Below, in pieces: positions 1 through 64,000 of a DNA stretch of 64,000 bases; the first letter of the stretch is position 1; each line of letters starts with the position of its first letter. The notes below the pieces were generated by a model. It ran no database searches. It was not told the origin of the DNA and saw nothing but the letters and a program-made list of their open reading frames with translations. Origin of the DNA: Ereboglobus sp. PH5-10. GTDB taxonomy: Bacteria > Verrucomicrobiota > Verrucomicrobiia > Opitutales > Opitutaceae. A program made the position numbers and the translations under genes. The stretch lies in contig NZ_JAQFIP010000004.1 in the NCBI RefSeq assembly GCF_029504735.1, positions 62,001 through 126,000 on the forward strand, given 5' to 3'.

Positions 1-463
1 CGTCAAGACCCTGCTCGCGAGCCACCGACATCACGTCGCGCCCGGCGTTTTGTTTTTCAACAAGGAGATCCTTCACCTTCTCGATTTGGCCGGGCGACAG
101 GTTGAGCTTTTTGAAGAGACCGGCATAACGCGCGTCGAGCCTGCGCCGCTGCTCCGCCGTCCGCACCTTCACGGCCTCGGGAGACTCCCACACCGCGCGC
201 ATGTTTTCCCTGCGCTCCTCGCGCGCGGCGCGCTGCTCGTCATCGGCGACGGAAGCCTGTCCATCCTCGGGATTCTGCTGGCGCCGCTCGCTGGAGGCCC
301 GGCGCTGGCCGCGCCCGGCGCGCTCCTCGGCGGCCTTGTTGAGCGCGGCGACCTGGGTGTCGAGCGCGTTGGCGCGCTGGTATTGCCGCCAGGCAAAAAC
401 ACCGGCGCCAATCGTGGTGAGTGCAAGGATAACAATCGCTGCGTTTTTAATATTGGAGTTCAC
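1..463 (-). CDS. Membrane-anchored protein of unknown function (3' end missing)
   Basis: This gene runs off the left edge, so only about 154 residues of its N-terminal part are visible. It starts at a GTG (461-463); no in-frame ATG precedes it. Residues about 5-22 form one hydrophobic segment (NAAIVILALTTIGAGVFAW), probably a membrane anchor. A very charged Arg/Glu/Gln-rich stretch follows, likely coiled coil, and then a more compact part containing LFKKLNLSPGQIEKVKDLL. That segment resembles the helix-forming region of small periplasmic helical proteins, but I do not recognise the family. The Ala/Arg/Glu-rich middle keeps a GC-rich third codon position, which supports this frame over the overlapping plus-strand readings. 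It is divergent from ribF. Function unknown. Confidence 0.6.
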   Translation of the reverse strand, partial: MNSNIKNAAIVILALTTIGAGVFAWRQYQRANALDTQVAALNKAAEERAGRGQRRASSERRQQNPEDGQASVADDEQRAAREERRENMRAVWESPEAVKVRTAEQRRRLDARYAGLFKKLNLSPGQIEKVKDLLVEKQNAGRDVMSVAREQGLD

Positions 464-517
464 GATGAAAAAATAAGACGCGAAAAACAGGCAAAAGTTG
501 CCCGCCGAAAAAACCTG

Positions 518-543
518 TGTCGCGACGCTGGATGTCGCGACGC
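518..543. repeat. Direct repeat of a palindromic octamer between divergent genes
   Basis: The 11-mer TGTCGCGACGC occurs at 518-528 and 533-543. Its core GTCGCGAC is self-complementary, so the pair can act as direct repeats or fold into a hairpin. It lies in the spacer between the left-edge gene and ribF, where a binding site for a dimeric regulator is possible. No regulator is known for it. Confidence 0.4.
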
Positions 544-605
544 CGTTTTTCCAGAAAATTAAAACTGGAACGCCGCCCCAATCGCGCCTCTATTGAACGC
601 CTCAC

Positions 606-1547
606 ATGCCCGTCGCCCAATTTCAAAACATCGAGAATATCCGCCTGCCCGCGAAGCCGCTTCATCTCGCGATCGGCATGTTCGACGGCATACACCTCGG
701 GCACCGCGCGGTGATCGACATGGCGATCCAATCCGCGCGGCGCAGCGGCGGACTGGCCGGCGTGCTCACCTTCGCCCCCCACCCCACCGTGCTGCTGCGC
801 CCCGACAATCCCACGCGCCTGATCTGCAACCCCGGCACCAAGGCGCGCCTGCTCGCCGAAACGGGAGTCGACTTTGTCGCCACGCAACAATTCACACCCG
901 GGTTCGCGCAAGTCGAGGCGGAGGACTTCATTCCGCTCCTGCTGAGGCACCTGCCGCGCCTCAACACGATCTACGTCGGCGAGAACTGGCGTTTCGGCCG
1001 CGCCCGCCGCGGCGACATGACGATGCTTGTTGCCGCGACAAAACCACGCGGCCTCACGGTGATGAGCGTGTCGCGCGTCAACGAAAACGGCGAGCCGATC
1101 AGCAGCACCCGCATACGCGCCTGCCTCGAAGACGGTGAAATCGAGGCGGCGAACATCATGCTCGGCTACAGTTATTTTGCCGAGGGCGTTGTCATGCCGG
1201 GCAAGGCGCTCGGGCGCGACCTCGGTTACCCGACGCTCAACATTCCCTGGGAACCCGGGCTCCGCCCGCGCCTCGGCGTGTATGCCGTGGAGGTTTCCGG
1301 CGAAAAAGCGCCGGGGAAATACCGCGCCGTCGCCAACTACGGCCTGCGCCCCACGGTCGAAAACAGCACCCAGCCCCGCGTTGAGGCGCACCTGCTCGGC
1401 CCGTGCCCGTTCACAGGCGGCGACCAAGTCCGCATTGACTGGCTGCGTTTCATCCGCCCCGAAATGAAATTCGCAAATGTGAACGAATTGACCGCGCAAA
1501 TCGCCAAAGACCGCGCCGAGGCGGAGGCGTTTTTTGATTTGGCATGA
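606..1547 (+). CDS. ribF: Bifunctional riboflavin kinase / FMN adenylyltransferase
   Basis: RibF converts riboflavin to FMN and then FAD in the cytoplasm. The 313 residues match the usual length. The N-terminal nucleotidyltransferase half begins with IGMFDGIHLGHRAVI, the HxGH-type adenylyl-transfer motif, followed by LTFAPHP. The C-terminal flavokinase half has the G-rich entry PGKALGRDLGYPTLNI, where PTxN is the metal/ATP-binding signature, and then PRLGVYAVEV. The start at MPVAQF is the first ATG in the frame and leaves a normal N-terminus. No clear Shine-Dalgarno sequence is present. It stands alone between a divergent gene and the convergent folC, so it is probably a monocistronic housekeeping gene. 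Confidence 0.95.
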   Translation: MPVAQFQNIENIRLPAKPLHLAIGMFDGIHLGHRAVIDMAIQSARRSGGLAGVLTFAPHPTVLLRPDNPTRLICNPGTKARLLAETGVDFVATQQFTPGFAQVEAEDFIPLLLRHLPRLNTIYVGENWRFGRARRGDMTMLVAATKPRGLTVMSVSRVNENGEPISSTRIRACLEDGEIEAANIMLGYSYFAEGVVMPGKALGRDLGYPTLNIPWEPGLRPRLGVYAVEVSGEKAPGKYRAVANYGLRPTVENSTQPRVEAHLLGPCPFTGGDQVRIDWLRFIRPEMKFANVNELTAQIAKDRAEAEAFFDLA

Positions 1548-1632
1548 ACTGAACCGCAAATGGACGCGAATCGACATGCATTCGCGACATGCGTCTGTTT
1601 CGCCTTTATTTGCGCCCCAAACTTTTTTGGCC

Positions 1633-2985
1633 TCAAAAATCCTGCAAGCGGCCCTCGGCTTCCACGCCTTTCTGCAGGCGGGCGAAGATTTCGCCGATCA
1701 GGTAAATCGAACCCGACACGACCACGGGGGCATGCGAATCCGAAATCGCGCAACGATCAGGCTCGGGGAATAACTCCTCGACTGTCGCGTGATAAATCCT
1801 CCCCTTAAAATCGCGCGGCACCTGCGCCTCCAACTCCTCGAACGAACACGCGCGCGCTTGATGCGGCACGACCAGGTGCAACTCGCGCGCATGCCTCGCC
1901 TCGACTTCCAGCAACGCCCGCGCGCGCAACGCGCCCAGCGCGCCCGTCACGATGACCGGCTTGCCCTCCTCGCCCCCGCCGAGTTCGGCGCGCAGGCGCG
2001 CGAGGTTTTCGTCGAGCGTTTGCGCGCCCTCGGGATTGTGCGACGCATCGAGAATCAACGGCTGCCCGCCAACCGTGATGCGCTGCCAGCGTCCCGGCCA
2101 GTCGACGCGTTGCAAGCCGCGCGCGATCACATCGCCGGTCAACCGCCAGCGCGAGTCCGATGCTTTCATCAGCACGCGGGCCGCGAGCGCCGCCGTGGCG
2201 GCGTTCCAGCGCTGGTAATCGCCTTCGAGGTTCGTGCGCGGATAATCGGGGCTGCCGATGTCCGCGCCAAACTCCTCCTCAATCGAATATACGGGGGAAC
2301 CGAGTTCGTTCGCGACACGACGCACGACCGCTGCCGCCGCCCCGGGCAAATGTCCGATCACAACAGGTTTTCCGGGCTTGATGATACCGGCTTTTTCAAA
2401 CGCGATTTTTTCGACCTCATCACCGAGAAACTCGCAATGATCCAGGCTTATTGTCGTGATCACCGACACTTCGGGCACGACGACATTGGTCGCGTCAAAC
2501 CGCCCGCCCATGCCGACCTCGACGATGCTCGCGTCGCATTTTTTCCGCGCGAACTGCATGAACGCCATCGCCGTCATGAACTCGAAAAAGCTCGGGTGAT
2601 CGTCGGGGTTTTCTCGCGAAACCGCCGCGGCAATCGGGCGCAGCTCGTTTGTGTAGTCGAGGATTTCCCGCTCGTTGAGCCGCTCGCGATTCACCTGCAC
2701 GCGCTCGCCGAGCAGCACGAGATGCGGCGATGTGTAGAGCCCCGTGCGCCAGCCCGCCTCGCGAAAAATCGCGTCGAGCATCGCCGCCGTCGAGCCCTTG
2801 CCGTTCGTGCCCGCGATGTGGATGACCGGCACGGCCCGCTCGGGATGCCCCAGCGCGCTGATCCACGACTGCATGCGATCGATCCCAAATTTCACGCCGC
2901 GCGCCTTCAGGCTGAAAAGATAATCCTGCACGCGCGCGTAATCCGTGAAAACGTCGCTGCCGGCGGATGTGGAAACAGTGCTCAT
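1633..2985 (-). CDS. folC: Bifunctional folylpolyglutamate synthase / dihydrofolate synthase
   Basis: FolC adds glutamate to dihydropteroate and tetrahydrofolates. The 450-residue product has the Mur-ligase-like ATP loop AGTNGKGSTAAML near residue 55, then TSPHLV, where the substrate-binding loop lies, and SLDHCEFLG, the conserved central Asp-His segment. The frame stays open to 3075, but the upstream 30 residues look non-coding and the family normally begins as in MSTVSTSAGSDVF, so I place the start at 2985. LemA lies upstream on the same strand, separated by a terminator-like hairpin, so folC probably has its own promoter. Confidence 0.93.
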   Translation of the reverse strand: MSTVSTSAGSDVFTDYARVQDYLFSLKARGVKFGIDRMQSWISALGHPERAVPVIHIAGTNGKGSTAAMLDAIFREAGWRTGLYTSPHLVLLGERVQVNRERLNEREILDYTNELRPIAAAVSRENPDDHPSFFEFMTAMAFMQFARKKCDASIVEVGMGGRFDATNVVVPEVSVITTISLDHCEFLGDEVEKIAFEKAGIIKPGKPVVIGHLPGAAAAVVRRVANELGSPVYSIEEEFGADIGSPDYPRTNLEGDYQRWNAATAALAARVLMKASDSRWRLTGDVIARGLQRVDWPGRWQRITVGGQPLILDASHNPEGAQTLDENLARLRAELGGGEEGKPVIVTGALGALRARALLEVEARHARELHLVVPHQARACSFEELEAQVPRDFKGRIYHATVEELFPEPDRCAISDSHAPVVVSGSIYLIGEIFARLQKGVEAEGRLQDF

Positions 2986-3075
2986 GTTGTCGAAAAGAAA
3001 CGCAACATGAACAAATTGTCCGCGCGTGCAAATTGAGAAATCGGGCAACCATGCGCATGCGCGACTGGTGCGCAC

Positions 3076-3104
3076 AAAAAAAGCACGGACGGAATCGCCC
3101 GTGC
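3076..3104 (-). terminator. Rho-independent terminator after the LemA gene
   Basis: Read on the minus strand, GCACGG (3099-3104) pairs with CCGTGC (3083-3088), with further weak pairs inside, and seven T residues follow. It sits 25 bases beyond the LemA stop codon, where a terminator is expected. Confidence 0.7.
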
Positions 3105-3128
3105 CATTTGAGCAACCAATCGAGGTCT

Positions 3129-3722
3129 TCAGTTAAAAGAAACCTTCGGAGCCTGCTTCACCTGCGCGCTTTCGACCTGGAACAATTCCGCGGGGCCGAA
3201 GCCGAACATGCCCGCGAAAATCACCGACGGGAAAACTTCGCGCTGGGTGTTGTAGGTCATCACCGAGTCGTTGTAGGCCTGGCGCGCGAACGACACCTTG
3301 TTTTCGGTCGAGGTCAGTTCCTCGCTGAGCTGCATCATGTTTTGGTTGGCCTTCAGGTCGGGATACTGCTCGGCGACAACCATCAGGCGCGAGAGCGCGC
3401 TGCCGAGGCCTGACTCGGCGCCGAGCAGCGACTTCATCGCGCCGTTGTCGGCGGGATTCGCGGCGGCGGCCTTCGACGCGGCGTAGGCGGTGTTGCGCGC
3501 GGCGATCACGGCCTCGAGCGTCTCGCGCTCGTGCTTCATGTAGGCCTTGGCCGTCTCGACAAGATTAGGGATCAGGTCGTAGCGGCGCTGCAGTTGCACG
3601 TCGATTTGCGCGAAGGCGTTTTTGAAGCGGTTCCTAAGCCCGACGAGCTTGTTGTAAATGCCGATTACAAAAAGGACGATCAGGACGAGGACGATTAGCG
3701 ATACGATTAGTGCGATGCTCAT
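3129..3722 (-). CDS. LemA family membrane protein
   Basis: The 197-residue protein has one N-terminal hydrophobic helix (residues about 4-22) followed by YNKLVGLRNRFKNAFAQIDV and then QLQRRYDLIPNLVETAKAYM, the hallmark of the LemA family (PF04011). The rest is predicted long helices, ending in a short FGFGPAELFQV segment typical of the family. LemA proteins are anchored with a short extracytoplasmic N-terminus; their biochemical role is unsettled. Here the gene is alone, without the usual TPM-domain or M48 peptidase partner, and diverges from a sugar-isomerase-like gene. The start is the only ATG before the hydrophobic helix. Confidence 0.9.
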   Translation of the reverse strand: MSIALIVSLIVLVLIVLFVIGIYNKLVGLRNRFKNAFAQIDVQLQRRYDLIPNLVETAKAYMKHERETLEAVIAARNTAYAASKAAAANPADNGAMKSLLGAESGLGSALSRLMVVAEQYPDLKANQNMMQLSEELTSTENKVSFARQAYNDSVMTYNTQREVFPSVIFAGMFGFGPAELFQVESAQVKQAPKVSFN

Positions 3723-3937
3723 GGTAATGGTTTTGAAAGGTTGAAAACTGCGGGGAACTTACAGCACAATGCCCGGGAAATGAAATGGAATAATGCGCCT
3801 CCTTTCCATTTTGGCAACACGTCCCGGCGCCGTTGCATGTATTTTAATTGCCGCAAACCGCGACCGCGTGTTCACTCCCGGGCAAACTCCCTCTTTCCCT
3901 CAACAAACCCAAACAACAACCCGAACTCCAGAAAAAC

Positions 3938-4990
<1,053 letters not shown>

Positions 4991-4994
4991 CCTG

Positions 4995-5091
4995 TTCACC
5001 ACGGAGGCCCGGAAAAACACGGGGGGAACCCAGGAGAGTTTCCTCGAAAAACTCCTCCTAACTCCGCGTCCTCCGCGCTCTCCGTGGTGAA
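4995..5091. repeat. Palindrome with 12-bp perfect arms
   Basis: TTCACCACGGAG (4995-5006) is repeated in inverted orientation at 5080-5091. The interior is rich in short CGGAG and CTCC-type repeats that can extend the pairing. Similar 'accacggagg' palindromic repeats are common intergenic elements in many bacteria. It fills most of the 122-base gap between two co-directional genes and could end the upstream transcript. Confidence 0.6.
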
Positions 5092-5112
5092 GATCATACC
5101 TCAAAAAACATC

Positions 5113-5535
5113 ATGTCCTCCATCCTCCAAAAACTCATCTTCCAAAAAGGCAAAACCGCGAGTGACGGTCTCATGCAACCCGAGCGCGAAGCCATTGTCG
5201 ACGCGCTGCACTATTGCATGTATGCCGACTCAAGCATCGCGCTTGCTGAAACCAAGGTCATCGCCGACTGGAACGAAACCCTCGACTGGGATCCCAATCA
5301 CCCCTTCTCGACCTACGAACCGCGCTCCATCGCCGCCGCGCGCCAGGCGCTGGAAAGCCAGGACGCCCGCATGGAGTTCATCCTCTCCATCGTGAGGCGC
5401 ATGGGCTCGGAAAAATCCAGCGACACATTGCTCCGTCTCTGCCGCAAACTCGCCGACGCCGACGGCAAGCGCAGCGACGGCGAATGGGCGTTCATCGAAG
5501 CGCTGAGCAACGCCCTCGCAACAGCCAAAAAGTAA
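5113..5535 (+). CDS. TerB-like protein of unknown function
   Basis: The 140-residue all-helical protein contains DALHYCMYADSSIALAETKV in its N-terminal half and LCRKLADADGKRSDGEWAFI near the C-terminus. Such acidic helix pairs (ADxxxxxxE and ADGxxxxxE) are typical of the TerB/tellurite-resistance-like metal-binding fold. No signal peptide or membrane segment is present. No other ter genes are nearby, so a role in tellurite resistance should not be assumed; stand-alone TerB-like proteins are widespread and mostly uncharacterised. It is followed by a strong palindrome shared with the convergent gene. Confidence 0.7.
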   Translation: MSSILQKLIFQKGKTASDGLMQPEREAIVDALHYCMYADSSIALAETKVIADWNETLDWDPNHPFSTYEPRSIAAARQALESQDARMEFILSIVRRMGSEKSSDTLLRLCRKLADADGKRSDGEWAFIEALSNALATAKK

Positions 5536-5545
5536 GAACGTCCCA

Positions 5546-5576
5546 TGTGGGGGCGCACGCAAGGTGCGCCCCCACA
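5546..5576. terminator. Bidirectional terminator-like palindrome between convergent genes
   Basis: A perfect 13-bp stem (5546-5558 with 5564-5576) closes the five-base loop GCAAG. It lies between the stop codons of two convergent genes, so it can serve both. Its core GGGGCGCAC recurs near 8358 and 56493, so this is one copy of a dispersed palindrome and not a unique terminator. Confidence 0.7.
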
Positions 5577-5577
5577 A

Positions 5578-7152
5578 TTATAAACCGGCCGCTTGCTCAG
5601 CCTCCGTTACGCTGACATTGCGGAACAGAAAGCGGTTGTTGCTTATTATATACGGTTTCCCGCTTTTTATTCTCAGCCCCCGTATATTAACCTCCCTGGT
5701 TATCGCATAGGGATATTTTTCAAGATAATCAGCATTTTTATAATCGGCGTTGAAGGGGGCGAAAATTTTGGGCCCCTGGTAATTCTCCACCGGGTTGCCA
5801 TCGTCTATCACAAGACCGTCAATCGTCACCTTCTCCGGCATGTAACATGCGTAGCCGAAATCATGCCGTCCCGAGTTACTACCGTTTATAAGCACGGCGT
5901 CAGACCGGGCGCCGTTGCGCGGGATGTATTCGCAGTTGCGTATTATTATTTCGCCCTCCCAGGTGCTCCCGTAATCGCGGCGCAAATTTATAAAACTCGC
6001 GCCATGCACCCTGGTGTTCTCCACAAGAAACACGCCGCTTCCTATGAGATTGATGCCCTGGTGCCCGAGAACGGAATTTTTTATGGTCGCGTTTGCCACG
6101 CCCATGTGCGCGTCGAAGCGCGAAAACACAACATTATCAAACGTAATGTTTTTCGAGTAATTCGAGCCGAAGATTCCCCATATCTTTCTGTCGTGTATAT
6201 CGTTTAACTGCCTGCAATCCTTGAAAGTCACATTGGCGGCCTTGTTGACAATAATATCGTATGAACCCATCGAAACCGGCGCGTTCGCGCGTCCGATTGT
6301 GGTGTAGGTTTTATGCCCCGAAAGCCTGCAATTTTTCACCGTCACGCCGCTGCAACCCACTATCGTGATAAATCCGTTATACGGCGCGCCATGATCAAGC
6401 TCGCCCGTGACAACATGAGTCACGCCATCGACAACCACATTGGAGCGCGTGATTCCCACGCCCCGGGCATAGTATGTATAACGCGACTCGGCCTGGTTGG
6501 CGATGGTTGTGAAATGCCCTCCGCGAACAGTCAATGTCCCGGAGTCGATGGGCCAGGCCGTCATGGAAGTAATATTATTATAGTCCCATATTACGGGCGT
6601 TGCCCCGTCCATGTTGCCGTTTTTATCAACGACAAAGACATCGGTCTGGGCGGAGCCGTTGTTTTTATTCAAACCCATGCGAATATAGCGCTTGGTCGTG
6701 CTGTCGGTCACCACCACAAACGCGGCATGCGGAAGCGTGACGCCGAGACTGGCCTGGTTCCTCCGCAGCGTTTTCACGGATGTTATTTTCACCGGGGAAA
6801 GCTTGGAGGATATGTTGAACACATTTTTGCCGCGGTTTTCGACGCTCACTTTCGAGTCGTCGATAATGAACCTGGCGTCGCCCCAGTCGGTGTCGGTCTG
6901 TATTGTGGCGGTCTTGCTCGCCGCGCCGATATAGTAGGATGCGCCCGCGTCGGCGCGAACCCGCAGTCCTTTTTCATTGGCCGCGGCATGGGTCCGGATG
7001 ATTGCGTCAAAATCATCGGTCACACCATCGCCCGCGGCGCCATATTCGCTGTAATAAACGACCTTGTTCAAATCGGCGGCGTGAATACCCGCTTCGAAGA
7101 CAAAAAACGCGAGCAACAGAAGGCGGAACCGAGGGGAGGCGATTGTTTTCAT
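5578..7152 (-). CDS. Secreted parallel beta-helix protein (pectate-lyase/GH28-like fold)
   Basis: The 524-residue product begins with a Sec signal peptide (residues 1-25, MKTIASPRF then LLLLAFFVFEAGIHA). The mature N-terminus carries YYSEYGAAGDGVTDDFDAI, very like the FGAxGDGxTDDxxAI entry motif of the pectate-lyase-3/GH28 superfamily. Many short strand-turn repeats follow (for example VTVKNCRLSGHK, NITFDNVVFSR and ATIKNSVLG), as expected for a right-handed parallel beta-helix. The substrate is probably a plant or mucin-type polysaccharide, but no catalytic set can be assigned. Codon use is more AT-rich than in the flanking genes, with TAT, ATA and AAT codons frequent, as in the 21.6-27.3 kb locus. 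It has no co-directional neighbour. Confidence 0.8.
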   Translation of the reverse strand: MKTIASPRFRLLLLAFFVFEAGIHAADLNKVVYYSEYGAAGDGVTDDFDAIIRTHAAANEKGLRVRADAGASYYIGAASKTATIQTDTDWGDARFIIDDSKVSVENRGKNVFNISSKLSPVKITSVKTLRRNQASLGVTLPHAAFVVVTDSTTKRYIRMGLNKNNGSAQTDVFVVDKNGNMDGATPVIWDYNNITSMTAWPIDSGTLTVRGGHFTTIANQAESRYTYYARGVGITRSNVVVDGVTHVVTGELDHGAPYNGFITIVGCSGVTVKNCRLSGHKTYTTIGRANAPVSMGSYDIIVNKAANVTFKDCRQLNDIHDRKIWGIFGSNYSKNITFDNVVFSRFDAHMGVANATIKNSVLGHQGINLIGSGVFLVENTRVHGASFINLRRDYGSTWEGEIIIRNCEYIPRNGARSDAVLINGSNSGRHDFGYACYMPEKVTIDGLVIDDGNPVENYQGPKIFAPFNADYKNADYLEKYPYAITREVNIRGLRIKSGKPYIISNNRFLFRNVSVTEAEQAAGL

Positions 7153-7293
7153 TTTTGAGGGGATGAGATTTGAACAGGGAGGAAACCCTCAAAACGAAAC
7201 GAGGCAAGACCCGCGTAACATGGCGCGGACCGCCAGCCCGCGCCACCCTTTTCGCCTTCCCGCCCGCGCGCTCATCTGTCGTAATGCCGGTCC

Positions 7294-8358
7294 ATGCAGC
7301 AGCCCGCATCACCACACGCCAGCCCGACCGACCTCCACGGTCTCACCCGTGATGAATTGCGCGCGCTCATAACCTCGTGGGATTTTTCGCCGGTGCATGC
7401 CGCGCGCCTTTGGAACTATCTCTACTACGAGGCCGCCGGCGCGCTCGATTCCGACGCCATGCCCGACATCCCCGCGCGCCTCATGGAACGCCTCCAGGCC
7501 GAAACCGCGCTCACCATTCCGCCCGTCGCGCACGAGGCGCGCAGCACCGACGGCTTCACGCGCAAATACCTCCTCTCACTCGCCGACGGCAAAAAAATCG
7601 AAACCGTCCTCATGCGTTTCACCGGGCGCGTCACCGCCTGCATCAGCTCGCAGGCCGGCTGCGCGATGGGCTGCGTGTTTTGCGCCACCGGGCAAATGGG
7701 ATTTTCCCGGCACCTCGCCGCATCCGAAATCGTCGCGCAGGCGCTCCATGTGCGGCGCATCCTCAAGGCGCAGGGAGAGCGCCTCCGCAACGTCGTGCTC
7801 ATGGGCATGGGCGAGCCGCTTCACAACTACGACGCCGTCATGCGCGCCTGCGAAATCATGCGCGACGGCAGCGGCCTCGCGCTCGGCGCGCGCCGCATCA
7901 CGCTGAGCACAGTCGGCGTCGTTCCCGGCATCATGCGCATGGCCAACGAGGCCAGCCCGATCCACCTCGCCGTCTCGTTGCACGCCGCCACGCAAGCCGA
8001 GCGCCGCAAACTCGTCCCCGCCGCCAAACGCTGGCCGCTCGACCAGTTGATCGACGCCTGCCGCTACTACGCGGAAAAACTCAACCGCCGCATCTTTTTC
8101 GAGTGGACGCTCATCGACGGCAAAAACGACACCGAAGACCACGCCCACGCCGTCGGACGCCTCCTCACCGGAATCCATGCGCAAGTAAACTTGATCCCGC
8201 TCAACCCCACCGCCGCCTACGACGGCGCGCCCGGGCACACCAGCGCCGCGAAAAAATTCCAAGCCGTGCTCGCCGCCTACAATCTGCCGAGCACGATTCG
8301 CCAGCGCCGCGGCATCGACATCGCCGCCGGTTGCGGCCAGTTGGCGGCAATGTCGTAG
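7294..8358 (+). CDS. rlmN: Dual-specificity 23S rRNA/tRNA adenine-C2 methyltransferase
   Basis: RlmN is a radical-SAM enzyme that methylates A2503 of 23S rRNA and A37 of some tRNAs. The 354 residues contain the CxxxCxxC iron-sulfur motif as GCAMGCVFCATGQMGFSR. The family-specific segment VLMGMGEPLHNY is present, and the methyl-carrying cysteine is near the end in RRGIDIAAGCGQLA. The ATG at 7294 gives a standard N-terminus, including LTRDELRALI. The gene diverges from the beta-helix gene and converges on the M16 peptidase gene. Its stop codon lies inside a small hairpin. Confidence 0.95.
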   Translation: MQQPASPHASPTDLHGLTRDELRALITSWDFSPVHAARLWNYLYYEAAGALDSDAMPDIPARLMERLQAETALTIPPVAHEARSTDGFTRKYLLSLADGKKIETVLMRFTGRVTACISSQAGCAMGCVFCATGQMGFSRHLAASEIVAQALHVRRILKAQGERLRNVVLMGMGEPLHNYDAVMRACEIMRDGSGLALGARRITLSTVGVVPGIMRMANEASPIHLAVSLHAATQAERRKLVPAAKRWPLDQLIDACRYYAEKLNRRIFFEWTLIDGKNDTEDHAHAVGRLLTGIHAQVNLIPLNPTAAYDGAPGHTSAAKKFQAVLAAYNLPSTIRQRRGIDIAAGCGQLAAMS

Positions 8359-8376
8359 GGGCGCGCCTTGCGCCCC
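8358..8376. terminator. Short hairpin shared by convergent rlmN and M16 peptidase genes
   Basis: GGGGCGC (8358-8364) and GCGCCCC (8370-8376) form a perfect 7-bp stem around GCCTT. The rlmN stop codon ends at the first base of the stem. The core resembles the palindromes at 5546-5576 and near 56491. Confidence 0.5.
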
Positions 8377-8379
8377 GCC

Positions 8380-10959
8380 TCACGGTTTCACCACCAACTG
8401 CGTGCGCAGCGCGCGCTTGAAATGCCGGCGCGCAAAATCGCGCAGGTCCTTCGCGCCCACCGCGTCGATGCGTTTGTCGTAGTTGAGCCAGTCGTTCACC
8501 GGCTGGCCGTAGAGCGCGTTCAGGCCCGCCTGCATCGCGCGCGAGGCGTTTGTCTGAAGGCTCATCCGCCGCCCCGCCTTCAGGCGCACGCGGCAGCGCT
8601 CCACCTCGTCCTCGCCGATCTTGCCCGATTGCACGCGGGCGATCTCCGCGTCGATCTCGCGCAACACCTCCTCGTAATGCGCCGGGCTCGTCCCCGCGAA
8701 AAACAAAAACATGCCCGCGCGCAAACCCGTCACGCGACTCGACCGCACGAAATACGCCAGCCCTTTCTCCTCGCGCACGCGCTCGAACAAACGCGACGAC
8801 ATGCCGCTGAAAAACTCGTCCATCACCTCGCCCGCGTAAAAATCATCCGCCAGCAAACCCGGCCCCGGAAACGCCTGATACACCACCGCCTGCTCGCGCG
8901 GCTGCGCGTCGGTGAAATCACCCGGAGACGCGGGCATTCCGCCCGCATGGGTTTCCTCCGTCAACGTCCCCTTCGGCACGCGCTTCAAAAACGCCTTCAA
9001 CTTCGGCAGCAATTTCGCCTTCTCAAAATCGCCCGCCACCGCGAGCACGACGTTTTGCGACACAAACAACCGCTTCCACAACGCCGCCAAATCCGACGGC
9101 GCGAGCGCGCGCACGCCCTCCGCGTCGCCGCTCGCATCGCAGGCCAGCGGATATGCGCCGAAAAACTTTTTGCGCACCAGCTTCCTGCCGTGCGCGACGA
9201 CATCGTCCTCGTCCTGCGCGAGTGCCGCGAGCAGCGCCTCGCGCTCCGTCTCGAACGTCCCGCGCTTGAACGCCGGCGCGAACACCGCGTCCGCCAGCAA
9301 CTCCAGCCCGCGCTCCACATCCGCGCCGTCCGACAACACCTCCACGCCGAGTCCGATGCTGTTGTTCCCCGAAAACGGATACAGCACGCCGCCGATTTCC
9401 TCGATCGCTTGCGCGACCTCCGCCGCCGTGCGCCGGCGCGTGTCGCGCGCGAGCATCGTGCCCAGAAGCGCCGTCGCGCCACGCTTGCCCGGCGTCTCAA
9501 ACAAAGGCCCGCCCTGGCAAAGCAGCCGCACATGCAAGCTCGGCAAATGCGCGTCGCGTTGCAGCAGCAAGCGCGCGCCGTTCGGCATTTTGATTTCCTC
9601 AAACTCCGGCGCGAATGCCGATGTGGCGCGGACTGCCAGGCCGGCCTTCTTCGCTTCGCCCTTCGGACTCAGCGACACCGTCGTCAACCGCTCCGGCACG
9701 AGATACGCCTTCAACACGCGCTTCAAGTCCGCCGGCGTCACCTTGCGCAACCGCTCGAAATACGCGCGCGCATAACCAAGGTCGCCGACAATCACCTCGC
9801 TCGCGCCAAGGCGCGCCGCCTGCCCCGACATCGTCTTGCGGCTGTTGATTTCGCCGACGACGAGCTGCCGGATCACCTTCTTGATTTGCGCCGCCGTGAA
9901 ACCTTTCGACGCGCAACGCGCCAGCGATTCGTTTATCGCGCGAATCGCCGGATCGCGTTTTTCCGGGTCGCAAATAAACGAAATCGAAAACAACCCCGCC
10001 CCGCCCGGCGTCCAACTCTGCGCGTCGATGGCGTGCACGAGGCGCGCCTTCTCGCGAATCGCCTGCCAGAGTATCGAGCTGTCGCCCGCGCCAAGAATCG
10101 TCGCCAGCAAGTCGAGCAGCGGCGCGTCGGGATGCGCGATGCCCGGCGCCTGCCACGCCAGCCCCGCGCGCGTGATCTCGACATCCTCGTAAAAATGCGC
10201 CTCGCGGGGCGCGAGCTGCGCGGGCTCGTCCTCCACAAGCACGGGCGCCAGGCGCGCGCGCGGCGCGTCCGCGAAATGTTTTTCAACCTCCGCAATCACG
10301 CCCGCCTCGTCCACATCGCCCGCCACGACGACGACCATGTTGTTCGCCACGTAGCGCGCGCGGTAATACGCCACCAGTTCCTCGCGCGTCACCGTCGAAA
10401 AAACATCCCTGTATCCGATAACCGGATACCGATACGGATGCCGGCGGAACGCCGTGTCGAAGAGCGACTCGCCGAGCCGCGTGTCGGGATCGTCGCGGCA
10501 CATGTCGATCTCGCGCAGGATCACGTCCTTCTCGCGCGCCGTCTCGTCCGCGTCGATCGACGAGTGCAGCATCATGTCGGCGAGCACATCGACGGCGAGC
10601 GCCGTGTGCTCCGAGGGCAGGTCGATATGGTAAACCGTGCGGTCAAAGGTCGTGTAGGCGTTGATCAGCCCGCCGTGCGCCTGCACCGTCGCGGAAATCT
10701 CCCGTGCCGCGCGCCGCTTCGTGCCCTTGAACAGCATGTGCTCCAGGTAGTGTGAAAGCCCCGCGCCGAGGTTTTCGCCCTCGTGAATCGACCCCGTGCG
10801 CACCCAAACCTGCACCGACGCGACCGGCGCGGAATGGTCGGGCTTCACAAGCACGGTCAGCCCGTTGGGAAGAACCGTGCGCGCGACCGGCTCGCGCCAA
10901 AAGGTGTTGAGAAGATCGAAGTCGGACTTTGTTTTCGAGGGACGTCTGGTTTTGGACAT
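8380..10959 (-). CDS. M16 family zinc metallopeptidase (tandem double-domain)
   Basis: The 859-residue protein belongs to the pitrilysin/processing-peptidase family. The zinc-binding HxxEH motif is visible near residue 75 as LSHYLEHMLFKGTKRRA, and the N-terminal TVLPNGLTVLV segment is typical. A second pseudo-domain starts near residue 455 (KMPNGARLLLQRDAHLPS) and lacks the zinc motif, as is normal for the inactive half. No signal peptide is visible, so a cytoplasmic location is likely unless a start further upstream is used. The frame is open to 11010, but MSKTRRPSKTKSDFDLLNTF is the better start. Role: probably peptide or small-protein turnover; the substrate is unknown. Confidence 0.88.
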   Translation of the reverse strand: MSKTRRPSKTKSDFDLLNTFWREPVARTVLPNGLTVLVKPDHSAPVASVQVWVRTGSIHEGENLGAGLSHYLEHMLFKGTKRRAAREISATVQAHGGLINAYTTFDRTVYHIDLPSEHTALAVDVLADMMLHSSIDADETAREKDVILREIDMCRDDPDTRLGESLFDTAFRRHPYRYPVIGYRDVFSTVTREELVAYYRARYVANNMVVVVAGDVDEAGVIAEVEKHFADAPRARLAPVLVEDEPAQLAPREAHFYEDVEITRAGLAWQAPGIAHPDAPLLDLLATILGAGDSSILWQAIREKARLVHAIDAQSWTPGGAGLFSISFICDPEKRDPAIRAINESLARCASKGFTAAQIKKVIRQLVVGEINSRKTMSGQAARLGASEVIVGDLGYARAYFERLRKVTPADLKRVLKAYLVPERLTTVSLSPKGEAKKAGLAVRATSAFAPEFEEIKMPNGARLLLQRDAHLPSLHVRLLCQGGPLFETPGKRGATALLGTMLARDTRRRTAAEVAQAIEEIGGVLYPFSGNNSIGLGVEVLSDGADVERGLELLADAVFAPAFKRGTFETEREALLAALAQDEDDVVAHGRKLVRKKFFGAYPLACDASGDAEGVRALAPSDLAALWKRLFVSQNVVLAVAGDFEKAKLLPKLKAFLKRVPKGTLTEETHAGGMPASPGDFTDAQPREQAVVYQAFPGPGLLADDFYAGEVMDEFFSGMSSRLFERVREEKGLAYFVRSSRVTGLRAGMFLFFAGTSPAHYEEVLREIDAEIARVQSGKIGEDEVERCRVRLKAGRRMSLQTNASRAMQAGLNALYGQPVNDWLNYDKRIDAVGAKDLRDFARRHFKRALRTQLVVKP

Positions 10960-11112
10960 TGGTGAAATTTTTGAATAAGAGAATGTTCCACGGATGGAGC
11001 AGGTTTTCACAGATGCGGAGATTTAGCCGAGTTCATCCGCGTCATCCTTGGGTTATGCAAAATCGCGGGCATGATTGTTTTCGTCAAACCCAGTTCCGCG
11101 CTGCCGCGCGCC

Positions 11113-11147
11113 AATCGAAAATCCAGAATCCAAAATCGAAAATCTTA
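11113..11147. repeat. Five heptamer repeats of the AATCGAA/AATCCAA type
   Basis: Five consecutive 7-base units (AATCGAA, AATCCAG, AATCCAA, AATCGAA, AATCTTA) run up to the stop codon of the next minus-strand gene. The same family occurs at 51310-51344, 63329-63356 and 63442-63462. Confidence 0.85.
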
Positions 11148-11588
11148 TCACTTTTCATCCTCAATGATGCTGAAGCGCACCGCTTTTTCGGGACGGAACG
11201 GTTTCTCGAAGGCATCGTCAAAGGTGTAGATTGACGCGAAATCCTCGCGCCGGTCGTCGGGGGTTTTGCTGAAAACCTGGTATTCGATCAGGTTGAACAC
11301 GACCTCTCCAAAGTCCTCGCAGCGTGTGACGCCCCATTCGTTGAGCACGGTTTTTGAAAGCGGCCCGAACTGGTTCAGCGTGTATTCGCGCAGTCCATCA
11401 AGCAGTTGCGGCCCCTTGACATGCTTTGTGCGCTGCGCGCCCTTGCCCGCCTTCTCCGCGTTTTTTTTGCGGATTTCGCCCACGGTGTAGTCCAGCCCCA
11501 TGCGCACAAATCCGTAGGCGCGCCGGTCATAGCGCGGGTCCTCTTTGCAAATCTGCTCAACGACTTCGTGAAACTTGATGTCCTGCAT
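11148..11588 (-). CDS. Verrucomicrobia/Planctomycetes-restricted conserved protein (TIGR04138/Minf_1886 type)
   Basis: The 146-residue cytoplasmic protein begins MQDIKFHEVVEQICKEDPRY and includes RAYGFVRMGLDYTV and NEWGVTRCEDFGEVVFNLIE. These match my recollection of the small family described as restricted to Verrucomicrobia and Planctomycetes (TIGR04138, Minf_1886 family). Function is unknown. The open frame extends upstream through the adjacent tRNA gene, but that extension is an artefact of reading antisense to the tRNA; the ATG at 11586-11588 is the true start. It lies directly beside the tRNA-Arg and SRP RNA genes, a possible clue to a translation- or secretion-linked role, though this is only positional. 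Confidence 0.8.
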   Translation of the reverse strand: MQDIKFHEVVEQICKEDPRYDRRAYGFVRMGLDYTVGEIRKKNAEKAGKGAQRTKHVKGPQLLDGLREYTLNQFGPLSKTVLNEWGVTRCEDFGEVVFNLIEYQVFSKTPDDRREDFASIYTFDDAFEKPFRPEKAVRFSIIEDEK

Positions 11589-11695
11589 TGGAAAAGAAAG
11601 GGGAAATCTTAATGCACGGCGACGCAACCTTAACAATCCTGAAAAATATCGCTTGCACTCCGCGAAGAATCCCTGCTTTCTTTCGCCCCTCAAAT

Positions 11696-11772
11696 GCAGC
11701 CGTAGCTCAATTGGATAGAGCATCTGACTACGGATCAGAAGGTTTGGGGTTCGACTCCCTACGGCTGCGCCA
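11696..11772 (+). tRNA. tRNA-Arg (anticodon ACG)
   Basis: The acceptor stem GCAGCCG (11696-11702) pairs with CGGCTGC (11762-11768), followed by discriminator G and an encoded CCA. The anticodon stem TCTGA/TCAGA encloses CTACGGA, giving anticodon ACG, which is read as inosine-34 for CGN arginine codons. The T-arm contains GGTTCGACTCC. All four arms fit a 77-base class I tRNA. Confidence 0.96.
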
Positions 11773-11857
11773 CTTTTCAGAGCAAGCCGCAAGTGCCTCG
11801 TCATTTGCGGCTTGTTTCATTTTCGAGGCAAAAGCCCCGGCCTCCGCGCAAATGGGC

Positions 11858-11963
11858 AAAAAAAAGTGGCCAGGCACTCCACGGCACTGGGAGAACGTCG
11901 TTGCCGTTGCTACCTTCCGGTCCTGGCGGAGTTCACGCGCCTGCCCATGCATGGCACCTGGCC
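11858..11963 (-). ncRNA. ffs: Signal recognition particle RNA, small bacterial type, with terminator
   Basis: On the minus strand the sequence holds the SRP core GACCGGAAGGTAGCAACGGC, with the GGAA tetraloop and asymmetric-loop bases bound by the Ffh M domain. The 5' end GGCCAGGTGCC pairs with the 3' end GTGCCTGGCC, closing a hairpin of about 96 nucleotides (11868-11963). A T-run (11858-11865) follows as terminator. This is the 4.5S-like form without an Alu domain. It works with Ffh and FtsY to target nascent membrane proteins. Homology is based on the conserved apical motif and the overall fold. Confidence 0.93.
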
Positions 11964-12011
11964 GACGCGAACAGTGCGCGGTGCGCGGCGGCTTTCAACA
12001 TTTATTTCTCG

Positions 12012-13316
12012 TTACAATGAAATGAGCGCCTTCGTCATCACCTCGCACGCGCGCGCGATCGCGCCGCCCTCGTGCGCCGTGCTCAGGAACGCCGCCTCAT
12101 ACGCGCTCGGCGCGAGATAAACGCCGCCGTCGAGACACGCGTGAAAAAAGCGCGCGTAAAGCTTCGCGTCGGACTTGGTCGCGGTCGCGTAATCGCGCAC
12201 CGGCGCGTCGCTAAAAAACGCGCTGAACATCGAGCCGCGCTGCGGCACTTGCAGCGCGATGCCCTTTTGTTTCGCGGCGTCGAGAAGCGCGTCGCGCAAC
12301 CGGCGGCCGAGCGCGTCGAGCCGCGCGTAAACACCCGGCTCCCCGTCCAGCAGTTTCAGCGCCGCGATGCCCGCCGCCATCGCCAGCGGATTCCCGCTGA
12401 GCGTGCCCGCCTGGTAAACCGGCCCCTCCGGCGCGAGATAATCCATGATGTCGGCGCGCCCGCCGATCGCGCCAACGGGCAAACCGCCGCCGATGATTTT
12501 TCCAAGCGTGGTCAAGTCGGGCACAATGTTTTCGAGCTCCTGCACGCCGCCGCGCGCAAGGCGAAAACCGGTCATCACCTCGTCAAAAATGAGCACCGCG
12601 CCATGCCGCGCCGTGATGTCGCGCAGATGCGCGAGGTAGCCCGCATCCGGCATGATGAAACCGACATTGCCGCAATACGGCTCGACGATGACGCCCGCGA
12701 TTTCGCCTGGATTCGCCGCAAACGCCGCGTCGAGCGCGGCGGTGTCGTTGTAGGGGAGCACGATTGTCTCGCGCGCAAACGACGCCGGCACGCCCGCGCT
12801 GTCGGGATTGCCGTGCGTGAGCGCGCCGGAGCCGGCCTTGATGAGAAGCGAGTCCGAGTGCCCGTGATAACAACCGGCAAACTTGATGATCTTGTCGCGC
12901 CCCGTGAAACCGCGCGCGAGGCGGATCGCCGTCATCGTGGCCTCGGTGCCGCTGTTGCACATGCGGACTTTTTTCACCGACGGAAAAAATTGCGTGATCA
13001 ACTCCGCCATCTCCACCTCGGCGGGATTGGGCGTGCCAAACGAAGTGCCGCGCTCCAACGCCGCCGCCACCGCGTCGCGAATCGCGGGATGGTTGTGCCC
13101 GTGAATCGCCGGCCCCCACGTGCAGACGAAATCGATCAACTCGCGCCCGTCCGCCGTCGTGAGCGTCGCGCCGCGCGCCGACTCCACGAAAAACGGCGAG
13201 CCGCCCACCGAACGAAACGCGCGCACGGGCGAATTGACGCCGCCGGGAATAAGCCGGCGCGCGCGCGCGAAAAGTTGATCGGAGGACTGGCCGCCCTGAA
13301 AAGACTGGTTCGACAT
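12012..13316 (-). CDS. hemL: Glutamate-1-semialdehyde 2,1-aminomutase
   Basis: HemL converts glutamate-1-semialdehyde to 5-aminolevulinate, the C5-route entry to haem. The 434-residue protein has the start [19 protein letters not shown], the family motif [11 protein letters not shown], the substrate-binding segment [20 protein letters not shown], and the PLP lysine in [32 protein letters not shown] completes the aminotransferase fold. The open frame extends 26 codons upstream but the family N-terminus fits 13316. It diverges from hisC with only about 100 bases between them. No glutamyl-tRNA reductase gene is in the window. Confidence 0.96.
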
Positions 13317-13421
13317 GCGCGCAACCGAAACGCATCGCGCGCCCGTTTGCAATTCCTTGCGCTCCGCCCTCGCCAACGCCCGCGATTTTTGCATTTCTCA
13401 TGCTTTCGTTTTTTTCGCGTC

Positions 13422-14540
13422 ATGTCCAACACGCTCCCGCAACCGCTCCCGCACATCGCAAAACTCCACGCCTACACGCCCGGACTCCAGCCGACCGAAT
13501 CCGGCTGGATCAAGCTGAACACAAACGAGTGCCCCCACCCTCCCAGCCCGCGCGTCGCCGGGGCGATCATCCGCGAACTCGGCGCGGACAAATCCGGCGC
13601 AAACCTCCGCCTCTACCCAAATCCGGCAAGCGCCGCGCTTCGCGAAACCATCGCCGCGCACCACGCCCCGCAATGCCCCTCGCTCACCGCCGCCGGCGTC
13701 TGCGTCGGCAACGGCTCCGACGACATCCTCAACCTGCTCGTGCGCGCTTATTGCTCCGCCGGCGCGCCGCTCGCGCACACCGTGCCCAGCTACTCGCTTT
13801 ACCCCGTGCTCGTCGCCATCGAAAACGGCCGCTGCGAAACAATCCCGTTCGAGCGCGACATGCGCCTGCCCGTCGAGACGCTCGCCGCCTCCACCGCGCC
13901 CATCATCTTCCTCACCTCGCCCAACGCGCCCACCGGCGTCGGCTTCGCGAACGCCGAAATCGAGCGCATCCTCGCCGGCTACCGCGGGCTGCTCGTCGTT
14001 GACGAAGCCTACGCGCCCTTCGCAAACGAAAACGCTGTGCCGCTCCTCGCGCGCCACCCGAACCTCGTCATCGTGCGCACGCTTTCAAAAGCCCATGCGC
14101 TCGCGGGCATCCGCATCGGCTACGCGCTCGCGCATCCCGAAGTTATCGGCGTGCTCGACCGCGTGCGCGACAGCTACAACACCTCGCGCCTCTCGCAAGC
14201 CGCCGCCATCGCCGCGCTCGAAGACGGCGACTATTACGCCGGTATCATCGAAAAAATAAAAACCACGCGCGACCACTGGCAAAAGGAATGGACCGCGCGC
14301 GGCTGGTTTTCCTATCCCTCGCAGACCAACTTCATCTTCGTCGAGCCGAAAAACGCGCGCGGAGAGAGCGGCGCCGCCGTCGCGCAATCCGCCTACGACT
14401 GGCTCCGGGCGCGCAAGGTGCTCGTGCGATATTTTCCCTCACATCCCTTGACCGCGCCCTTCCTGCGCATCAGTGTCGGCACTGACACCGAAATGGTCGC
14501 ACTCGACAACACCCTCCAAGCATGGATCAAAAACGCATAG
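13422..14540 (+). CDS. hisC: Histidinol-phosphate aminotransferase
   Basis: HisC transfers an amino group to imidazole acetol-phosphate in histidine synthesis. The 372-residue PLP enzyme shows [15 protein letters not shown] near its N-terminus, [17 protein letters not shown] (the phosphate-loop region), [23 protein letters not shown], and the Schiff-base lysine in [17 protein letters not shown]. The long open frame upstream is antisense to hemL and not coding; the ATG at 13422 fits the family. Its last 19 bases overlap hisB, so the two are surely co-transcribed and probably translationally coupled. Confidence 0.95.
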
Positions 14541-15118
14541 CAAAAATCGCGCGCAAAACCGCGGAAACCGACATCAACCTCACACTCGAAATCGACGGCT
14601 CCGGCCGCTCGAAAATCGACACCGGCGTGCCGTTCTTCGATCACATGCTCACGCTCTTCGCCAAGCACGGCCTCTTCGATCTCGAAGTCACCTGCAAGGG
14701 CGACGTCGCCGTGGATTACCACCACACCGTCGAGGATGTCGGCATTGTTTTGGGCGAGGCGTTTCGCGCCGCGCTCGGCGACAAGCTCGGCATCCGACGC
14801 TACGGATTTTTCCTGCTCCCGATGGACGAGTCGCTCGCCCGCGTCGTCGTCGATCTCGGCGGCCGCGCGCACCTTGTTTACGAGGCGAACGCGCCGACGA
14901 TGTTTGTGCGCGATTTCAACATCATCCTCGTGAAGGAATTTTGCCGCGCCTTCAGCAACGCGCTCGCGTGCAACCTGCACGTGAATCTCGAATACGGCGA
15001 GGAACCGCACCACGTCGCCGAGGCGGTGTTCAAGGGACTCGCCCGCGCGCTCGACGCCGCGACGCAATACGACCCGCGCGCCGCAGGCCAGCTGCCAAGC
15101 ACCAAGGGCAAGTTGTAA
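14522..15118 (+). CDS. hisB: Imidazoleglycerol-phosphate dehydratase
   Basis: This is the stand-alone dehydratase (198 residues), not the fused HisB with a phosphatase domain. The two Mn-binding His-rich motifs are clear: [17 protein letters not shown] and [16 protein letters not shown] in the first half, and NPHH-like [18 protein letters not shown] in the second. R at the end of the sugar-phosphate loop (KLGIRRYG) also fits. It overlaps hisC by 19 bases. A strong terminator follows, so hisCB is a two-gene operon. The phosphatase needed for the next step, histidinol-phosphatase, is not obvious nearby. Confidence 0.96.
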
Positions 15119-15124
15119 TCACAA

Positions 15125-15153
15125 AAAAGCCGTCCGCACAGGACGGCTTTTTT
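15125..15153 (+). terminator. Rho-independent terminator of hisCB
   Basis: AAAAGCCGTCC (15125-15135) pairs perfectly with GGACGGCTTTT (15141-15151) around GCACA, followed by more T. It begins seven bases after the hisB stop. Confidence 0.93.
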
Positions 15154-15171
15154 CGCGAAATCGATTAACGT

Positions 15172-15780
15172 CTAGGCTGCGGGGCGGCTTGGCACGTGCA
15201 CGACTTGCATTCCGGCGGCGACGGCGGCCTGGAGACCGGGCGTGGCGTCCTCGAATGCGAGGCATTTTTCAGGGTCCACATTGCAGAGTTTTGCGGCGAG
15301 CAGATACATGTCGGGCGCCGGTTTGCCGCGGCCCGGGGGCACGTCGGCGGGCGTCACCACGATTTTGAAAATGTGGTCGAGCTTCGCGGCCTTGAGGATG
15401 GGAATCGCGAATTCGCGCAGGCCGCCCGTGGCGATGGCGACGGGATGCGTTTTTGCGACGCGCTCCGCGAAATCGGCGACGGGAGCGATGCGACCGGCCT
15501 CGGGAAGCAGCTCCATAAAAATGGCCTCCTTGACGTGCATAATCTCGTCGTGGTCGAGCGTGAGGCCGTAGCGCTTGCCGAAGACGGCGGAGACCCCGTG
15601 CGAGTGCACGCCACCGAGCGAGTAGAACAAGTCGGGGTCGATGTTCTCATCCGCCTTCATGCCGAACTTGTGCAAGGCGGCGTTCCACGCGCGGTAGTGC
15701 AGCGGCATCGTGTCGGCAAGCGTGCCGTCGAGATCGAAGATGTATCCGGCGAAATCGCCCTCGGGTATGTTGAGTTTCAT
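15172..15780 (-). CDS. HAD-superfamily hydrolase, beta-phosphoglucomutase/sugar-phosphatase-like
   Basis: The 202-residue protein has all four HAD motifs: IFDLDGTLADTMPLHYRAW (nucleophile Asp and general acid Asp), VAIATGG, PGRGKPAPDMYLLAA (Lys) and CLAFEDATPGLQAA (acidic metal ligands). The alpha-helical cap after motif I (AWNAALHKFGM) is of the subclass I beta-PGM type. Members either mutate hexose-1-phosphates or dephosphorylate sugar phosphates; sequence alone cannot decide. The start at 15780 is chosen because upstream residues MIAAISCAK lie outside the fold. galK upstream on the same strand has its own terminator, so co-transcription is not certain. Confidence 0.88.
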   Translation of the reverse strand: MKLNIPEGDFAGYIFDLDGTLADTMPLHYRAWNAALHKFGMKADENIDPDLFYSLGGVHSHGVSAVFGKRYGLTLDHDEIMHVKEAIFMELLPEAGRIAPVADFAERVAKTHPVAIATGGLREFAIPILKAAKLDHIFKIVVTPADVPPGRGKPAPDMYLLAAKLCNVDPEKCLAFEDATPGLQAAVAAGMQVVHVPSRPAA

Positions 15781-15873
15781 TTGAAAAGGTGCGCCCAGCT
15801 TCGCGCATGAAATCGCGGCAATCAAGGCCGAGTCGCGTTTGCGGACAAAATAATGCCCTCAAACAAACGCGCG

Positions 15874-15903
15874 AAAAAAACGGGACGCGTTTTTCACGTC
15901 CCG
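15874..15903 (-). terminator. Rho-independent terminator of galK
   Basis: On the minus strand CGGGACG (15897-15903) pairs with CGTCCCG (15881-15887) around a nine-base loop, followed by seven T (15874-15880). It lies about 70 bases past the galK stop. Confidence 0.88.
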
Positions 15904-15976
15904 AGTTTTTGTTTTTAAACAATGCGCGACTTTGCCGAGTCCGGCGACTGGAAGCCGACGCTGACTCGCGCGCTGA

Positions 15977-17128
15977 TCACATCACCGCCGCGCCGTCACC
16001 GGTCTGGCAGTGGATCACCTCGGGTTTTGCGCCGTATTTTTGTTCGTAGGCGGCGGCAACCTGCGCGGCCTGCGCCTCGCCGAACTGCGCGTCGGTCATC
16101 GCCATCACCGCGCCGCCAAACCCGCCGCCGGTCAAGCGCGCGCCGTAAACGCGAGGCGTGGCCGTGAGCAGATCGACTAGCGTGTCGAGCTCCTCCGCGC
16201 TGTTCTCAAACAAATTCTGCGAGCTGCGATGCGAGGCGGTGAGCAGCGAGCCCACCGCGGCCAGGTCGCCCTTGGCGAGCAGCGTTTTTGTCTCGTCCAC
16301 GCGGGCGATTTCCTCGACCACGTGGCGCGCGCGCTTGAGCGCATCGCCCGCCAGCGTTCCGTCAGCGGCGGCCTTGTCGAGCATCGCGGTGCCTGCGTCC
16401 GCGAGCAGGGGCACGCCGAGCGCCCTGGCGGCTTCCATGCACTCGCGATTGCGCGCCGCGTAGAAGCCGTCCACGAGCGCGTGTTTTTTGTGCGTGTTGA
16501 AAATCCAGAAATGCGCGCCGGAGGGAATCGCCACCGTGTCAAATTTCGGCCCGCGGCAATCGATGAACACAAGGTGGTCTTTTTTGCCGAAGCCCGACAC
16601 GCCCTGGTCGAGAATACCGCACGGCATGCCCACGAATTCGTTTTCCGCATGCTTGCCGATTTTCACGATTGTCTCGCGGTCAACCTTGCCCGCCTGGCCC
16701 GTGATTTCGAGAAACGCGAGCACTGACGCCAGCTCAATTGCCGCGCTGCTGCTCATGCCGGCGCCCGCGGGCAGGTCCGACATGTCATAATAGTCAAACC
16801 CCTCGGGAATGCTCAGGCCGAAATGCGGAAACGCGGCAATCACGCCGAGCGCATAGTTGGTCCATTTGTTGGAACCGTCCTGCTTTTGCGGAATGCCGGA
16901 GGGCATGGTGACGATTTCGCCGCCATGCGCGCTGAAAAAACGGCGCTGCCCGTCATCGCGCCTCGCGATGGCAACCCAGATATTACGGTCCACCGACGCG
17001 CCTAGCACGGTGCCGCCGTTGTAGTCGGTGTGGTTGCCGATAAATTCGATGCGTCCTGGGGCGCGGGTGACAAATTCGGGGCTGCGGCCGAAGACGGTTT
17101 GGAATTGGGCGATGAGTTTGTTTTTCAT
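15977..17128 (-). CDS. galK: Galactokinase
   Basis: GalK phosphorylates alpha-D-galactose at C1 in the Leloir pathway. The 383-residue GHMP kinase has the galactokinase signature GRIEFIGNHTDYNGG near residue 27, the ATP loop LPAGAGMSSSAAIELASVL near residue 125 and the C-terminal RLTGGGFGGAVMAM. The catalytic Asp lies in the N-terminal HTDYN region and in the middle domain GILDQGVSGFGKKD. No galT, galE or galactose transporter is adjacent, so galK stands apart from the rest of the pathway. It ends at its own terminator. Confidence 0.95.
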   Translation of the reverse strand: MKNKLIAQFQTVFGRSPEFVTRAPGRIEFIGNHTDYNGGTVLGASVDRNIWVAIARRDDGQRRFFSAHGGEIVTMPSGIPQKQDGSNKWTNYALGVIAAFPHFGLSIPEGFDYYDMSDLPAGAGMSSSAAIELASVLAFLEITGQAGKVDRETIVKIGKHAENEFVGMPCGILDQGVSGFGKKDHLVFIDCRGPKFDTVAIPSGAHFWIFNTHKKHALVDGFYAARNRECMEAARALGVPLLADAGTAMLDKAAADGTLAGDALKRARHVVEEIARVDETKTLLAKGDLAAVGSLLTASHRSSQNLFENSAEELDTLVDLLTATPRVYGARLTGGGFGGAVMAMTDAQFGEAQAAQVAAAYEQKYGAKPEVIHCQTGDGAAVM

Positions 17129-17293
17129 GGGAATGACTTAAAAATTGCGAAACAGGCACGTTCGCCACGCCGGGAAAAAAGGCGAGGCATTTTCAGGGAA
17201 AGATTATTTTCCGTTGACCCGAACGGATGAGCACGCCTTATTTCGCCCCTTCACTCGACGGTTGGCGCGTCCGCGCGCTGGCTGAAACTACCA

Positions 17294-17381
17294 GGAGAGG
17301 TGGCAGAGTGGTCGAATGCGCGCGCTTGGAAAGCGCGTATACCGCAAGGTATCGGGGGTTCGAATCCCCCCCTCTCCGCCA
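17294..17381 (+). tRNA. tRNA-Ser (anticodon GGA)
   Basis: Acceptor GGAGAGG (17294-17300) pairs with CCTCTCC (17371-17377), then G and an encoded CCA. The anticodon arm GCGCGCTTGGAAAGCGCG gives anticodon GGA for UCC/UCU serine codons. The 88-base length comes from a long variable arm (TACCGCAAGGTA), the mark of class II serine tRNAs. Confidence 0.97.
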
Positions 17382-17493
17382 GTTTTCCCCGCGATCATGA
17401 GGGAAACATGGCTTTGTCCGGTTTGGTTTGGGAAGAATTCCGGCGAGTTTGAGAAAACCGCCCAAAAAATTCAGGCCGGCTGCACGCGGGACG

Positions 17494-18678
17494 TCATGAA
17501 AACATTCCGCCGCGCACCTCGAACATTTGCCACGCGCCGAGTTCGGCGTCGGGCGGGGCGGTGCCGGTGGCGAGGATTTGGTTGCGCGAGTCGTCGCTGT
17601 TGATGCCCGCCCAGAAGCGGCGTCGGCGCTGAGGGTCGAGCTCGCCCAAAACGTCGTCGGCAAGGAGCACGGGGTTCACGCCGGTTTGCTCGCGCAGATA
17701 CGCGGCCTCGGCGAGGCGCAGCGAAATGGCGAGGCCGCGTTGCTGGCCCTCGGAGGCGAACTCGCGCGCGGGGCGTCCGCCGACGGTCAGTTCGCAATCG
17801 TCGCGGTGCGGGCCGGAGAGCGTGGCGCGCATGAGCGTGTCGCGTTCGCGTCCCGAGGCGAACTGGCTTGCCCAGCCGGTTTCGTCGAGCGCGGTCCCGT
17901 TGGCGACGCTGGGCGCGTAGGCGATGGCGGCGGCGGGGTAGGGCGAAGCCTCCGGCTGAGCCGCGGGCATCGACTGGTTATCGATGCGATCCGGCTCAGC
18001 CGGAGGCTTCGCCCTACCTTCGGCGACGGCGGTGATTTTTTCGTAGGCGGCGGCGACGTGTGTGTTCAGTTTTTCCACGCCCGCGGCGCGGCGTTTCGCG
18101 AGTTGCGCGGCGGCGCGGGCAAGCGGTTGCTCGAAGGCGTCGAGTTCGGCGGAGAGCGCGGACGCGCCGCCGTTGCCGCGCTTGAGGAGCTGGTTTCGCG
18201 AGGCGAGGGCGCGGTGGTATTCCTGAAGCGCGCGGAGGTATTCGGGATCGGTTTCGGCGAGGGCGAGGTCGAGCCAGCGGCGGCGTCCGCCGGGCGAGCC
18301 GCGCACAAGAAGCAGGTCCTGCGAGGTGAAAACGACCGTGGGAAAGCGTCCGATGTAATCGCCGAGTTTGCGGATGCGCTCGCCGTCGCAATGCACTTCC
18401 TTTCCGCCGGGGCGCAGGCGGATGGTCACGCGCGTGAGGCCGAATTTCTCGTGCTCGATTTCGCAGGCGATGGCGGCCTCCGGTTTGCCGTGCGCGATGA
18501 GCGTGCGGTCCTCGCTTGTGCGAAACGAGCGGAGCGCGGAGATGAAGCCGGCGGCCTCGAGGAGGTTGGTTTTGCCCTGCGCATTTTCACCGACGAAGAA
18601 CTGCCGCGAGTTGTCGAACGCGAGTTCGGCGAACGCGATGTTGCGGAAGTTTTGAACGGTGATGCTTTTTAGATGCAC
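17494..18678 (-). CDS. recF: DNA replication and repair protein RecF, carrying an in-frame palindromic insertion
   Basis: RecF is an SMC-like ATPase that helps load RecA at gapped DNA. The 394-residue protein starts MHLKSITVQNFRNIAFAELA, has Walker A GENAQGKTN near residue 31, the signature region LSGPHRDDCELTVGG and ASEGQQRGLAISLRLAEAA, and Walker B LADDVLGELDPQRR. Residues about 221-247 (PAEPDRIDNQSMPAAQPEAS region) are encoded by an 80-bp perfect palindrome (17938-18017) that also exists as an intergenic element elsewhere in this window. It keeps the frame open, so RecF is probably functional with an extra low-complexity loop. dnaA, dnaN and gyrB are not adjacent. Confidence 0.93.
   Translation of the reverse strand: MHLKSITVQNFRNIAFAELAFDNSRQFFVGENAQGKTNLLEAAGFISALRSFRTSEDRTLIAHGKPEAAIACEIEHEKFGLTRVTIRLRPGGKEVHCDGERIRKLGDYIGRFPTVVFTSQDLLLVRGSPGGRRRWLDLALAETDPEYLRALQEYHRALASRNQLLKRGNGGASALSAELDAFEQPLARAAAQLAKRRAAGVEKLNTHVAAAYEKITAVAEGRAKPPAEPDRIDNQSMPAAQPEASPYPAAAIAYAPSVANGTALDETGWASQFASGRERDTLMRATLSGPHRDDCELTVGGRPAREFASEGQQRGLAISLRLAEAAYLREQTGVNPVLLADDVLGELDPQRRRRFWAGINSDDSRNQILATGTAPPDAELGAWQMFEVRGGMFS
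17938..18017. repeat. 80-bp palindromic element inside recF
   Basis: Perfect 25-bp inverted arms, 17938-17962 and 17993-18017, begin with GTAGGGCGAAGCCTCCGGC. The 30-base centre contains a second nested stem (GCATCGA ... TCGATGC). The same arm family occurs as a different-centred palindrome at 56593-56656 and as a decayed copy near 41141-41185. This is REP/MITE-like and inserted in a coding sequence. Confidence 0.85.
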
Positions 18679-18717
18679 GAGGAGGATTGTTTAATCGCGA
18701 AATCACGGAAGGGCGGA

Positions 18718-18759
18718 ATCGCGGAAGTAGTCATTCCGTTTTTCCGCGCTTCCGCGATT
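18718..18759. repeat. Palindrome between recF and the rhamnulokinase-like gene
   Basis: AATCGCGGAAG (18718-18728) and CTTCCGCGATT (18749-18759) are perfect 11-bp inverted arms around a 20-base loop. It lies downstream of the kinase stop codon and upstream of recF, both minus strand, so it may also end the kinase transcript. Confidence 0.6.
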
Positions 18760-18783
18760 GGTTTTAATCCTTGCGGCTTAAAA

Positions 18784-20247
18784 TCAATTTTTTGGCTGAT
18801 ACACCTTTTGCTCCAGGTGCGCGCCAAGGTGTTTGCGGAACTCGGCTTTGTTTTTGACGGCGCGGAGGGCGATGAGCTGGTTCGCGATGTTGCCGACCGC
18901 GGTGCCTTCGAGGTTGAATGAAACGACTGGGACCTTGGCGGCGTTGGCCGTGGACTGGCAGAGCAGCGGGCTGCGCGAGCCGCCGCCGACAATGAGGATG
19001 CGCTTGAACTCGCGGCCGGTCATGCGCTCGAAGGCGGCCTTGGCGTCGGCATGGCCGCGGGCGAGCGAGTCGCAGATGAGGCGCATGTAGCCTTTCACGT
19101 TTTTCGGGGGGACGGCTTTTTTGCGGCGGAGTTGTCCGTCGATGACGGCTTTCATCGAGGGCGGGTTGGCGAGCGCGGGGTCGGTGATGTCGATGAGGAC
19201 TTTTGAAACGGAGGCGGGCAGGCGCGCCGCGTCGTCGATGAGCTTGTCCCATGCCTCGGGTGTTTTCGGGCGGGCGGAGGGGCCGAGGTCGAGCATGGTG
19301 CGCTCGAGGAGCCACATGCCGATGACGTTTGTGAGGGGGCGGTAGCGGCCATCGCCGATGCGTTCGTTGGCGACGCGAGCCTTGAGCGCGTCGGGGCCGA
19401 GCACGGGCGTGTCGCTTTCGAAGCCGACGAGCGACCAGGTGCCGGAGCTGAGGAAGAGGTCGGTGCCGTCGGGGCTGGCGGGCATGGCGTCGTAGGCGCA
19501 CGCGGTGTCGTGGCCGGGCACGGCGATGACCCTGGCGCCGGCGAGCTCGGGAATGTTTTTCACCGTGCCGAGGCGCGTGCCGGCGAGGACGGGTTTGCCG
19601 AGCCACGAGGGCGGGACGCGGAAGTAGTCGAGCGCGGGGCGCGACCAGTCGGTCGAGTTTACATCGAGGAGCTGCGTGGTGCTGGCGATGGTGAGCTCGT
19701 TGGCCATCGTGCCGGAGAGGAGGTAGTTGAAGTAGTCCGGCAGGAAGAGGCAGCGCGTGGCGAGGTCGGTGATGGCGGGGCAGTCGGCGATCGTTTCTGC
19801 GAGCTGGAGCGAGGAGTTGTAGAAGACGTTGGGGATGCCGGTGGCGGCGTAAACGCGCTCGAGCGCGGCGCGCGTGTTGCCGAGGTGGCGCAGGCCGGCT
19901 TGCGTGCGGTTGTCGCGGTAGGCGTGGACGGGGAACACGAGGCGTCCGGCGTCGTTGAGGAGCGCGTAATCGACGCCCCAGGTGTCGACGCCGACGGAGG
20001 CGATTTTTTTGCCGCGCGGCAGGGCGGCTGCGGCCTTGCGGAGGCCGGTTTGCACCTCGTGCCAGAGCGCGCCGATTTCCCAATAGTCGTTGCCGTTGAG
20101 CGTGCGGAAGGTGTTGGGGAAGCGGTGCGCGACGGTGAGCTTGAGGCGGTTGTTTTGCCAAGCGCCGAGGATGACGCGCCCGCTCGTGGCGCCGAGATCG
20201 ACGGCCGCGCAATAGATGGTGGATTTTGAGGTGTTTTTGGTGGCCAT
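18784..20247 (-). CDS. rhaB: Rhamnulokinase-like FGGY carbohydrate kinase
   Basis: The 487-residue protein matches RhaB-type FGGY kinases closely: AAVDLGATSGRVILGAW at the N-terminus, VGVDTWGVDYALL, LFLPDYFNYLLSGTMANE, ASTTQLLDVNSTDWS, VIAVPGHDTACAYDAMPA, LFLSSGTWSLVGFES and ILIVGGGSRSPLLCQ. E. coli RhaB has the same order of motifs, so L-rhamnulose (or a similar deoxyketose such as L-fuculose) is the probable substrate. The start at 20247 (MATKNTSKSTIYCAAV) is preferred to the longer frame. It follows the LacI-type regulator on the same strand after 226 bases. No rhamnose isomerase or rhamnulose-1-phosphate aldolase is adjacent, although an isomerase of the fucose type lies at 42.5 kb. Confidence 0.87.
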   Translation of the reverse strand: MATKNTSKSTIYCAAVDLGATSGRVILGAWQNNRLKLTVAHRFPNTFRTLNGNDYWEIGALWHEVQTGLRKAAAALPRGKKIASVGVDTWGVDYALLNDAGRLVFPVHAYRDNRTQAGLRHLGNTRAALERVYAATGIPNVFYNSSLQLAETIADCPAITDLATRCLFLPDYFNYLLSGTMANELTIASTTQLLDVNSTDWSRPALDYFRVPPSWLGKPVLAGTRLGTVKNIPELAGARVIAVPGHDTACAYDAMPASPDGTDLFLSSGTWSLVGFESDTPVLGPDALKARVANERIGDGRYRPLTNVIGMWLLERTMLDLGPSARPKTPEAWDKLIDDAARLPASVSKVLIDITDPALANPPSMKAVIDGQLRRKKAVPPKNVKGYMRLICDSLARGHADAKAAFERMTGREFKRILIVGGGSRSPLLCQSTANAAKVPVVSFNLEGTAVGNIANQLIALRAVKNKAEFRKHLGAHLEQKVYQPKN

Positions 20248-20406
20248 GAAATGAGGTGTTAAACCCCATGAGTGAACGCGGACGCGCAAAAAGGTGAAGT
20301 GCGAAAATCACACAACCGCGAGGTGTGTTTGCATGACAGTTTGAACGCCCGGGGCGCAAACGGTCCCGGGAAAAGGACGCCCGAGGTGTGATTAAAAGTA
20401 AAACGC

Positions 20407-20427
20407 GGCGGTTTCGGCGAAACCGCC
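20407..20427. repeat. Short perfect hairpin downstream of the LacI gene
   Basis: GGCGGTTTC (20407-20415) and GAAACCGCC (20419-20427) form a 9-bp stem with a three-base loop. It lies in the 226-base gap between the LacI-type gene and the kinase gene, just after the regulator stop. A half-copy (GGCGGTTTT) is seen near 30234. Confidence 0.55.
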
Positions 20428-20473
20428 CTACCCTTATCACAACCGCATTTTAATCCCCCCTGACGCCAGGCGA

Positions 20474-21529
20474 TTATTTTTTCCGGGGGCGCCGGGAACG
20501 GTTCGTCGATTCGCGCAAATAGACGGGCGGCACGACGAGGATTTCCCGCGGGGTGTCGGTTTTTCCCGAAAGCTGGTTGAACAGCAGCGGGATTGCCTCC
20601 GCAACCATCGTGTCGTTTGCGCCCGCGAGCGTGGACAGGGACGGGTTGAAAAACTCCTCGATTTCATGATCCCCCACACCCACCACGGCCGCGTCGTTGG
20701 GAATTGAAAGTCCGCGCTCCTGAAAAGCGCGATACACTCCGACCGCTAGGCTGTCCGTCACCGCAAAAACTCCGTCGCAGCGTCCGCCGCCATCAAGAAA
20801 CGCATCCAGCGCCGCGACGGCATCCCGGGGTTGAAGCCCGTCGCATTCGATCACGGCAGGGGTGGCGAGTTTCCCAGCCTTGGAGGCGTCCTTGAACGCG
20901 GCGACACGCTGGGAGGTGGCCTGCGTCAGCGCCTTGCCATGAATGACCGCGAGGTTTCGGCAGCCGGCGTCAATCAACACTTCGGCGGCCCGTTTTCCAA
21001 CAAAGTTGGGGATTTCGAGCACGCAGTTGTGCCCCTCGATTCGGCGGCCCAGAACGACCGACGCATACGGAAACTTTGCCGTGGCGAGAAACCGGTCGTC
21101 GGCCGGCAGCGTGTTGGTTATGATGATTCCGTGATACCGGTCCGACTCCAAGAGGCCCGGTTTTTCCGCCAGCTTTCCGGCATGAAACATCTCAATGGCG
21201 ACGGCGTAGCGGGTGTGCTTGTCCGAACGCTTGTCCGCCTCCTTTTGAATGGCGTGCAACGCCTGGCCGACGAGCGGCAGGGGCGCCTCAAACGAGGTCA
21301 GGATTGCGATGTCGTATTGCCGGGTCAGGGGGCGGTGGGTTCTGAGGCGGCGCCCCGCCATGTTGGGGACATAACCAAGCTCCTTGATCGCCTTGCGTAT
21401 CCGGTTTGCGGTTTTCTCAGAAATCCGCCTCTCCAAATAATGGTTGGAAAGCACCGAGGAAACCGCGGCGGGGGACACTCCTATGTGTCGCGCAACTTCG
21501 TAAATGGTCACTGCCGGCTTGCTGTTCAT
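20474..21529 (-). CDS. LacI-family transcriptional regulator
   Basis: The 351-residue protein starts with the LacI helix-turn-helix VTIYEVARHIGVSPAAVSSVL and the hinge region ELGYVPNMAGRRLRTHRP, where LGYxPN is the family signature. The rest is a periplasmic-binding-protein-like sugar sensor (HGIIITNTLPADD, GVFAVTDSLAVGVYRAF, VVGVGDHEIEEFFNPSLSTL). It is divergent from the FG-GAP/aldolase/propeller/symporter operon with a 126-base spacer that contains TTTAGC/GCTAAA half-sites. It most likely represses that operon and itself, being relieved by a sugar. The effector sugar is not known. Confidence 0.93.
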   Translation of the reverse strand: MNSKPAVTIYEVARHIGVSPAAVSSVLSNHYLERRISEKTANRIRKAIKELGYVPNMAGRRLRTHRPLTRQYDIAILTSFEAPLPLVGQALHAIQKEADKRSDKHTRYAVAIEMFHAGKLAEKPGLLESDRYHGIIITNTLPADDRFLATAKFPYASVVLGRRIEGHNCVLEIPNFVGKRAAEVLIDAGCRNLAVIHGKALTQATSQRVAAFKDASKAGKLATPAVIECDGLQPRDAVAALDAFLDGGGRCDGVFAVTDSLAVGVYRAFQERGLSIPNDAAVVGVGDHEIEEFFNPSLSTLAGANDTMVAEAIPLLFNQLSGKTDTPREILVVPPVYLRESTNRSRRPRKK

Positions 21530-21545
21530 ATTTGCCCGCGAGTAT

Positions 21546-21567
21546 TGCTAAATCTATAAGTTTAGCA
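21546..21567. promoter_or_regulatory. Candidate LacI-type operator O1
   Basis: TGCTAAA (21546-21552) and TTTAGCA (21561-21567) form a perfect inverted repeat with an eight-base spacer. It sits 17 bases upstream of the regulator start, so binding would repress the regulator gene. Site identity is inferred from symmetry and position. Confidence 0.6.
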
Positions 21568-21614
21568 AATCAAAAATACGCAAAACCGGGGCATGGCGTT
21601 AAAATGATATTGAC

Positions 21615-21634
21615 TTTAGCTAAATCATTTTAGC
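21615..21634. promoter_or_regulatory. Candidate LacI-type operator O2 over the operon promoter
   Basis: Three overlapping half-sites occur: TTTAGC (21615-21620), GCTAAA (21619-21624) and TTTAGC (21629-21634). TTTAGCTAAA is a 10-bp perfect palindrome. A TTGACT hexamer at 21610-21615, a possible -35 element, overlaps it, so occupancy would block transcription of the downstream operon. Confidence 0.6.
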
Positions 21635-21655
21635 ATTTTCGACCAAAACCCTGCC

Positions 21656-23701
21656 ATGAACATGAATGCACCCAAGTTCCTCCCCCTTGCCATCGCGCTT
21701 TGCCTGTCGTGCGGTTTTGCGTCCGCACAACCCGCGAATGATTCGAGCCGGTTTGTCCGCTTGAAGCACAATAATCCCGGGCTGGTTGTCGACCTTGGCG
21801 TCGGCTTGTGGGCGTGGCCTGTCGTGTGTGATCGCAACGGCGACGGATTGCCCGACCTGATTGTCGTCGCGGGAGGCTCGCCCGACAAGGGATGCCATTA
21901 TTTTGAAAACACGGGCAAAAAGGATGCCGAAACCGGCATGGATATATTCAAGCCCGCGGCTTATATTGGCCCCGGCAGCGGCAATGTGACCGCCTCATAC
22001 ACACCGGACGGATTGCGCGTGGTCGCGTCGGGATATGAATATCCCGATTTTATAAAAAACGGGCTCGCGCAGGCGAACAGGAAAAAACTTCCGCTGACCG
22101 CAAGGCAGATCCACCGCACATCCGGGCGGATTCGCGGCGAACAGTGGAGTTATGTGGATTATGATGGCGATGGAACCCTGGACTTGGTTTTTGGCGTCGG
22201 GGACTGGACGGATTACGGCTGGGACAACGCATACGATTCCAACGGGCGCTGGACAAACGGGCCGCTGCACGGATTTGTATATATAATGATTAACAAGGGC
22301 ACCAACGCGAAGCCCCGTTATGAAAAGCCGGTCCGCCTGCAGGCGGATAATCGCGACATTGACGTCTATGGCATGCCGTCCCCTGTTTTCGGCGATTTTC
22401 GCGGCACGGGAAAACTCGATTTGATCTGCGGGGAGTTTGTCGACGGATTCACCTTTTATGAAAATGTGGGAACGCGGGAGTCGCCGAAATACGCGCCCGG
22501 CCAGCGGCTGTCCGCCGGGGGCGCGCCTCTGACGATGCCACTGGAGATGATTGTGATCACGGCATGCGACTGGAACAAGGACGGGCACTTGGATTTGATC
22601 GTGGCGCAGGAGGACGGACGCGTGGCCCTGATGGAGAACACCGGCAATGTCATCAATTCGGAATGGCAGCCCAATCCGCGCGGCAAGCCGGTCGCCAAAA
22701 GCATGCCCGAGTTCAAGCCGCCGCGCTTTTTCAAGCAAGAGGCGGACAGTGTGAAGTTCGGCGTGCTCACCACGCCCGTTGCCGCGGATTGGGACGGCGA
22801 CGGACTCGTGGATATATTGACTGGAAACACCGCGGGCGAAATTGCATTTATAAAAAACCTCGGCGGCTCCCCCGTGCGCTGGGCGGCTCCGCGGTTGCTC
22901 GAGGCGGACGGCAAGCCCATATTGATAATGGCCGGATATAACGGCTCGATCCAAGGGCCGGCGGAATCAAAATGGGGATACACCAATATATATGTGGCGG
23001 ATTGGGACGGCGACGGACTGCTTGATATCATGGTGAATTCCATCATCGGAAATATTATATGGTATAAAAATATCGGGACCAAAACATCGCCCAAGCTGGC
23101 CGCCGCGCAACCCGTGCGCGCAATCTGGAAAACCGGCGCGAAAAAACCCGCGTGGAATTGGTGGGATCCGAAAGGCGACGAGCTCGTGCTCCAATGGCGC
23201 TGCACGCCTTATATGATCGACATCGACAAGGACGGGGTGCCGGACCTTGTGGCGCCCGACCACGAGGGCTACCTGGCATGGTTCCGCCATGTGGTTCGCG
23301 ACGGCGAGCATTATGTAATGCCGGGTAAGCGCATTTTCAAAATGAAAGGATTGTCCGAGTTTGATTCCAGGGGCGCGGCCAACAAGGACGGGCCATCCGG
23401 CGGGGCGTTGCGCATGAATTATGGCGAGGCGGGAAAAAGCGGACGGCGCACATTTCATTTCACCGACTGGGACGGCGACGGCCGGGTGGATTTGCTCGTG
23501 AACAGTGTTAATATTAATTTCTACCGCAATGTCGCCACCAAGCCCGGGGAATGGATATTCGAGGACATGGGACAAGTGGACTCGAAAAAACTCGCGGGCC
23601 ACAGCACGGCCCCGGCCACTTGGGATTGGGACGGCGACGGAAAGGAAGAACTGCTCGCGGGAGCGGAGGATGGATTCTTCTACTTGTTGAAAAAGGAATA
23701 A
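21656..23701 (+). CDS. Secreted FG-GAP/VCBS-repeat beta-propeller protein
   Basis: The 681-residue protein has a Sec signal (residues 1-25, LPLAIALCLSCGFASA) and at least eight calcium-loop repeats of the DxDxDGxxD type, including DRNGDGLPDLIV, DYDGDGTLDLVF, DWNKDGHLDLIV, DWDGDGLVDILT, DWDGDGLLDIMV, DIDKDGVPDLVA and DWDGDGRVDLLV. This is the FG-GAP/VCBS family, a beta-propeller fold common in polysaccharide-utilisation loci, sometimes as binding protein, sometimes as polysaccharide lyase or ester hydrolase. No catalytic motif was recognised. It is the first gene of the LacI-controlled operon and is probably periplasmic or surface-exposed. Confidence 0.85.
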   Translation: MNMNAPKFLPLAIALCLSCGFASAQPANDSSRFVRLKHNNPGLVVDLGVGLWAWPVVCDRNGDGLPDLIVVAGGSPDKGCHYFENTGKKDAETGMDIFKPAAYIGPGSGNVTASYTPDGLRVVASGYEYPDFIKNGLAQANRKKLPLTARQIHRTSGRIRGEQWSYVDYDGDGTLDLVFGVGDWTDYGWDNAYDSNGRWTNGPLHGFVYIMINKGTNAKPRYEKPVRLQADNRDIDVYGMPSPVFGDFRGTGKLDLICGEFVDGFTFYENVGTRESPKYAPGQRLSAGGAPLTMPLEMIVITACDWNKDGHLDLIVAQEDGRVALMENTGNVINSEWQPNPRGKPVAKSMPEFKPPRFFKQEADSVKFGVLTTPVAADWDGDGLVDILTGNTAGEIAFIKNLGGSPVRWAAPRLLEADGKPILIMAGYNGSIQGPAESKWGYTNIYVADWDGDGLLDIMVNSIIGNIIWYKNIGTKTSPKLAAAQPVRAIWKTGAKKPAWNWWDPKGDELVLQWRCTPYMIDIDKDGVPDLVAPDHEGYLAWFRHVVRDGEHYVMPGKRIFKMKGLSEFDSRGAANKDGPSGGALRMNYGEAGKSGRRTFHFTDWDGDGRVDLLVNSVNINFYRNVATKPGEWIFEDMGQVDSKKLAGHSTAPATWDWDGDGKEELLAGAEDGFFYLLKKE

Positions 23702-23720
23702 ACAAAATCATACAATTTTC

Positions 23721-24677
23721 ATGGCATCCCCATACCCAAAAAAAGGCATACTTGCGGCGCTCTGGCTGCCAACGGACGCGGAAGGCAACCTGCTCAAGCG
23801 CGAGCTCGCCGCCAATATCGACTGGCTGAAACGCAAGGGCATACACGGGGTGCTGGCACTCGGAAGCACCGGCGAGTTTCCGCAGATGAGCGCCGACCGG
23901 CGGAAGGAGGCGATAACCGCCGTGATCGAATGCGCGGCGCCGCTGCCCGTCGTTGTTAATATAAGCGACATACGCCCCGGCATTGTGGGCGAGCTGGGAA
24001 GGCATGCGCGTGCCGCCGGGGCTTGCGCGGTGGCGATCATGCCGCCGGGGTTCTATCCCTCGACGCAGGATGACGTGCTGGCGCATTTTTTATACGCCGC
24101 GGAACACGCGGATTTGCCCGTGTTTTTGTATAATTTCCCCGAGTTGACCGGCACGCGAATCAACATCGAAACCGTGGCTAAATTCGCGGACCGGGCAAAC
24201 ATGGCGGGCATCAAACAAAGCGGCGGCGAATTTGATTATCACAAGGAGCTGGTCGCGCTTGGAAAGGAAAAGAACTATGTTGTGTTCTCGGGAGCGGACA
24301 CGCGGCTTGCCGAGGTTTTCAAACTGGGCGCGGTCGGCTGCATAGGCGGACTGGTGAATATTGTCCCGGATTTGATGCTGGATTTATATAATATATGCCA
24401 GGAGGGAAAACCCGGAGACCCCGGCATTTTGGCGGACAGGATCAAGTTTACCGGCGCCATGGTTGACAGGCTCACATTTCCGCTAAACGTCTCGGCAGGC
24501 ATGGCCGCACGCGGGCGGCCGGTCGGCGAACCCAAGGCACGGGTTTCCCCCGAGTCAAAACGCATTCACGACACCATCATTCGCGACCTCTCCGTCGCCT
24601 TTGGCGAATGGGGGCTGGAGTGCGCCAACGCTGAAAACAAGATGGCGTTTGCCTCCCCAACCAACGCATGTTTTTAA
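23721..24677 (+). CDS. DapA/NanA-family aldolase (N-acetylneuraminate lyase-like)
   Basis: The 318-residue class I aldolase has the alpha-keto-acid binding loop ALGSTGEFPQMS, the catalytic tyrosine in VFLYNFPELTG and the Schiff-base lysine in MAGIKQSGGEFDYH. GSTGE at the first loop is the form found in sialate lyases and keto-deoxy-sugar-acid aldolases; dihydrodipicolinate synthases usually have GTTGE. With the sialidase-like propeller next door, N-acetylneuraminate is an obvious candidate substrate, but a 2-keto-3-deoxy acid is equally possible. It sits 20 bases after the FG-GAP gene and 10 bases before the propeller gene, so it is within the operon. Product specificity needs assay. Confidence 0.82.
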   Translation: MASPYPKKGILAALWLPTDAEGNLLKRELAANIDWLKRKGIHGVLALGSTGEFPQMSADRRKEAITAVIECAAPLPVVVNISDIRPGIVGELGRHARAAGACAVAIMPPGFYPSTQDDVLAHFLYAAEHADLPVFLYNFPELTGTRINIETVAKFADRANMAGIKQSGGEFDYHKELVALGKEKNYVVFSGADTRLAEVFKLGAVGCIGGLVNIVPDLMLDLYNICQEGKPGDPGILADRIKFTGAMVDRLTFPLNVSAGMAARGRPVGEPKARVSPESKRIHDTIIRDLSVAFGEWGLECANAENKMAFASPTNACF

Positions 24678-24687
24678 GGATCAATTT

Positions 24688-25758
24688 ATGAACCCAAAAT
24701 ACCCTATTGGACTAGTTGTGTTTCTGGCGGCCGTTTTCCTGGCGCCGGCAATGGTCGCTGAAAATGGCGCGGCCGTGCTCCGCTCGGAGTTTATATACAA
24801 GGAGGCGCCCTATCCGGAGTGTCATGCGTCAACCATCGCCCAAACGGCAGAGGGCGGCATGGTCGCCGCGTGGTTTGGCGGCACGAAGGAAAAGAATCCC
24901 GATGTGTGTATTTGGGTGTCGCGTCTTGAGAATGACAAATGGACCGAGCCGGTCAATGTGGCCAACGGCATCCAGCCCGACGGCACGCGCCATCCCACCT
25001 GGAATCCGGTTTTGTTTCAGCCTCCCGGCAAGAACGCGCCCTTGATCTTATATTATAAAGTCGGCCCGTCGCCCCAAAAATGGTGGGGCATGCAGATGAT
25101 TTCCAAGGACGGCGGACGCTCGTGGGAGGAGCCGGCCCGTTTGCCCGAGGGGATTTTGGGTCCCATCAAAAACAAGCCGGTTGTCCTGCCCGACGGCACA
25201 TGGATTTCGCCTTCGAGCACTGAGGCGCGGCGGTCCGACTGGCGGGTGCATTTTGAAATATCAAAGGACCGGGGAAAAACCTGGCGCAAAGCGGGTCCCG
25301 TGAAAAAGGGAGCGGGGTTTGACGCGATACAACCGAGTATTTTGTTCATGAAAGACGGACGCCTGGAGGCGCTTTGCCGCACCCGGCAGGGCGTGATCGC
25401 CATGACATGGTCCGCCGACAATGGCGAGACATGGAGCCCGCTCTCGGCACTGGCCCTGCCCAATCCGAACTCGGGAACCGACGCGATCACGCTTTCCGAC
25501 GGGCGGCAGTTGTTAATATACAATCATTCGGCGCACCGTGTGGAGCGTTCGGGATGGGGCGTGCGCCATCCGCTCAAGCTGGCGCTTTCCGACGACGGGA
25601 TTAACTGGACGCCGGTTCTCACACTGGAGGACCAGCCCCTGCGCGAGGGTTATGCCTACCCGGCCATTATACAAACATCCGACGGATTGGTGCACATCAC
25701 ATACACATGGGATCGCAAGCGCATCAAATATACAGTCATAGACCCTTCGAAGTTGTGA
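24688..25758 (+). CDS. Secreted sialidase-like six-bladed beta-propeller protein (BNR/Asp-box)
   Basis: The 356-residue protein starts at ATG 24688 behind AAGGA (24676-24680), an unusually clear ribosome-binding site for this window. Residues 1-25 ([19 protein letters not shown]) form a signal peptide. Asp-box motifs [24 protein letters not shown] and SDDGINW mark a sialidase-type propeller of the BNR_2 kind. Candidate active-site residues include the Arg-rich segment [13 protein letters not shown] and a later acidic-rich region. Propellers of this family also act on non-sialic sugars, so exo-sialidase activity is a hypothesis. Its stop overlaps the start of the symporter (GTGA). Confidence 0.82.
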
Positions 25759-27260
25759 AAACCTCCGGTCATTTTGCATCACTTGATATTATCGTTCTGG
25801 CTGCCTACTTCATGGCAACGCTGGGAATCGGCGCCGCCTGCTGGCGAAAAAGCAGGTCGGTTGACGGCTTCACCGCGGCGGAAAGCAGTTTGCCGGGCTG
25901 GCTGACCGGGCTTTCAATATTGGGAACGTATATAAGCAGCATTAGTTTTATCGCGCTTCCGGGAAAGGCGTTCGCGGCGAACTGGAACTCCTTTGTGTTC
26001 AGCCTTTCCATTCCTTTTGCGGCGTGGATTGGTGTGAAATATTTCCTGCCATTCTACCGCAACAGCGGATGCATCTCCGCATACACGCACCTCGAGGAGC
26101 GCTTCGGCGGCTGGGCGAGGACTTATGCGAGCGCCTGCTACCTGCTCACGCAAATGGCGCGCGTGGGAACGGTCACTTATTTAATGGCGCTGCCCATGAA
26201 CGTCCTGCTCGGCTGGGATATCAGGCTGATCATTCTCATCACCGGAATAAGCACCACGTTATACACATTCATCGGCGGCATCGTGGGCGTGATATGGACG
26301 GAGGCGGCGCAAACAGTCGTGCTTGTGCTGGGCGCGCTGGTGTGCGCGGTTTTGATGCTGGCCGGATTGCCCGAGGGGCCGGGGCAGTTGTTCCAGATCG
26401 CGTCGGCGCATGATAAATTCAGCCTCGGCAGTTTCGGCGCCAGCCTGGCGGAACCCACGTTTTGGGTGGTGCTGGTTTATGGCGTGGTAATCAACCTCCA
26501 AAACTTCGGCGTGGACCAAAACTACGTCCAGCGCTACCACGCCGCAAAATCCGACCGCGAGGCGCGCAAAAGCCTGTGGATGGGGGCGCTGCTGTATGTT
26601 CCCGTGTCGGCGGTGTTCTTTTTTATAGGAACCGCGCTGTTTGCGTATTATTTCACCCACGCGGGCGACCTTCCCCTTGAGTATCAAGCCGCCGACAAGA
26701 GCGACTACGTGTTTCCATGGTTCATCGTGAGCGTTTTGCCCCAGGGGATCACCGGCCTGCTCATAGCGTCGATTTTTGCCGCGGCGATGAGCACGATTTC
26801 GAGCAGCCTGAATTCGTCGGCCACGATATTTCTCAATGATTATTATCAGCGTTATATAAACAAGGCGGCAACGGAACGGCAGAGGATGCGGGTGCTGTAT
26901 ATTTCCACGATTGTGGTTGGAATAATCGGCACCACGCTTGCGTTCGGCATGATCAACGTAAAAAGCGCGCTGGACGCGTGGTGGACGCTGGCCGGGATAT
27001 TCGGCGGCGGCATGCTGGGACTGTTCCTCCTGGGATTCATCAGCCGCCGCGCCGGAAAGCCGTCCGGGGTAATCAGCGTGGCGGTCGGAATTTTGGTGAT
27101 TTTGTGGATGAGCGTTTCGCCCAAGCTCGGCTGGGTGCCGGAGGGGATGCGAAGCCCGTTTCATTCGTTTTTGACGATCGTGTTTGGCACGGCGGCGCTA
27201 CTGCTCACGGGATTGCTGGTGACCGCGTTCGCGCGGCCGCGGAAGCGCGACGGGGCATAG
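25755..27260 (+). CDS. Sodium:solute symporter (SSS family)
   Basis: The 501-residue transporter begins at a GTG (25755) overlapping the previous stop as GTGA, so it is translationally coupled. A longer ATG frame exists from 25707, but the coupled start gives the usual SSS N-terminus ([17 protein letters not shown] then the [10 protein letters not shown] loop). About 12-13 membrane helices are visible. Family segments include [47 protein letters not shown] and [17 protein letters not shown], the sodium-binding region of SSS proteins. Its place at the end of a sugar operon suggests uptake of the product released by the propeller enzyme; a sialic acid or other acidic sugar is plausible. Confidence 0.88.
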
Positions 27261-27289
27261 GGATTCGCGCACATTTCGTTTATTTTCTG

Positions 27290-27316
27290 CTTTCTTGAAA
27301 TTATTTTTTAAGAAAG
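27290..27316 (+). terminator. Possible terminator after the symporter gene
   Basis: CTTTCTTGAAA (27290-27300) pairs, with one G-U, with TTTTTTAAGAAAG (end 27316) around TTATT. It lies 30 bases past the stop codon. There is no T-run after the stem, so termination is plausible but not certain. Confidence 0.45.
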
Positions 27317-27370
27317 CGTGAAGTCGCGCGTTAACAGGCAAAGGTCACCACACATCCACCGACCCCAACA

Positions 27371-27913
27371 ATGAAACCGGAGCCATCCAACCATGAGCAA
27401 TCACGCACCACAAATGCGAACGACTTTGCGCGCGCAATCGTCAACGAATACCAAGGCCCGCTCACGCGCTACGCCACCCGCTTCCTCGGCGACGCCGACC
27501 GGGCGCGCGACGTCGTGCAGGACACCTTCATGCGCCTCATGGAGCGTCCGGTCGGCGAGGTGGACGGACATCTCGCCGAATGGCTTTTCACCGTCTGCCG
27601 CCACCGCGCGCTCGACATTCTTAGAAAGGAGGCCCGTATGAGCCGCTTTGAGGAAGGCCAGATCGAACGCGTCGCAACCGACGATCCGCGCCCCGGCCGC
27701 GCCCTCGAGCACGAGGAGGCTCACACCGCCATGCTGCGCCTCATCGACGGCCTGCCCGCCAGCCAGCAGGAGGTCATCCGCCTGAAGTTTCAAAACGGAT
27801 TCAGCTACAAGGAAATCAGCCGCATCACCGACCTCTCGGTCAGCCACGTCGGCGTCCTCATCCACAACGCCGTGCAACGCCTCCGCGCCGACTTCGCCGC
27901 GCAAAAATCGTAA
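27371..27913 (+). CDS. ECF-type RNA polymerase sigma factor
   Basis: The 180-residue protein has region 2 (AIVNEYQGPLTRYATRF then DVVQDTFMRLMERPVGEV with HLAEWLFTVCRHRALDIL, the -10 recognition and core-binding helices) and region 4 (LPASQQEVIRLKFQNGFSYK then EISRITDLSVSHVGVLIH for the -35). It is short and has no extra domain, as in group 4 sigma factors. The next gene, 21 bases on, codes for a membrane protein with an anti-sigma-like N-terminus, the common arrangement of a sigma factor with its regulator. It probably responds to an envelope signal. Confidence 0.93.
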   Translation: MKPEPSNHEQSRTTNANDFARAIVNEYQGPLTRYATRFLGDADRARDVVQDTFMRLMERPVGEVDGHLAEWLFTVCRHRALDILRKEARMSRFEEGQIERVATDDPRPGRALEHEEAHTAMLRLIDGLPASQQEVIRLKFQNGFSYKEISRITDLSVSHVGVLIHNAVQRLRADFAAQKS

Positions 27914-27933
27914 CACCAACGGGAGCCACAGAA

Positions 27934-30156
27934 ATGAAACACAACGACAACAACCACTCTTCCGACAACACGCCCGCGCCCCAATTCTCCGCCGACGACC
28001 CGCGCCTCACCGCCTACGCCCTCGGCGAAATGGACGCCGCCGAACGCGCCGTCTTCGAAACCGAAATCGCCGGCAACCCCGCCGCGCAAGCCGCCGTCGC
28101 CGAAATCCGCGCCCTCGCCGGGCAACTCGAAACCGTCTTCGCCGCCGAACCCGCGACGGAGCAAAAAAACGCGCCCATCACCCCCGAACAAATCGAGGAC
28201 TGGCGCGCCGCCCGCGAAGCCGAGGCACAAGAAGCGCGCAAGCGCGCGAAAAAACCGTTTCGCTTCCCGTATTTCCTCGTCGCCGGACTGGCGACGGCGT
28301 GTTTCGCAGTGGCGTTTTTCGCGATTCTGAAACCGGCGCACGATTCCCGACAGGCGGAAAAACTCGCCATGCAAAAAGCGCAAGCGATGTATGTCTCCCT
28401 GCCTGTCGAAGCCGAGTCCCGCGCGAAAGAGGCAAGCAGTGCTCCTGCAAGCGTTGCCAGTCGACCGACACCAGCGCAGACAGCCGCAACACTGGAGCGA
28501 TTCACGGTCACTGGGGAACGCCACGGACAGGCCAAGCTCATCATGGAACAGCGCGCGGCTGATAACGTGGTCACTGCCATCGCCATTGATTCCTTTGGAG
28601 AGCTCACTCAAGGTTCTGTCGGCGAATTCATGAAATACATGCCCGGCATTGGTGCCTCCGCTGTTTCGCAAAACCCCGGTGCCGAATCCTACACCCGCTA
28701 CGCCGACAATGGCTTTCTCGGCACCACTGAAAACCCGCTCTCGACCTTCTCCGCCGACATCGACACGGCCAGCTACACAAACGTCCGCCGATTCCTCAAT
28801 CGCGGACAGCGCCCGCCAGCCGACGCCGTGCGCGTCGAGGAGATGATAAACTACTTCGCCTACAACTACGCGCCGCCCGCGAAGGAAAGCGGCGCGCCCT
28901 TCGCCGCCACGATGGAAGTCGCCGCCGCGCCCTGGAATCCCGAGCATCGCCTCGTGCGCATCGGCATCAAGGGCCGCGAAGTCGCCGACGATTCGCGCCC
29001 GCCCGCCAACCTCGTTTTCCTGCTCGATGTCTCCGGCTCGATGGACGAACCCAACAAACTCCCGCTCGTGAAGGAATCCATGCGCATGCTCGTCAACCGC
29101 CTGCGCCCAAGCGACCGCATCGCCATCGTCACCTACGCAAACACGATCGACCTCGCCCTGCCCTCCACGGCGGTGAGTGAGAAAACCAAAATCCTCGACA
29201 CTCTCGACGCCCTCCGCGCCACCGGCGGCACCAACGGCGGCAAGGGCATCCAGCTCGCCTATGAAATTGCCAGGGCCAACTTCCTCAAGGAGGGCGCCAA
29301 CCGCGTCATTCTCTGCACAGACGGAGATTTTAACATCGGTGTCACCAGCAACGACGAGCTCGCCACCATGATCGAGGAAAAGGCCAAAAGCGGCGTCTTC
29401 CTTTCCGTCCTCGGATTCGGCATGGGCAACCTCAAGGACTCCCGGCTCCAGACACTCGCCAACAAAGGCAACGGCAACCACGGCTACATCGACAACCGCG
29501 CCGAGGCCCGCCGCCTCCTCGTCGAGCAAACCGCCGGCACTCTCGTCACCATCGCCAAGGACGTGAAACTCCAAGTCGAGTTCAATCCCGCGCAGGCCGC
29601 CGCGTATCGGCTTATTGGATACGAAAAGCGCCTCCTTGCGAAAGAGGATTTCAACAACGACAAAGCTGACGCCGGTGAAATCGGCGCGGGCCACACCGTC
29701 ACCGCCCTCTACGAGGTAATCCCCGCAAAATCCGCCGCGGGTGCGCCGAGTGCGACGTCCGCCGAAACCGACGCTCCCGTTTCAACCGTCGATCCCCTCA
29801 AATACCAGACCCAAACCGTCGTCACCACCGCGCCCAAGCTCGAACTCACGGGAGAGCTTCTCACTCTGAAAATCCGCTACAAGGCGCCGAGTGCCGACAT
29901 GAGCGACAAAATCGAGTTCACGCTCGAGGACAAAGGCGTGGCATTTGACGAGGCCAGTCCCGACTTCAAGTTCACCTGTTCGGTTGCCGCCTTCGCGATG
30001 CTGCTTCGCAACTCGCCCGACAAGGGCGTGGCGACCTACGACAGCGTCCTCGAATGGGCCGAGCCCGGCATGACCGGCGCAACCGGCGCCGAGCTCGAAC
30101 GCCGCGGCGAATTCACCGACCTCGTCCGCCGCGTCAAACAGATCGCGACGAACTGA
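27934..30156 (+). CDS. Membrane VWA protein: anti-sigma-like N-terminus, TonB-plug-like segment and YfbK-type VWA domain
   Basis: The 740-residue protein has three parts. Residues 1-100 (DDPRLTAYALGEMDAAERAV then EIAGNPAAQAAVAEIRALAG) look like an anti-sigma-factor domain, followed by one membrane helix (residues about 113-131). Residues about 188-240 (LERFTVTGERHGQAK; DSFGELTQGSVGEFMKYMPG) strongly recall the TonB-dependent-receptor plug of Opitutaceae-type receptors. Residues about 265-735 match YfbK-like von Willebrand A proteins, with the metal-adhesion site DVSGSM (residues 365-370), TGGTNGG and CTDGDFN. It follows an ECF sigma factor in the same operon. Likely role: membrane-bound signalling or assembly protein controlling the sigma factor. 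A hairpin lies at 30191-30211, after the stop. Confidence 0.82.
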   Translation: MKHNDNNHSSDNTPAPQFSADDPRLTAYALGEMDAAERAVFETEIAGNPAAQAAVAEIRALAGQLETVFAAEPATEQKNAPITPEQIEDWRAAREAEAQEARKRAKKPFRFPYFLVAGLATACFAVAFFAILKPAHDSRQAEKLAMQKAQAMYVSLPVEAESRAKEASSAPASVASRPTPAQTAATLERFTVTGERHGQAKLIMEQRAADNVVTAIAIDSFGELTQGSVGEFMKYMPGIGASAVSQNPGAESYTRYADNGFLGTTENPLSTFSADIDTASYTNVRRFLNRGQRPPADAVRVEEMINYFAYNYAPPAKESGAPFAATMEVAAAPWNPEHRLVRIGIKGREVADDSRPPANLVFLLDVSGSMDEPNKLPLVKESMRMLVNRLRPSDRIAIVTYANTIDLALPSTAVSEKTKILDTLDALRATGGTNGGKGIQLAYEIARANFLKEGANRVILCTDGDFNIGVTSNDELATMIEEKAKSGVFLSVLGFGMGNLKDSRLQTLANKGNGNHGYIDNRAEARRLLVEQTAGTLVTIAKDVKLQVEFNPAQAAAYRLIGYEKRLLAKEDFNNDKADAGEIGAGHTVTALYEVIPAKSAAGAPSATSAETDAPVSTVDPLKYQTQTVVTTAPKLELTGELLTLKIRYKAPSADMSDKIEFTLEDKGVAFDEASPDFKFTCSVAAFAMLLRNSPDKGVATYDSVLEWAEPGMTGATGAELERRGEFTDLVRRVKQIATN

Positions 30157-30190
30157 AACGGTTCAAACGAAACTGCCCCGTCCCTGGTGG

Positions 30191-30211
30191 GGCGCGCTCG
30201 CCGAGCGCGCC
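30191..30211 (+). terminator. Terminator-like hairpin after the VWA gene
   Basis: GGCGCGCTC (30191-30199) pairs perfectly with GAGCGCGCC (30203-30211) around GCC. It starts 35 bases past the stop codon. It has no T-run; a Rho-dependent or repeat-element role is equally possible. Confidence 0.5.
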
Positions 30212-30352
30212 GGGAACCACGAAAGACAAACGCGGCGGTTTTAGCGTTTTCGGCCGATAGTGACAGTCCGCCGGCACGGGCGAGTGTCCGCATGGAAAAC
30301 ATTTTCGCAAAGTATTGCGCACGCGGCCGCGCATTTTAAAGATGCGCAAACC

Positions 30353-31708
30353 ATGCGACATATCACACAGGACTCCGGATTCGGCCTGAAGACGGAACAA
30401 GTCAAACGCCGTCACATTCTTGTGAAGGCGGTGATCATCGGCCTGGTGTCGGGCGGGCTGGCGTGCGCGTTTCGCTGGACCTTGATGCAGGTGGAGCACG
30501 GACGCACCGGAGCGCTTGCATGGTTGCGGGAAAATGCGCACTGGGCTGCCGGCTTGCTGGCGGCGGTCGGCATCGGCGCGGCCGGGTGCGCGCTGGCCTT
30601 GTGGCTTGTGCGCCATTTCGCGCCGGAAACTTCGGGCAGCGGGATTCCACACTTAAAATCCGTCATGCTCGACCAAGCGGAAATGCGCTGGTGGCGGGTG
30701 ATCCCGGTCAAGTTCGCGGCGGGTGTGATCGGCATAGGCGCGGGCCTTGCGCTCGGGCGAGAGGGGCCGACAATCCAGATGGGCGGGGCGACGGGCCAAA
30801 TGGTTTCGCGGTGGTTTCGCGTGCGCGGCGGCGAGGGCGAGCGCAAGGCGCTCATGAGCGCGGGCGCTGCGGCGGGCTTGTCGGCGGCGTTCAACGCGCC
30901 GCTCGCGGGCGTCATGTTTGTGCTCGAGGAACTGCACGGCGTTTTTGCGCCGGTGTTGTTTGTGGCCGCTTTTGTGTCGTCGGTTGTCGCGGACATTGTG
31001 TGCCGTCTGCTTCTCGGCGCGTCGCCTGTTTTTGCCACGCCAAGCATCGCCGCGCCCACGCTGGCCGCGCTGCCGCTCGCCGCCGTGCTCGGCCTGGTGT
31101 GCGGGTTTGGCGGCGTGGCGTTCAACAAAGTGCTGCTTCGCAGCCTGGACTGGTTCGACGGTCTGCGTGCGCGCCGCTGGCCCGTGATCGCAATCGGCGC
31201 GCTTGCGGGCGCGGTGGTCGGGATCGCGGCGTGGACCTGCCCCGAAGTGGTCGGATCAGGTTCGCATCTCGCCGAGCACGCGCTGGGCGGCGGGCTCAAG
31301 GTGATCGGCGTCATCGCCTTGATGATGCTGGCGCGTTTTGCGCTGACGATGTGGAGTTTCGGCTCGGGCGCGGCGGGCGGCATTTTCGCGCCGCTGCTTG
31401 TCATCGGCGCGCTCGTCGGGCTCGCAACGGGGCACGCGGTGCACCAAGTGTGGCCGTCGCTTGTCGGACATCCGGAAATTTTTGCGGTGATTGGCATGGG
31501 CGGACTGCTGACGGCCATCGTGCGCGCGCCGCTCACGAGCATGGTGCTGATTATCGAGCTGACCGGAAAATACGATTTTATGCTGCCGGTGCTGACCTGC
31601 TCGCTGATCGCATACGGCGTGGCCGAGGCGATGAACTGCGCGCCGATCTACGAATCGCTGCGCCTGCGCGCGCTGGAAAAGTCCGCTGAAATCGCACCCG
31701 CCGCGTGA
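30353..31708 (+). CDS. clcA: ClC-family chloride/proton antiporter
   Basis: The 451-residue membrane protein carries the ClC chloride-selectivity motifs GSGIPHLK, GREGPTIQMG, GGIFAP and the Tyr near the end (APIYESL). The gating glutamate lies in GREGP. The proton-pathway glutamate is retained in the paired acidic residues of VMFVLEELHGVFAP, which argues for H+/Cl- exchange rather than a passive channel. About 16-18 helices are expected. The frame is open from 30260; MRHITQDSGF at 30353 is chosen since residues before it look non-coding. It lacks CBS domains. It is monocistronic and may help acid or osmotic tolerance. Confidence 0.92.
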   Translation: MRHITQDSGFGLKTEQVKRRHILVKAVIIGLVSGGLACAFRWTLMQVEHGRTGALAWLRENAHWAAGLLAAVGIGAAGCALALWLVRHFAPETSGSGIPHLKSVMLDQAEMRWWRVIPVKFAAGVIGIGAGLALGREGPTIQMGGATGQMVSRWFRVRGGEGERKALMSAGAAAGLSAAFNAPLAGVMFVLEELHGVFAPVLFVAAFVSSVVADIVCRLLLGASPVFATPSIAAPTLAALPLAAVLGLVCGFGGVAFNKVLLRSLDWFDGLRARRWPVIAIGALAGAVVGIAAWTCPEVVGSGSHLAEHALGGGLKVIGVIALMMLARFALTMWSFGSGAAGGIFAPLLVIGALVGLATGHAVHQVWPSLVGHPEIFAVIGMGGLLTAIVRAPLTSMVLIIELTGKYDFMLPVLTCSLIAYGVAEAMNCAPIYESLRLRALEKSAEIAPAA

Positions 31709-31766
31709 TTTTTGTCTTTTCTGCCGCGCCATTTTAGGAAGGCATCTTGTTTGAAAACCTTGACCC

Positions 31767-33398
31767 ATGACTCATAACTTCGACGTCCTTGTTGTCGGCA
31801 CCGGAATCGCCGGGCTGAGCTTTGCGCTGAAAACCGCGCGCGCCGGCCTCTCGGTGGCGCTTCTCACCAAGAAAAACAAGGCCGAGTCCAACACCAACCA
31901 CGCGCAAGGCGGCATCGCCGTCGTGATGTCGCAAACGGACGACTTCGAGGCGCATGTGCGCGACACGCTCGTGGCGGGCGACGGGTTGTGCAACGAAAAG
32001 GCCGTGCGCGAAATCGTCCGCGACGGGCCCGAGCGCGTCCGTGAATTGATCGACTTGGGGCTGGAGTTTTCGCGCGACAAATCGGGCGCGTTCGACCTCG
32101 GGCGCGAGGGCGGCCACAGCGCGCGGCGCATCCTGCACGTCAAGGACATGACCGGCAAGGCGGTCGAGGAGGCGCTGCTGCGCGCGATCGCGAACGAAAA
32201 ACGCATCAAGCTGCTCGAGCACTTTTTTGCCATCGACGTCGTCACATCGGCCAAGCTTCGGCTCGGCGGCGCCAATCGCATCGCCGGCCTCTACGCGCTC
32301 AATGTGCGCAAGCGCCGCGTTGAGGCGTTTCACGCGCCCGTCGTCGTGCTCTCGACCGGCGGCGCGGGCCAGGTCTACCGCTACACGACAAATCCCGGCA
32401 TCGCCACGGGCGACGGCATCGCGATGGCGTATCGCGCGGGCGTCGAGGTGCGCAACATGGAGTTCATCCAGTTTCACCCGACCGCGCTCTACTCGCTGAA
32501 AGGCGAGCGCTTTCTCATCAGCGAGGCGGTGCGCGGCGAGGGCGCGATCCTGCGCAATGCCGATGGCGCGGCGTTCATGAAACGCTACCACAAAATGGCC
32601 GACCTCGCGCCACGCGACATCGTGGCGCGCGCCATCGACGCCGAGATGAAAAAATCCGGCGCGCCCCATGTGTGGCTCGACATCACGCATCGCGACAGGG
32701 CGTTTCTGCGCGGCCGATTCCCGCAAATTTTCGAGACATGCCTCGCGCTCGGCATCGACATCTCCCGCGACAAAATCCCCGTCGTGCCCGCCGCGCACTA
32801 CACTTGCGGAGGCGTGGCCACCAATCTTTCCGCCGAAACCTCGCTGCCCGGGCTCTACGCCTGCGGCGAGGCGGCCTGCACCGGCCTGCACGGCGCGAAC
32901 CGGCTCGCCAGCAACTCGCTGCTCGAAGCCGTCGTGCTCGCGCATCGCGGCGCGCTTTCCGTCATAAAATACACCGGCGCGCTCAAAAGTGAAAAACGCA
33001 AACGCGCCGCGAGCCCGAAGATTCCCGCGTGGCGCGACCTCGGCGGCGGCGACGAGGACGAGCGCGTGGTCATCGCGCACAACTGGGACGAGCTCCGCTC
33101 CACGATGTGGGATTACGTGAGCATCCTGCGCACATCGAAGCGGCTCGCGCGCGCCCGGCGCCGCATCGCCAATCTCGCGCACGAAACGCACGAGTATTAC
33201 TGGAATTTTTCCGTCGATCCGCGCCTGCTCGAGCTGCGCAACTTGATACAAGTCGCCGAACTCGTCGTGAAGTGCGCGCAACAGCGCAAGGAAAGCCGCG
33301 GGCTGCACGCGATCGTTGACCATCCGAAAAAATTGAAAGCCGCGCGCGACTCCCGGGCGCGCAGCAGAAACGAGCAGCCCCGCCGGCCGAAGGCCTGA
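31767..33398 (+). CDS. nadB: L-aspartate oxidase
   Basis: NadB is the flavoenzyme that oxidises aspartate to iminoaspartate for NAD synthesis. The 543-residue protein shows the FAD dinucleotide loop DVLVVGTGIAGLSFALKTA, NTNHAQGGIAVVM, GGAGQVYRYTTNP, EFIQFHPTALYSLKGERFL (the HPTAL region contains catalytic residues), PAAHYTCGGVATNLSAET and GANRLASNSLLEAVV. The C-terminal helical extension (LHAIVDHPKKLKAARDSRAR) continues beyond the usual family end. nadA and nadC are not adjacent. It is convergent with the ABC exporter genes. Confidence 0.96.
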   Translation: MTHNFDVLVVGTGIAGLSFALKTARAGLSVALLTKKNKAESNTNHAQGGIAVVMSQTDDFEAHVRDTLVAGDGLCNEKAVREIVRDGPERVRELIDLGLEFSRDKSGAFDLGREGGHSARRILHVKDMTGKAVEEALLRAIANEKRIKLLEHFFAIDVVTSAKLRLGGANRIAGLYALNVRKRRVEAFHAPVVVLSTGGAGQVYRYTTNPGIATGDGIAMAYRAGVEVRNMEFIQFHPTALYSLKGERFLISEAVRGEGAILRNADGAAFMKRYHKMADLAPRDIVARAIDAEMKKSGAPHVWLDITHRDRAFLRGRFPQIFETCLALGIDISRDKIPVVPAAHYTCGGVATNLSAETSLPGLYACGEAACTGLHGANRLASNSLLEAVVLAHRGALSVIKYTGALKSEKRKRAASPKIPAWRDLGGGDEDERVVIAHNWDELRSTMWDYVSILRTSKRLARARRRIANLAHETHEYYWNFSVDPRLLELRNLIQVAELVVKCAQQRKESRGLHAIVDHPKKLKAARDSRARSRNEQPRRPKA

Positions 33399-33408
33399 AG
33401 CCCCCGCG

Positions 33409-34617
33409 TCAGGACAAAGGCGAGAGCGTTTCAGCCACGGGCACGCGGTAGGCCTTTACCGCGGGGATGATTCCGCCGAGCGCGCCGAGCGCGATCATGC
33501 CGAGCGGGCACCACACCAGAACCGCGTGCCACGCGGCCACGGAAATGACGACGCCCGTTTGTTCGCGAATCAATTCCGCCGCGCCCGTCATCAGCACAAA
33601 ATACACGACAAAGCCGCACGCCGCGCCAAGCGCGCCAATCACCATCGACTCCAGCACCACGCCGCCAAACACCGTGCCGCGACGGGCGCCCAGAGCGCGC
33701 AGGATCGCGATGTCGCGCTGCCTCGTGCTCATCGACGCGTAGATGCTCGCGAGCACGGAGCCCGCCGCGACCAGGACGACAACAAACGCCACCAGCGCCA
33801 GCACGCGGTCAAACCAGCCGATCTTGTTGAAAAAATCCGCGATGATCGCGCTCGTCGGATAGGCAAACGTGAGGCGCCCGCCCTGCTTGTTGTAATACTG
33901 GTCGAGCGCAAATCCCGCCGACGGCGCGCGCAGCCGCACAAGCACCGCGCTCAACTCCGAGCGCGACGACTCGGCGTGCCCCGCCATGTGACGCGCGCCA
34001 TCGAGCGGTATCCAGATCACACGGTCGGCGGGCGTGTTGGTCGGCGCGAGGATGCCGGCGACCCTGTATTCCTCGTCGTGCTCGTGATCGGGCGCATGGG
34101 CGAGTCCATGGCTGGGACGAAACACCGAGCCGACGGAGAGCCCGAGTTGCGCGGCGGCGAAACTGCCGGCCAGCGCCTCGCGCGAATGCGCGCCCGGCAA
34201 AAAGACCTTCCCCTGCGCAATCGTGAATTTTGTCCCGCTCGTGTGCTCGGCATCCGTGAACAACTCCGGCACTGTGCCGACGATGCGCCAGCCTTTGTAG
34301 TTGTCGCCGGTGGCGACGGGAATGGCCGCCTTCACCGCGGGGTGCTTTTTAATGCGCTCGTAGTCGGCGTCCAAAATATTTCCGGGCGAGGACTCCATGT
34401 GAAAAATGGCGTTCAGCACGATCTGCAATTCCGAGCCTCGCGCGGCGAGCACGCCGTCGAAACTCGTGCTGGTTTCCAAGAACGCGCGCTGCGATTGCGC
34501 CCTCACCATCCACACCGTCATGAGCAGGCCGGTCGCCAGCGCGATGCTGGCCGCGGTGACAAGCGTCGAAAGCGCGTGCTGGCGCAGGCTGCGATAAATG
34601 ATGAGCGGGATGGTCAT
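33409..34617 (-). CDS. ABC transporter permease (FtsX/MacB type)
   Basis: The 402-residue protein has an N-terminal membrane helix (residues about 12-30), a large extracytoplasmic domain (SFDGVLAARGSELQIVLNAI to GGRLTFAYPTS), then three helices near the C-terminus (VLALVAFVVVLVAAGSVLAS; VIGALGAACGFVVYFVL; VLVWCPLGMIALGALGG), the classic MacB/LolCE/FtsX layout. TRQRDIAILRALGARRG is the conserved cytoplasmic coupling loop. The frame opens far upstream, but MTIPLIIYRSLRQHALSTLV is the real start; a heptamer repeat lies just before it. It pairs with the ATP-binding gene directly upstream. Cargo unknown: envelope lipid, lipoprotein or peptide export. Confidence 0.9.
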   Translation of the reverse strand: MTIPLIIYRSLRQHALSTLVTAASIALATGLLMTVWMVRAQSQRAFLETSTSFDGVLAARGSELQIVLNAIFHMESSPGNILDADYERIKKHPAVKAAIPVATGDNYKGWRIVGTVPELFTDAEHTSGTKFTIAQGKVFLPGAHSREALAGSFAAAQLGLSVGSVFRPSHGLAHAPDHEHDEEYRVAGILAPTNTPADRVIWIPLDGARHMAGHAESSRSELSAVLVRLRAPSAGFALDQYYNKQGGRLTFAYPTSAIIADFFNKIGWFDRVLALVAFVVVLVAAGSVLASIYASMSTRQRDIAILRALGARRGTVFGGVVLESMVIGALGAACGFVVYFVLMTGAAELIREQTGVVISVAAWHAVLVWCPLGMIALGALGGIIPAVKAYRVPVAETLSPLS

Positions 34618-34620
34618 TTG

Positions 34621-34648
34621 AATGCGGAATGAGGAATGAGGAATGCGA
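34621..34648. repeat. Four heptamer repeats of AATGCGG/AATGAGG type
   Basis: Four 7-base units run to within a few bases of the permease start codon (34617). The same heptamer family, read on the other strand, is present inside rsmB (61604-61638). Confidence 0.8.
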
Positions 34649-34702
34649 AACGAATCCCGGGGCTTCGCCCTGCCTGATATGTGATTCTGTCGATGCCGTT
34701 TT

Positions 34703-35431
34703 TCATTCCACGGTGCGCGAGGGCGCCTCGCCGGGTTTGCGCGGCTGGCCCCAAGGGGTGCGCGAGGCGTTGTCCATGCGGTTGATTTCGGTGAAGTCGC
34801 GCACGTTGTCGAAGCGCGCGAGCGTGGCGTCGTCATGGCTCACGAGGAGGAGCGCCGCGCCGCACTCGCGGCAAGTGTCCTTCATGAGGTCGAGCGCGCC
34901 GGCGGTGTTGCGGTTGTCGAGGTTGCCGGTCGGCTCGTCGGCGATGACGAGCTTGGGCCGGTTCGCGAGCGCGCGCGCCACGGCGACGCGTTGTTGCTGC
35001 CCGGTCGAAAGTTCGCGCGGAAAATGTTGCAAGCGGTGCGAAAGGCCCACTCGGTCGAGCATCGCGCGCGCGCGAACGCCGTCCGCCCCGCCCGGCGCGA
35101 ACGACATGCCGAGCAGGACGTTTTCAAGAACCGTGTGCCCTTGCAGCAAATTGAACGCCTGGAAAATATAGCCGATCTTGGCGGCGCGCAGGGCGTCGCG
35201 CCGCGACTCGCCGGGCGCGGTCATCTCGACGCCGTCGATTGTGATGACGCCGCTGTTGGGGCGCAGAATTCCGGCGATGAGGTGCAGGAATGTGGTCTTG
35301 CCCGAGCCGCTTTCGCCGCGCAACGCAATCTGCCCGCCGGGGTCGAGGTGAAAGTCCGCCACGTCGATGACGCGCACCTTGGCGCCCTCGGGTGTCGTGA
35401 AACTTTTGGTGAGATTGCGAACGGTGAGCAT
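34703..35431 (-). CDS. ABC transporter ATP-binding protein (LolD/MacB type)
   Basis: The 242-residue ATPase has Walker A GESGSGKTTFLHLIAG, the Q-loop YIFQAFNLLQGHTVLENVLL, signature LSTGQQQRVAVARAL, Walker B LVIADEPTGNLDNRN and the H-loop LLLVSHDDATLARFDNV. EPTGNLD is typical of the MacB/LolD/FtsE subgroup. The start at 35431 (MLTVRNLTKSFTTPEG) is chosen over the longer frame because it is the standard N-terminus. The permease gene follows after an 85-base gap with a heptamer repeat. Together they form a MacB-like exporter without a visible periplasmic adaptor. Confidence 0.93.
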   Translation of the reverse strand: MLTVRNLTKSFTTPEGAKVRVIDVADFHLDPGGQIALRGESGSGKTTFLHLIAGILRPNSGVITIDGVEMTAPGESRRDALRAAKIGYIFQAFNLLQGHTVLENVLLGMSFAPGGADGVRARAMLDRVGLSHRLQHFPRELSTGQQQRVAVARALANRPKLVIADEPTGNLDNRNTAGALDLMKDTCRECGAALLLVSHDDATLARFDNVRDFTEINRMDNASRTPWGQPRKPGEAPSRTVE

Positions 35432-35521
35432 GGGTGTGCGGCGGATGCGTGTTGCGGGGCCACCATCGCGCATGCCGGCAAAAAGCGCGAGTGTAATTTG
35501 TGCGGCCGTCGCGCGGGTTTC

Positions 35522-36232
35522 TCAAGAGGTCATCGAACTCATCGCGCGGTCATCCACGCGCCCGACCTCGTTTTTCGCCCCGGCGTTCTGCGCGAGCAGG
35601 CAGTTTATTTGCTTGCGCAGGAACTTGATTCTTTTGCGTTTGGACATCCGGTTGTAGAAGCGAAAATAGCTGCAAAGCTTGATGCCGTTTTTGTCGCCGA
35701 CGCCGTCGATTAGCACAAAGCGCATGCGGTTTGTTTCGCTGTCATGGGAATACACCATGTTATCCGGGCGCAAATCACCCACCACGACGTCGCTGGCGAC
35801 AAACGCCACGGCGAAATCCTCAAACGCGGCGCGCACTTTTTTGTCGAACTTCCCCTGCTTGATGAGCTGGGTGAAATTCATCGCGTAGTTTCCGTCCCCG
35901 TCGCGCTCGGCTCCGCTCACCGAGGCGAGGCCCAAGTCCGTTTCGAGAAATCCATAAAATCGCTGCAAGAAAGGCGGCCGCGCCTCATTTGCCGCAAAAC
36001 AGGCGATGTGCTCGATGGCCTCGCGCGCGGTGTCGTTGTAATATTTGAAACGGTCGAAATGACGCCGCCAGAATGATTGCGCGGCCTGCGTCCTTTGCCG
36101 GAACTCCGGCTTCGGCACTTTCAGCACAAGCGAATCGTTGTGCGGGTGCGCGTAGATCATGCGGTGCCCGCCCACTGCAATCGGGGTGCGATGGCTCAGT
36201 TTTAAAGGCAAATGTGTGATGTCTTGTGACAT
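35522..36232 (-). CDS. YrbL-like protein with a kinase-type fold
   Basis: The 236-residue protein matches the PhoP-regulatory-network YrbL family (PF10707): HRMIYAHPHNDSLVLKVPKP then FYGFLETDLGLASV. The loop VVVGDLRPDNMVYSHD resembles a protein-kinase HxDxxxxN catalytic loop, and MRFVLIDGVGDKNGIKL resembles the metal-binding DFG segment. So a phosphotransferase of unknown substrate is plausible, but the family function is not established. It is cytoplasmic, with no membrane segment. The minus-strand neighbours on both sides are unrelated. Confidence 0.75.
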   Translation of the reverse strand: MSQDITHLPLKLSHRTPIAVGGHRMIYAHPHNDSLVLKVPKPEFRQRTQAAQSFWRRHFDRFKYYNDTAREAIEHIACFAANEARPPFLQRFYGFLETDLGLASVSGAERDGDGNYAMNFTQLIKQGKFDKKVRAAFEDFAVAFVASDVVVGDLRPDNMVYSHDSETNRMRFVLIDGVGDKNGIKLCSYFRFYNRMSKRKRIKFLRKQINCLLAQNAGAKNEVGRVDDRAMSSMTS

Positions 36233-36302
36233 TTATGCGGCGGAGGCTTTTTCTCAGGCAACAAATTGAAACCATTTGATTACCCCATCGCCGGGGGGCG
36301 CG

Positions 36303-37052
36303 TCAAAGGGTTTGTCGTTCCCGGAAGAGACGGGCCTGTCGCCGCGAAAGGTCGATTTTTTTGCCGTTGTCCAGGGTGATCATGAGGCTGCCGCTAAACC
36401 AGGGTTCCACCGCGGTGATGTGCCGGAGGTTGATGAGCTGGGCGCGGTTGGCGCGAAAAAAGAGCGCGGCCGGCAAGCGCGCCTCAAGCGAGCTGAGGGA
36501 GCGTTTGACAACGGCCGTGCCCTTGCCGAGCCAAAGCACCGTGTGCGCGCCGATCGACTCGGCGCCGCGTATGCTCTCAACCACGACAAACGCGAGATGA
36601 TCGCCGTCGCCGACAAGGATGCGGTCGCTCGCGCCGAACGCAGGCGCGGAAGCGCCCGCATGGTCGTCGGGCGAGGGCGGCTCATCCGCGGCGGCGTGGT
36701 CGTCGGGCACGAGGCGGTCGATGGCCGTCGCCAGGCGCGCGGGCGAGATGGGTTTCAAAAGGTAGTCCTTGGCGGCAAACTCGAACGCGCGCAGCGCGTG
36801 CGAATCGTATGCCGTGGTGAAGATGACGCGCGGCGCGTTCTCGCCGAGCGAGACGAGCAGGTCGAAGCCGGTTTCCTCGGGCATTTGCACGTCGAGAAAG
36901 ATGAGCGAGGGCTTGTGTTTTGCGATGAGCTCGCGCGCCTGCGCCGCGTTGCCCGCCTCGCCCACGATGTCCACTTCGGGGTGGGCCTGGAGCAGGTCGC
37001 GCAGCTCGGCGCGCGCGAGGCGTTCGTCGTCGATGAGGAGGGCTTTGATCAT
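36303..37052 (-). CDS. LytTR-type response regulator
   Basis: The 249-residue protein has a receiver domain with ALLIDDERLARAEL, the phosphoacceptor Asp-54 in LIFLDVQMPEETGFDLL and the conserved Lys in DYLLKPISPARL. The C-terminal LytTR DNA-binding domain (residues about 145-249) shows DRILVGDGDHLAFVVVESI and FFRANRAQLINLRHITAVEP. The intervening linker is Asp/Ala/Pro-rich. It overlaps the partner kinase by four bases (ATGA), so the pair is co-translated. It probably activates a few envelope genes; the OMP gene at 38499-39050 or the YrbL-like gene are nearby candidates. Confidence 0.95.
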   Translation of the reverse strand: MIKALLIDDERLARAELRDLLQAHPEVDIVGEAGNAAQARELIAKHKPSLIFLDVQMPEETGFDLLVSLGENAPRVIFTTAYDSHALRAFEFAAKDYLLKPISPARLATAIDRLVPDDHAAADEPPSPDDHAGASAPAFGASDRILVGDGDHLAFVVVESIRGAESIGAHTVLWLGKGTAVVKRSLSSLEARLPAALFFRANRAQLINLRHITAVEPWFSGSLMITLDNGKKIDLSRRQARLFRERQTL

Positions 37053-38278
37053 GGCTGTGTGTCGGGATTAAAAGCGGGTGTCTCGCCTGTGATCAGGAAG
37101 TCAACCCCGTTTGCCGGCGCGGGCACTGCGGGGAGCGCGACCTTGGCGACCACGAGATGCTCCTCTTGCGAAACGGAAAGCGATGCGCGCTCGCCGTAGA
37201 GAAGCCGGAGCCGCTCGCGGATGTTGCGCAGGCCCGTGCCGGTCGTGAGCGGCGCGTCCTCGTCCGCGGGCTTGTCGGCGAGCACAAGAAATCCCTGGTT
37301 GGTGACGCGCAGATGAATTGTTTTTTCACCGCCCGTCCCGGCGCCGGCGTGCGGCTCCAGCCAGATTTCGCATATCACGTCGATGCCGCCGCTGCGCTGG
37401 TTGAGGCCGTGCTTGACGGCGTTTTCAACAAGCGTGAGCAGGAGCATGGGCGGGATGTTTTCGCGCAGCGCCTCCGGCGCGATTCGTTGCTTGATGCGAA
37501 GCCGGTCCTCATGGCGCAGGTGCTCGAGCGCGAGGTAGTCGTTCACGAAGCTGAGCTCGGCCGCGAGCGGGATGATCGCAAAATCGGAGAGTGTGAGCGA
37601 GTGGCGCATCATGTCGGCCAGGTGCGTGACCGCGTCGCGCGCCGCCTTGGGTTCGCGCTGTATGAGCGCGCGCAATGTGTTGAGGCTGTTGAACAGAAAG
37701 TGCGGGTTGAGCTGGCCCTTGAGCGCCATGAGTTGCGCCTCGCGCCCGGCGGCGAGCAGGCGGGCGCGCTCGGTTTCGAGGTAGCGGGTTCGCGCCTGAT
37801 AATAATAGGCGCTATACAAACCGCCCCAGATCGTAAGCCCCACCGCAATGCCGATCCAGTTTAGGAACAATATGAAAAATAAGTTGTGCTCAACGGCGCC
37901 CTCGCTTCTGGCGATGCTGTTGAGCTTCCAAATAAGGGGCGCCGAGACGGCCAGAACGGCGGTCGAGGAGAACAGGCATATCACCGACACGCGAACCCTC
38001 AGCGGCTTGGACCGCGAGAACCACCTGCGCTTGCGAGCCACCAGCCAGATGATGTGCGAGCAGGTCGCCATCATAATCGTCTCATAGACTTTTATGCCCG
38101 CTATGTAAGACCTGTATTCCGTCGGCGTGCCGTCCCATGTGAAGTGTATGAAACTGAGAAGCAAAAAAAAGCCCCACAAACAAAACTGAAACCGAATGTA
38201 GTCGCGACGCGCCGTCGGATCGAACGGCTGCGCGCAGCAATCCGCCTCGGGCGTGTTTGGTTGGGTTGTGGTTGCCAT
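37049..38278 (-). CDS. LytS/YehU-type sensor histidine kinase
   Basis: The 409-residue kinase has four predicted membrane helices within residues about 30-165 (for example FQFCLWGFFLLLSFIHF, VICLFSSTAVLAVSAP and FFILFLNWIGIAVGLTIW), then a cytoplasmic linker ARYLETERARLLAAGREAQL. The His-kinase LytS domain contains the phospho-His in MALKGQLNPHFLFNSLNTL, and the ATPase N-box is LLTLVENAVKHGLNQRS. No periplasmic sensor domain is present, as in this subfamily. The RR gene overlaps its 3' end by four bases. Signal unknown; membrane potential, osmotic or cell-wall cues are typical. Confidence 0.93.
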   Translation of the reverse strand: MATTTQPNTPEADCCAQPFDPTARRDYIRFQFCLWGFFLLLSFIHFTWDGTPTEYRSYIAGIKVYETIMMATCSHIIWLVARKRRWFSRSKPLRVRVSVICLFSSTAVLAVSAPLIWKLNSIARSEGAVEHNLFFILFLNWIGIAVGLTIWGGLYSAYYYQARTRYLETERARLLAAGREAQLMALKGQLNPHFLFNSLNTLRALIQREPKAARDAVTHLADMMRHSLTLSDFAIIPLAAELSFVNDYLALEHLRHEDRLRIKQRIAPEALRENIPPMLLLTLVENAVKHGLNQRSGGIDVICEIWLEPHAGAGTGGEKTIHLRVTNQGFLVLADKPADEDAPLTTGTGLRNIRERLRLLYGERASLSVSQEEHLVVAKVALPAVPAPANGVDFLITGETPAFNPDTQP

Positions 38279-38360
38279 GATGGGATTGCGAATGCTGTGC
38301 GAAGGGGCATCGCAAACGATGGTGGAAAAATTACGGGACTGATGGCTTGTTTGCCATGCT

Positions 38361-38441
38361 AAAAAAAGCTTACCCGGGCTCCTGTTACTCGTTTGAGCGT
38401 TATGTCTCTCCTACAATGCTCAATTTGCGAGGGAGCCCGGG
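38361..38441 (-). terminator. Long structured terminator or small RNA hairpin downstream of the OMP gene
   Basis: On the minus strand three nested stems stack: CCCGGGCTCC (38432-38441) with GGAGCCCGGG (38373-38382), then an inner CTCG/CGAG pair, then a nine-base stem with one G-U around a loop. Seven T residues (38361-38367) follow after a short spacer. It lies between the OMP stop (38499) and the kinase start (38278). It fits a terminator, but its size (69 nt plus T-run) also fits a small RNA made from the OMP transcript 3' end. Confidence 0.65.
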
Positions 38442-38498
38442 CGCTATCCATGCTATACCAAACGCAGCTGAAGACCGCTGCGGAAACCGATGGACAAA

Positions 38499-39050
38499 TT
38501 AAAACCTCACCGCGCAGTTGAGTCCCACGAGGGCCATGTTGCGCTCGCGCAGGTCGTTGGTCTCGTCAACATACATCCACTTGCCGCCGACGCCAAGGGA
38601 GGCGTTTTTGTTGATCACCCAGTCGAGCCCGAGCGACGCGCCGCCGGTGAACGCCGTGCGACTTTTGTTGCGGATGCCCGGCTGGTCCTTGCTCTTTTCA
38701 AACATCGCGCCGGCATGGACGCCCGCGCGCGCCTGGAAACATTTTCCAAAGGGAATCAGGTATTGGTAGCTGGTGGTGAGCGGCATGAATTTCATCTTGC
38801 CGGGGCCCTTGTCGTAATCCGCCTCGAAGTAGGCGAAGTCGAGGCCGACCTGGTGGTGCTTGTGAAAAATGGCGCCGCTGGAAATCGCTCCGCCGAAACC
38901 GTCGTCAAGGCCGTTGTTGGACGGAACCCAGAAGACCGAGGGCTTCACATAAAAACTGACGGGACGCGTCGAGACATCCCCGCTCAGTTGGGCGAAAGCC
39001 GAGCCGGCAAACGCGATTGCTAGGATTGAGAGTGCGATTTGTTTTTTCAT
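38499..39050 (-). CDS. Outer-membrane beta-barrel protein
   Basis: The 183-residue protein has a Sec signal peptide (residues 1-20, IALSILAIAFAGSAFA|Q). The mature part is short amphipathic strands ending in a C-terminal Phe (LVGLNCAVRF), the Bam-recognition signature. Segments such as VSFYVKPSVFWVPS, VGLDFAYFEADYD and ASLGLDWVINKNASLGVGG alternate as barrel strands. About eight strands fit a small OmpX/OmpW-like barrel. Function unknown. It is transcribed toward the LytS/LytTR genes and ends in a large hairpin. Confidence 0.75.
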   Translation of the reverse strand: MKKQIALSILAIAFAGSAFAQLSGDVSTRPVSFYVKPSVFWVPSNNGLDDGFGGAISSGAIFHKHHQVGLDFAYFEADYDKGPGKMKFMPLTTSYQYLIPFGKCFQARAGVHAGAMFEKSKDQPGIRNKSRTAFTGGASLGLDWVINKNASLGVGGKWMYVDETNDLRERNMALVGLNCAVRF

Positions 39051-39342
39051 GGCTGTCTTTGTGTTCTATTTTAAGGCCCGCGCGGCGACTCTCGTGAATC
39101 CCCGCGCGGAGCAGGTTATGGTGTCTTAAGGAAGCCGTGTTACCGGCCGCCGATGTGCGCAATTGATGGCAAACAAACGCGCCGTCGCGACAAAGAGTGC
39201 ACGAACGGTCGCGCGCCGAAGGCGAACGGCGAACGCCCTCTCGCGAGCGGAGCGTTTCGCGCCTTTTGTTTGTTTGGGGCACAGCGATTCTGTCACAGCA
39301 ATTCTGCTCGCGCGCCGCGCGCAATTTGCCTTGTATTCCCCC

Positions 39343-40404
39343 ATGCATATTCTCGGAAAACCCACCCGCATCGTGACCCTGGCCGCCTTCCTCGCACTTC
39401 CGTTTCTCACCGCCGCCACGGCGCGCGCGTGGGACTACGAGGGCCACCGCGCCATCAACCTCGTCGCGCTCGACTCGCTGCCCGCCGACGCGCCCGCCTT
39501 CCTCCGCACGCCCGAGGCGCGCGAACGCATCGGCTTCCTCGCGGGAGAGCCCGACCGCTGGCGCAACTCCTACGATCCCTCCATCCGCCACATCAACCAG
39601 ATCGAGCACTTCTTCGACGTCGAGGACCTCGAACCGCTCGGCATCAAGTTCAGCGAACTCCCGCAGTTCCGCTACATCTTCGTGAGCGACCTCACCCGCG
39701 CCCGCGACATCCACGCCGACAAGCTCCCCAAAATCGACCCCGTCCGAAACCGCGACGCCACGCGCGCCTACCCCGGATTCATTCCCTGGGCCATCGCCGA
39801 AAACTACGGCAAGCTCAAGTCCGGCTTCTCCTACCTGAAAGCCTTCGAGGAGCACGGCGGCACCGCCGAGGAAATCGCGCAGGCCAAGGCCAACATCCTC
39901 TACGTCATGGGCACCATGGGCCACTACGTCGGCGACGGATGCCAGCCGCTCCACGTCACGAAACACTTCAACGGCTGGGCCGGCCCCAACCCCAACGGTT
40001 ACACACGCGCGCGCACCATCCACAGCTGGATCGACAGCGGACTCTTCAACAAAACCGGCGGCATCGACGCCGCCATGATCGCCGACCGCGCCAAGCCCGC
40101 CGAGCGCCTCTCCAACGCCCCCGACGACCCCGCCGGACGCGACCCGATCTTCGTGCAAATCCTCGCCTACATCGAGGGTCAGCTCCCCGCCGTCGAGCAA
40201 ATCTACATCTACGAAAAAGCCGGCAAGCTCGACCCCGCGCAACCGCAGTCCAAGGAAGGCCGCGCGCTCCTCGAAAACCAACTCCTTCGCGGCGCCAAAA
40301 TGCTCGGCGACCTCTGGTATACCGCCTACAAGGACGCCGGCCCCGACAACTACCTCATCACCAGCCTCAAGGCGCGCCAAACCCGCAAAGCCGCCGCCGA
40401 ATAA
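39343..40404 (+). CDS. Secreted S1/P1-like nuclease / zinc phospholipase C-fold protein
   Basis: The 353-residue protein has a cleavable signal (residues 1-29) ending ATARA, so the mature N-terminus is WDYEGHRAIN. An N-terminal Trp followed by His is the S1/P1 nuclease zinc-binding signature. The central MGHYVGDGCQPLHVTKHFNGW matches the family's HxxGDxxQPLH zinc motif with GDG in place of GDI. These trinuclear zinc enzymes cut single-stranded DNA and RNA and remove 3'-phosphates. Location is probably periplasmic or extracellular, in nucleic-acid scavenging. Start at 39343 is chosen because 60 upstream in-frame codons look non-coding. Confidence 0.84.
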   Translation: MHILGKPTRIVTLAAFLALPFLTAATARAWDYEGHRAINLVALDSLPADAPAFLRTPEARERIGFLAGEPDRWRNSYDPSIRHINQIEHFFDVEDLEPLGIKFSELPQFRYIFVSDLTRARDIHADKLPKIDPVRNRDATRAYPGFIPWAIAENYGKLKSGFSYLKAFEEHGGTAEEIAQAKANILYVMGTMGHYVGDGCQPLHVTKHFNGWAGPNPNGYTRARTIHSWIDSGLFNKTGGIDAAMIADRAKPAERLSNAPDDPAGRDPIFVQILAYIEGQLPAVEQIYIYEKAGKLDPAQPQSKEGRALLENQLLRGAKMLGDLWYTAYKDAGPDNYLITSLKARQTRKAAAE

Positions 40405-40422
40405 TTGCGCCTTCTGCCATCG

Positions 40423-40452
40423 GTCAGATCAGGCAAATCAGCCCGATCTGAC
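40423..40452 (+). terminator. Hairpin between the nuclease and HD genes
   Basis: GTCAGATC (40423-40430) pairs with GATCTGAC (40445-40452). It lies 19 bases after the nuclease stop. The following octamer repeats have T-rich parts but no clean T-run, so termination is only probable. Confidence 0.45.
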
Positions 40453-40461
40453 TGACGCTCT

Positions 40462-40493
40462 TTCAGTCCTTCAGCCTTTCAGTTTTTCAGCCT
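40462..40493. repeat. Four octamer repeats TTCAGTCC/TTCAGCCT before the HD gene
   Basis: The units TTCAGTCC, TTCAGCCT, TTCAGTTT and TTCAGCCT run in tandem and end eight bases before the HD start codon. A close set occurs inside rsmB (62061-62092). Confidence 0.85.
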
Positions 40494-40501
40494 TTCCCCT
40501 C

Positions 40502-41092
40502 ATGGATCTCGCGCGCATAACCCAACAAATCCGCTTCATTATCGAAGCCGACAAACTCAAGGAAATTTTCCGCCAGACCATCTGCACGCAAAGCCGCCGC
40601 GCCGAAAACGACGCCGAGCACTCATGGCATCTCGCGCTTCTCGTCGTGATCCTCGCCGAGCACAGCAACACGCCCGGCATCGATCTCCTGCGCGTCCTGA
40701 AAATGGTCACCATCCACGACCTCGTCGAAATCGACGCGGGCGACACCTTCGCCTACGACACCGCCGGCATGGCCGACCAGCACGAGCGCGAAGCCGTCGC
40801 CGCCGACCGCATTTTTGGCATGCTCCCCGCGCCGCAAAACGCCGAATACCGCGCGCTCTGGGACGAGTTCGAGGCGCGCGAAACGCCCGAGGCGAAATTC
40901 GCCGCCGCCGTTGACCGTTTCCAGCCCATGCTTCTCAACTGCCTGACCGAGGGCGCCGCGTGGAAAAAGCACGGCATCACGAGCGACCGCGTCATCGCAC
41001 GCAACAAACACATCGCCGAAGGCTCGGCAACCCTCTGGGCCTACGCCGAAAAAATGCTCGCCGATGCCATCGCCGCCGGCCACCTGGCATAG
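40502..41092 (+). CDS. HD-domain phosphohydrolase (YfbR/HDDC2-like)
   Basis: The 196-residue protein has the HD metal motif in two parts, NDAEHSWHLALLVVI (His) and MVTIHDLVEIDAGDTFAYD (His-Asp and the final Asp region). This pattern is that of YfbR/HDDC2 5'-deoxynucleotidases, which dephosphorylate dNMPs. The helical remainder (AVDRFQPMLLNCLTEGAAW) is typical. It is cytoplasmic and not obviously part of an operon. Start at 40502 follows directly on the octamer repeats. Confidence 0.85.
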   Translation: MDLARITQQIRFIIEADKLKEIFRQTICTQSRRAENDAEHSWHLALLVVILAEHSNTPGIDLLRVLKMVTIHDLVEIDAGDTFAYDTAGMADQHEREAVAADRIFGMLPAPQNAEYRALWDEFEARETPEAKFAAAVDRFQPMLLNCLTEGAAWKKHGITSDRVIARNKHIAEGSATLWAYAEKMLADAIAAGHLA

Positions 41093-41140
41093 CGCGGCTG
41101 TTTCGGTTTAAATTGTCGTGAGAAACTGCCTTTTGGTAGA

Positions 41141-41185
41141 GCGAAGCCTCCGGCTGAGCCGCAACATTCCCGGCTCACCGGGACA
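41141..41185. repeat. Decayed copy of the recF-type palindrome
   Basis: GGTAGAGCGAAGCCTCCGGC followed by TGAGCCG matches one arm of the palindrome in recF with one change. The opposite arm is degenerate (CGGCTCACCGGGAC). It lies in the 198-base gap between the HD and YeiH genes, which has no other recognisable content. Confidence 0.55.
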
Positions 41186-41290
41186 GTATCAAACTGTTAC
41201 TTAGCTAGGAACGCCCCACCTCAAAATGCGACCGAAATAAAAGGAGCCTCCATCCCCCAATGCCATGATGCCGGCGGGCGGAAAAATCCC

Positions 41291-42253
41291 TCACCGAATC
41301 CAGCCAAAGTTGATAGCGAGAAGCGTGAGCGCGGAAACGGCGAACCACAGGGTGACGCCGAGGACAAGCGGGCGGACACCGACGGCGCGGAGCGCGGCGG
41401 GCGTCAGGTTTGCGCCGATAAGAAAAAGCGTGAGAACAAGCAGCCGTCGCGCGAAGGCGGCCACCTCCCTCCCCGCGTCGGCCAGCGGAGGAATCCAGGT
41501 GACAACGGCGGCGGCGGCGATGAAGCCAAAGATAAACCACGGGATCGGCGGGCGGCGGCGTGTCGCGGCGGCATCCTTGTTCCTGTTGCGGGAAACCGCC
41601 CAGCCGATGACGAGGGAGAGCGGCGCGATCCAGAGGGCGCGGGTGAGCTTGACGGTTGTCGCGACGGGAAGCGACTCGGGGTCGTAATTGCCGGCGGCGC
41701 CGACAACGGAGCTGGTGTCGTGGATGGCGAGCGCGGACCAGAGGCCGAAGGCTTGCGGGTCAAGTTTGAAAAAATGTCCGAGCGCGGGAAAGATGAAGAG
41801 CGCGGCCGCGTTGAGCAGGAAAACCGTGGCGAGGGCGACGGTGGCGTCCTCGGATTTTGGCCGGATGACGCCGGCGATGGCGGCGATGGCGCTGCCGCCG
41901 CAAATCGCCGTGCCGCCGGTGATGAGCAAGGTGATGTCGCGCGGAACTTTTGCGCGGCGCCCGAGAAAAATTCCGAGGGCAAACGCAAGCGCGATGCCGA
42001 CGATGGTGTAGAGGACGCCGCTTGCGCCGACGCGGATGAGGACGGCGAGATTCATGCCCGCGCCGAGCCCGATGACGGACGCCTGGAGAAGTTTCGTCGA
42101 GAGGGGTTTTGTGAGTTGGGGAACGGGATTGAGTTGCGCAAGGCCGATCACGATCCCGATGAGCAACGCCCACGCGCTATTGACCCAGTAGCAGGCGGCG
42201 AGCCCGGCGACGAGTGCGACATAAGCTGCCGTCTTGTGGAGAGTGGCGTTCAC
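41291..42253 (-). CDS. YeiH-family putative sulfate/anion exporter
   Basis: The 320-residue membrane protein belongs to the YeiH family (PF03601). It begins at a GTG (42251-42253, VNATLHKTAAYVALVAGLAA) because the longer ATG reading adds a Cys/Arg-rich stretch unlike the family. The family segments ITGGTAICGGSAIAAIAGVI and AIHDTSSVVGAAG are clear, the first being the substrate-binding part. About 10 helices are visible. YeiH proteins are thought to export sulfate or sulfonate-derived anions, but the substrate is weakly supported. It is divergent from the fucose-isomerase-like gene. Confidence 0.85.
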   Translation of the reverse strand: MNATLHKTAAYVALVAGLAACYWVNSAWALLIGIVIGLAQLNPVPQLTKPLSTKLLQASVIGLGAGMNLAVLIRVGASGVLYTIVGIALAFALGIFLGRRAKVPRDITLLITGGTAICGGSAIAAIAGVIRPKSEDATVALATVFLLNAAALFIFPALGHFFKLDPQAFGLWSALAIHDTSSVVGAAGNYDPESLPVATTVKLTRALWIAPLSLVIGWAVSRNRNKDAAATRRRPPIPWFIFGFIAAAAVVTWIPPLADAGREVAAFARRLLVLTLFLIGANLTPAALRAVGVRPLVLGVTLWFAVSALTLLAINFGWIR

Positions 42254-42452
42254 AGGACGCGGATTATTGCGCGGGCGAACGGAAAGACAAGCGACAGGTT
42301 TTCCGCCCGAACCTCCCTGCGTCGCTCCACACCAGATTGTGCGGCAAAATTCTCCCCGCGCCGTTTCCGCAACACCAAAATAATAACCTGCCAATCGCAG
42401 CGACTTTTTGCCAATTTAGTCCATCCCTTTTAATTAACCCCCATTGATTTCC

Positions 42453-44090
42453 ATGAAAAAGAAACCCGCCTCAAAAATGAAGACCGTCCTCCTCGTCGCC
42501 TCCGGCGACCTTCGCCAGTCCGCCAACGAAACCTGCTGGCCCGCGCAGGCCGCCATGGAAAAACAGCTCACCGCCTGCCTCGCCAAACTCGGTTGCAAAC
42601 TCTCGCGAGCGCATCCCTACAAACCCGCGCTCAAGCACGGCTTCATCGCCTCGCAAAGGGAGGGCATGGAGATTTTCGCCAGGCTCGACCCGAAGGCGCC
42701 GCTCATCGTCGCCGAGTCCGTGTGGCAGTATTCGCACCACGTGCTGCCGGGGCTCATCTCGCACCAGGGGCCGATCCTCACCGTCGCGAACTGGTCCGGC
42801 CAGTGGCCCGGCCTCGTCGGCATGCTCAACCTCAACGGCGGCCTCACCAAGGCCGGCAAAAAATATTCCACGCTCTGGAGCGAAAACTTCGACGACGAAT
42901 ATTTCCTCTCGCATCTCAAGGAGTGGCTCGCGACCGGCGTCACCAGGCACAAGACCTCGCACGTCAAGCCGCTCGCCAAATGCGCCGTGCCCGCGAAGGC
43001 GAGGGCCGTTGCGAAAAAAATCGCCGCCGATCTGCGCACGCGCAAATCGATCATGGGCGTTTTCGACGAGGGCTGCATGGGCATGTATAACGCGATCATT
43101 CCCGACGAGCTACTTTTCTCGACCGGCGTCTACAAGGAGCGCCTCTCGCAATCCGCGCTCTACTACGGCGCGACGCAGGTGAGCGACGCCGAGGCGCGCG
43201 AGGTTTTTAATTGGTATAGGAAAAAAGGCTTCACGTTCCACTTCGGCTCCGACGAGGAAAACGATCTCACCGAGAGCCAGGTCATCTGGCAGTGCAAAAT
43301 GTATATCGCCGCGTGCCGCATCGCCGACGAATTCGGCTGCGAGGCCATCGGCATCCAATACCAGCAGGGATTGAAGGACTTGATTCCCGCGTCCGATCTC
43401 GTCGAGGGCACGCTGAACAGCTCCGACCGCCCGCCGGTGAAAAACGCCGCGGGCAAGGTCATTCGCGCCGGCGAGCCGATTCCGCATTTCAACGAGGTTG
43501 ACGAGTGCGCCGGCCTCGACGGCTTGCTCACGAACCGCGTCCACAAGGCGCTCGACCAGCCCGTCGAAAACACGCTGCACGATCTTCGCTGGGGCGATTG
43601 GGACAAGAGCGGCACGGTCAAGGACTACGTGTGGGTGTATCTTATCTCCGGAGGCGCGCCCGCGGAGCACCACATCGGCGGCTGGGCTGGCAGCGACGGC
43701 TGGCGCCAAAGCAAGTGGTATTTCCGCCTCGGCGGCTCGACGCTGCGCGGCATCGCCAAGCCGGGTGAAATCGTCTGGAGCCGCGTGTTTGTTGAAAACG
43801 GAAAACTCAAAATGGACCTCGGCCGCGCAAAAGTCGTCGAGCTCCCCGCCGAGGAAACGCAGCGCCGCTGGGACGCCACCTCAAATGTGTGGCCGATCAT
43901 GCACGCCGTGACCTACGGTGTGACGCGCGACCAAATGATGGCCCGCCACAAGGCCAACCACATCCAAGTCGCCTACGCAAAATCCGCGAAGGACGCCGAC
44001 ATGGCGATGTATGCCAAAGCCGCGCTCGCCGCCGAACTCGGCATTGAAGTCAGCCTCTGCGGCACCAAGGCCAACGGAAAGGCGTTTTGA
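42453..44090 (+). CDS. L-fucose/L-arabinose isomerase family protein
   Basis: The 545-residue protein resembles fucose isomerases: [20 protein letters not shown] contains the metal-ligand Glu region, [19 protein letters not shown] and [15 protein letters not shown] the central Asp/Glu region, and [16 protein letters not shown] the C-terminal His ligand. The N-terminal [11 protein letters not shown] begins a Rossmann-like domain. A TTG at 42444 is also in frame, but ATG 42453 is normal. Such enzymes convert L-fucose or D-arabinose-type aldoses to ketoses. The rhamnulokinase-like gene at 18.8 kb could act on the product, but the two are not linked here. The gene ends at a very strong terminator. 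Confidence 0.78.
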
Positions 44091-44123
44091 TACGCAGAAA
44101 TATATAACAGTATATAATACAGT

Positions 44124-44153
44124 AAAACGGACGCATGAAAATGCGTCCGTTTT
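44124..44153 (+). terminator. Rho-independent terminator of the fucose-isomerase-like gene
   Basis: AAAACGGACGCAT (44124-44136) pairs perfectly with ATGCGTCCGTTTT (44141-44153) around a GAAA tetraloop; more T follow. It lies 33 bases after the stop codon. Confidence 0.95.
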
Positions 44154-44240
44154 TGTAAGCGCGCGCTTTGCGCGCGAAACGGAAAGGGTGTAATTGCGAT
44201 TGGTGGCAGTTTGGAGGAATACGCGACGAAGCGGGATTAT

Positions 44241-44365
44241 TTTGGAGTGCGGTGGCAGAGGGAGCGCAAGCGACCGGCGACACCGCTTTGAATAGCGTAA
44301 GATTTTCACCGGACGCAAATCGTTCAAGGCGGTGTCGCCGCTTCGCTTTGCCACCGCACTCCAAA
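44241..44365. repeat. 125-bp imperfect palindromic element in a gene-free gap
   Basis: TTTGGAGTGCGGTGGCA at 44241-44257 is matched by its inverse at 44349-44365, and CGGCGACACCGC recurs further in on both sides. The two arms differ by several small indels. It occupies about a third of the 391-base gap between the isomerase-like and DUF2238 genes. I see no gene in the rest of this gap. The shape is that of a MITE- or REP-like mobile element without a transposase. Confidence 0.75.
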
Positions 44366-44481
44366 GGATGGTTTCTTTGCGCTTTGTCACCATTCGCAAT
44401 TACACCCGAACGAAAAGATAAAAAAATCGCGCCGCTCGACACGCGCCGTTGATCTGCTTCACTTTCGCGAATCACAAACAC

Positions 44482-45168
44482 ATGAGCACACCGGCATTTC
44501 GTTCGCGCTATATTTTGGCGCTCCTTCTGATGTTTATCGCCGTCACGGTGCGATCGGGCATTGGCGCGCATTATCCGCAGGATTGGATTCTTGAAAACGG
44601 ACTCGTTTTTATACTGATCGTTTTGTTCATGGTGTTTCGCCGGCGGTTTTTATCCATCTTTTCGCTCACCAGCTGGACGGTGCTTTTTGTGTTTTTCTGC
44701 ATCAACGCAATCGGCGCGCACTGGACTTACTCCGAGGTGCCCTACCGCGAATGGTGGGCGTCGATCACCGGCGCCCCCCTGCCCCACGATGGTGTTTGGC
44801 CCGGGCGCAACCACTTCGATCGCATGGTGCATTTTCTTTACGGGCTCCTGTTTCTAGCGCCCATACGCGAATTCATGACGGCGGTTTCGCCCATCAAGCG
44901 CGGCTTTTGGAGCCACTTCGTGCCGCTCAATCTTATCATGTCCACATCAATGGTTTACGAACTCATAGAGTGGGCCGCGGCCGAGGTTTTCGGCAGCGAA
45001 CTCGGCCTCGCCTACAACGGCTCCCAAGGCGACATCTGGGACGCGCAGAAAGACATGATGCTGGCCACTTTGGGCGCGTTGATTGCCACGCTCGTCCTGT
45101 GGCGGATCGAAAAACGCAAGTCTTTAACCGCTGCAAAACCATTGATTTCCACCCACCAAGACGCTTGA
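44482..45168 (+). CDS. DUF2238/YjdF-like integral membrane protein
   Basis: The 228-residue protein has about six hydrophobic helices (ILALLLMFIAVTV, FILIVLFMVF, LTSWTVLFVFFCINAIG, FLYGLLFLAPIREFM and MMLATLGALIATLVL). The conserved family segments GAHWTYSEVPY, GRNHFDRMVHFLYG, MVYELIEWAAAEVFG and YNGSQGDIWDAQKDM are clear (PF09997, DUF2238). The polar His/Asp/Glu pattern inside the membrane is suggestive of metal binding or transport, but function is unknown. Start 44482 gives the standard N-terminus. It ends 108 bases before rpmF. Confidence 0.82.
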   Translation: MSTPAFRSRYILALLLMFIAVTVRSGIGAHYPQDWILENGLVFILIVLFMVFRRRFLSIFSLTSWTVLFVFFCINAIGAHWTYSEVPYREWWASITGAPLPHDGVWPGRNHFDRMVHFLYGLLFLAPIREFMTAVSPIKRGFWSHFVPLNLIMSTSMVYELIEWAAAEVFGSELGLAYNGSQGDIWDAQKDMMLATLGALIATLVLWRIEKRKSLTAAKPLISTHQDA

Positions 45169-45276
45169 CGCCGCGGCTTCGCGCCTTTTACTCCCTCGCC
45201 TTCACACAACTTCCAAGCGCCCGGAAAACTTCCGCGCCCTCTTACAAAACACTCAACGACCAACCCACTTTTCATC

Positions 45277-45456
45277 ATGGCTAATCCGAAACGCAAACAA
45301 TCCAAGCGTCGCAGCGCGCTCCGTCGCTCCGCCAACGCCTTCAAGGCTCCGCAATACGCGACCGACCCGACCGACGGCACCGCGTTCCGCCCCCACCGCG
45401 TCAACCCGAACAACGGCATGTATCGCGGCCGTCAAGTCCTCAACGTCGAGGTCTGA
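45277..45456 (+). CDS. rpmF: 50S ribosomal protein L32
   Basis: The 59-residue basic protein begins MANPKRKQSKRRSALRRSAN and contains the L32 pattern of Lys/Arg-rich helix followed by a short beta-hairpin region (TAFRPHRVNPNNGMYRGRQV). It lacks the Cys-type zinc ribbon, as in many L32 forms. rpmF-plsX-fabH is a well-known gene order linking ribosome supply to fatty-acid and phospholipid synthesis; plsX follows after 32 bases. The DUF177 (YceD) gene usually before rpmF is missing here; a DUF2238 membrane gene precedes it. Confidence 0.96.
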   Translation: MANPKRKQSKRRSALRRSANAFKAPQYATDPTDGTAFRPHRVNPNNGMYRGRQVLNVEV

Positions 45457-45488
45457 CCCGCGACTTTTCGCAACTCCATCCGCCTGCG

Positions 45489-46595
45489 ATGGAAGCCGCA
45501 ATTCCCACGGCAGCGCAAACTGTGCCGCCCATAGAGCGCGTCAACCGCATAGCAGTGGACGCGATGGGGGGTGACCTCGGCCCAGCCGAAGTCGTTGCCG
45601 CCGTTAAGCTCGCCCTGGCCGAGTTTCCCGACATCTCGCCCGTCACCCTCGTCGGCGACGAGGCAATCGTGCGCAAACACGTCGCCGAGGCCGGCCTCGA
45701 CAACCACCCCAAGCTCTCCTATTTCCACGCATCGGAAGTTATCACCATGGACGACAAGCCCCTCGTCGTCCTGAAAAAGAAAAAAGACGCCTCGACCATT
45801 CGCGCCATCGAACTCGTCAAGCTCGGGGCCGCCCGCGCCGTCGTCAGTTGCGCCAACACCGGCTGCCTCGTCGGCGCGAGCATCATCAAGCTCCGCACGC
45901 TCAAGGGCGCGGATCGCGCCGCGCTCTCCGCCATCATCCCGCGCGACGGCGGCCACTTTGTTCTCATCGACGCCGGGGCCAACCCCGAGGCAAAACCCGG
46001 GCACCTCGTGCACAACGCCATCATGGGCTCGCACTTTTCGCGCCTCGAATTCGGCATCGAAAAACCGCGCGTCGGACTGCTCACCATCGGCACCGAGGAA
46101 GGCAAGGGCAACGCTCTCATCACACAAACCCACGAGGCGCTCAAACGCCTCGGCGACCTCATCAACTACGCCGGCCCCGTCGAAGGCTTCCAAATCTTCA
46201 CGAACGGCGGCGAACACCGACAAGCCATCGACGTCGTCGTTTGCGACGGCTTTGTCGGCAACATCTGTCTCAAAAGCTGGGAATCACTCGCCAAATTTTT
46301 CACAACCGAACTCAAATGCAACCTCATGGCCAACCCCGTTCGCAAACTCGGGGCGCTCCTCGCCAAAGGCGCCTTCGGAGAACTCCGCGAACGCGTGAAG
46401 CCCGAACGCTACGGCGGCGCGCCGCTCCTCGGCGTCAAGGGGGTTGTGGTCAAAGCTCACGGCTCGGCAAACCGCCAGGCCCTCAAAAATGCGATCTTCG
46501 ATGCAAGCGAGATGATCAAAACCGACATCAACCAGCTCATCGAAAACGACATCGCGCGGGCGCAAGCCCTCATTGAAAACGCCGGCGAAGCCTGA
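45489..46595 (+). CDS. plsX: Phosphate acyltransferase PlsX
   Basis: PlsX makes acyl-phosphate from acyl-ACP for phosphatidic-acid synthesis. The 368-residue protein has the family opening RIAVDAMGGDLGPAEVVAAV and the segments VSCANTGCLVGASI (active-site loop), IDAGANPEAKPGHLVHNAIM, GLLTIGTEEGKGNALI and VVVCDGFVGNICLKSWE. It lies in rpmF-plsX-fabH order and is likely co-transcribed with both neighbours. The C-terminus (MIKTDINQLIENDIARAQAL) is usual. Confidence 0.96.
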   Translation: MEAAIPTAAQTVPPIERVNRIAVDAMGGDLGPAEVVAAVKLALAEFPDISPVTLVGDEAIVRKHVAEAGLDNHPKLSYFHASEVITMDDKPLVVLKKKKDASTIRAIELVKLGAARAVVSCANTGCLVGASIIKLRTLKGADRAALSAIIPRDGGHFVLIDAGANPEAKPGHLVHNAIMGSHFSRLEFGIEKPRVGLLTIGTEEGKGNALITQTHEALKRLGDLINYAGPVEGFQIFTNGGEHRQAIDVVVCDGFVGNICLKSWESLAKFFTTELKCNLMANPVRKLGALLAKGAFGELRERVKPERYGGAPLLGVKGVVVKAHGSANRQALKNAIFDASEMIKTDINQLIENDIARAQALIENAGEA

Positions 46596-46693
46596 GCGCG
46601 ACGCGGCCGCGGTGCCATCACACCGAATGAGCGCGCCCGCGCCCAACTGCGAATTGTAATCCGTAAACCGCAAACTTTACCAACGCACCCTCC

Positions 46694-47797
46694 ATGCCCG
46701 ACGCCAACAACAACACCGCCGCCTACGCCAGCCAAACGCCCCTCGAGGCCGCCATCGCCCGCGGCGCCATCGCCATCCTCGGCACCGGCTCTTGCGCCCC
46801 GGCAAACATCATCACCAACAACGAGCTCGCCCGCCGCGGCCTCGACACCACCGACGAGTGGATACGCACCCGCACCGGCATCTCATCCCGCCACGTCGCA
46901 TCGGAAGGCGAGGCCACCTCCGACTTCGCCGCCGTCGCCGGCCGCCGCGCCCTCACCGACGCCGGGCTCACCCCCGCCGACATCGACCTCGTGATCGTCG
47001 CCACCCTCACCCCCGACCTCCGCATGCCCGCCTGCGCCACCCTCGTGATGCAGAAACTCGGCATCAAAAACGGCACCCCCGGTTTCGACCTCAACGCCGC
47101 CTGCACCGGCTTCCTCTACGCCCTCGACACCGCCTGGGCCATGCTCTCCAGCGGCCGCTACAAACACGCCCTCATCATCGGCGCCGAAAAAATCTCCTCC
47201 ATCCTTGACTGGAAGGACCGCAACACCTGCGTGCTCTTCGGCGACGGCGCCGGCGCCGCAGTCCTCGGCAAAACCCGCGCCCGCCGCGCCACCTTCGCCG
47301 GCCTGCACTTTTCCCCAAAACGCGCCCACACCCTCCCCCCCGAAATCCTCGGCGTGCGCCTCTACTGCACCCCCGACACCGAACTCCTCCGCATCCCCGT
47401 CGGCGGCTCGCTGCGCCCCCTCACCCCGGAAAACCACGCCGAACGCCAGCACTACATCCAGATGCACGGCAAGGAAGTCTTCAAAATCGCCGTCCGTGAA
47501 ATGGAACGCGCCGCGCGTGAAATTTTGGAACAACACAACCTGGCCACCGATCAAATCTCCCTTGTCATTCCGCACCAGGCGAACCACCGCATCATTGATG
47601 CCATCGCCAGAAATCTCAACTACACCCGCGACCGCGTTTACGTGAACCTCGACCGCTACGGCAACACCTCCGCCGCCTCCATCCCCATCGCGCTCGACGA
47701 GGCGCGCCGCTCCGGACGCGTCCACCCGGGCGACCTGACACTTTTTCTCGCATTCGGAGCGGGCTTGACCTATGGCTCCGCTCTTGTTCGCTGGTAA
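46694..47797 (+). CDS. fabH: 3-oxoacyl-ACP synthase III
   Basis: FabH starts fatty-acid synthesis by condensing acetyl-CoA with malonyl-ACP. The 367-residue protein has the active-site Cys in FDLNAACTGFLYALDTAW, the His of the catalytic triad in LVIPHQANHRIIDAIARNL and the Asn in DRYGNTSAASIPIALDEA. IATLTPD-like VIVATLTPDLRMPACATLV is the usual N-terminal half motif. The N-terminus carries about 20 extra residues (DANNNTAAYASQTPLEAAI) before the fold. It follows plsX after 98 bases. Confidence 0.95.
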   Translation: MPDANNNTAAYASQTPLEAAIARGAIAILGTGSCAPANIITNNELARRGLDTTDEWIRTRTGISSRHVASEGEATSDFAAVAGRRALTDAGLTPADIDLVIVATLTPDLRMPACATLVMQKLGIKNGTPGFDLNAACTGFLYALDTAWAMLSSGRYKHALIIGAEKISSILDWKDRNTCVLFGDGAGAAVLGKTRARRATFAGLHFSPKRAHTLPPEILGVRLYCTPDTELLRIPVGGSLRPLTPENHAERQHYIQMHGKEVFKIAVREMERAAREILEQHNLATDQISLVIPHQANHRIIDAIARNLNYTRDRVYVNLDRYGNTSAASIPIALDEARRSGRVHPGDLTLFLAFGAGLTYGSALVRW

Positions 47798-47809
47798 TCC
47801 ACTCTCAAC

Positions 47810-48856
47810 ATGTCCAACCACACCGCCACACGCCTCCGCACGCTTCTTGCCCTCGCACTCATCACCCTCATCGCAGCGCCCCTCGGCATCGCCGCCGACC
47901 TCGTGTGGACACCCGAAACCGGTTGGAAATCCGAAGGCGGCATCCTTACCGGACTCACCGGCCCCGATGGACGCAACGCCCTCGCCCTCATGAACGCCGC
48001 GCGCAAGGAGGAGGAGGCCGGCAAGACCAAGGACGCCATTAAAAGTTACGAACGCGTTGGCAAACGCTACGGCAATTCCATCTACGCCCCCGAGGCCATG
48101 TATCGCGCCGCCACGCTCCGCTTTGAGAGAAACGAATTTCCAAAAGCCTTCACCGACTACCAGACCGTTGTCAGCCGCTACCCCAACACCACCCGATTCA
48201 ACCAGATCATCGGCGAGCAATACATAATCGCCGCCGCCTACCTCAACGGCGCCCGCAGCCCATTCCTCTGGATATTCCCCGGCTTCACCAACCGCGAAAA
48301 AGCCATCCAGTATTTTGAGACCATCCTCTTCAACGCCCCCTATTCCGAATACGCCCCGCTCTGCCTCATGCACATCGCCGCCGGCCACCAGCGCATCGGC
48401 AACACCAACGAATCCCTCTACGCCCTCGACCGCCTCATCAACAACTACGGCCACAGCACCCTCACGCCCGAGGCCTACATCAAAATCGCCGACATCTACG
48501 CCTCGCTCGTTGACGGCGCCGATTACGACCAGGGCGCGACCAAGGAAGCCGTCACCTACTACGAGGATTTCATGATCCTCTATCCCAACGACCCCCACAT
48601 CATCCAAGCGGAAAAAGGCCTTCGCAAGATGAAGGAAATCATGGCCCAGAGCAAAATTAACATCGCCGATTTCTACTTCAAGAAACGCGCCAACTACAAA
48701 GCCGCGCGCGTGTTCTACAACGAAGCCATCACCGTCTTCCCCGATTCCGACATCGCCGCCCGCGCGCGCAAACGCCTGGAGGAAGTCGAAGTCGCCGCCG
48801 CCAAGGCCACCCAAACCCCCAAGAAAAAGAAAAGGAAGTTCCTGGGTATTTTCTGA
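47810..48856 (+). CDS. BamD-like secreted TPR protein
   Basis: The 348-residue protein has a signal-like N-terminus (LLALALITLIAAPLGIAA; no clear lipobox Cys) and then TPR-type repeats: ALMNAARKEEEAGKTKDAIK, YAPEAMYRAATLRFERNEFP, YAPLCLMHIAAGHQRIGNTN and YKAARVFYNEAITVFPDSD. The arrangement of five repeats with short helices is like BamD/outer-membrane assembly lipoproteins. Since the usual lipidation Cys is not visible, the protein may be periplasmic. It sits 12 bases after fabH, probably in the same transcript. Ends in a basic KKKKRKFLGIF tail. Confidence 0.78.
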   Translation: MSNHTATRLRTLLALALITLIAAPLGIAADLVWTPETGWKSEGGILTGLTGPDGRNALALMNAARKEEEAGKTKDAIKSYERVGKRYGNSIYAPEAMYRAATLRFERNEFPKAFTDYQTVVSRYPNTTRFNQIIGEQYIIAAAYLNGARSPFLWIFPGFTNREKAIQYFETILFNAPYSEYAPLCLMHIAAGHQRIGNTNESLYALDRLINNYGHSTLTPEAYIKIADIYASLVDGADYDQGATKEAVTYYEDFMILYPNDPHIIQAEKGLRKMKEIMAQSKINIADFYFKKRANYKAARVFYNEAITVFPDSDIAARARKRLEEVEVAAAKATQTPKKKKRKFLGIF

Positions 48857-49263
48857 GCCCAAAAACGATTTTCAACTCCCGCACACGAACCCCATCGGTC
48901 CCATTGACCGCATGGGGTTCATGGTTTTGCGGCTCCTTGAAACTTGGGATTCGGGTATTCGAAACCGTTATCTCTACTCCGTATCGTTTATGTTGATGAT
49001 CGCGCACAAACACGATTCATCAACAAAGGCCGTCTGGGACATTGTGGCGCATCGGTGTTGTCACACTGTGCGCGGACGTCCCGCGTTTTTTACGGTTCGG
49101 CATGGGCAACCAATATTTTCCCCATGCGTCCAGCATATCGCTTGCCTGAATCGTCATGGCATAAAGACTGCAACAGCCAAAAACGACAATCGACACACTC
49201 ACCCATCGAATCTCTTTTCATATCGCGCTCACCACACAATTTAGAACATTTTTTGAATCCTTC
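48857..49263. other. Gene-free gap before mcsA, with one hairpin
   Basis: No convincing gene is seen here. A 14-bp stem with one bulge (48887-48900 with 48906-48920) follows the TPR gene and may end its transcript. The rest is of mixed composition and includes AT-richer sequence near 49190-49260, leading into the mcsA promoter. An open frame across 48912-49244 has no family features and a composition unlike the neighbouring genes. Confidence 0.6.
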
Positions 49264-49294
49264 TTGTCGATACCATCGACAAACGTGTTATATT
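49264..49294 (+). promoter_or_regulatory. mcsA promoter with overlapping palindrome
   Basis: TTGTCGAT (49264-49271) and ATCGACAA (49275-49282) are a perfect inverted repeat with a three-base centre. A TATATT (-10-like) lies at 49289-49294, and TTGTCG at 49264-49269 could serve as -35, with a 19-base spacer. The expected transcription start falls on or within two bases of the mcsA ATG (49301), so the mRNA would be leaderless. The palindrome is well placed to be a repressor operator. Confidence 0.6.
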
Positions 49295-49300
49295 CCAATC

Positions 49301-49828
49301 ATGGCCAATCAGCTCAAATGCGTCTCCTGCGGAAAACCCGCAACCGTGCACTTTACTCAAATCCTTAACAATAAAGTGCATAAGGTCGATCTCTGCGAGG
49401 CGTGCGCCCAGGAAAAAGGCATCACCACACTCGCAGGATTTGAGCTCCCCCTCGATCTTTTCCCGCCCAAGGCCACATCCGAACCGACTGCCTCCGCTCC
49501 CGAATCAGGCCTCACGCTTCGTTGCGAAAAATGCGGCTTCACCGAGGCCGACTTCAAGAAAACGGGCCGCTTCGGCTGCCCCCACTGTTACGAAACCTTC
49601 AAACAAATGCTCGGCCCCATGCTCGACGGCATGCACAAGGGCACCGCGCACACCGGCAAGGTTCCCCGCCACGCCGCCGCGCGCAAGGAATACCACGACC
49701 GCCTTTCACAACTCGAACTCACACTGGCCAGCGCCATCAAGGACGAACGCTACGAGGACGCTGCCCGCTACCGCGATGAAATCGCCCAAGTCAAACAAAC
49801 CTACGGGAAACAGGAAGCCGCGAGCTAA
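49301..49828 (+). CDS. mcsA: Zinc-binding protein-arginine-kinase activator McsA
   Basis: McsA activates the protein arginine kinase McsB. The 175-residue protein has two zinc sites, CVSCGKPATVHF with LCEACAQEKG, and CEKCGFTEADFK with FGCPHCYETFK, followed by an acidic/basic C-terminal UVR-type helix pair (LSQLELTLASAIKDERYEDA). The longer frame upstream is not coding; the start at 49301 has the standard MANQLKCVSCGK N-terminus. It is the first gene of the mcsA-mcsB-lipoprotein-clpC group. A palindrome and -10-like sequence lie directly upstream, and no Shine-Dalgarno is seen. Confidence 0.9.
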   Translation: MANQLKCVSCGKPATVHFTQILNNKVHKVDLCEACAQEKGITTLAGFELPLDLFPPKATSEPTASAPESGLTLRCEKCGFTEADFKKTGRFGCPHCYETFKQMLGPMLDGMHKGTAHTGKVPRHAAARKEYHDRLSQLELTLASAIKDERYEDAARYRDEIAQVKQTYGKQEAAS

Positions 49829-49859
49829 GACCGCGAAGGCCGCCGCGACCGCCAAACCA

Positions 49860-50984
49860 ATGACGTTTGGCAGTCTCATCGCCACGCCGTCCGACCTCAC
49901 CGACACCGCCTCCAGCAAATGCGCCATCGTCATGATGACGCGCATCCGCCTCGCGCGCAATCTCGCCTCCCACCGCTTCCCCGGACGCGCCAGCCCCGAC
50001 GAACGCGCCGAAATCCGCGCCGCATGCCGGCAAACCATCGGCAGCCTCCCGTTGATGCAACCGGCCTACGACCTCGCGATCTCCGACCTCTCCGACCTTC
50101 AGAAACAAATCCTCGTCGAACGCCACCTCATCTCGCGCGAGCTCTCCGCCTCGCCCGACGGCGCCGCCGCCATGATCAGCGGCGATCAAACCTGCTCCGT
50201 CATGATCAACGAGGAGGATCACCTGCGCATCCAGTTTCTCCGCGCCGGCTTCCAGCTCAAAAAAACCTGGGCCGCCATCAACGCCTTCGACACCGCCATC
50301 GAGGACGCGCTCGAATACGCCTTCTCGCCCACCCTCGGCTACCTCACCGCCTGCCCGACCAACGTCGGCACCGGCCTACGCGCCTCCGCCATGATGCACC
50401 TCCCCGCCCTCGTCATCGGCGGTCACATGGAAAAAGTCGTCCGCGCCGTCAACCAGCTCGGCATCGTCGTGCGCGGCCAGTTCGGCGAAGGCTCCGACGC
50501 CTCTGGCTCCATCTTCCAAATCTCCAACCAAACCACGCTCGGCGAATCCGAGGAGCAAATCATCAAGCGCCTCTCCGCCGTGCTCAGCTCCATCGTCGAG
50601 CACGAGCTCAACGCCCGCGCCCGCCTCATCGAAAACGACTCCTCCAAACTCTTCGACAAAATCGGCCGCGCCTACGGCATCCTCCAAAACGCGCACCTGC
50701 TCACCTCCAGCGAGGCGATGAACCTCCTCTCGCTCGTGCGCCTCGGCATCGACCTCGGCATCTTCCCCGACTCGGGACGCCCGCTCGTCGACCGCCTCTT
50801 TATCGAAAGCCAGCCCGGCCACATCCAGAACAACGCAGGCCAGGCCCAAATCGAACCCGCCCTCCGCGACACGCTCCGCGCCGCCCAAACCCGCGCCGCC
50901 TTCGCCGACTTCGCGCCGCCCAACTTCATTCCCGCCATCGAAGAGCCGCCGCCCGAACCCGACACCGCCCCCTCGCAAAACTAA
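49860..50984 (+). CDS. mcsB: Protein arginine kinase McsB
   Basis: McsB phosphorylates arginine residues and so marks proteins for ClpC-ClpP degradation. The 374-residue protein is a phosphagen-kinase-type enzyme: the ATP-binding motif MMTRIRLARNLASHRFPG, the catalytic acidic/His segment MINEEDHLRIQFLRAGF, the catalytic Cys in YLTACPTNVGTGLRASAM, and FGEGSDASGSIFQISNQTTL. It starts at 49860, 31 bases after mcsA, in a different frame. The C-terminus ends in an acidic Pro-rich tail. It is mainly known from Firmicutes; here it accompanies clpC but no ctsR repressor gene is adjacent. Confidence 0.94.
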   Translation: MTFGSLIATPSDLTDTASSKCAIVMMTRIRLARNLASHRFPGRASPDERAEIRAACRQTIGSLPLMQPAYDLAISDLSDLQKQILVERHLISRELSASPDGAAAMISGDQTCSVMINEEDHLRIQFLRAGFQLKKTWAAINAFDTAIEDALEYAFSPTLGYLTACPTNVGTGLRASAMMHLPALVIGGHMEKVVRAVNQLGIVVRGQFGEGSDASGSIFQISNQTTLGESEEQIIKRLSAVLSSIVEHELNARARLIENDSSKLFDKIGRAYGILQNAHLLTSSEAMNLLSLVRLGIDLGIFPDSGRPLVDRLFIESQPGHIQNNAGQAQIEPALRDTLRAAQTRAAFADFAPPNFIPAIEEPPPEPDTAPSQN

Positions 50985-50994
50985 CCTCACCACC

Positions 50995-51255
50995 ATGAAA
51001 ACCAGCGCCATCATCATGCTTCTCGTTGTCGGCACGCTCGCCGCCGGTTGTATCGGCGCGCCGCGCGCCGCAACCACACCCGAGGCATCCCAACTTGCGG
51101 AAGCGGCGGCCTTCGTGGACAATGCCGCGCGCGCGGAAAAAGCAACAAGCCGAGGCCGAAACCTTGAAGAAACAATCACCCGCCTGGCAATTCGTCGAAG
51201 TTTTCGCACAAGCCCTGCAACTCGCCCTGAAATAGCCAATCCTTTTCACCAATAA
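50995..51255 (+). CDS. Small lipoprotein between mcsB and clpC, probably frameshifted
   Basis: The 86-residue reading has a lipoprotein signal with lipobox (MLLVVGTLAAGC, Cys-19). After residue about 47 (DNAARAEK) the reading turns Arg-rich and unlike a protein. The +1 frame from there (51133-51235) instead reads KKQQAEAETLKKQSPAWQFV followed by a normal amphipathic end FAQALQLALK, with GC-rich third positions. The switch falls at a CGCGCGCG tract followed by AAAAA (51127-51141). A two-base loss there would explain it. The intact gene may be a short Lys/Gln-rich lipoprotein of about 80 residues. Function unknown. Confidence 0.5.
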   Translation: MKTSAIIMLLVVGTLAAGCIGAPRAATTPEASQLAEAAAFVDNAARAEKATSRGRNLEETITRLAIRRSFRTSPATRPEIANPFHQ

Positions 51256-51309
51256 CACGCGCGAGCAAAACCATACGCCACAGATTTCCCCTTAGGAGCA
51301 GCGGCTCCC

Positions 51310-51344
51310 AATCGAAAATCCAAAATCCAAAATCGAAAATTTCA
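51310..51344. repeat. Five heptamer repeats before clpC
   Basis: Units AATCGAA, AATCCAA, AATCCAA, AATCGAA and AATTTCA run to two bases before the clpC ATG (51347). They replace any Shine-Dalgarno sequence. Confidence 0.85.
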
Positions 51345-51346
51345 GC

Positions 51347-53887
51347 ATGGAACCAATGAACAACTTCACTCCCCGCGCCACCCAGGTCCTCGCACTTGCG
51401 CGCAAGGAGGCCGACCGCTTCCAACACAACTACGTCGGCACCGAACACCTCCTCCTCGGCCTCATCAAACTCGGCCAGGGCGTCGCCGTCAGCGTGCTCC
51501 AGAAAATGGGCCTCGACCTCGAAACCGTCCGCGGCGCGGTCGAGAAACAGGTCGGCGTCGGCACCGACGGCAAAAGCGCCGGCAACATCCCCTACACGCC
51601 CCGCGTGAAAAAAGTCCTCGCGCTCGCCGGCAAGGAAGCCAAGACGCTCAACCACTCCTACGTCGGCACCGAGCATCTCCTCCTCGGCCTCCTGCGCGAA
51701 GGCGAGGGCGTCGCCGCCCGCGTCCTCAAGTCGCTCGACATCGACATCGAGCGCACCCGCAACGAAATCCTTCGCGAACTCGATCCCAACTTCACCGGTG
51801 GCGCGGGCTCCTCCGCGGGCGAAGCCGGCACACCCGAGGAAGCCGGCGCGGGCTCCCCGCAACGCCCCGGCGGCGCCCCCGAGGACAAAAAGGAAGTCAA
51901 GACACCCGCGCTCAAGGCATTCGGACGCGACCTCACCGAACTCGCCCGCAAAGGCGAGCTCGACCCCGTCGTCGGCCGCAAGAATGAAATCCGCCGCGTC
52001 ATCCAGATCCTCTGCCGCCGCACGAAAAACAATCCCGTCCTCATCGGCGAGGCAGGCGTCGGCAAAACCGCCATCGTCGAGGGTCTCGCCCTCGAAATCG
52101 CCAACGGCATTGTCCCTGAAATCCTCATGGACAAAAAGATCATCGGCCTCGACCTCGCGCTCATGGTTGCAGGCACCAAATACCGCGGCCAGTTCGAGGA
52201 ACGCATCAAGGCCGTCATGGACGAAATCCGCCGCGCCAAGAACGTCATCCTCTTCATCGACGAACTCCACACCATCGTTGGAGCCGGCGCCGCCGAGGGC
52301 GCGATGGACGCCTCCAACATCTTCAAGCCCGCCCTCTCGCGCGGCGAGCTCCAGTGCATCGGCGCCACCACGCTCAACGAATACCGCAAATACATCGAGA
52401 AGGACAGCGCTCTCGACCGCCGCTTCCAGTCCGTGAAAGTCGAGCCGCCCTCCATCGAGGATACCATCACCATCCTCAAGGGCATCCGCGGCAAATACGA
52501 GGATCACCACAAGGCCATCTTCACCGACAAATCACTCGAGGCCGCCGTCAAGCTCTCCGACCGCTACATCACCGGTCGCTTCCTCCCCGACAAGGCCATC
52601 GACGTCATGGACGAAGCCGGCTCGCGCGCCCGCATCGCCAACATGGTCCGCCCGCCCGACATCGAGGCTCTCACCAAGGAAATCGAGGAAACGTGCAAAC
52701 AAAAGGAAGCCGCCATCGCCGGCCAGCAATTCGAGGAAGCCGCCAAATTCCGCGACCAGGAAAAACAACTCCGCGCCAAGCAGGAGCAAATCCTCGCCGA
52801 CTGGAAAAAATCCCGCGACGAAAAACGCGTTGAAATCGGCGAGGACCTCATGATGCAGGTCGTCGCCGACTGGACCGGCATTCCGCTCACGCGCATGGAG
52901 AAAAAAGACAGCGAAAAACTCCTCACGCTCGAAACCGAAATTCAGAAAGTCGTCATCGGCCAGGACCCCGCCGCCAGCGCCATCGCGCGCGCACTGCGCC
53001 GCTCCCGCGCCGACCTCAAGGACCCGCGCCGCCCCATCGGCAGCTTCATGTTTGTCGGCCCCACCGGCGTCGGCAAAACCGAGACCGCCAAGCAACTCGC
53101 CGCACAAATGTTCGGCAACCAGGACGCGCTCATCCAGATCGACATGAGCGAATACATGGAAAAGCACGCCGTCTCGCGCCTCATCGGCTCGCCCCCCGGC
53201 TATGTCGGTTACGACGAGGGCGGCCAGCTCACCGAGGCCGTGCGACGCAAACCCTACGCCGTCATCCTCTTCGACGAAGTGGAAAAAGCGCACCCCGACG
53301 TGCTGCAAATCCTCCTCCAAATCCTTGAGGACGGACGCCTCACCGACGCGATGGGCCGCAGCGTGGATTTCCGAAACACCATCATCATCATGACCTCGAA
53401 CGTCGGTGCCTCGCTCCTGCAACGCCAGACCTCGATGGGCTTCGCCGCCGCCACCAGCGGCATCAGCGACCATGAGAAAATGCGCGAAAAAGTCCTTGAG
53501 GAAGCGAAGCGCGTTTTCCGTCCCGAGTTCCTGAACCGCATTTCGGACATCATCTTCTTCCGTCCGCTCAACAAGGACGACATCACGAAAATCGTGGACA
53601 TCGAAGTCGCGAAATTCGCGAAACGCCTTGTGGAGCGCAAAATCGACCTCGTCTTTGACGACGCGGCAAAACTGTTGCTCGTTGAAAAAGGCTACGATGA
53701 AAAATATGGCGCGCGCCCGCTGCGCCGCGCCGTGGAGCATTATTTGGAAGACCCGCTCGCCGAGGCGATCCTGCGAGGCGACATCAAGGACGGCGCGCCC
53801 GTGGAAATAAAACGCGACGGCGAAAAGCTAACCTTCTTCCAACCCAACGCGCCGACGACCCCGCCAGCGCCGGCGTCGTCGGAGTGA
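51347..53887 (+). CDS. clpC: ATP-dependent Clp protease ATPase subunit ClpC
   Basis: ClpC unfolds substrates for ClpP. The 846-residue protein has two N-terminal repeats ([19 protein letters not shown] and [19 protein letters not shown] with [11 protein letters not shown]), the first AAA domain ([18 protein letters not shown], Walker A), a UVR-type linker ([15 protein letters not shown]), the second AAA domain ([18 protein letters not shown]) and [20 protein letters not shown]. The C-terminal domain contains [20 protein letters not shown]. The UVR motif is the McsB/McsA-adaptor interacting part. The mcsA and mcsB genes upstream make this a McsB-regulated ClpC. ATG 51347 is followed by another ATG at 51356. 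Confidence 0.96.
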
Positions 53888-53925
53888 GTTGGAGTAAATC
53901 GGAGTAAGAGTAAGCATGAATGATT

Positions 53926-54021
53926 AAACCCCAAAGGGGTTTCACAACTTAGCCCAGGGTCGGCGACAACGGAGCCTACCCTGGGTATTTTGTTTTTTGA
54001 TACACAACCCTGAAAGGGTTG
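53926..54021. repeat. Cluster of three palindromes after clpC
   Basis: AAACCCC/GGGGTTT (53926-53932, 53936-53942), CCCAGGGT/ACCCTGGG (53953-53960, 53978-53985) followed by TATTTTGTTTTTT, and CAACCCT/AGGGTTG (54005-54011, 54015-54021). Repeats of this composite design are known to me from planctomycete and verrucomicrobial genomes, where they give spurious ORFs. The middle stem with its T-rich tail may also end clpC transcription. Confidence 0.75.
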
Positions 54022-54060
54022 CACAACGCAGTGTAATCCAATAACCGGTTGAACTAAAAT

Positions 54061-54444
54061 ATGCGGCATATTTGGGTTTGCTTCATCGTCATCTTAGTCG
54101 GCTGCGCGCCCCAGCCGGAAAACCCTCCCTTCTTAATTGGCGAGCACGGAACGCTATTTGTATCAGATAAGAATCAGTCTGATGGCTACATGGTTGGCAT
54201 TTTCCGTGACGGCTCATGCGTAGAAATCGTATGCTCGGAGCTTGATAAGAGTTCGCCTGCAAATTGGAAAACAAGGAACATATATCACACTGGGTGGGGA
54301 CTTAACGATAAGAAGATAAAATTCGTATCATCAAAAGACGGGAAACGACATGTATTCCGCATCGAGAAAAGAAACAACGTATGGTTACTTATTGAAGATG
54401 TTCCATCTGATGGTTGGATTTTATATGAAGAGAAGGCGGAATAG
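54061..54444 (+). CDS. Small lipoprotein of unknown function, AT-rich
   Basis: The 127-residue protein has a lipoprotein signal (VCFIVILVGC, lipobox LVGC, Cys-15) followed by CAPQPENPPFLIG. The mature part is beta-rich with a Trp/Tyr-rich end (NVWLLIEDVPSDGWILY). I recognise no family. It is much more AT-rich than clpC, an acquisition or orphan sign. No obvious ribosome-binding site is present. The two small genes after it share this composition. Confidence 0.6.
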   Translation: MRHIWVCFIVILVGCAPQPENPPFLIGEHGTLFVSDKNQSDGYMVGIFRDGSCVEIVCSELDKSSPANWKTRNIYHTGWGLNDKKIKFVSSKDGKRHVFRIEKRNNVWLLIEDVPSDGWILYEEKAE

Positions 54445-54546
54445 CAAAACGGGGTCGGATCGCGCGTTGTTGATCCTGCGCCTTTCTGTCTTTTCCATCC
54501 AAGTTCTTCCTCTCGACAAATGGAGGGTTTGAGGCAGTGTTCGGGC

Positions 54547-54771
54547 ATGTCCACCGTTGTCGAAATCGAGGCCGCCATTGAGAAACTATCCGTCGATGCG
54601 CAACGTCAGCTTGCGGCGTGGCTCGACTCGAAACTCTGGCCGGAAACACCAGCCCTGCTTGACGCCATCAACGAGGCTGAACGTTCACTCGCCGACGAGG
54701 GCGGCGTTGCTGTTGAGGATGTGCGCAGCAATGTTTTCATTCAGTCCAACGCGACGGAGTCGGCGGAGTAA
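54547..54771 (+). CDS. Antitoxin-like small protein (orphan)
   Basis: The 74-residue protein begins MSTVVEIEAAIEKLSVDAQR, a helix-rich start typical of RelB/ParD-type addiction-module antitoxins, and continues ALLDAINEAERSLADEGGVA, the linker pattern of such proteins. No toxin gene follows: the next frame codes for a small membrane protein. It may be an orphan antitoxin or a different helical regulator. The start at 54547 is chosen over the 54520 TTG because the antitoxin pattern begins there. Confidence 0.5.
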   Translation: MSTVVEIEAAIEKLSVDAQRQLAAWLDSKLWPETPALLDAINEAERSLADEGGVAVEDVRSNVFIQSNATESAE

Positions 54772-54793
54772 TCTCTTTGACATAAGAAAAGCA

Positions 54794-55003
54794 ATGTCCG
54801 CGTCGCCTGACTCCCAAAAACCCAAAAAAAGATGGCCGCTTTGGGTGCGCAGATTGCTTTGGTTTGTGATACCATTCTATATTTATGGCATAGGCTCATT
54901 CATACTACCGTTCGAAACGGCGGCCCAGCAGTTGCTATATCTTATGGTTATTATTGCCGGAACGCTGATTTTGCGCCGTTACCTGAAAAAGAAAAGAGCC
55001 TAG
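54794..55003 (+). CDS. Small membrane protein of unknown function
   Basis: The 69-residue protein starts MSASPDSQKPKKRWPLWVRR and then has two hydrophobic helices (LLWFVIPFYIYGIGSFILPF; LLYLMVIIAGTLILRRYL). The basic N-terminus suggests an N-in orientation. I recognise no family. It lies 22 bases after the antitoxin-like gene, in another frame. It has the size and form of small inner-membrane proteins. Confidence 0.45.
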   Translation: MSASPDSQKPKKRWPLWVRRLLWFVIPFYIYGIGSFILPFETAAQQLLYLMVIIAGTLILRRYLKKKRA

Positions 55004-55212
55004 CCCGAAAACAGCCAATAACCCAAGGCCGAGTTTCGTTGATTTTTGGCGTGCATCCGTCCATTTCGACTTAAATCGATGCAACTCAAATCAATTCGCG
55101 TCGATTTATGTGCGCTCCTCCCCCTCTTACCCCAACCCGCATAAACATTACCATTGCCCAAATTTTTCCAAACTGTTGCATTGCAAACTCACACCCAAAA
55201 AAAACGAAACCC

Positions 55213-56406
55213 ATGAAATTACTAAAAAACTCCACGCTTCTGGCATGCGGACTGGCGCTTTGCGCAATGCCGCAAACCATCCTCGCAAAGGGCGTGACGC
55301 CCAAACCCGGCGAAAACCCGGACATCAGCTACACGGTGAGCTTTGGCGAGGAGCTCAGCAAAACACCGGCGAAGCGCACCATCACCATCCCCAACGTCGG
55401 CGAGTTCCGCGTGCTCAAGGGCGACTTCCACATCCACACCCTTTTCTCCGACGGACGCGTCTGGCCCACCCAGCGCGTGATCGAGGCCGACGGCAACGGC
55501 CTCGACGTGATCGCCATCACCGACCACATCGAATACCGTCCGTTTGTCGGCGGCGTCCCCCGCAAGAACAAGGCCGGCAAAGTCACCAACTTCCCCCTGC
55601 TCAACGGGACCGAGGACTACAACCTCTCCTACGAGATTGCCAAGGTCGAAGCCGGCAAGCGCAAGCTCCTTCTGGTGCGCGGCACCGAGATCACCAAAAG
55701 CAAAATGCCCCCCGGCCACGTCAACGCGCTCTTCGTCACCGACGTGAACAAGATCGCGGCGAAGCAGGACGACTTCCGCGAAATGTTCAAGGAGGCCGTG
55801 GCGCAAGGCGGCTTCCTGCTCTGGAACCATCCCGGCTGGGAGGCGCCCAAAAGCGGCGGCATCGAAAAGGGCGCGCCGACCACCTTCACCGACGTTCACA
55901 CGGAAATGTATGAAAAAGGCTGGATGCACGGCATCGAGGCTTTCAACGGCAAGCAGTTTTATCCCGTCGTGGCAAAATGGTGCACCGACAAAAACCTCGC
56001 CGTTTTTGCCAACAGCGACATCCACCCGCCCGAGTTCGACATGTATGGCGTGCGCAATCCCCTGCGCCCAATCACGCTGATCTTTGCCAAGGAAAAAACC
56101 CTGGAATCGGTTCGCGAGGCGTTCTTCGCCAAGCGCACCATCGGCTGGGCCGCGAACATGATTTTCGGACAGGAAAAATGGGTGCGCCAGCTCTTCGACG
56201 CCTGCGTTGAAATCAAAAAGGAAGGCGGAAACCTGATCTTTGTGAACCGCAGCAGCATCCCCGCCAAAATCAAGGTCGGCGAACAAACCGTGACACTCGA
56301 TCCGATGTCCAACGCCACCGCCCAATCCGGCGCGGCAGCCAAGACGATCACCGTGGAAAACTGGCTGGTCGGCAAATACAAGCCGCTCATCGTGCCTGTG
56401 AACTGA
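55213..56406 (+). CDS. Secreted PHP-domain phosphoesterase-like protein
   Basis: The 397-residue protein has a Sec signal peptide (residues 1-25, LACGLALCAMPQTILA). The PHP metal-binding pattern is present: DFHIHTLFSDG near residue 75, IAITDHIEYRPF, LLWNHPGW and VFANSDIHPPEFD. PHP proteins are usually cytoplasmic metal-dependent phosphoesterases; export is unusual. The substrate may be a phosphorylated exopolymer or an organophosphate. The C-terminal part (VNRSSIPAKIKVGEQTVTLD) forms a beta-sandwich-like extension. The first ATG in the frame lies far upstream in non-coding sequence; 55213 fits the signal peptide. Confidence 0.82.
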   Translation: MKLLKNSTLLACGLALCAMPQTILAKGVTPKPGENPDISYTVSFGEELSKTPAKRTITIPNVGEFRVLKGDFHIHTLFSDGRVWPTQRVIEADGNGLDVIAITDHIEYRPFVGGVPRKNKAGKVTNFPLLNGTEDYNLSYEIAKVEAGKRKLLLVRGTEITKSKMPPGHVNALFVTDVNKIAAKQDDFREMFKEAVAQGGFLLWNHPGWEAPKSGGIEKGAPTTFTDVHTEMYEKGWMHGIEAFNGKQFYPVVAKWCTDKNLAVFANSDIHPPEFDMYGVRNPLRPITLIFAKEKTLESVREAFFAKRTIGWAANMIFGQEKWVRQLFDACVEIKKEGGNLIFVNRSSIPAKIKVGEQTVTLDPMSNATAQSGAAAKTITVENWLVGKYKPLIVPVN

Positions 56407-56440
56407 TCCTGCGGCAGCATCACAATCTCACCCTCAAAAG

Positions 56441-56464
56441 GGCGGCTGAAAAGCCGCCTTTTTT
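56441..56464 (+). terminator. Rho-independent terminator of the PHP gene
   Basis: GGCGGCT (56441-56447) pairs with AGCCGCC (56452-56458) around GAAA, and six T residues follow (56459-56464). The stop codon is 35 bases earlier. Confidence 0.93.
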
Positions 56465-56490
56465 CATGCGCGCAACGCATGATGTTTCGC

Positions 56491-56718
56491 GTAGGGGCGC
56501 ACCTTGCGTGCGTCCTCGTGGTCGCCCGCTTTGTGCATACGCTCGCACACAGTCTCTCGCATAATACCAACGTCTACGAGCTTTTGGACTTTGGTAGGGC
56601 GAACCCTCCGGGTGAGCCGTTCACGGCTTCGGCTCACCCGGAGGGTTCGCCCTACCCTGAATAGTCTGAAAACATAAGGATGTTGGTATAAGAGGTCGCA
56701 TGTCAGGTGCGTCCCCAC
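56491..56718. repeat. Nested palindromic element in a gene-free gap
   Basis: Three concentric inverted pairs occur: GTAGGGGCGCACC (56491-56503) with GGTGCGTCCCCAC (56706-56718), one mismatch; ATACCAAC (56564-56571) with GTTGGTAT (56682-56689); and a perfect 26-bp pair (56593-56618 with 56631-56656) whose arm is the recF-type sequence GGTAGGGCGAACCCTCCGGG. The gap between the PHP and deoA genes holds nothing else but the PHP terminator. It looks like one palindromic element inserted into another. Confidence 0.8.
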
Positions 56719-56729
56719 GGCGCCCCCCC

Positions 56730-58055
56730 TTAAATGATTTCGGTCACCAACGCCTCCACCGCGACCGGCGCCTGCGAAAACGTGATTGCCCGCGCCACGC
56801 CTTCGTGAGCCTCCGCAAGCGCGTCCTCGTTATTCGCATGGATAACCGCGAGCGTGTCGCCCGCCGCCACGCGCTCGCCCGCTTTCACGAGTTTCGAAAT
56901 GCCAACCGCATGGTCGATCTTGTCCTCCGCGCGAACACGGCCCGCGCCCAAACGCAACGCCGCCAACGCAACACCCATTGCGTCCACACCCGCGACATAA
57001 CCGCCCGCGCCGGAACCGGCAACAACCGCCTCCTGATGTTTCGCCGACGGCAAATGCCCCGGCGGATCATCGACCACGCGCGGATCGCCATTTTGCGCGA
57101 CGATGAGCGCGCGCAGTTTTTCCAACGCCGCGCCACTCGCGATTGCGTTTTCCAATTTTGCGCGCGCCTCCCCCATCGTCTTCGCCACGCCCGCGAGCAA
57201 CAACATCTGTTCGCCAAGCGCATAAGTGACCTCCATCAAATCCGCCGGGCCGTTACCGCGCAGGCAGTCGATGCACTCCGCGATTTCGAGCGCGTTGCCC
57301 ACGGCGCGGCCAAGCGGCTGGTTCATCGCGGTGAGCAATGCGCGCGCGGGTTTGCCCAGATGGCGGCACGCGGCGACCATCGTCGTCGCGAGTTCGCGCG
57401 CGCGAGCCTTTTCCCTCATGAACGCGCCCGCGCCGAACTTCACGTCGAGCACGAGCGCGTCGATTCCCTCGGCGAGTTTTTTTGACAAAATGCTGCCCGT
57501 GATAAGCGGGATGCTTTCAACCGTGCCCGTCACATCGCGCAACGCGTAAAGTTTTTTGTCGGCGGGCGCGAGTTCGGCGGTCTGCCCGATGAGCGCGACG
57601 CCGAGCGTTTCCATTTGCGCGCGATACTCGGGCAACGTGAGCCCGACGCGAAACCCCGGAATCGACTCCAGCTTGTCGAGCGTGCCGCCCGTGTGCCCGA
57701 GACCGCGCCCGCTCATCATCGGCACCGCCACGCCGCACGCCGCGACCATCGGCGCCAGGTGGATTGAGACCTTGTCCCCCACCCCGCCGGTCGAGTGCTT
57801 GTCAACCTTGGGAAGGCGAACGCCCGGCAAATCCGCGACCGTGCCCGAGTTCATCATCGCCTCCGTGAGCGCGGCGGTCTCGTCCGTATCCATCCCGCGA
57901 ATACAAATTGCCATGAGCATCGCGCTCAACTGGTAATCGGCCCAGGAGCCGTCGGTCGCGCCGCGCACAAAAGCGCCGATCTCGTCGCGCGTGAGTTTTC
58001 GCGCGTCCCTTTTCGCGGCGATCACATGTCGGGGGGATTTGGATGAAGGGATCAT
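56730..58055 (-). CDS. deoA: Thymidine/pyrimidine-nucleoside phosphorylase
   Basis: DeoA splits thymidine or other pyrimidine nucleosides with phosphate. The 441-residue protein has the family signature DKHSTGGVGDKVSIHLAPM, GRGLGHTGGTLDKLESIPGF and VKFGAGAFMREKARARELA. The C-terminal part includes VSRAITFSQ-like segments of the usual domain. The start is ATG 58055, behind GAGGAG seven bases away, a clear ribosome-binding site; a GTG at 58070 also reads in frame. It follows the unknown exported-protein gene with only 11 bases between, so both may be in one operon. Confidence 0.93.
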   Translation of the reverse strand: MIPSSKSPRHVIAAKRDARKLTRDEIGAFVRGATDGSWADYQLSAMLMAICIRGMDTDETAALTEAMMNSGTVADLPGVRLPKVDKHSTGGVGDKVSIHLAPMVAACGVAVPMMSGRGLGHTGGTLDKLESIPGFRVGLTLPEYRAQMETLGVALIGQTAELAPADKKLYALRDVTGTVESIPLITGSILSKKLAEGIDALVLDVKFGAGAFMREKARARELATTMVAACRHLGKPARALLTAMNQPLGRAVGNALEIAECIDCLRGNGPADLMEVTYALGEQMLLLAGVAKTMGEARAKLENAIASGAALEKLRALIVAQNGDPRVVDDPPGHLPSAKHQEAVVAGSGAGGYVAGVDAMGVALAALRLGAGRVRAEDKIDHAVGISKLVKAGERVAAGDTLAVIHANNEDALAEAHEGVARAITFSQAPVAVEALVTEII

Positions 58056-58066
58056 AATCTCCTCAA

Positions 58067-58987
58067 TCACTCAGCAATAAAGAGATGCCCCGCAAAACAT
58101 CCGCGACCGGGCAACAGACCTCGTTCTAATAGCACATGCGCAATAGCATTCCGATATGCGCTATATTTTTCACCCTCCTGCCTCATATACAAATTATCCA
58201 AATCGCTCCCATGTCCTCGAAACCCATTTTTCAACGCTGAATCAGGAATATCTTTCAACACAACACGCATTGCATCAAGTATTACATCACCATAATGCGG
58301 ATTGATGTTCGCCAGTGCTTCCTGATTCGAAAAATGAAACACTTGGTCCTTGTTCGCGAGAGCCAAGTCCAACGCTTTCCGAACACCCTCATCCGAATAA
58401 GGAATATTGTTCTCCCTATGAATTGCCCCGAGCAGAAATGGCGCCTCCACACACACAACCCGAGCCTCATTTGTATTGTCATTTACGACAGTGATCAGGA
58501 CGAAATTGGGCGCTGTAGATCTATTCAAAATGGCTCGGCGAAAAAACGCATCTACTCTCGACACAAACGCCACAGGCGTCCGGCGGCTGACCCAATCAAT
58601 CAATGGATCATCCACCGACCACTCGCATGGCAGATCATTTAGTTCGTTGGATTTACCAGCATCTAATAATAGCGAAATCCTGCTGGATTTTTTCGGGATA
58701 ATTTCAACAGGCGCGACAGTCCACCTCTCGTCACGTCCATCCATGTTCGACTCACGAACCGTGCACTTGCCGAGCACTCCGCCAAGCACGACCTTTTTTT
58801 GCGACCTGGCGAAAAAACAGCGCTCGCGACTCGGCATTATCCGTCCTTCTGCCACCGATTCAATGCGCATCTCGGGAAACCCCGCCCTGTTGAAAATTTC
58901 ATCCGTGCGATCCATCTCCGGCGCGGAAAACAAACTTCCGCAAAGCTCCACTACTCCGATGCCAAACATGGCGATGAAGGTTTTCAT
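58067..58987 (-). CDS. Exported protein of unknown function upstream of deoA
   Basis: The 306-residue protein begins MKTFIAMFGIGVVELCGSLF, a plausible signal or anchor. The remainder is soluble with no domain I recognise; Trp/Asp-rich parts such as LPCEWSVDDPLIDWVSRRT are noted. Base composition is lower in GC than the neighbours, with TTA, ATA and AAT codons common. It ends 11 bases before deoA on the same strand, so it may be co-transcribed. An open frame from 59068 exists, but 58987 is the natural start. Function unknown. Confidence 0.6.
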   Translation of the reverse strand: MKTFIAMFGIGVVELCGSLFSAPEMDRTDEIFNRAGFPEMRIESVAEGRIMPSRERCFFARSQKKVVLGGVLGKCTVRESNMDGRDERWTVAPVEIIPKKSSRISLLLDAGKSNELNDLPCEWSVDDPLIDWVSRRTPVAFVSRVDAFFRRAILNRSTAPNFVLITVVNDNTNEARVVCVEAPFLLGAIHRENNIPYSDEGVRKALDLALANKDQVFHFSNQEALANINPHYGDVILDAMRVVLKDIPDSALKNGFRGHGSDLDNLYMRQEGEKYSAYRNAIAHVLLERGLLPGRGCFAGHLFIAE

Positions 58988-59035
58988 GACTGCGCACGCT
59001 ACACCTCTGCATTGGCGAGTCAACACGCCACACCC

Positions 59036-61252
59036 ATGATCGCTCGCGGCAAAACCCCGTGCTTGCACGCCGGCCCGCGTCTCACTTTGCTCCCGCGAAT
59101 CGTGATTCGTCGCCTTTTCGCCATTTTTATTCTCACCCTGCCGCCGCTCTGCGTTTTTGCGGACGGCACGGCGACGGTGTCACGCACGGCGTCCGCGCTC
59201 GCGCGCGAGTTTGCTTTTCAGGATTTCGAATTCACCGCGGGCAATGTGCGCACTGATCGCGCGACGCGCGACATCGTTTACACCGGCGACGCCCGTTTCA
59301 CCCAGGGCATCGCGCTCCTCACCGCCGACGAGCTGCGCTACAACCGCGCGGGCAACACCGCCGTCGCGCGCGGCCGTGTCGTTTTCACGCGCGGCCCCAT
59401 GCGCATGCTGGCCGACGAGCTCGTCTACAACATCGCCGACGGCACGTTCTCCGTCGAGGCGCCCCGGCTCGGCGAGTTTCCCTACTACATTTCGGGCGCG
59501 AGGGCGTCCGGCTCCGCGCAGGCCGTCACGCTCACGGAGGCCACCGTATCGTATCAGGAACCCGGCGTCTTTGTCCCGCAGCTCGGCGCCGGCTCGCTCA
59601 CCTACACAAGCGGGCCCGACCAGCGTATCCACACATCGAATACACGCATCGGCATCGGCGCGGTTCCCGTCATCAAGCTGCCTCGCCTTTCGCAGGGCGT
59701 AGGAGGGAATTCCTTCATCGGCAACACCAGCGGCAGGATCGGTTATCGCGGCAACCTCGGCGCGTTCCTCGACCTTGGCACGCTTGTGCCCGTCGCCGAC
59801 GGACTCCGGCTCGGCGGCAATGTCGGTTACTACACCAAGCGCGGCGTCCTTTTCGGCCCCGCCGCCGCCTACGACATCGCAACGCCCGGCGGCGGGCGCA
59901 TGACCGGTTCGCTCAACACCGGCTACATCCACGACAACGGCAACCGCCTCACAGACATCCTCGACCGCCCCGTGCCGGCCGACCGGGGATTCGTCACGTG
60001 GCGGCACAGCCAGGGCGTCACCCCCAACCTGCGTGTTTTTGGCGAGATAAACTACTGGAGCGATTCCGAGATCATTCGCGATTTCAGGCGCAACGAGTTC
60101 TATCCCGTGCAGCAGCCGGACAATTTTCTCGAGGCCGACTATGCGCGCGACAACTTCATCATTTCCGTCTTCGCCCGCGCGCAGCTCAATTCCTACTACC
60201 CCGTCCAGCAACGCCTTCCCGAAGTCCGCTTCGACCTCCTCCCCTCCCTCATCGGCGTGCAGGGGATTTATCAAAAAGGCCAGGCCAGCGCCGCCTCGCT
60301 CACCGACGACTCGCCGCTTTATCTGCCCGCGAGCATCGACAGCAACCGCCTCGACGCCTACTACGCGCTCTACCGCCCCGTCGCCTACAAGGACATCGCC
60401 ACGCTCACCCCCGTGTTCGGCGCGCGCGTCACCCACTATGCCGACGCCAACGGCAAAAAAGACTACACTCGCTACCTCGGCGAAATCGGCTTCGACGCCA
60501 CGCTCCGCGCCGCCGGCACTTTCGATTACAAAAACGAAAAATGGGGCATCGACGGCCTCCGCCACCTCGTCACGCCGCGTCTCTCCTACCGCTACATCCC
60601 GAAAGCCGACAAGGGCTCGGCCTATATTCCGCCCGTTGACGACCAATCTTTCTCCACCTACCTCCAGCCTCTCGGCCTCGGCGAGATTCGCAACATCGAC
60701 CAAATCAGCTCCACGAACACCTTCCGCATCGGCCTCGACAACACACTCCAGACCCGCGACAAGGAATACGGCTCGCGCGACCTCGCCATGCTCAACCTCG
60801 CCGCCGATTTTCGCCTCGACCGCACCGCGCCCGACGGCGAGCACGACCTCTCCGCCATCCATGCCGAACTCGCGCTCATGCCCGCGCCGTGGCTCCGTTT
60901 CAACCTCTACCAAAGTTTCACCCCGCAGGATTTCACACTCCGCGAAATCAACACCGGTTTCTCAATCAACGACGGCTCGCTCTGGTCCGCCGGCCTGTCC
61001 ACGCACTATCTGAAAGGCCAGATCAACGAATACATTGCCGAGGGCCGCTACCGCCTCAACGAAACCTACCAGGCCTACGCGCGCCTGCGCTACGACGCGC
61101 GCGAGCATCGCTTCAACGAACGCAGCTTCGGCATCATCCAAAAACTCGGCCACAACCTCTGGACGATTCGCTACGGCATCTCGCTCTACGAAGGCCAGGC
61201 CCGCGAAAGCAAATTCGGCTTTAGCATCGAGGTTCGCCTCATGAATTTTTGA
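59036..61252 (+). CDS. lptD: LPS-assembly protein LptD (OstA-like)
   Basis: LptD inserts lipopolysaccharide into the outer leaflet. The 738-residue protein has a signal peptide (residues about 25-42, FAIFILTLPPLCVFA, after a longer basic N-terminus), an OstA-type jelly-roll domain (residues about 65-170: IVYTGDARFTQGIALLTADE, LRYNRAGNTAVARGRVVF) and a large beta-barrel C-terminal domain ending SIEVRLMNF with a terminal Phe. Conserved barrel parts include LPEVRFDLLPSLIGVQ and VTPRLSYRYIP. It implies a full LPS pathway and diderm envelope. It overlaps none of its neighbours; its frame opens upstream at 58799 but the start at 59036 fits. Confidence 0.86.
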   Translation: MIARGKTPCLHAGPRLTLLPRIVIRRLFAIFILTLPPLCVFADGTATVSRTASALAREFAFQDFEFTAGNVRTDRATRDIVYTGDARFTQGIALLTADELRYNRAGNTAVARGRVVFTRGPMRMLADELVYNIADGTFSVEAPRLGEFPYYISGARASGSAQAVTLTEATVSYQEPGVFVPQLGAGSLTYTSGPDQRIHTSNTRIGIGAVPVIKLPRLSQGVGGNSFIGNTSGRIGYRGNLGAFLDLGTLVPVADGLRLGGNVGYYTKRGVLFGPAAAYDIATPGGGRMTGSLNTGYIHDNGNRLTDILDRPVPADRGFVTWRHSQGVTPNLRVFGEINYWSDSEIIRDFRRNEFYPVQQPDNFLEADYARDNFIISVFARAQLNSYYPVQQRLPEVRFDLLPSLIGVQGIYQKGQASAASLTDDSPLYLPASIDSNRLDAYYALYRPVAYKDIATLTPVFGARVTHYADANGKKDYTRYLGEIGFDATLRAAGTFDYKNEKWGIDGLRHLVTPRLSYRYIPKADKGSAYIPPVDDQSFSTYLQPLGLGEIRNIDQISSTNTFRIGLDNTLQTRDKEYGSRDLAMLNLAADFRLDRTAPDGEHDLSAIHAELALMPAPWLRFNLYQSFTPQDFTLREINTGFSINDGSLWSAGLSTHYLKGQINEYIAEGRYRLNETYQAYARLRYDAREHRFNERSFGIIQKLGHNLWTIRYGISLYEGQARESKFGFSIEVRLMNF

Positions 61253-61254
61253 GA

Positions 61255-61282
61255 AATTACGAATTACCAATTACAAATTACT
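61255..61282. repeat. Four heptamer repeats AATTACG after lptD
   Basis: Units AATTACG, AATTACC, AATTACA and AATTACT begin three bases after the lptD stop. They are complementary to the repeats at 61338-61372, so the two sets can form a long hairpin between lptD and rsmB. Confidence 0.8.
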
Positions 61283-61337
61283 AATGGAAAACACCCATGC
61301 GCCCGAAGCACGGCACACCCACCCGACGCGTCATTCA

Positions 61338-61372
61338 TAATTAGTAATCAGTCATTAGTAATCCGTAATTAA
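61338..61372. repeat. Five heptamer repeats TAATTAG-type before rsmB
   Basis: Units TAATTAG, TAATCAG, TCATTAG, TAATCCG and TAATTAA end seven bases before the rsmB ATG (61380). They replace any Shine-Dalgarno sequence. Confidence 0.8.
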
Positions 61373-61379
61373 CACCCCC

Positions 61380-62621
61380 ATGTCGCGCGCCGAAAACCAG
61401 CTACGCACCTTTGAAACACTTTGGGACGAAATCCGCCCCCACATCCGCACCGATCGCAACCTCCCCGCGCGCATCCAGCAACGCCTCGCCAAGGAAAAAC
61501 GCTTCGGCTCCCGCGACCGCCGCCTCTATCGCGAGCTCATCTACACCGCGCTGCGCCACCTGCCCTGGCTCGAAACCCAAAACACCCACGCCAGCCCGTC
61601 CTTCATTCCGCATTCCGAACTCCGCATTTCGCATTTGGCTCTCTGGCTCGCCCCCGACACCCCCGGCACGCTTCCCCTCAAACAGCAACTCCTCGCCAAC
61701 TTTCCGCCCGCGCCCGCCACCATCGCCGAACGCGCCGCGCTCCTCGGCGAGCAACCCGCCGCGCTTCTCCCCGCGTGGTTTCGCGAGCATTGTCCGGCGG
61801 CCTTCGAGCCGCCCAACATCGACGCGCTCCACACGCGCGCCCCGCTCTGGCTCCGCCTGCAAACCGACGACCCCGCGCCCGTCTTTGCCGAGTTCACCGC
61901 GCGCGGCTGGACATGGCGCGCCTCGCCCGTCCTCCCCGACGCCATCGAACTCCAAGCCGCCAACGACCCCGACCTCACAAAAACCGAGGCCCACCAACGC
62001 GGCCTTTTCGAAATCCAGGACCTCGGCTCGCAACTCATCCTGCCGACCGCGCTCGCATCTTTCAGCCCTTCAGCCCTTCAGTCCTTCAGCCTTTTTCTCG
62101 ACGCTTGCGCCGGCGCCGGCGGCAAGACGCTCCAACTCGCGCGCCTCTTCCCCAACGCACAAATCGACGCCACCGACCCGCGCCCTGACGCCCTCGCTGA
62201 ACTCAAAACCCGCGCCGCCCGCGCAAACATAAAAAACATCCGCATCGTCCCCCAACCCACGCTTGCGTCCGGCAATCCAAAATCCCACGACGTAGTCGTA
62301 GTGGACGCCCCTTGCAGCGGCACCGGCACATGGCGTCGCGCCCCGCACCTCAAATACACGACCACCGAGGCGACCATCCGCGACGCCGCCGCGCTCCAGC
62401 AAAAAATTTTCCGCCGCCACGCGCCGCTCGTCCGCGACGGCGGCTTGCTCATCTACGCCACCTGCTCGCTCAGCCGCCGCGAAAACGAGGACGTTGTCGC
62501 CGCCTTCCTCGCCGATCCCGCGCACGCCGATTTCACACTCGTGCGGCAAACCACCATTCTCCCCGCCGAGCACAACACCGACGGCTTTTTCACCGCCACG
62601 CTCCGTCGCGGCTCGATTTAA
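61380..62621 (+). CDS. rsmB: 16S rRNA (cytosine-C5) methyltransferase RsmB, interrupted by repeats
   Basis: RsmB methylates C967 of 16S rRNA. The 413-residue protein has the NOP2/Sun methyltransferase motifs: FLDACAGAGGKTLQLARLF (SAM loop), VVVDAPCSGTGTWRRAPHL (PC motif with the release Cys) and LIYATCSLSRRENEDVVAAF (TC motif with the catalytic Cys). Two parts of the coding frame are made of tandem repeats: residues about 75-87 (heptamers, FIPHSELRISHL region) and about 227-238 (octamers, SFSPSALQSFSLF). Both leave the frame open and lie outside the catalytic motifs. They look like insertions into loops. Confidence 0.9.
   Translation: MSRAENQLRTFETLWDEIRPHIRTDRNLPARIQQRLAKEKRFGSRDRRLYRELIYTALRHLPWLETQNTHASPSFIPHSELRISHLALWLAPDTPGTLPLKQQLLANFPPAPATIAERAALLGEQPAALLPAWFREHCPAAFEPPNIDALHTRAPLWLRLQTDDPAPVFAEFTARGWTWRASPVLPDAIELQAANDPDLTKTEAHQRGLFEIQDLGSQLILPTALASFSPSALQSFSLFLDACAGAGGKTLQLARLFPNAQIDATDPRPDALAELKTRAARANIKNIRIVPQPTLASGNPKSHDVVVVDAPCSGTGTWRRAPHLKYTTTEATIRDAAALQQKIFRRHAPLVRDGGLLIYATCSLSRRENEDVVAAFLADPAHADFTLVRQTTILPAEHNTDGFFTATLRRGSI
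61604..61638. repeat. Five heptamer repeats CATTCCG inside rsmB
   Basis: Units CATTCCG, CATTCCG, AACTCCG, CATTTCG and CATTTGG. They are the reverse complement family of the repeats at 34621-34648. They encode residues about 75-87 of RsmB. Confidence 0.85.
62061..62092. repeat. Four octamer repeats TTCAGCCC inside rsmB
   Basis: Units TTCAGCCC, TTCAGCCC, TTCAGTCC and TTCAGCCT. They match the repeats at 40462-40493. They encode a Ser/Phe-rich loop just before the SAM motif. Confidence 0.85.
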
Positions 62622-62670
62622 GTCGACTTAAACCGCCGCTCAAAAAAACATACGCGCCTTTTCTCCGTCC

Positions 62671-63321
62671 GTGAACAACGACCAGACAGACACCGCAACC
62701 ACACACATCGCCGTCATCGACAACGGCATTTGCAACCTGCGCAGCGTCACCAAGGCGATCGAGGCCGTTGGCGCCGCCACACACGTCATACGCACGCCCG
62801 CCGAGCTGCCCGCCGCGGCCACCGGGCTTGTCCTGCCCGGCGTCGGCGCGCTCCGCGATTGCGTCGCCTCGCTGCAAGCCAGCGGCCTCGCCGGCACCGT
62901 GCGCGAGTGGATCGCCGCCGACCGCCCCTTCCTCGGTGTGTGCCTCGGCATGCAGGCGCTCTTCGAATATTCCGAGGAAGGCGACACGCGCGGCCTCGGC
63001 ATTCTCCCCGGCAAAGTCGTCCGCTTCGAGCTTCCGCCCGAATACAAAATCCCGCACATGGGCTGGAACACCGTGCGCTTCACGCAACCCGACTCCCCCC
63101 TCGCCGCCGGGCTCAAGCCCGAGGGCGAGGCGTTTTATTTCGTGCACAGCTACCACTGCGCGCCCGCCGATCCCTCGGTCGTGCTCGCCACCAGCGATTA
63201 CGGCGGCGCGTTCACCGCGGCAATCGCGCGCGGCAACTGCCACGCCACGCAATTCCACCCCGAAAAAAGCCAGGCGCGCGGCCTGCAAATCTACCGCAAC
63301 TTCGTGAAAATATCCCGCTGA
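62671..63321 (+). CDS. hisH: Imidazole glycerol phosphate synthase, glutaminase subunit HisH
   Basis: HisH supplies ammonia to HisF in histidine and AICAR synthesis. The 216-residue class I glutaminase has the Cys in FLGVCLGMQALFEYSE and the His/Glu in CHATQFHPEKSQARGL, plus IDNGICNLRSVTKAI and VLPGVGALRDC. It starts at a GTG (62671); no better ATG is near. hisF and hisA are not adjacent; hisCB lies 48 kb away. It follows rsmB after 49 bases and may share its transcript. Confidence 0.95.
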   Translation: MNNDQTDTATTHIAVIDNGICNLRSVTKAIEAVGAATHVIRTPAELPAAATGLVLPGVGALRDCVASLQASGLAGTVREWIAADRPFLGVCLGMQALFEYSEEGDTRGLGILPGKVVRFELPPEYKIPHMGWNTVRFTQPDSPLAAGLKPEGEAFYFVHSYHCAPADPSVVLATSDYGGAFTAAIARGNCHATQFHPEKSQARGLQIYRNFVKISR

Positions 63322-63328
63322 ACGAATT

Positions 63329-63356
63329 TTCGATTCTCGATTTTCGATTTTCGATT
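63329..63356. repeat. Four heptamer repeats TTCGATT after hisH
   Basis: Units TTCGATT, CTCGATT, TTCGATT and TTCGATT. They are complementary to AATCGAA units at 63398-63411 and 63442-63462, so the gap between hisH and the next gene can form a large hairpin. Confidence 0.8.
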
Positions 63357-63441
63357 GCGCGCTACCGCGCGGCGCCGAATTCGAAAACGGAGCGGAAGCT
63401 CCCAATCGAAAATCGTTTCGAGCGCCAGCGACAGTCTGCCA

Positions 63442-63462
63442 AATCCAAAATCGAAAATTCCC
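63442..63462. repeat. Heptamer repeats before the SpoU-type gene
   Basis: Units AATCCAA, AATCGAA and AATTCCC end six bases before the ATG at 63469. Confidence 0.75.
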
Positions 63463-63468
63463 ACCCCC

Positions 63469-64000
63469 ATGCTCTTCAAAACCGACATCGCCCGCATTCG
63501 CTCGCTCCGCGAAAAAAAACATCGCGAGGCGCTCGGCCTTTTTGTCGTTGAGGGCGAAAAAGTCATCGCCGAACTCCTCCGCGAAAAATTCCCCTTCCTG
63601 GAAATCTACGCCACGCCAGACTCGACGCTCGCCCAAAACGCGACACCCGTCACCGAGGCCGAAATGGCGCGCATCAGCCACTACCCGACACCGGGCACCG
63701 CGCTCGCCGTCGGCCCGATCGCGCGCCCCGCGCTCGCCGACAACGAGCTCGCGCGCGGACTCACACTCGCGCTCGACGACATCCAGGACCCCGGCAACGT
63801 CGGCACGCTCCTGCGCATCGCGGACTGGTTCGCCTTCGACCGCGTCGTCTGCTCGCCCGGGTGCGCCGATCTTTTTTCGCAAAAAGTCATCAACGCCAGC
63901 ATGGGCTCCTTCGCGCGCGTGCGCGCCGTCGCCACTCCGATCGCCCCCGTTCTCATCGAGGCCGCGCAAGCAGACACGCCCGTTCTCGGCTGCGATCTCG
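63469..64000 (+). CDS. TrmH/SpoU-family RNA 2'-O-methyltransferase (3' end missing)
   Basis: The gene runs off the right edge after 177 codons. The N-terminal part IRSLREKKHREALGLFVVEG is the SpoU-substrate-binding domain start (RxxxxxxFxVEG). The following TLALDDIQDPGNVGTLLRIA is SPOUT motif 1, where NxGTxxR contributes to the active site. The other SPOUT motifs lie past the edge. These enzymes methylate ribose 2'-OH of rRNA or tRNA. It begins at ATG 63469 after heptamer repeats, 147 bases past hisH. Confidence 0.9.
   Translation, partial: MLFKTDIARIRSLREKKHREALGLFVVEGEKVIAELLREKFPFLEIYATPDSTLAQNATPVTEAEMARISHYPTPGTALAVGPIARPALADNELARGLTLALDDIQDPGNVGTLLRIADWFAFDRVVCSPGCADLFSQKVINASMGSFARVRAVATPIAPVLIEAAQADTPVLGCDL

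Follow-up and report, generated by a model that had tools for sequence, protein, structure and literature searches.

The recF gene of Ereboglobus sp. PH5-10 contains a long inverted repeat that is read through without a stop codon, which raises the question of what this repeat is, how it came to lie within a conserved DNA-repair gene and on what terms the gene has kept it. The gene is located in the window analysed here, a stretch of 64,000 nt, and the repeat was compared with the rest of the source genome (G000), with three congeners (G001, G002 and G003) and with a member of another genus of the same family (G031). We consider it very probable (roughly 0.9) that the segment is a GTAG REPIN, a non-autonomous mobile repeat that was inserted in an ancestor common with the nearest congener and has been tolerated in frame as a disordered loop. 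Such a repeat would most likely move as single-stranded DNA by means of a RAYT transposase, and one copy would have entered recF in the ancestor of the source genome and G001. It would have survived because its phase and length left the frame open, and because the loop that it added should be proline/alanine-rich, near-neutral and disordered, at a turn between a helix and a β-strand and away from the ATPase motifs.

Architecture of the recF repeat and its family

The recF gene (positions 17494–18678, minus strand) starts with GTG and encodes a protein of 394 aa, which matches NCBIfam TIGR00611 with 301.7 bits (cut-off 172); no second full-length match to RecF turned up in the source genome. 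The repeat occupies positions 17937–18018: GTAG and CTAC bound a span of 80 bp, beyond which one G/C follows at each end. Arm complementarity, hairpin folding and flank-base statistics served to delimit it. It is a head-to-head dimer of two REP arms of 27 nt each, which are 100% complementary and separated by 28 nt. The arm on the plus strand (17937–17963, AGCC/GGCT subtype) is the second in the sense of the gene and is read as AQPEASPY, while its identical inverse on the minus strand (17992–18018) comes first and is read as GRAKPPAEP. In the earlier note the element was described as a perfect 80-bp palindrome with 25-bp arms that are identical inverses and with a separate stem in its centre. 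The arms are indeed perfect, the 25 bp being the inner part of the actual 27-nt arms, and the central stem appears in the RNA fold; "perfect" overstates the case for the whole span, since the centre is imperfect, with an inner stem of 8 bp. The minimum free energy of the 96-nt RNA fold was −78.8 kcal/mol, compared to a mean of −36.8 (sd 3.3) for 200 shuffled sequences, none of which was as stable (z −12.7). With its inverted REP pair, short spacer and single long hairpin, the recF element has the organization of a REPIN.

The same arm family is present elsewhere in the window, where the 25-mer arm has five matches at up to three mismatches, compared to none in 100 shuffles. Arm matching identified a second REPIN of the short class (62 bp; ACCC/GGGT subtype) at positions 56593–56656, whose arms differ from that of recF at two positions that compensate each other within the hairpin, and no reading through this copy scored as coding on both sides. 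A single arm with one mismatch was identified at about 41135–41160 (plus strand); this arm near 41136 is probably the remnant of a dimer. Both copies had been noticed previously, as a palindrome of the same arm family and a decayed copy near 41141, and both proved to be real.

The genome-wide count of the arm that had been proposed confirmed its repetitive nature: 74 arms were found in G000 at up to three mismatches, with no match to a reversed control pattern, and the exact 26-nt arm is present at 20 places. The family amounts to 50 REPINs in G000 along with 19 single REPs, to 45 and 23 in G001, and 11 and 5 in G002, while the 65%-complete assembly of G003 contains three single arms. All of these counts are lower bounds, because a decayed copy in the Mur ligase gene of G000 escaped the pattern search and the G001 set comprises 100 of 102 arms.

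The dimers fall into two main length classes, of 61–62 and 79–80 bp. Each arm starts with GTAG and contains stem pairs 5–7/23–25 and 10–13/17–20 around a three-base loop, in most arms with a GA/GA internal loop in the hairpin. The unpaired GTAG at the hairpin end (GTAGGGCGAAGCCTCCGGCTGAGCC), together with dispersal in many copies and head-to-head dimers in G000, places the family in the GTAG superfamily. Three arm subtypes were distinguished (AGCC..GGCT, ACCC..GGGT and ACCG..CGGT). Among 93 distinct arms, 45 have C-G and 33 have G-C at pair 11–19, and the corresponding numbers at pair 13–17 are 59 and 27; the stems therefore change on both sides, as in hairpin covariation, although related sequences were tallied apart in these counts, which do not amount to a test of independent events. 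The previous classification as a REP/MITE insertion is thus correct as regards a mobile REP-type repeat, for which GTAG REP dimer (REPIN) is the precise name, rather than a generic MITE.

A GTAG-started imperfect palindrome of a different sequence, GTAGGGGCGCACCTTGCGTGCGTCC, lies at positions 56492–56516, just upstream of the second REPIN. It probably represents a further REP-like family, because the flank that contains it matches about 29 places in G001 among the matches listed.

Orthologous sites and the predicted RecF loop

The RecF alignment suggested in the earlier note separates filled, empty and decayed states of the site. The same element is present in recF of G001, with two base changes inside and an additional 15 bp alongside, whereas recF of G002 lacks the segment, with a net difference of 78 bp (counted by hand in the alignment). 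The 27 residues are also missing from 5/5 more distant RecF proteins, all belonging to named assemblies of Opitutaceae or of other verrucomicrobia. In G003, whose synonymous distance is about 0.54, a decayed, non-palindromic version of the REPIN has remained in frame and is followed by Q/N/S/P-rich repeats. This is the sole non-palindromic version, and none of the distant RecFs showed the pattern that would have spoken against an insertion, a similar protein segment not encoded by a palindrome. Judging from these alignments, the palindrome is an insertion into recF. It thus belongs to the coding REPs, which lie in frame in a functional gene and are missing in relatives, function being judged here from conservation. 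The repeats downstream of the decayed REPIN in G003 form an in-frame expansion, and the loop is longer there by several dozen residues.

The peptide encoded by the REPIN (GRAKPPAEPDRIDNQSMPAAQPEASPY, 27 residues, at about positions 221–247) lies within the open 394-aa frame, in agreement with the earlier observation that the palindrome adds about 27 residues without a stop. The ATPase motifs (Walker and signature) are preserved in the RecF alignment. Outside the insert, comparison with G001 gave dS 0.096 and dN 0.0074 (dN/dS 0.076), and the gene is therefore maintained by purifying selection. An AlphaFold2 model based on nine sequences was of moderate quality (mean pLDDT 70), and the solved structures nearest to it are RecF proteins. 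Residues 223–245 have a pLDDT below 50 and are preceded by a helix (172–219) and followed by a strand (250–255). The insert is thus predicted to form a disordered loop. RecF is presumably still functional despite the insert, and the loop itself may well be neutral.

Host genes, reading phase and length of the genic copies

Genic copies were called with a self-trained codon model and open-frame tests, followed by Pfam/NCBIfam scans; the host names given are those of the best family match, some proteins being cut by the fetched stretch. The genic share of the REPINs is 6/50 in G000 (recF, metH, mnmG twice, hemH and penicillin acylase), 11/45 in G001 (the G000 set plus AddA/UvrD, SNF2, a DinG-like helicase, a Mur ligase and ksgA) and 6/11 in G002 (mfd, hrpA, an ABC-F ATPase, acylase, a P-type ATPase and a glycosidase). 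Arms scored as single were found within a DinG-like gene of G000 and hsdM of G002. Sites common to several genomes were counted once, and readings near gene starts (loci L001 and L019, and the 5′ end of the RAYT gene itself) were excluded. An exosortase ORF (G000:C1:299456, 79 bp), which is below the score threshold and has the repeat after the exosortase domain, was also excluded, and G001:1361964 (coding scores 0.14/0.10, no recognised protein), flagged as genic by the script, was dropped. In mnmG, two in-frame REPINs of 60 and 90 bp within one gene have been kept in both G000 and G001.

G031 has a REP of its own, with 106 arms. Thirty loci were fetched from this genome, yielding 22 distinct sites with 15 dimers, the remaining 8 loci being second arms of the same dimers. 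No genic site was scored among the 22, of which two or more were too near the end of a contig for a judgement; the family as a whole therefore does not share the tolerance of genic REPINs.

Comparison of orthologues revealed further loci with and without the element. The G000 genes for AddA, ABC-F, Mfd and KsgA lack a REPIN where a congener has a genic one, the mfd and ksgA segments of G000 differing from their REPIN-bearing orthologues in further ways. In two cases, hrpA (G000 versus G002) and SNF2 (G000 versus G001), one protein loop holds a REPIN in the congener and an unrelated low-complexity segment or tandem repeat in G000. Such loops may act as insertion hot spots, as far as can be judged from the alignments. 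Filled and orthologous sites were aligned in 18 pairs and then in 7 pairs, from which no target rule was derivable, with indels, other repeats or a shared element at most flanks. The exact target site and any duplication are unreadable because the flanks of the element-free orthologues have also changed; the comparisons of addA and of recF, in which the flanks lack a clean empty site, show no target-site duplication. G001:650870, considered as an empty-site comparison with G000, was rejected, since by the look of the alignment it is rather a deletion between GCG direct repeats.

These comparisons also bear on two other explanations of the recF segment. It could be an ancestral loop of RecF, palindromic by chance or lost elsewhere, and the related non-palindromic segment in G003 is what such a history might leave behind; the recurrence of the exact arm across the genome and the lack of the segment in G002 and all five other RecFs refute this within the RecFs sampled and make it extremely improbable. 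Alternatively, the inserted loop may alter RecF activity and have been kept for that reason, a speculation already made by Di Nocera et al. with regard to DNA-repair genes and amounting to an adaptive role. Repair or helicase-type hosts do recur among the 16 host genes (recF, DinG-like helicase, AddA/UvrD, SNF2, Mfd, HrpA), in a raw tally without a background rate, and the G003 copy has stayed in frame over its long divergence while its palindrome decayed. Against this, the other hosts are as varied as metH, mnmG, hemH, penicillin acylase, Mur ligase, ksgA, ABC-F ATPase, P-type ATPase, glycosidase and hsdM. Furthermore, the same loops carry different repeats or none in sister species, and tolerance therefore fits better than a specific function; we regard an adaptive loop as quite unlikely.

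A REPIN has three possible reading phases. Of those of the recF copy, one contains stops, one is Arg-rich (net charge +8) and one, with a net charge of −1, is that used by the gene; the last runs from GRAKPPAEP to AQPEASPY and contains six prolines. The first arm is read in this phase, giving a GRA[K/N]-type peptide, in 17/17 independent genic events in three genomes (16 dimers and the single arm in hsdM), and never in the Arg-rich phase (two-sided binomial p=1.5e-5 under the null of both open phases being used equally; post hoc). The phase of the second arm is set by the dimer length modulo 3, and dimers of 3n+1 bp bring it into the Arg-rich reading LSRRLRPT. Such dimers account for none of the 16 genic compared to 28 of the 49 non-genic copies (Fisher p=2.2e-5, also post hoc), and in G000 alone for 0/6 compared to 26/44 (p=0.008). 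For the non-genic lengths, only G000 and G002 were used (49 of 83 non-genic dimers), because orthologues would otherwise have counted twice. Both tests were devised after the pattern had been noticed. When the two doubtful sites (the exosortase ORF and G001:1361964) were taken as genic, the 3n+1 class rose to 2/18 (p=0.0017) and the phase bias was unchanged. Replication of the phase bias in G031 found no genic site to score among its 22.

We interpret the bias as selection on the encoded peptide, against charged and hydrophobic inserts. At the level of the genus, we tentatively propose, at a little less than even odds, that protein-level selection decides which REPINs persist in genes, and that the surviving phase and lengths spell a proline/alanine-rich disordered linker. 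The repeat would then be a dispersing linker-coding module, entering loops, frequently those of helicases and repair enzymes, that are also entered by other repeats in sister species. The phase bias could instead stem from the insertion mechanism, if the transposition complex placed the repeat between codons or at a target sequence that by chance occupies one codon phase. A target or end preference does exist: in 98% of 170 flanks (85 dimers) a G adjoins GTAG on its outer side, the flanks are T-rich at positions −3 to −5, and their commonest last four bases are TTTG (36/170); in addition, a GAA codon precedes four genic copies (recF, addA, hrpA and ABC-F). DNA insertion, however, is blind to codon phase, and the missing 3n+1 genic dimers concern the second arm, which is hard to explain through target preference, so that this mechanism seems an unlikely source of the bias. 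If the filter by peptide selection holds more widely, it would offer a direct measure of the insert peptides that proteins tolerate, and protein-level selection could be separated from insertion bias.

The associated RAYT gene and comparison with known systems

The search for a RAYT-type transposase proposed in the earlier note was successful. Among eight places with Y1_Tnp matches in G000, the gene at C4:189077–189532 matches NCBIfam REP_Tyr_transpos (NF047646) with 94.4 bits (cut-off 80) and is flanked by REPINs of the same family on both sides, at 188986–189064 and 189532–189611, as is characteristic of a REPIN/RAYT system. Relatives of this RAYT occur in 41/61 genomes of the family, and a permissive scan, run without a control for chance matches, found a GTAG-started hairpin of some kind within about 350 bp of 25/29 further RAYT loci. 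Hairpins beside the gene are the usual REP/RAYT arrangement. At the orthologous place of G001, no RAYT of this type was present, despite the 45 REPINs of that genome, and the best G001 match is only 44% identical, with another REP type alongside. The link between RAYT and REPIN is therefore an association, in which the RAYT probably mobilises the family.

This RAYT gene takes its stop codon from the downstream REP, whose GTAG contains the TAG, so that repeat and gene overlap; the TAG of an arm terminates a coding-scoring upstream ORF in 2/116 arms of G000. In the permissive scan, the 25 RAYT loci with hairpins, from G001 and other genomes of the family, have GTAG-started hairpins of their own sequence, e.g., GTAGGGCGGTTTCGCCGAAACCGCC next to the G001 RAYT at 216053, which provide material for a study of RAYT-REP co-evolution.

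REPINs and RAYTs of Pseudomonas were reportedly described by Bertels and Rainey in 2011 as dispersed, RAYT-linked inverted pairs of REPs with a short spacer, and are said to be mainly extragenic. The elements described here share the inverted pair, the short spacer and the RAYT link, and differ in their genic shares (6/50, 11/45 and 6/11). Palindromic elements that lie in frame in functional genes were, reportedly, also described by Ogata et al. in 2000 in Rickettsia. Going by a review (PMC10969869), the likeness is that of palindromic repeats in frame within functional genes. Di Nocera et al. (PMC3733652) assign RPE-4 and RPE-6 to the CGTC superfamily, for which they found no association with transposase genes; by that description, the Rickettsia elements differ in superfamily.

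The closest counterparts are found in Opitutus terrae. Di Nocera, De Gregorio and Rocco (2013; PMC3733652) defined the GTAG repeats and found genic ones to be most numerous in this species, with hosts that include DNA-repair genes, e.g., the two uvrA genes; as explanations they put forward either loops that are neutral or a change in repair. The O. terrae dimers are similar in their GTAG end, hairpin, head-to-head arrangement and bacterial group (going by the named RecF relatives), and also in lying in frame in genes, encoding 20–30 residues, having DNA-repair hosts and being associated with RAYT. They differ in the separation of the GTAG-17 head-to-head dimers, given there as 1–2 bp, compared to the spacers in Ereboglobus, which give dimers of mostly 61–62 and 79–80 bp. 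A term search of the main text did not find recF as a host. Since coding REPs in DNA-repair genes were published in 2013, the recF case is not a first; it adds a host to a known kind of genic GTAG insertion and extends the O. terrae observation by documenting the RAYT, the host genes and element-free orthologues. The regularity of phase and length is possibly new: the sections of PMC3733652 considered here contain no mention of it, and a literature search, mostly at abstract level and thus weak evidence of absence, found no report. The recF locus illustrates how a mobile DNA repeat becomes part of a conserved repair protein, with the filled, empty and decayed states preserved in one genus.
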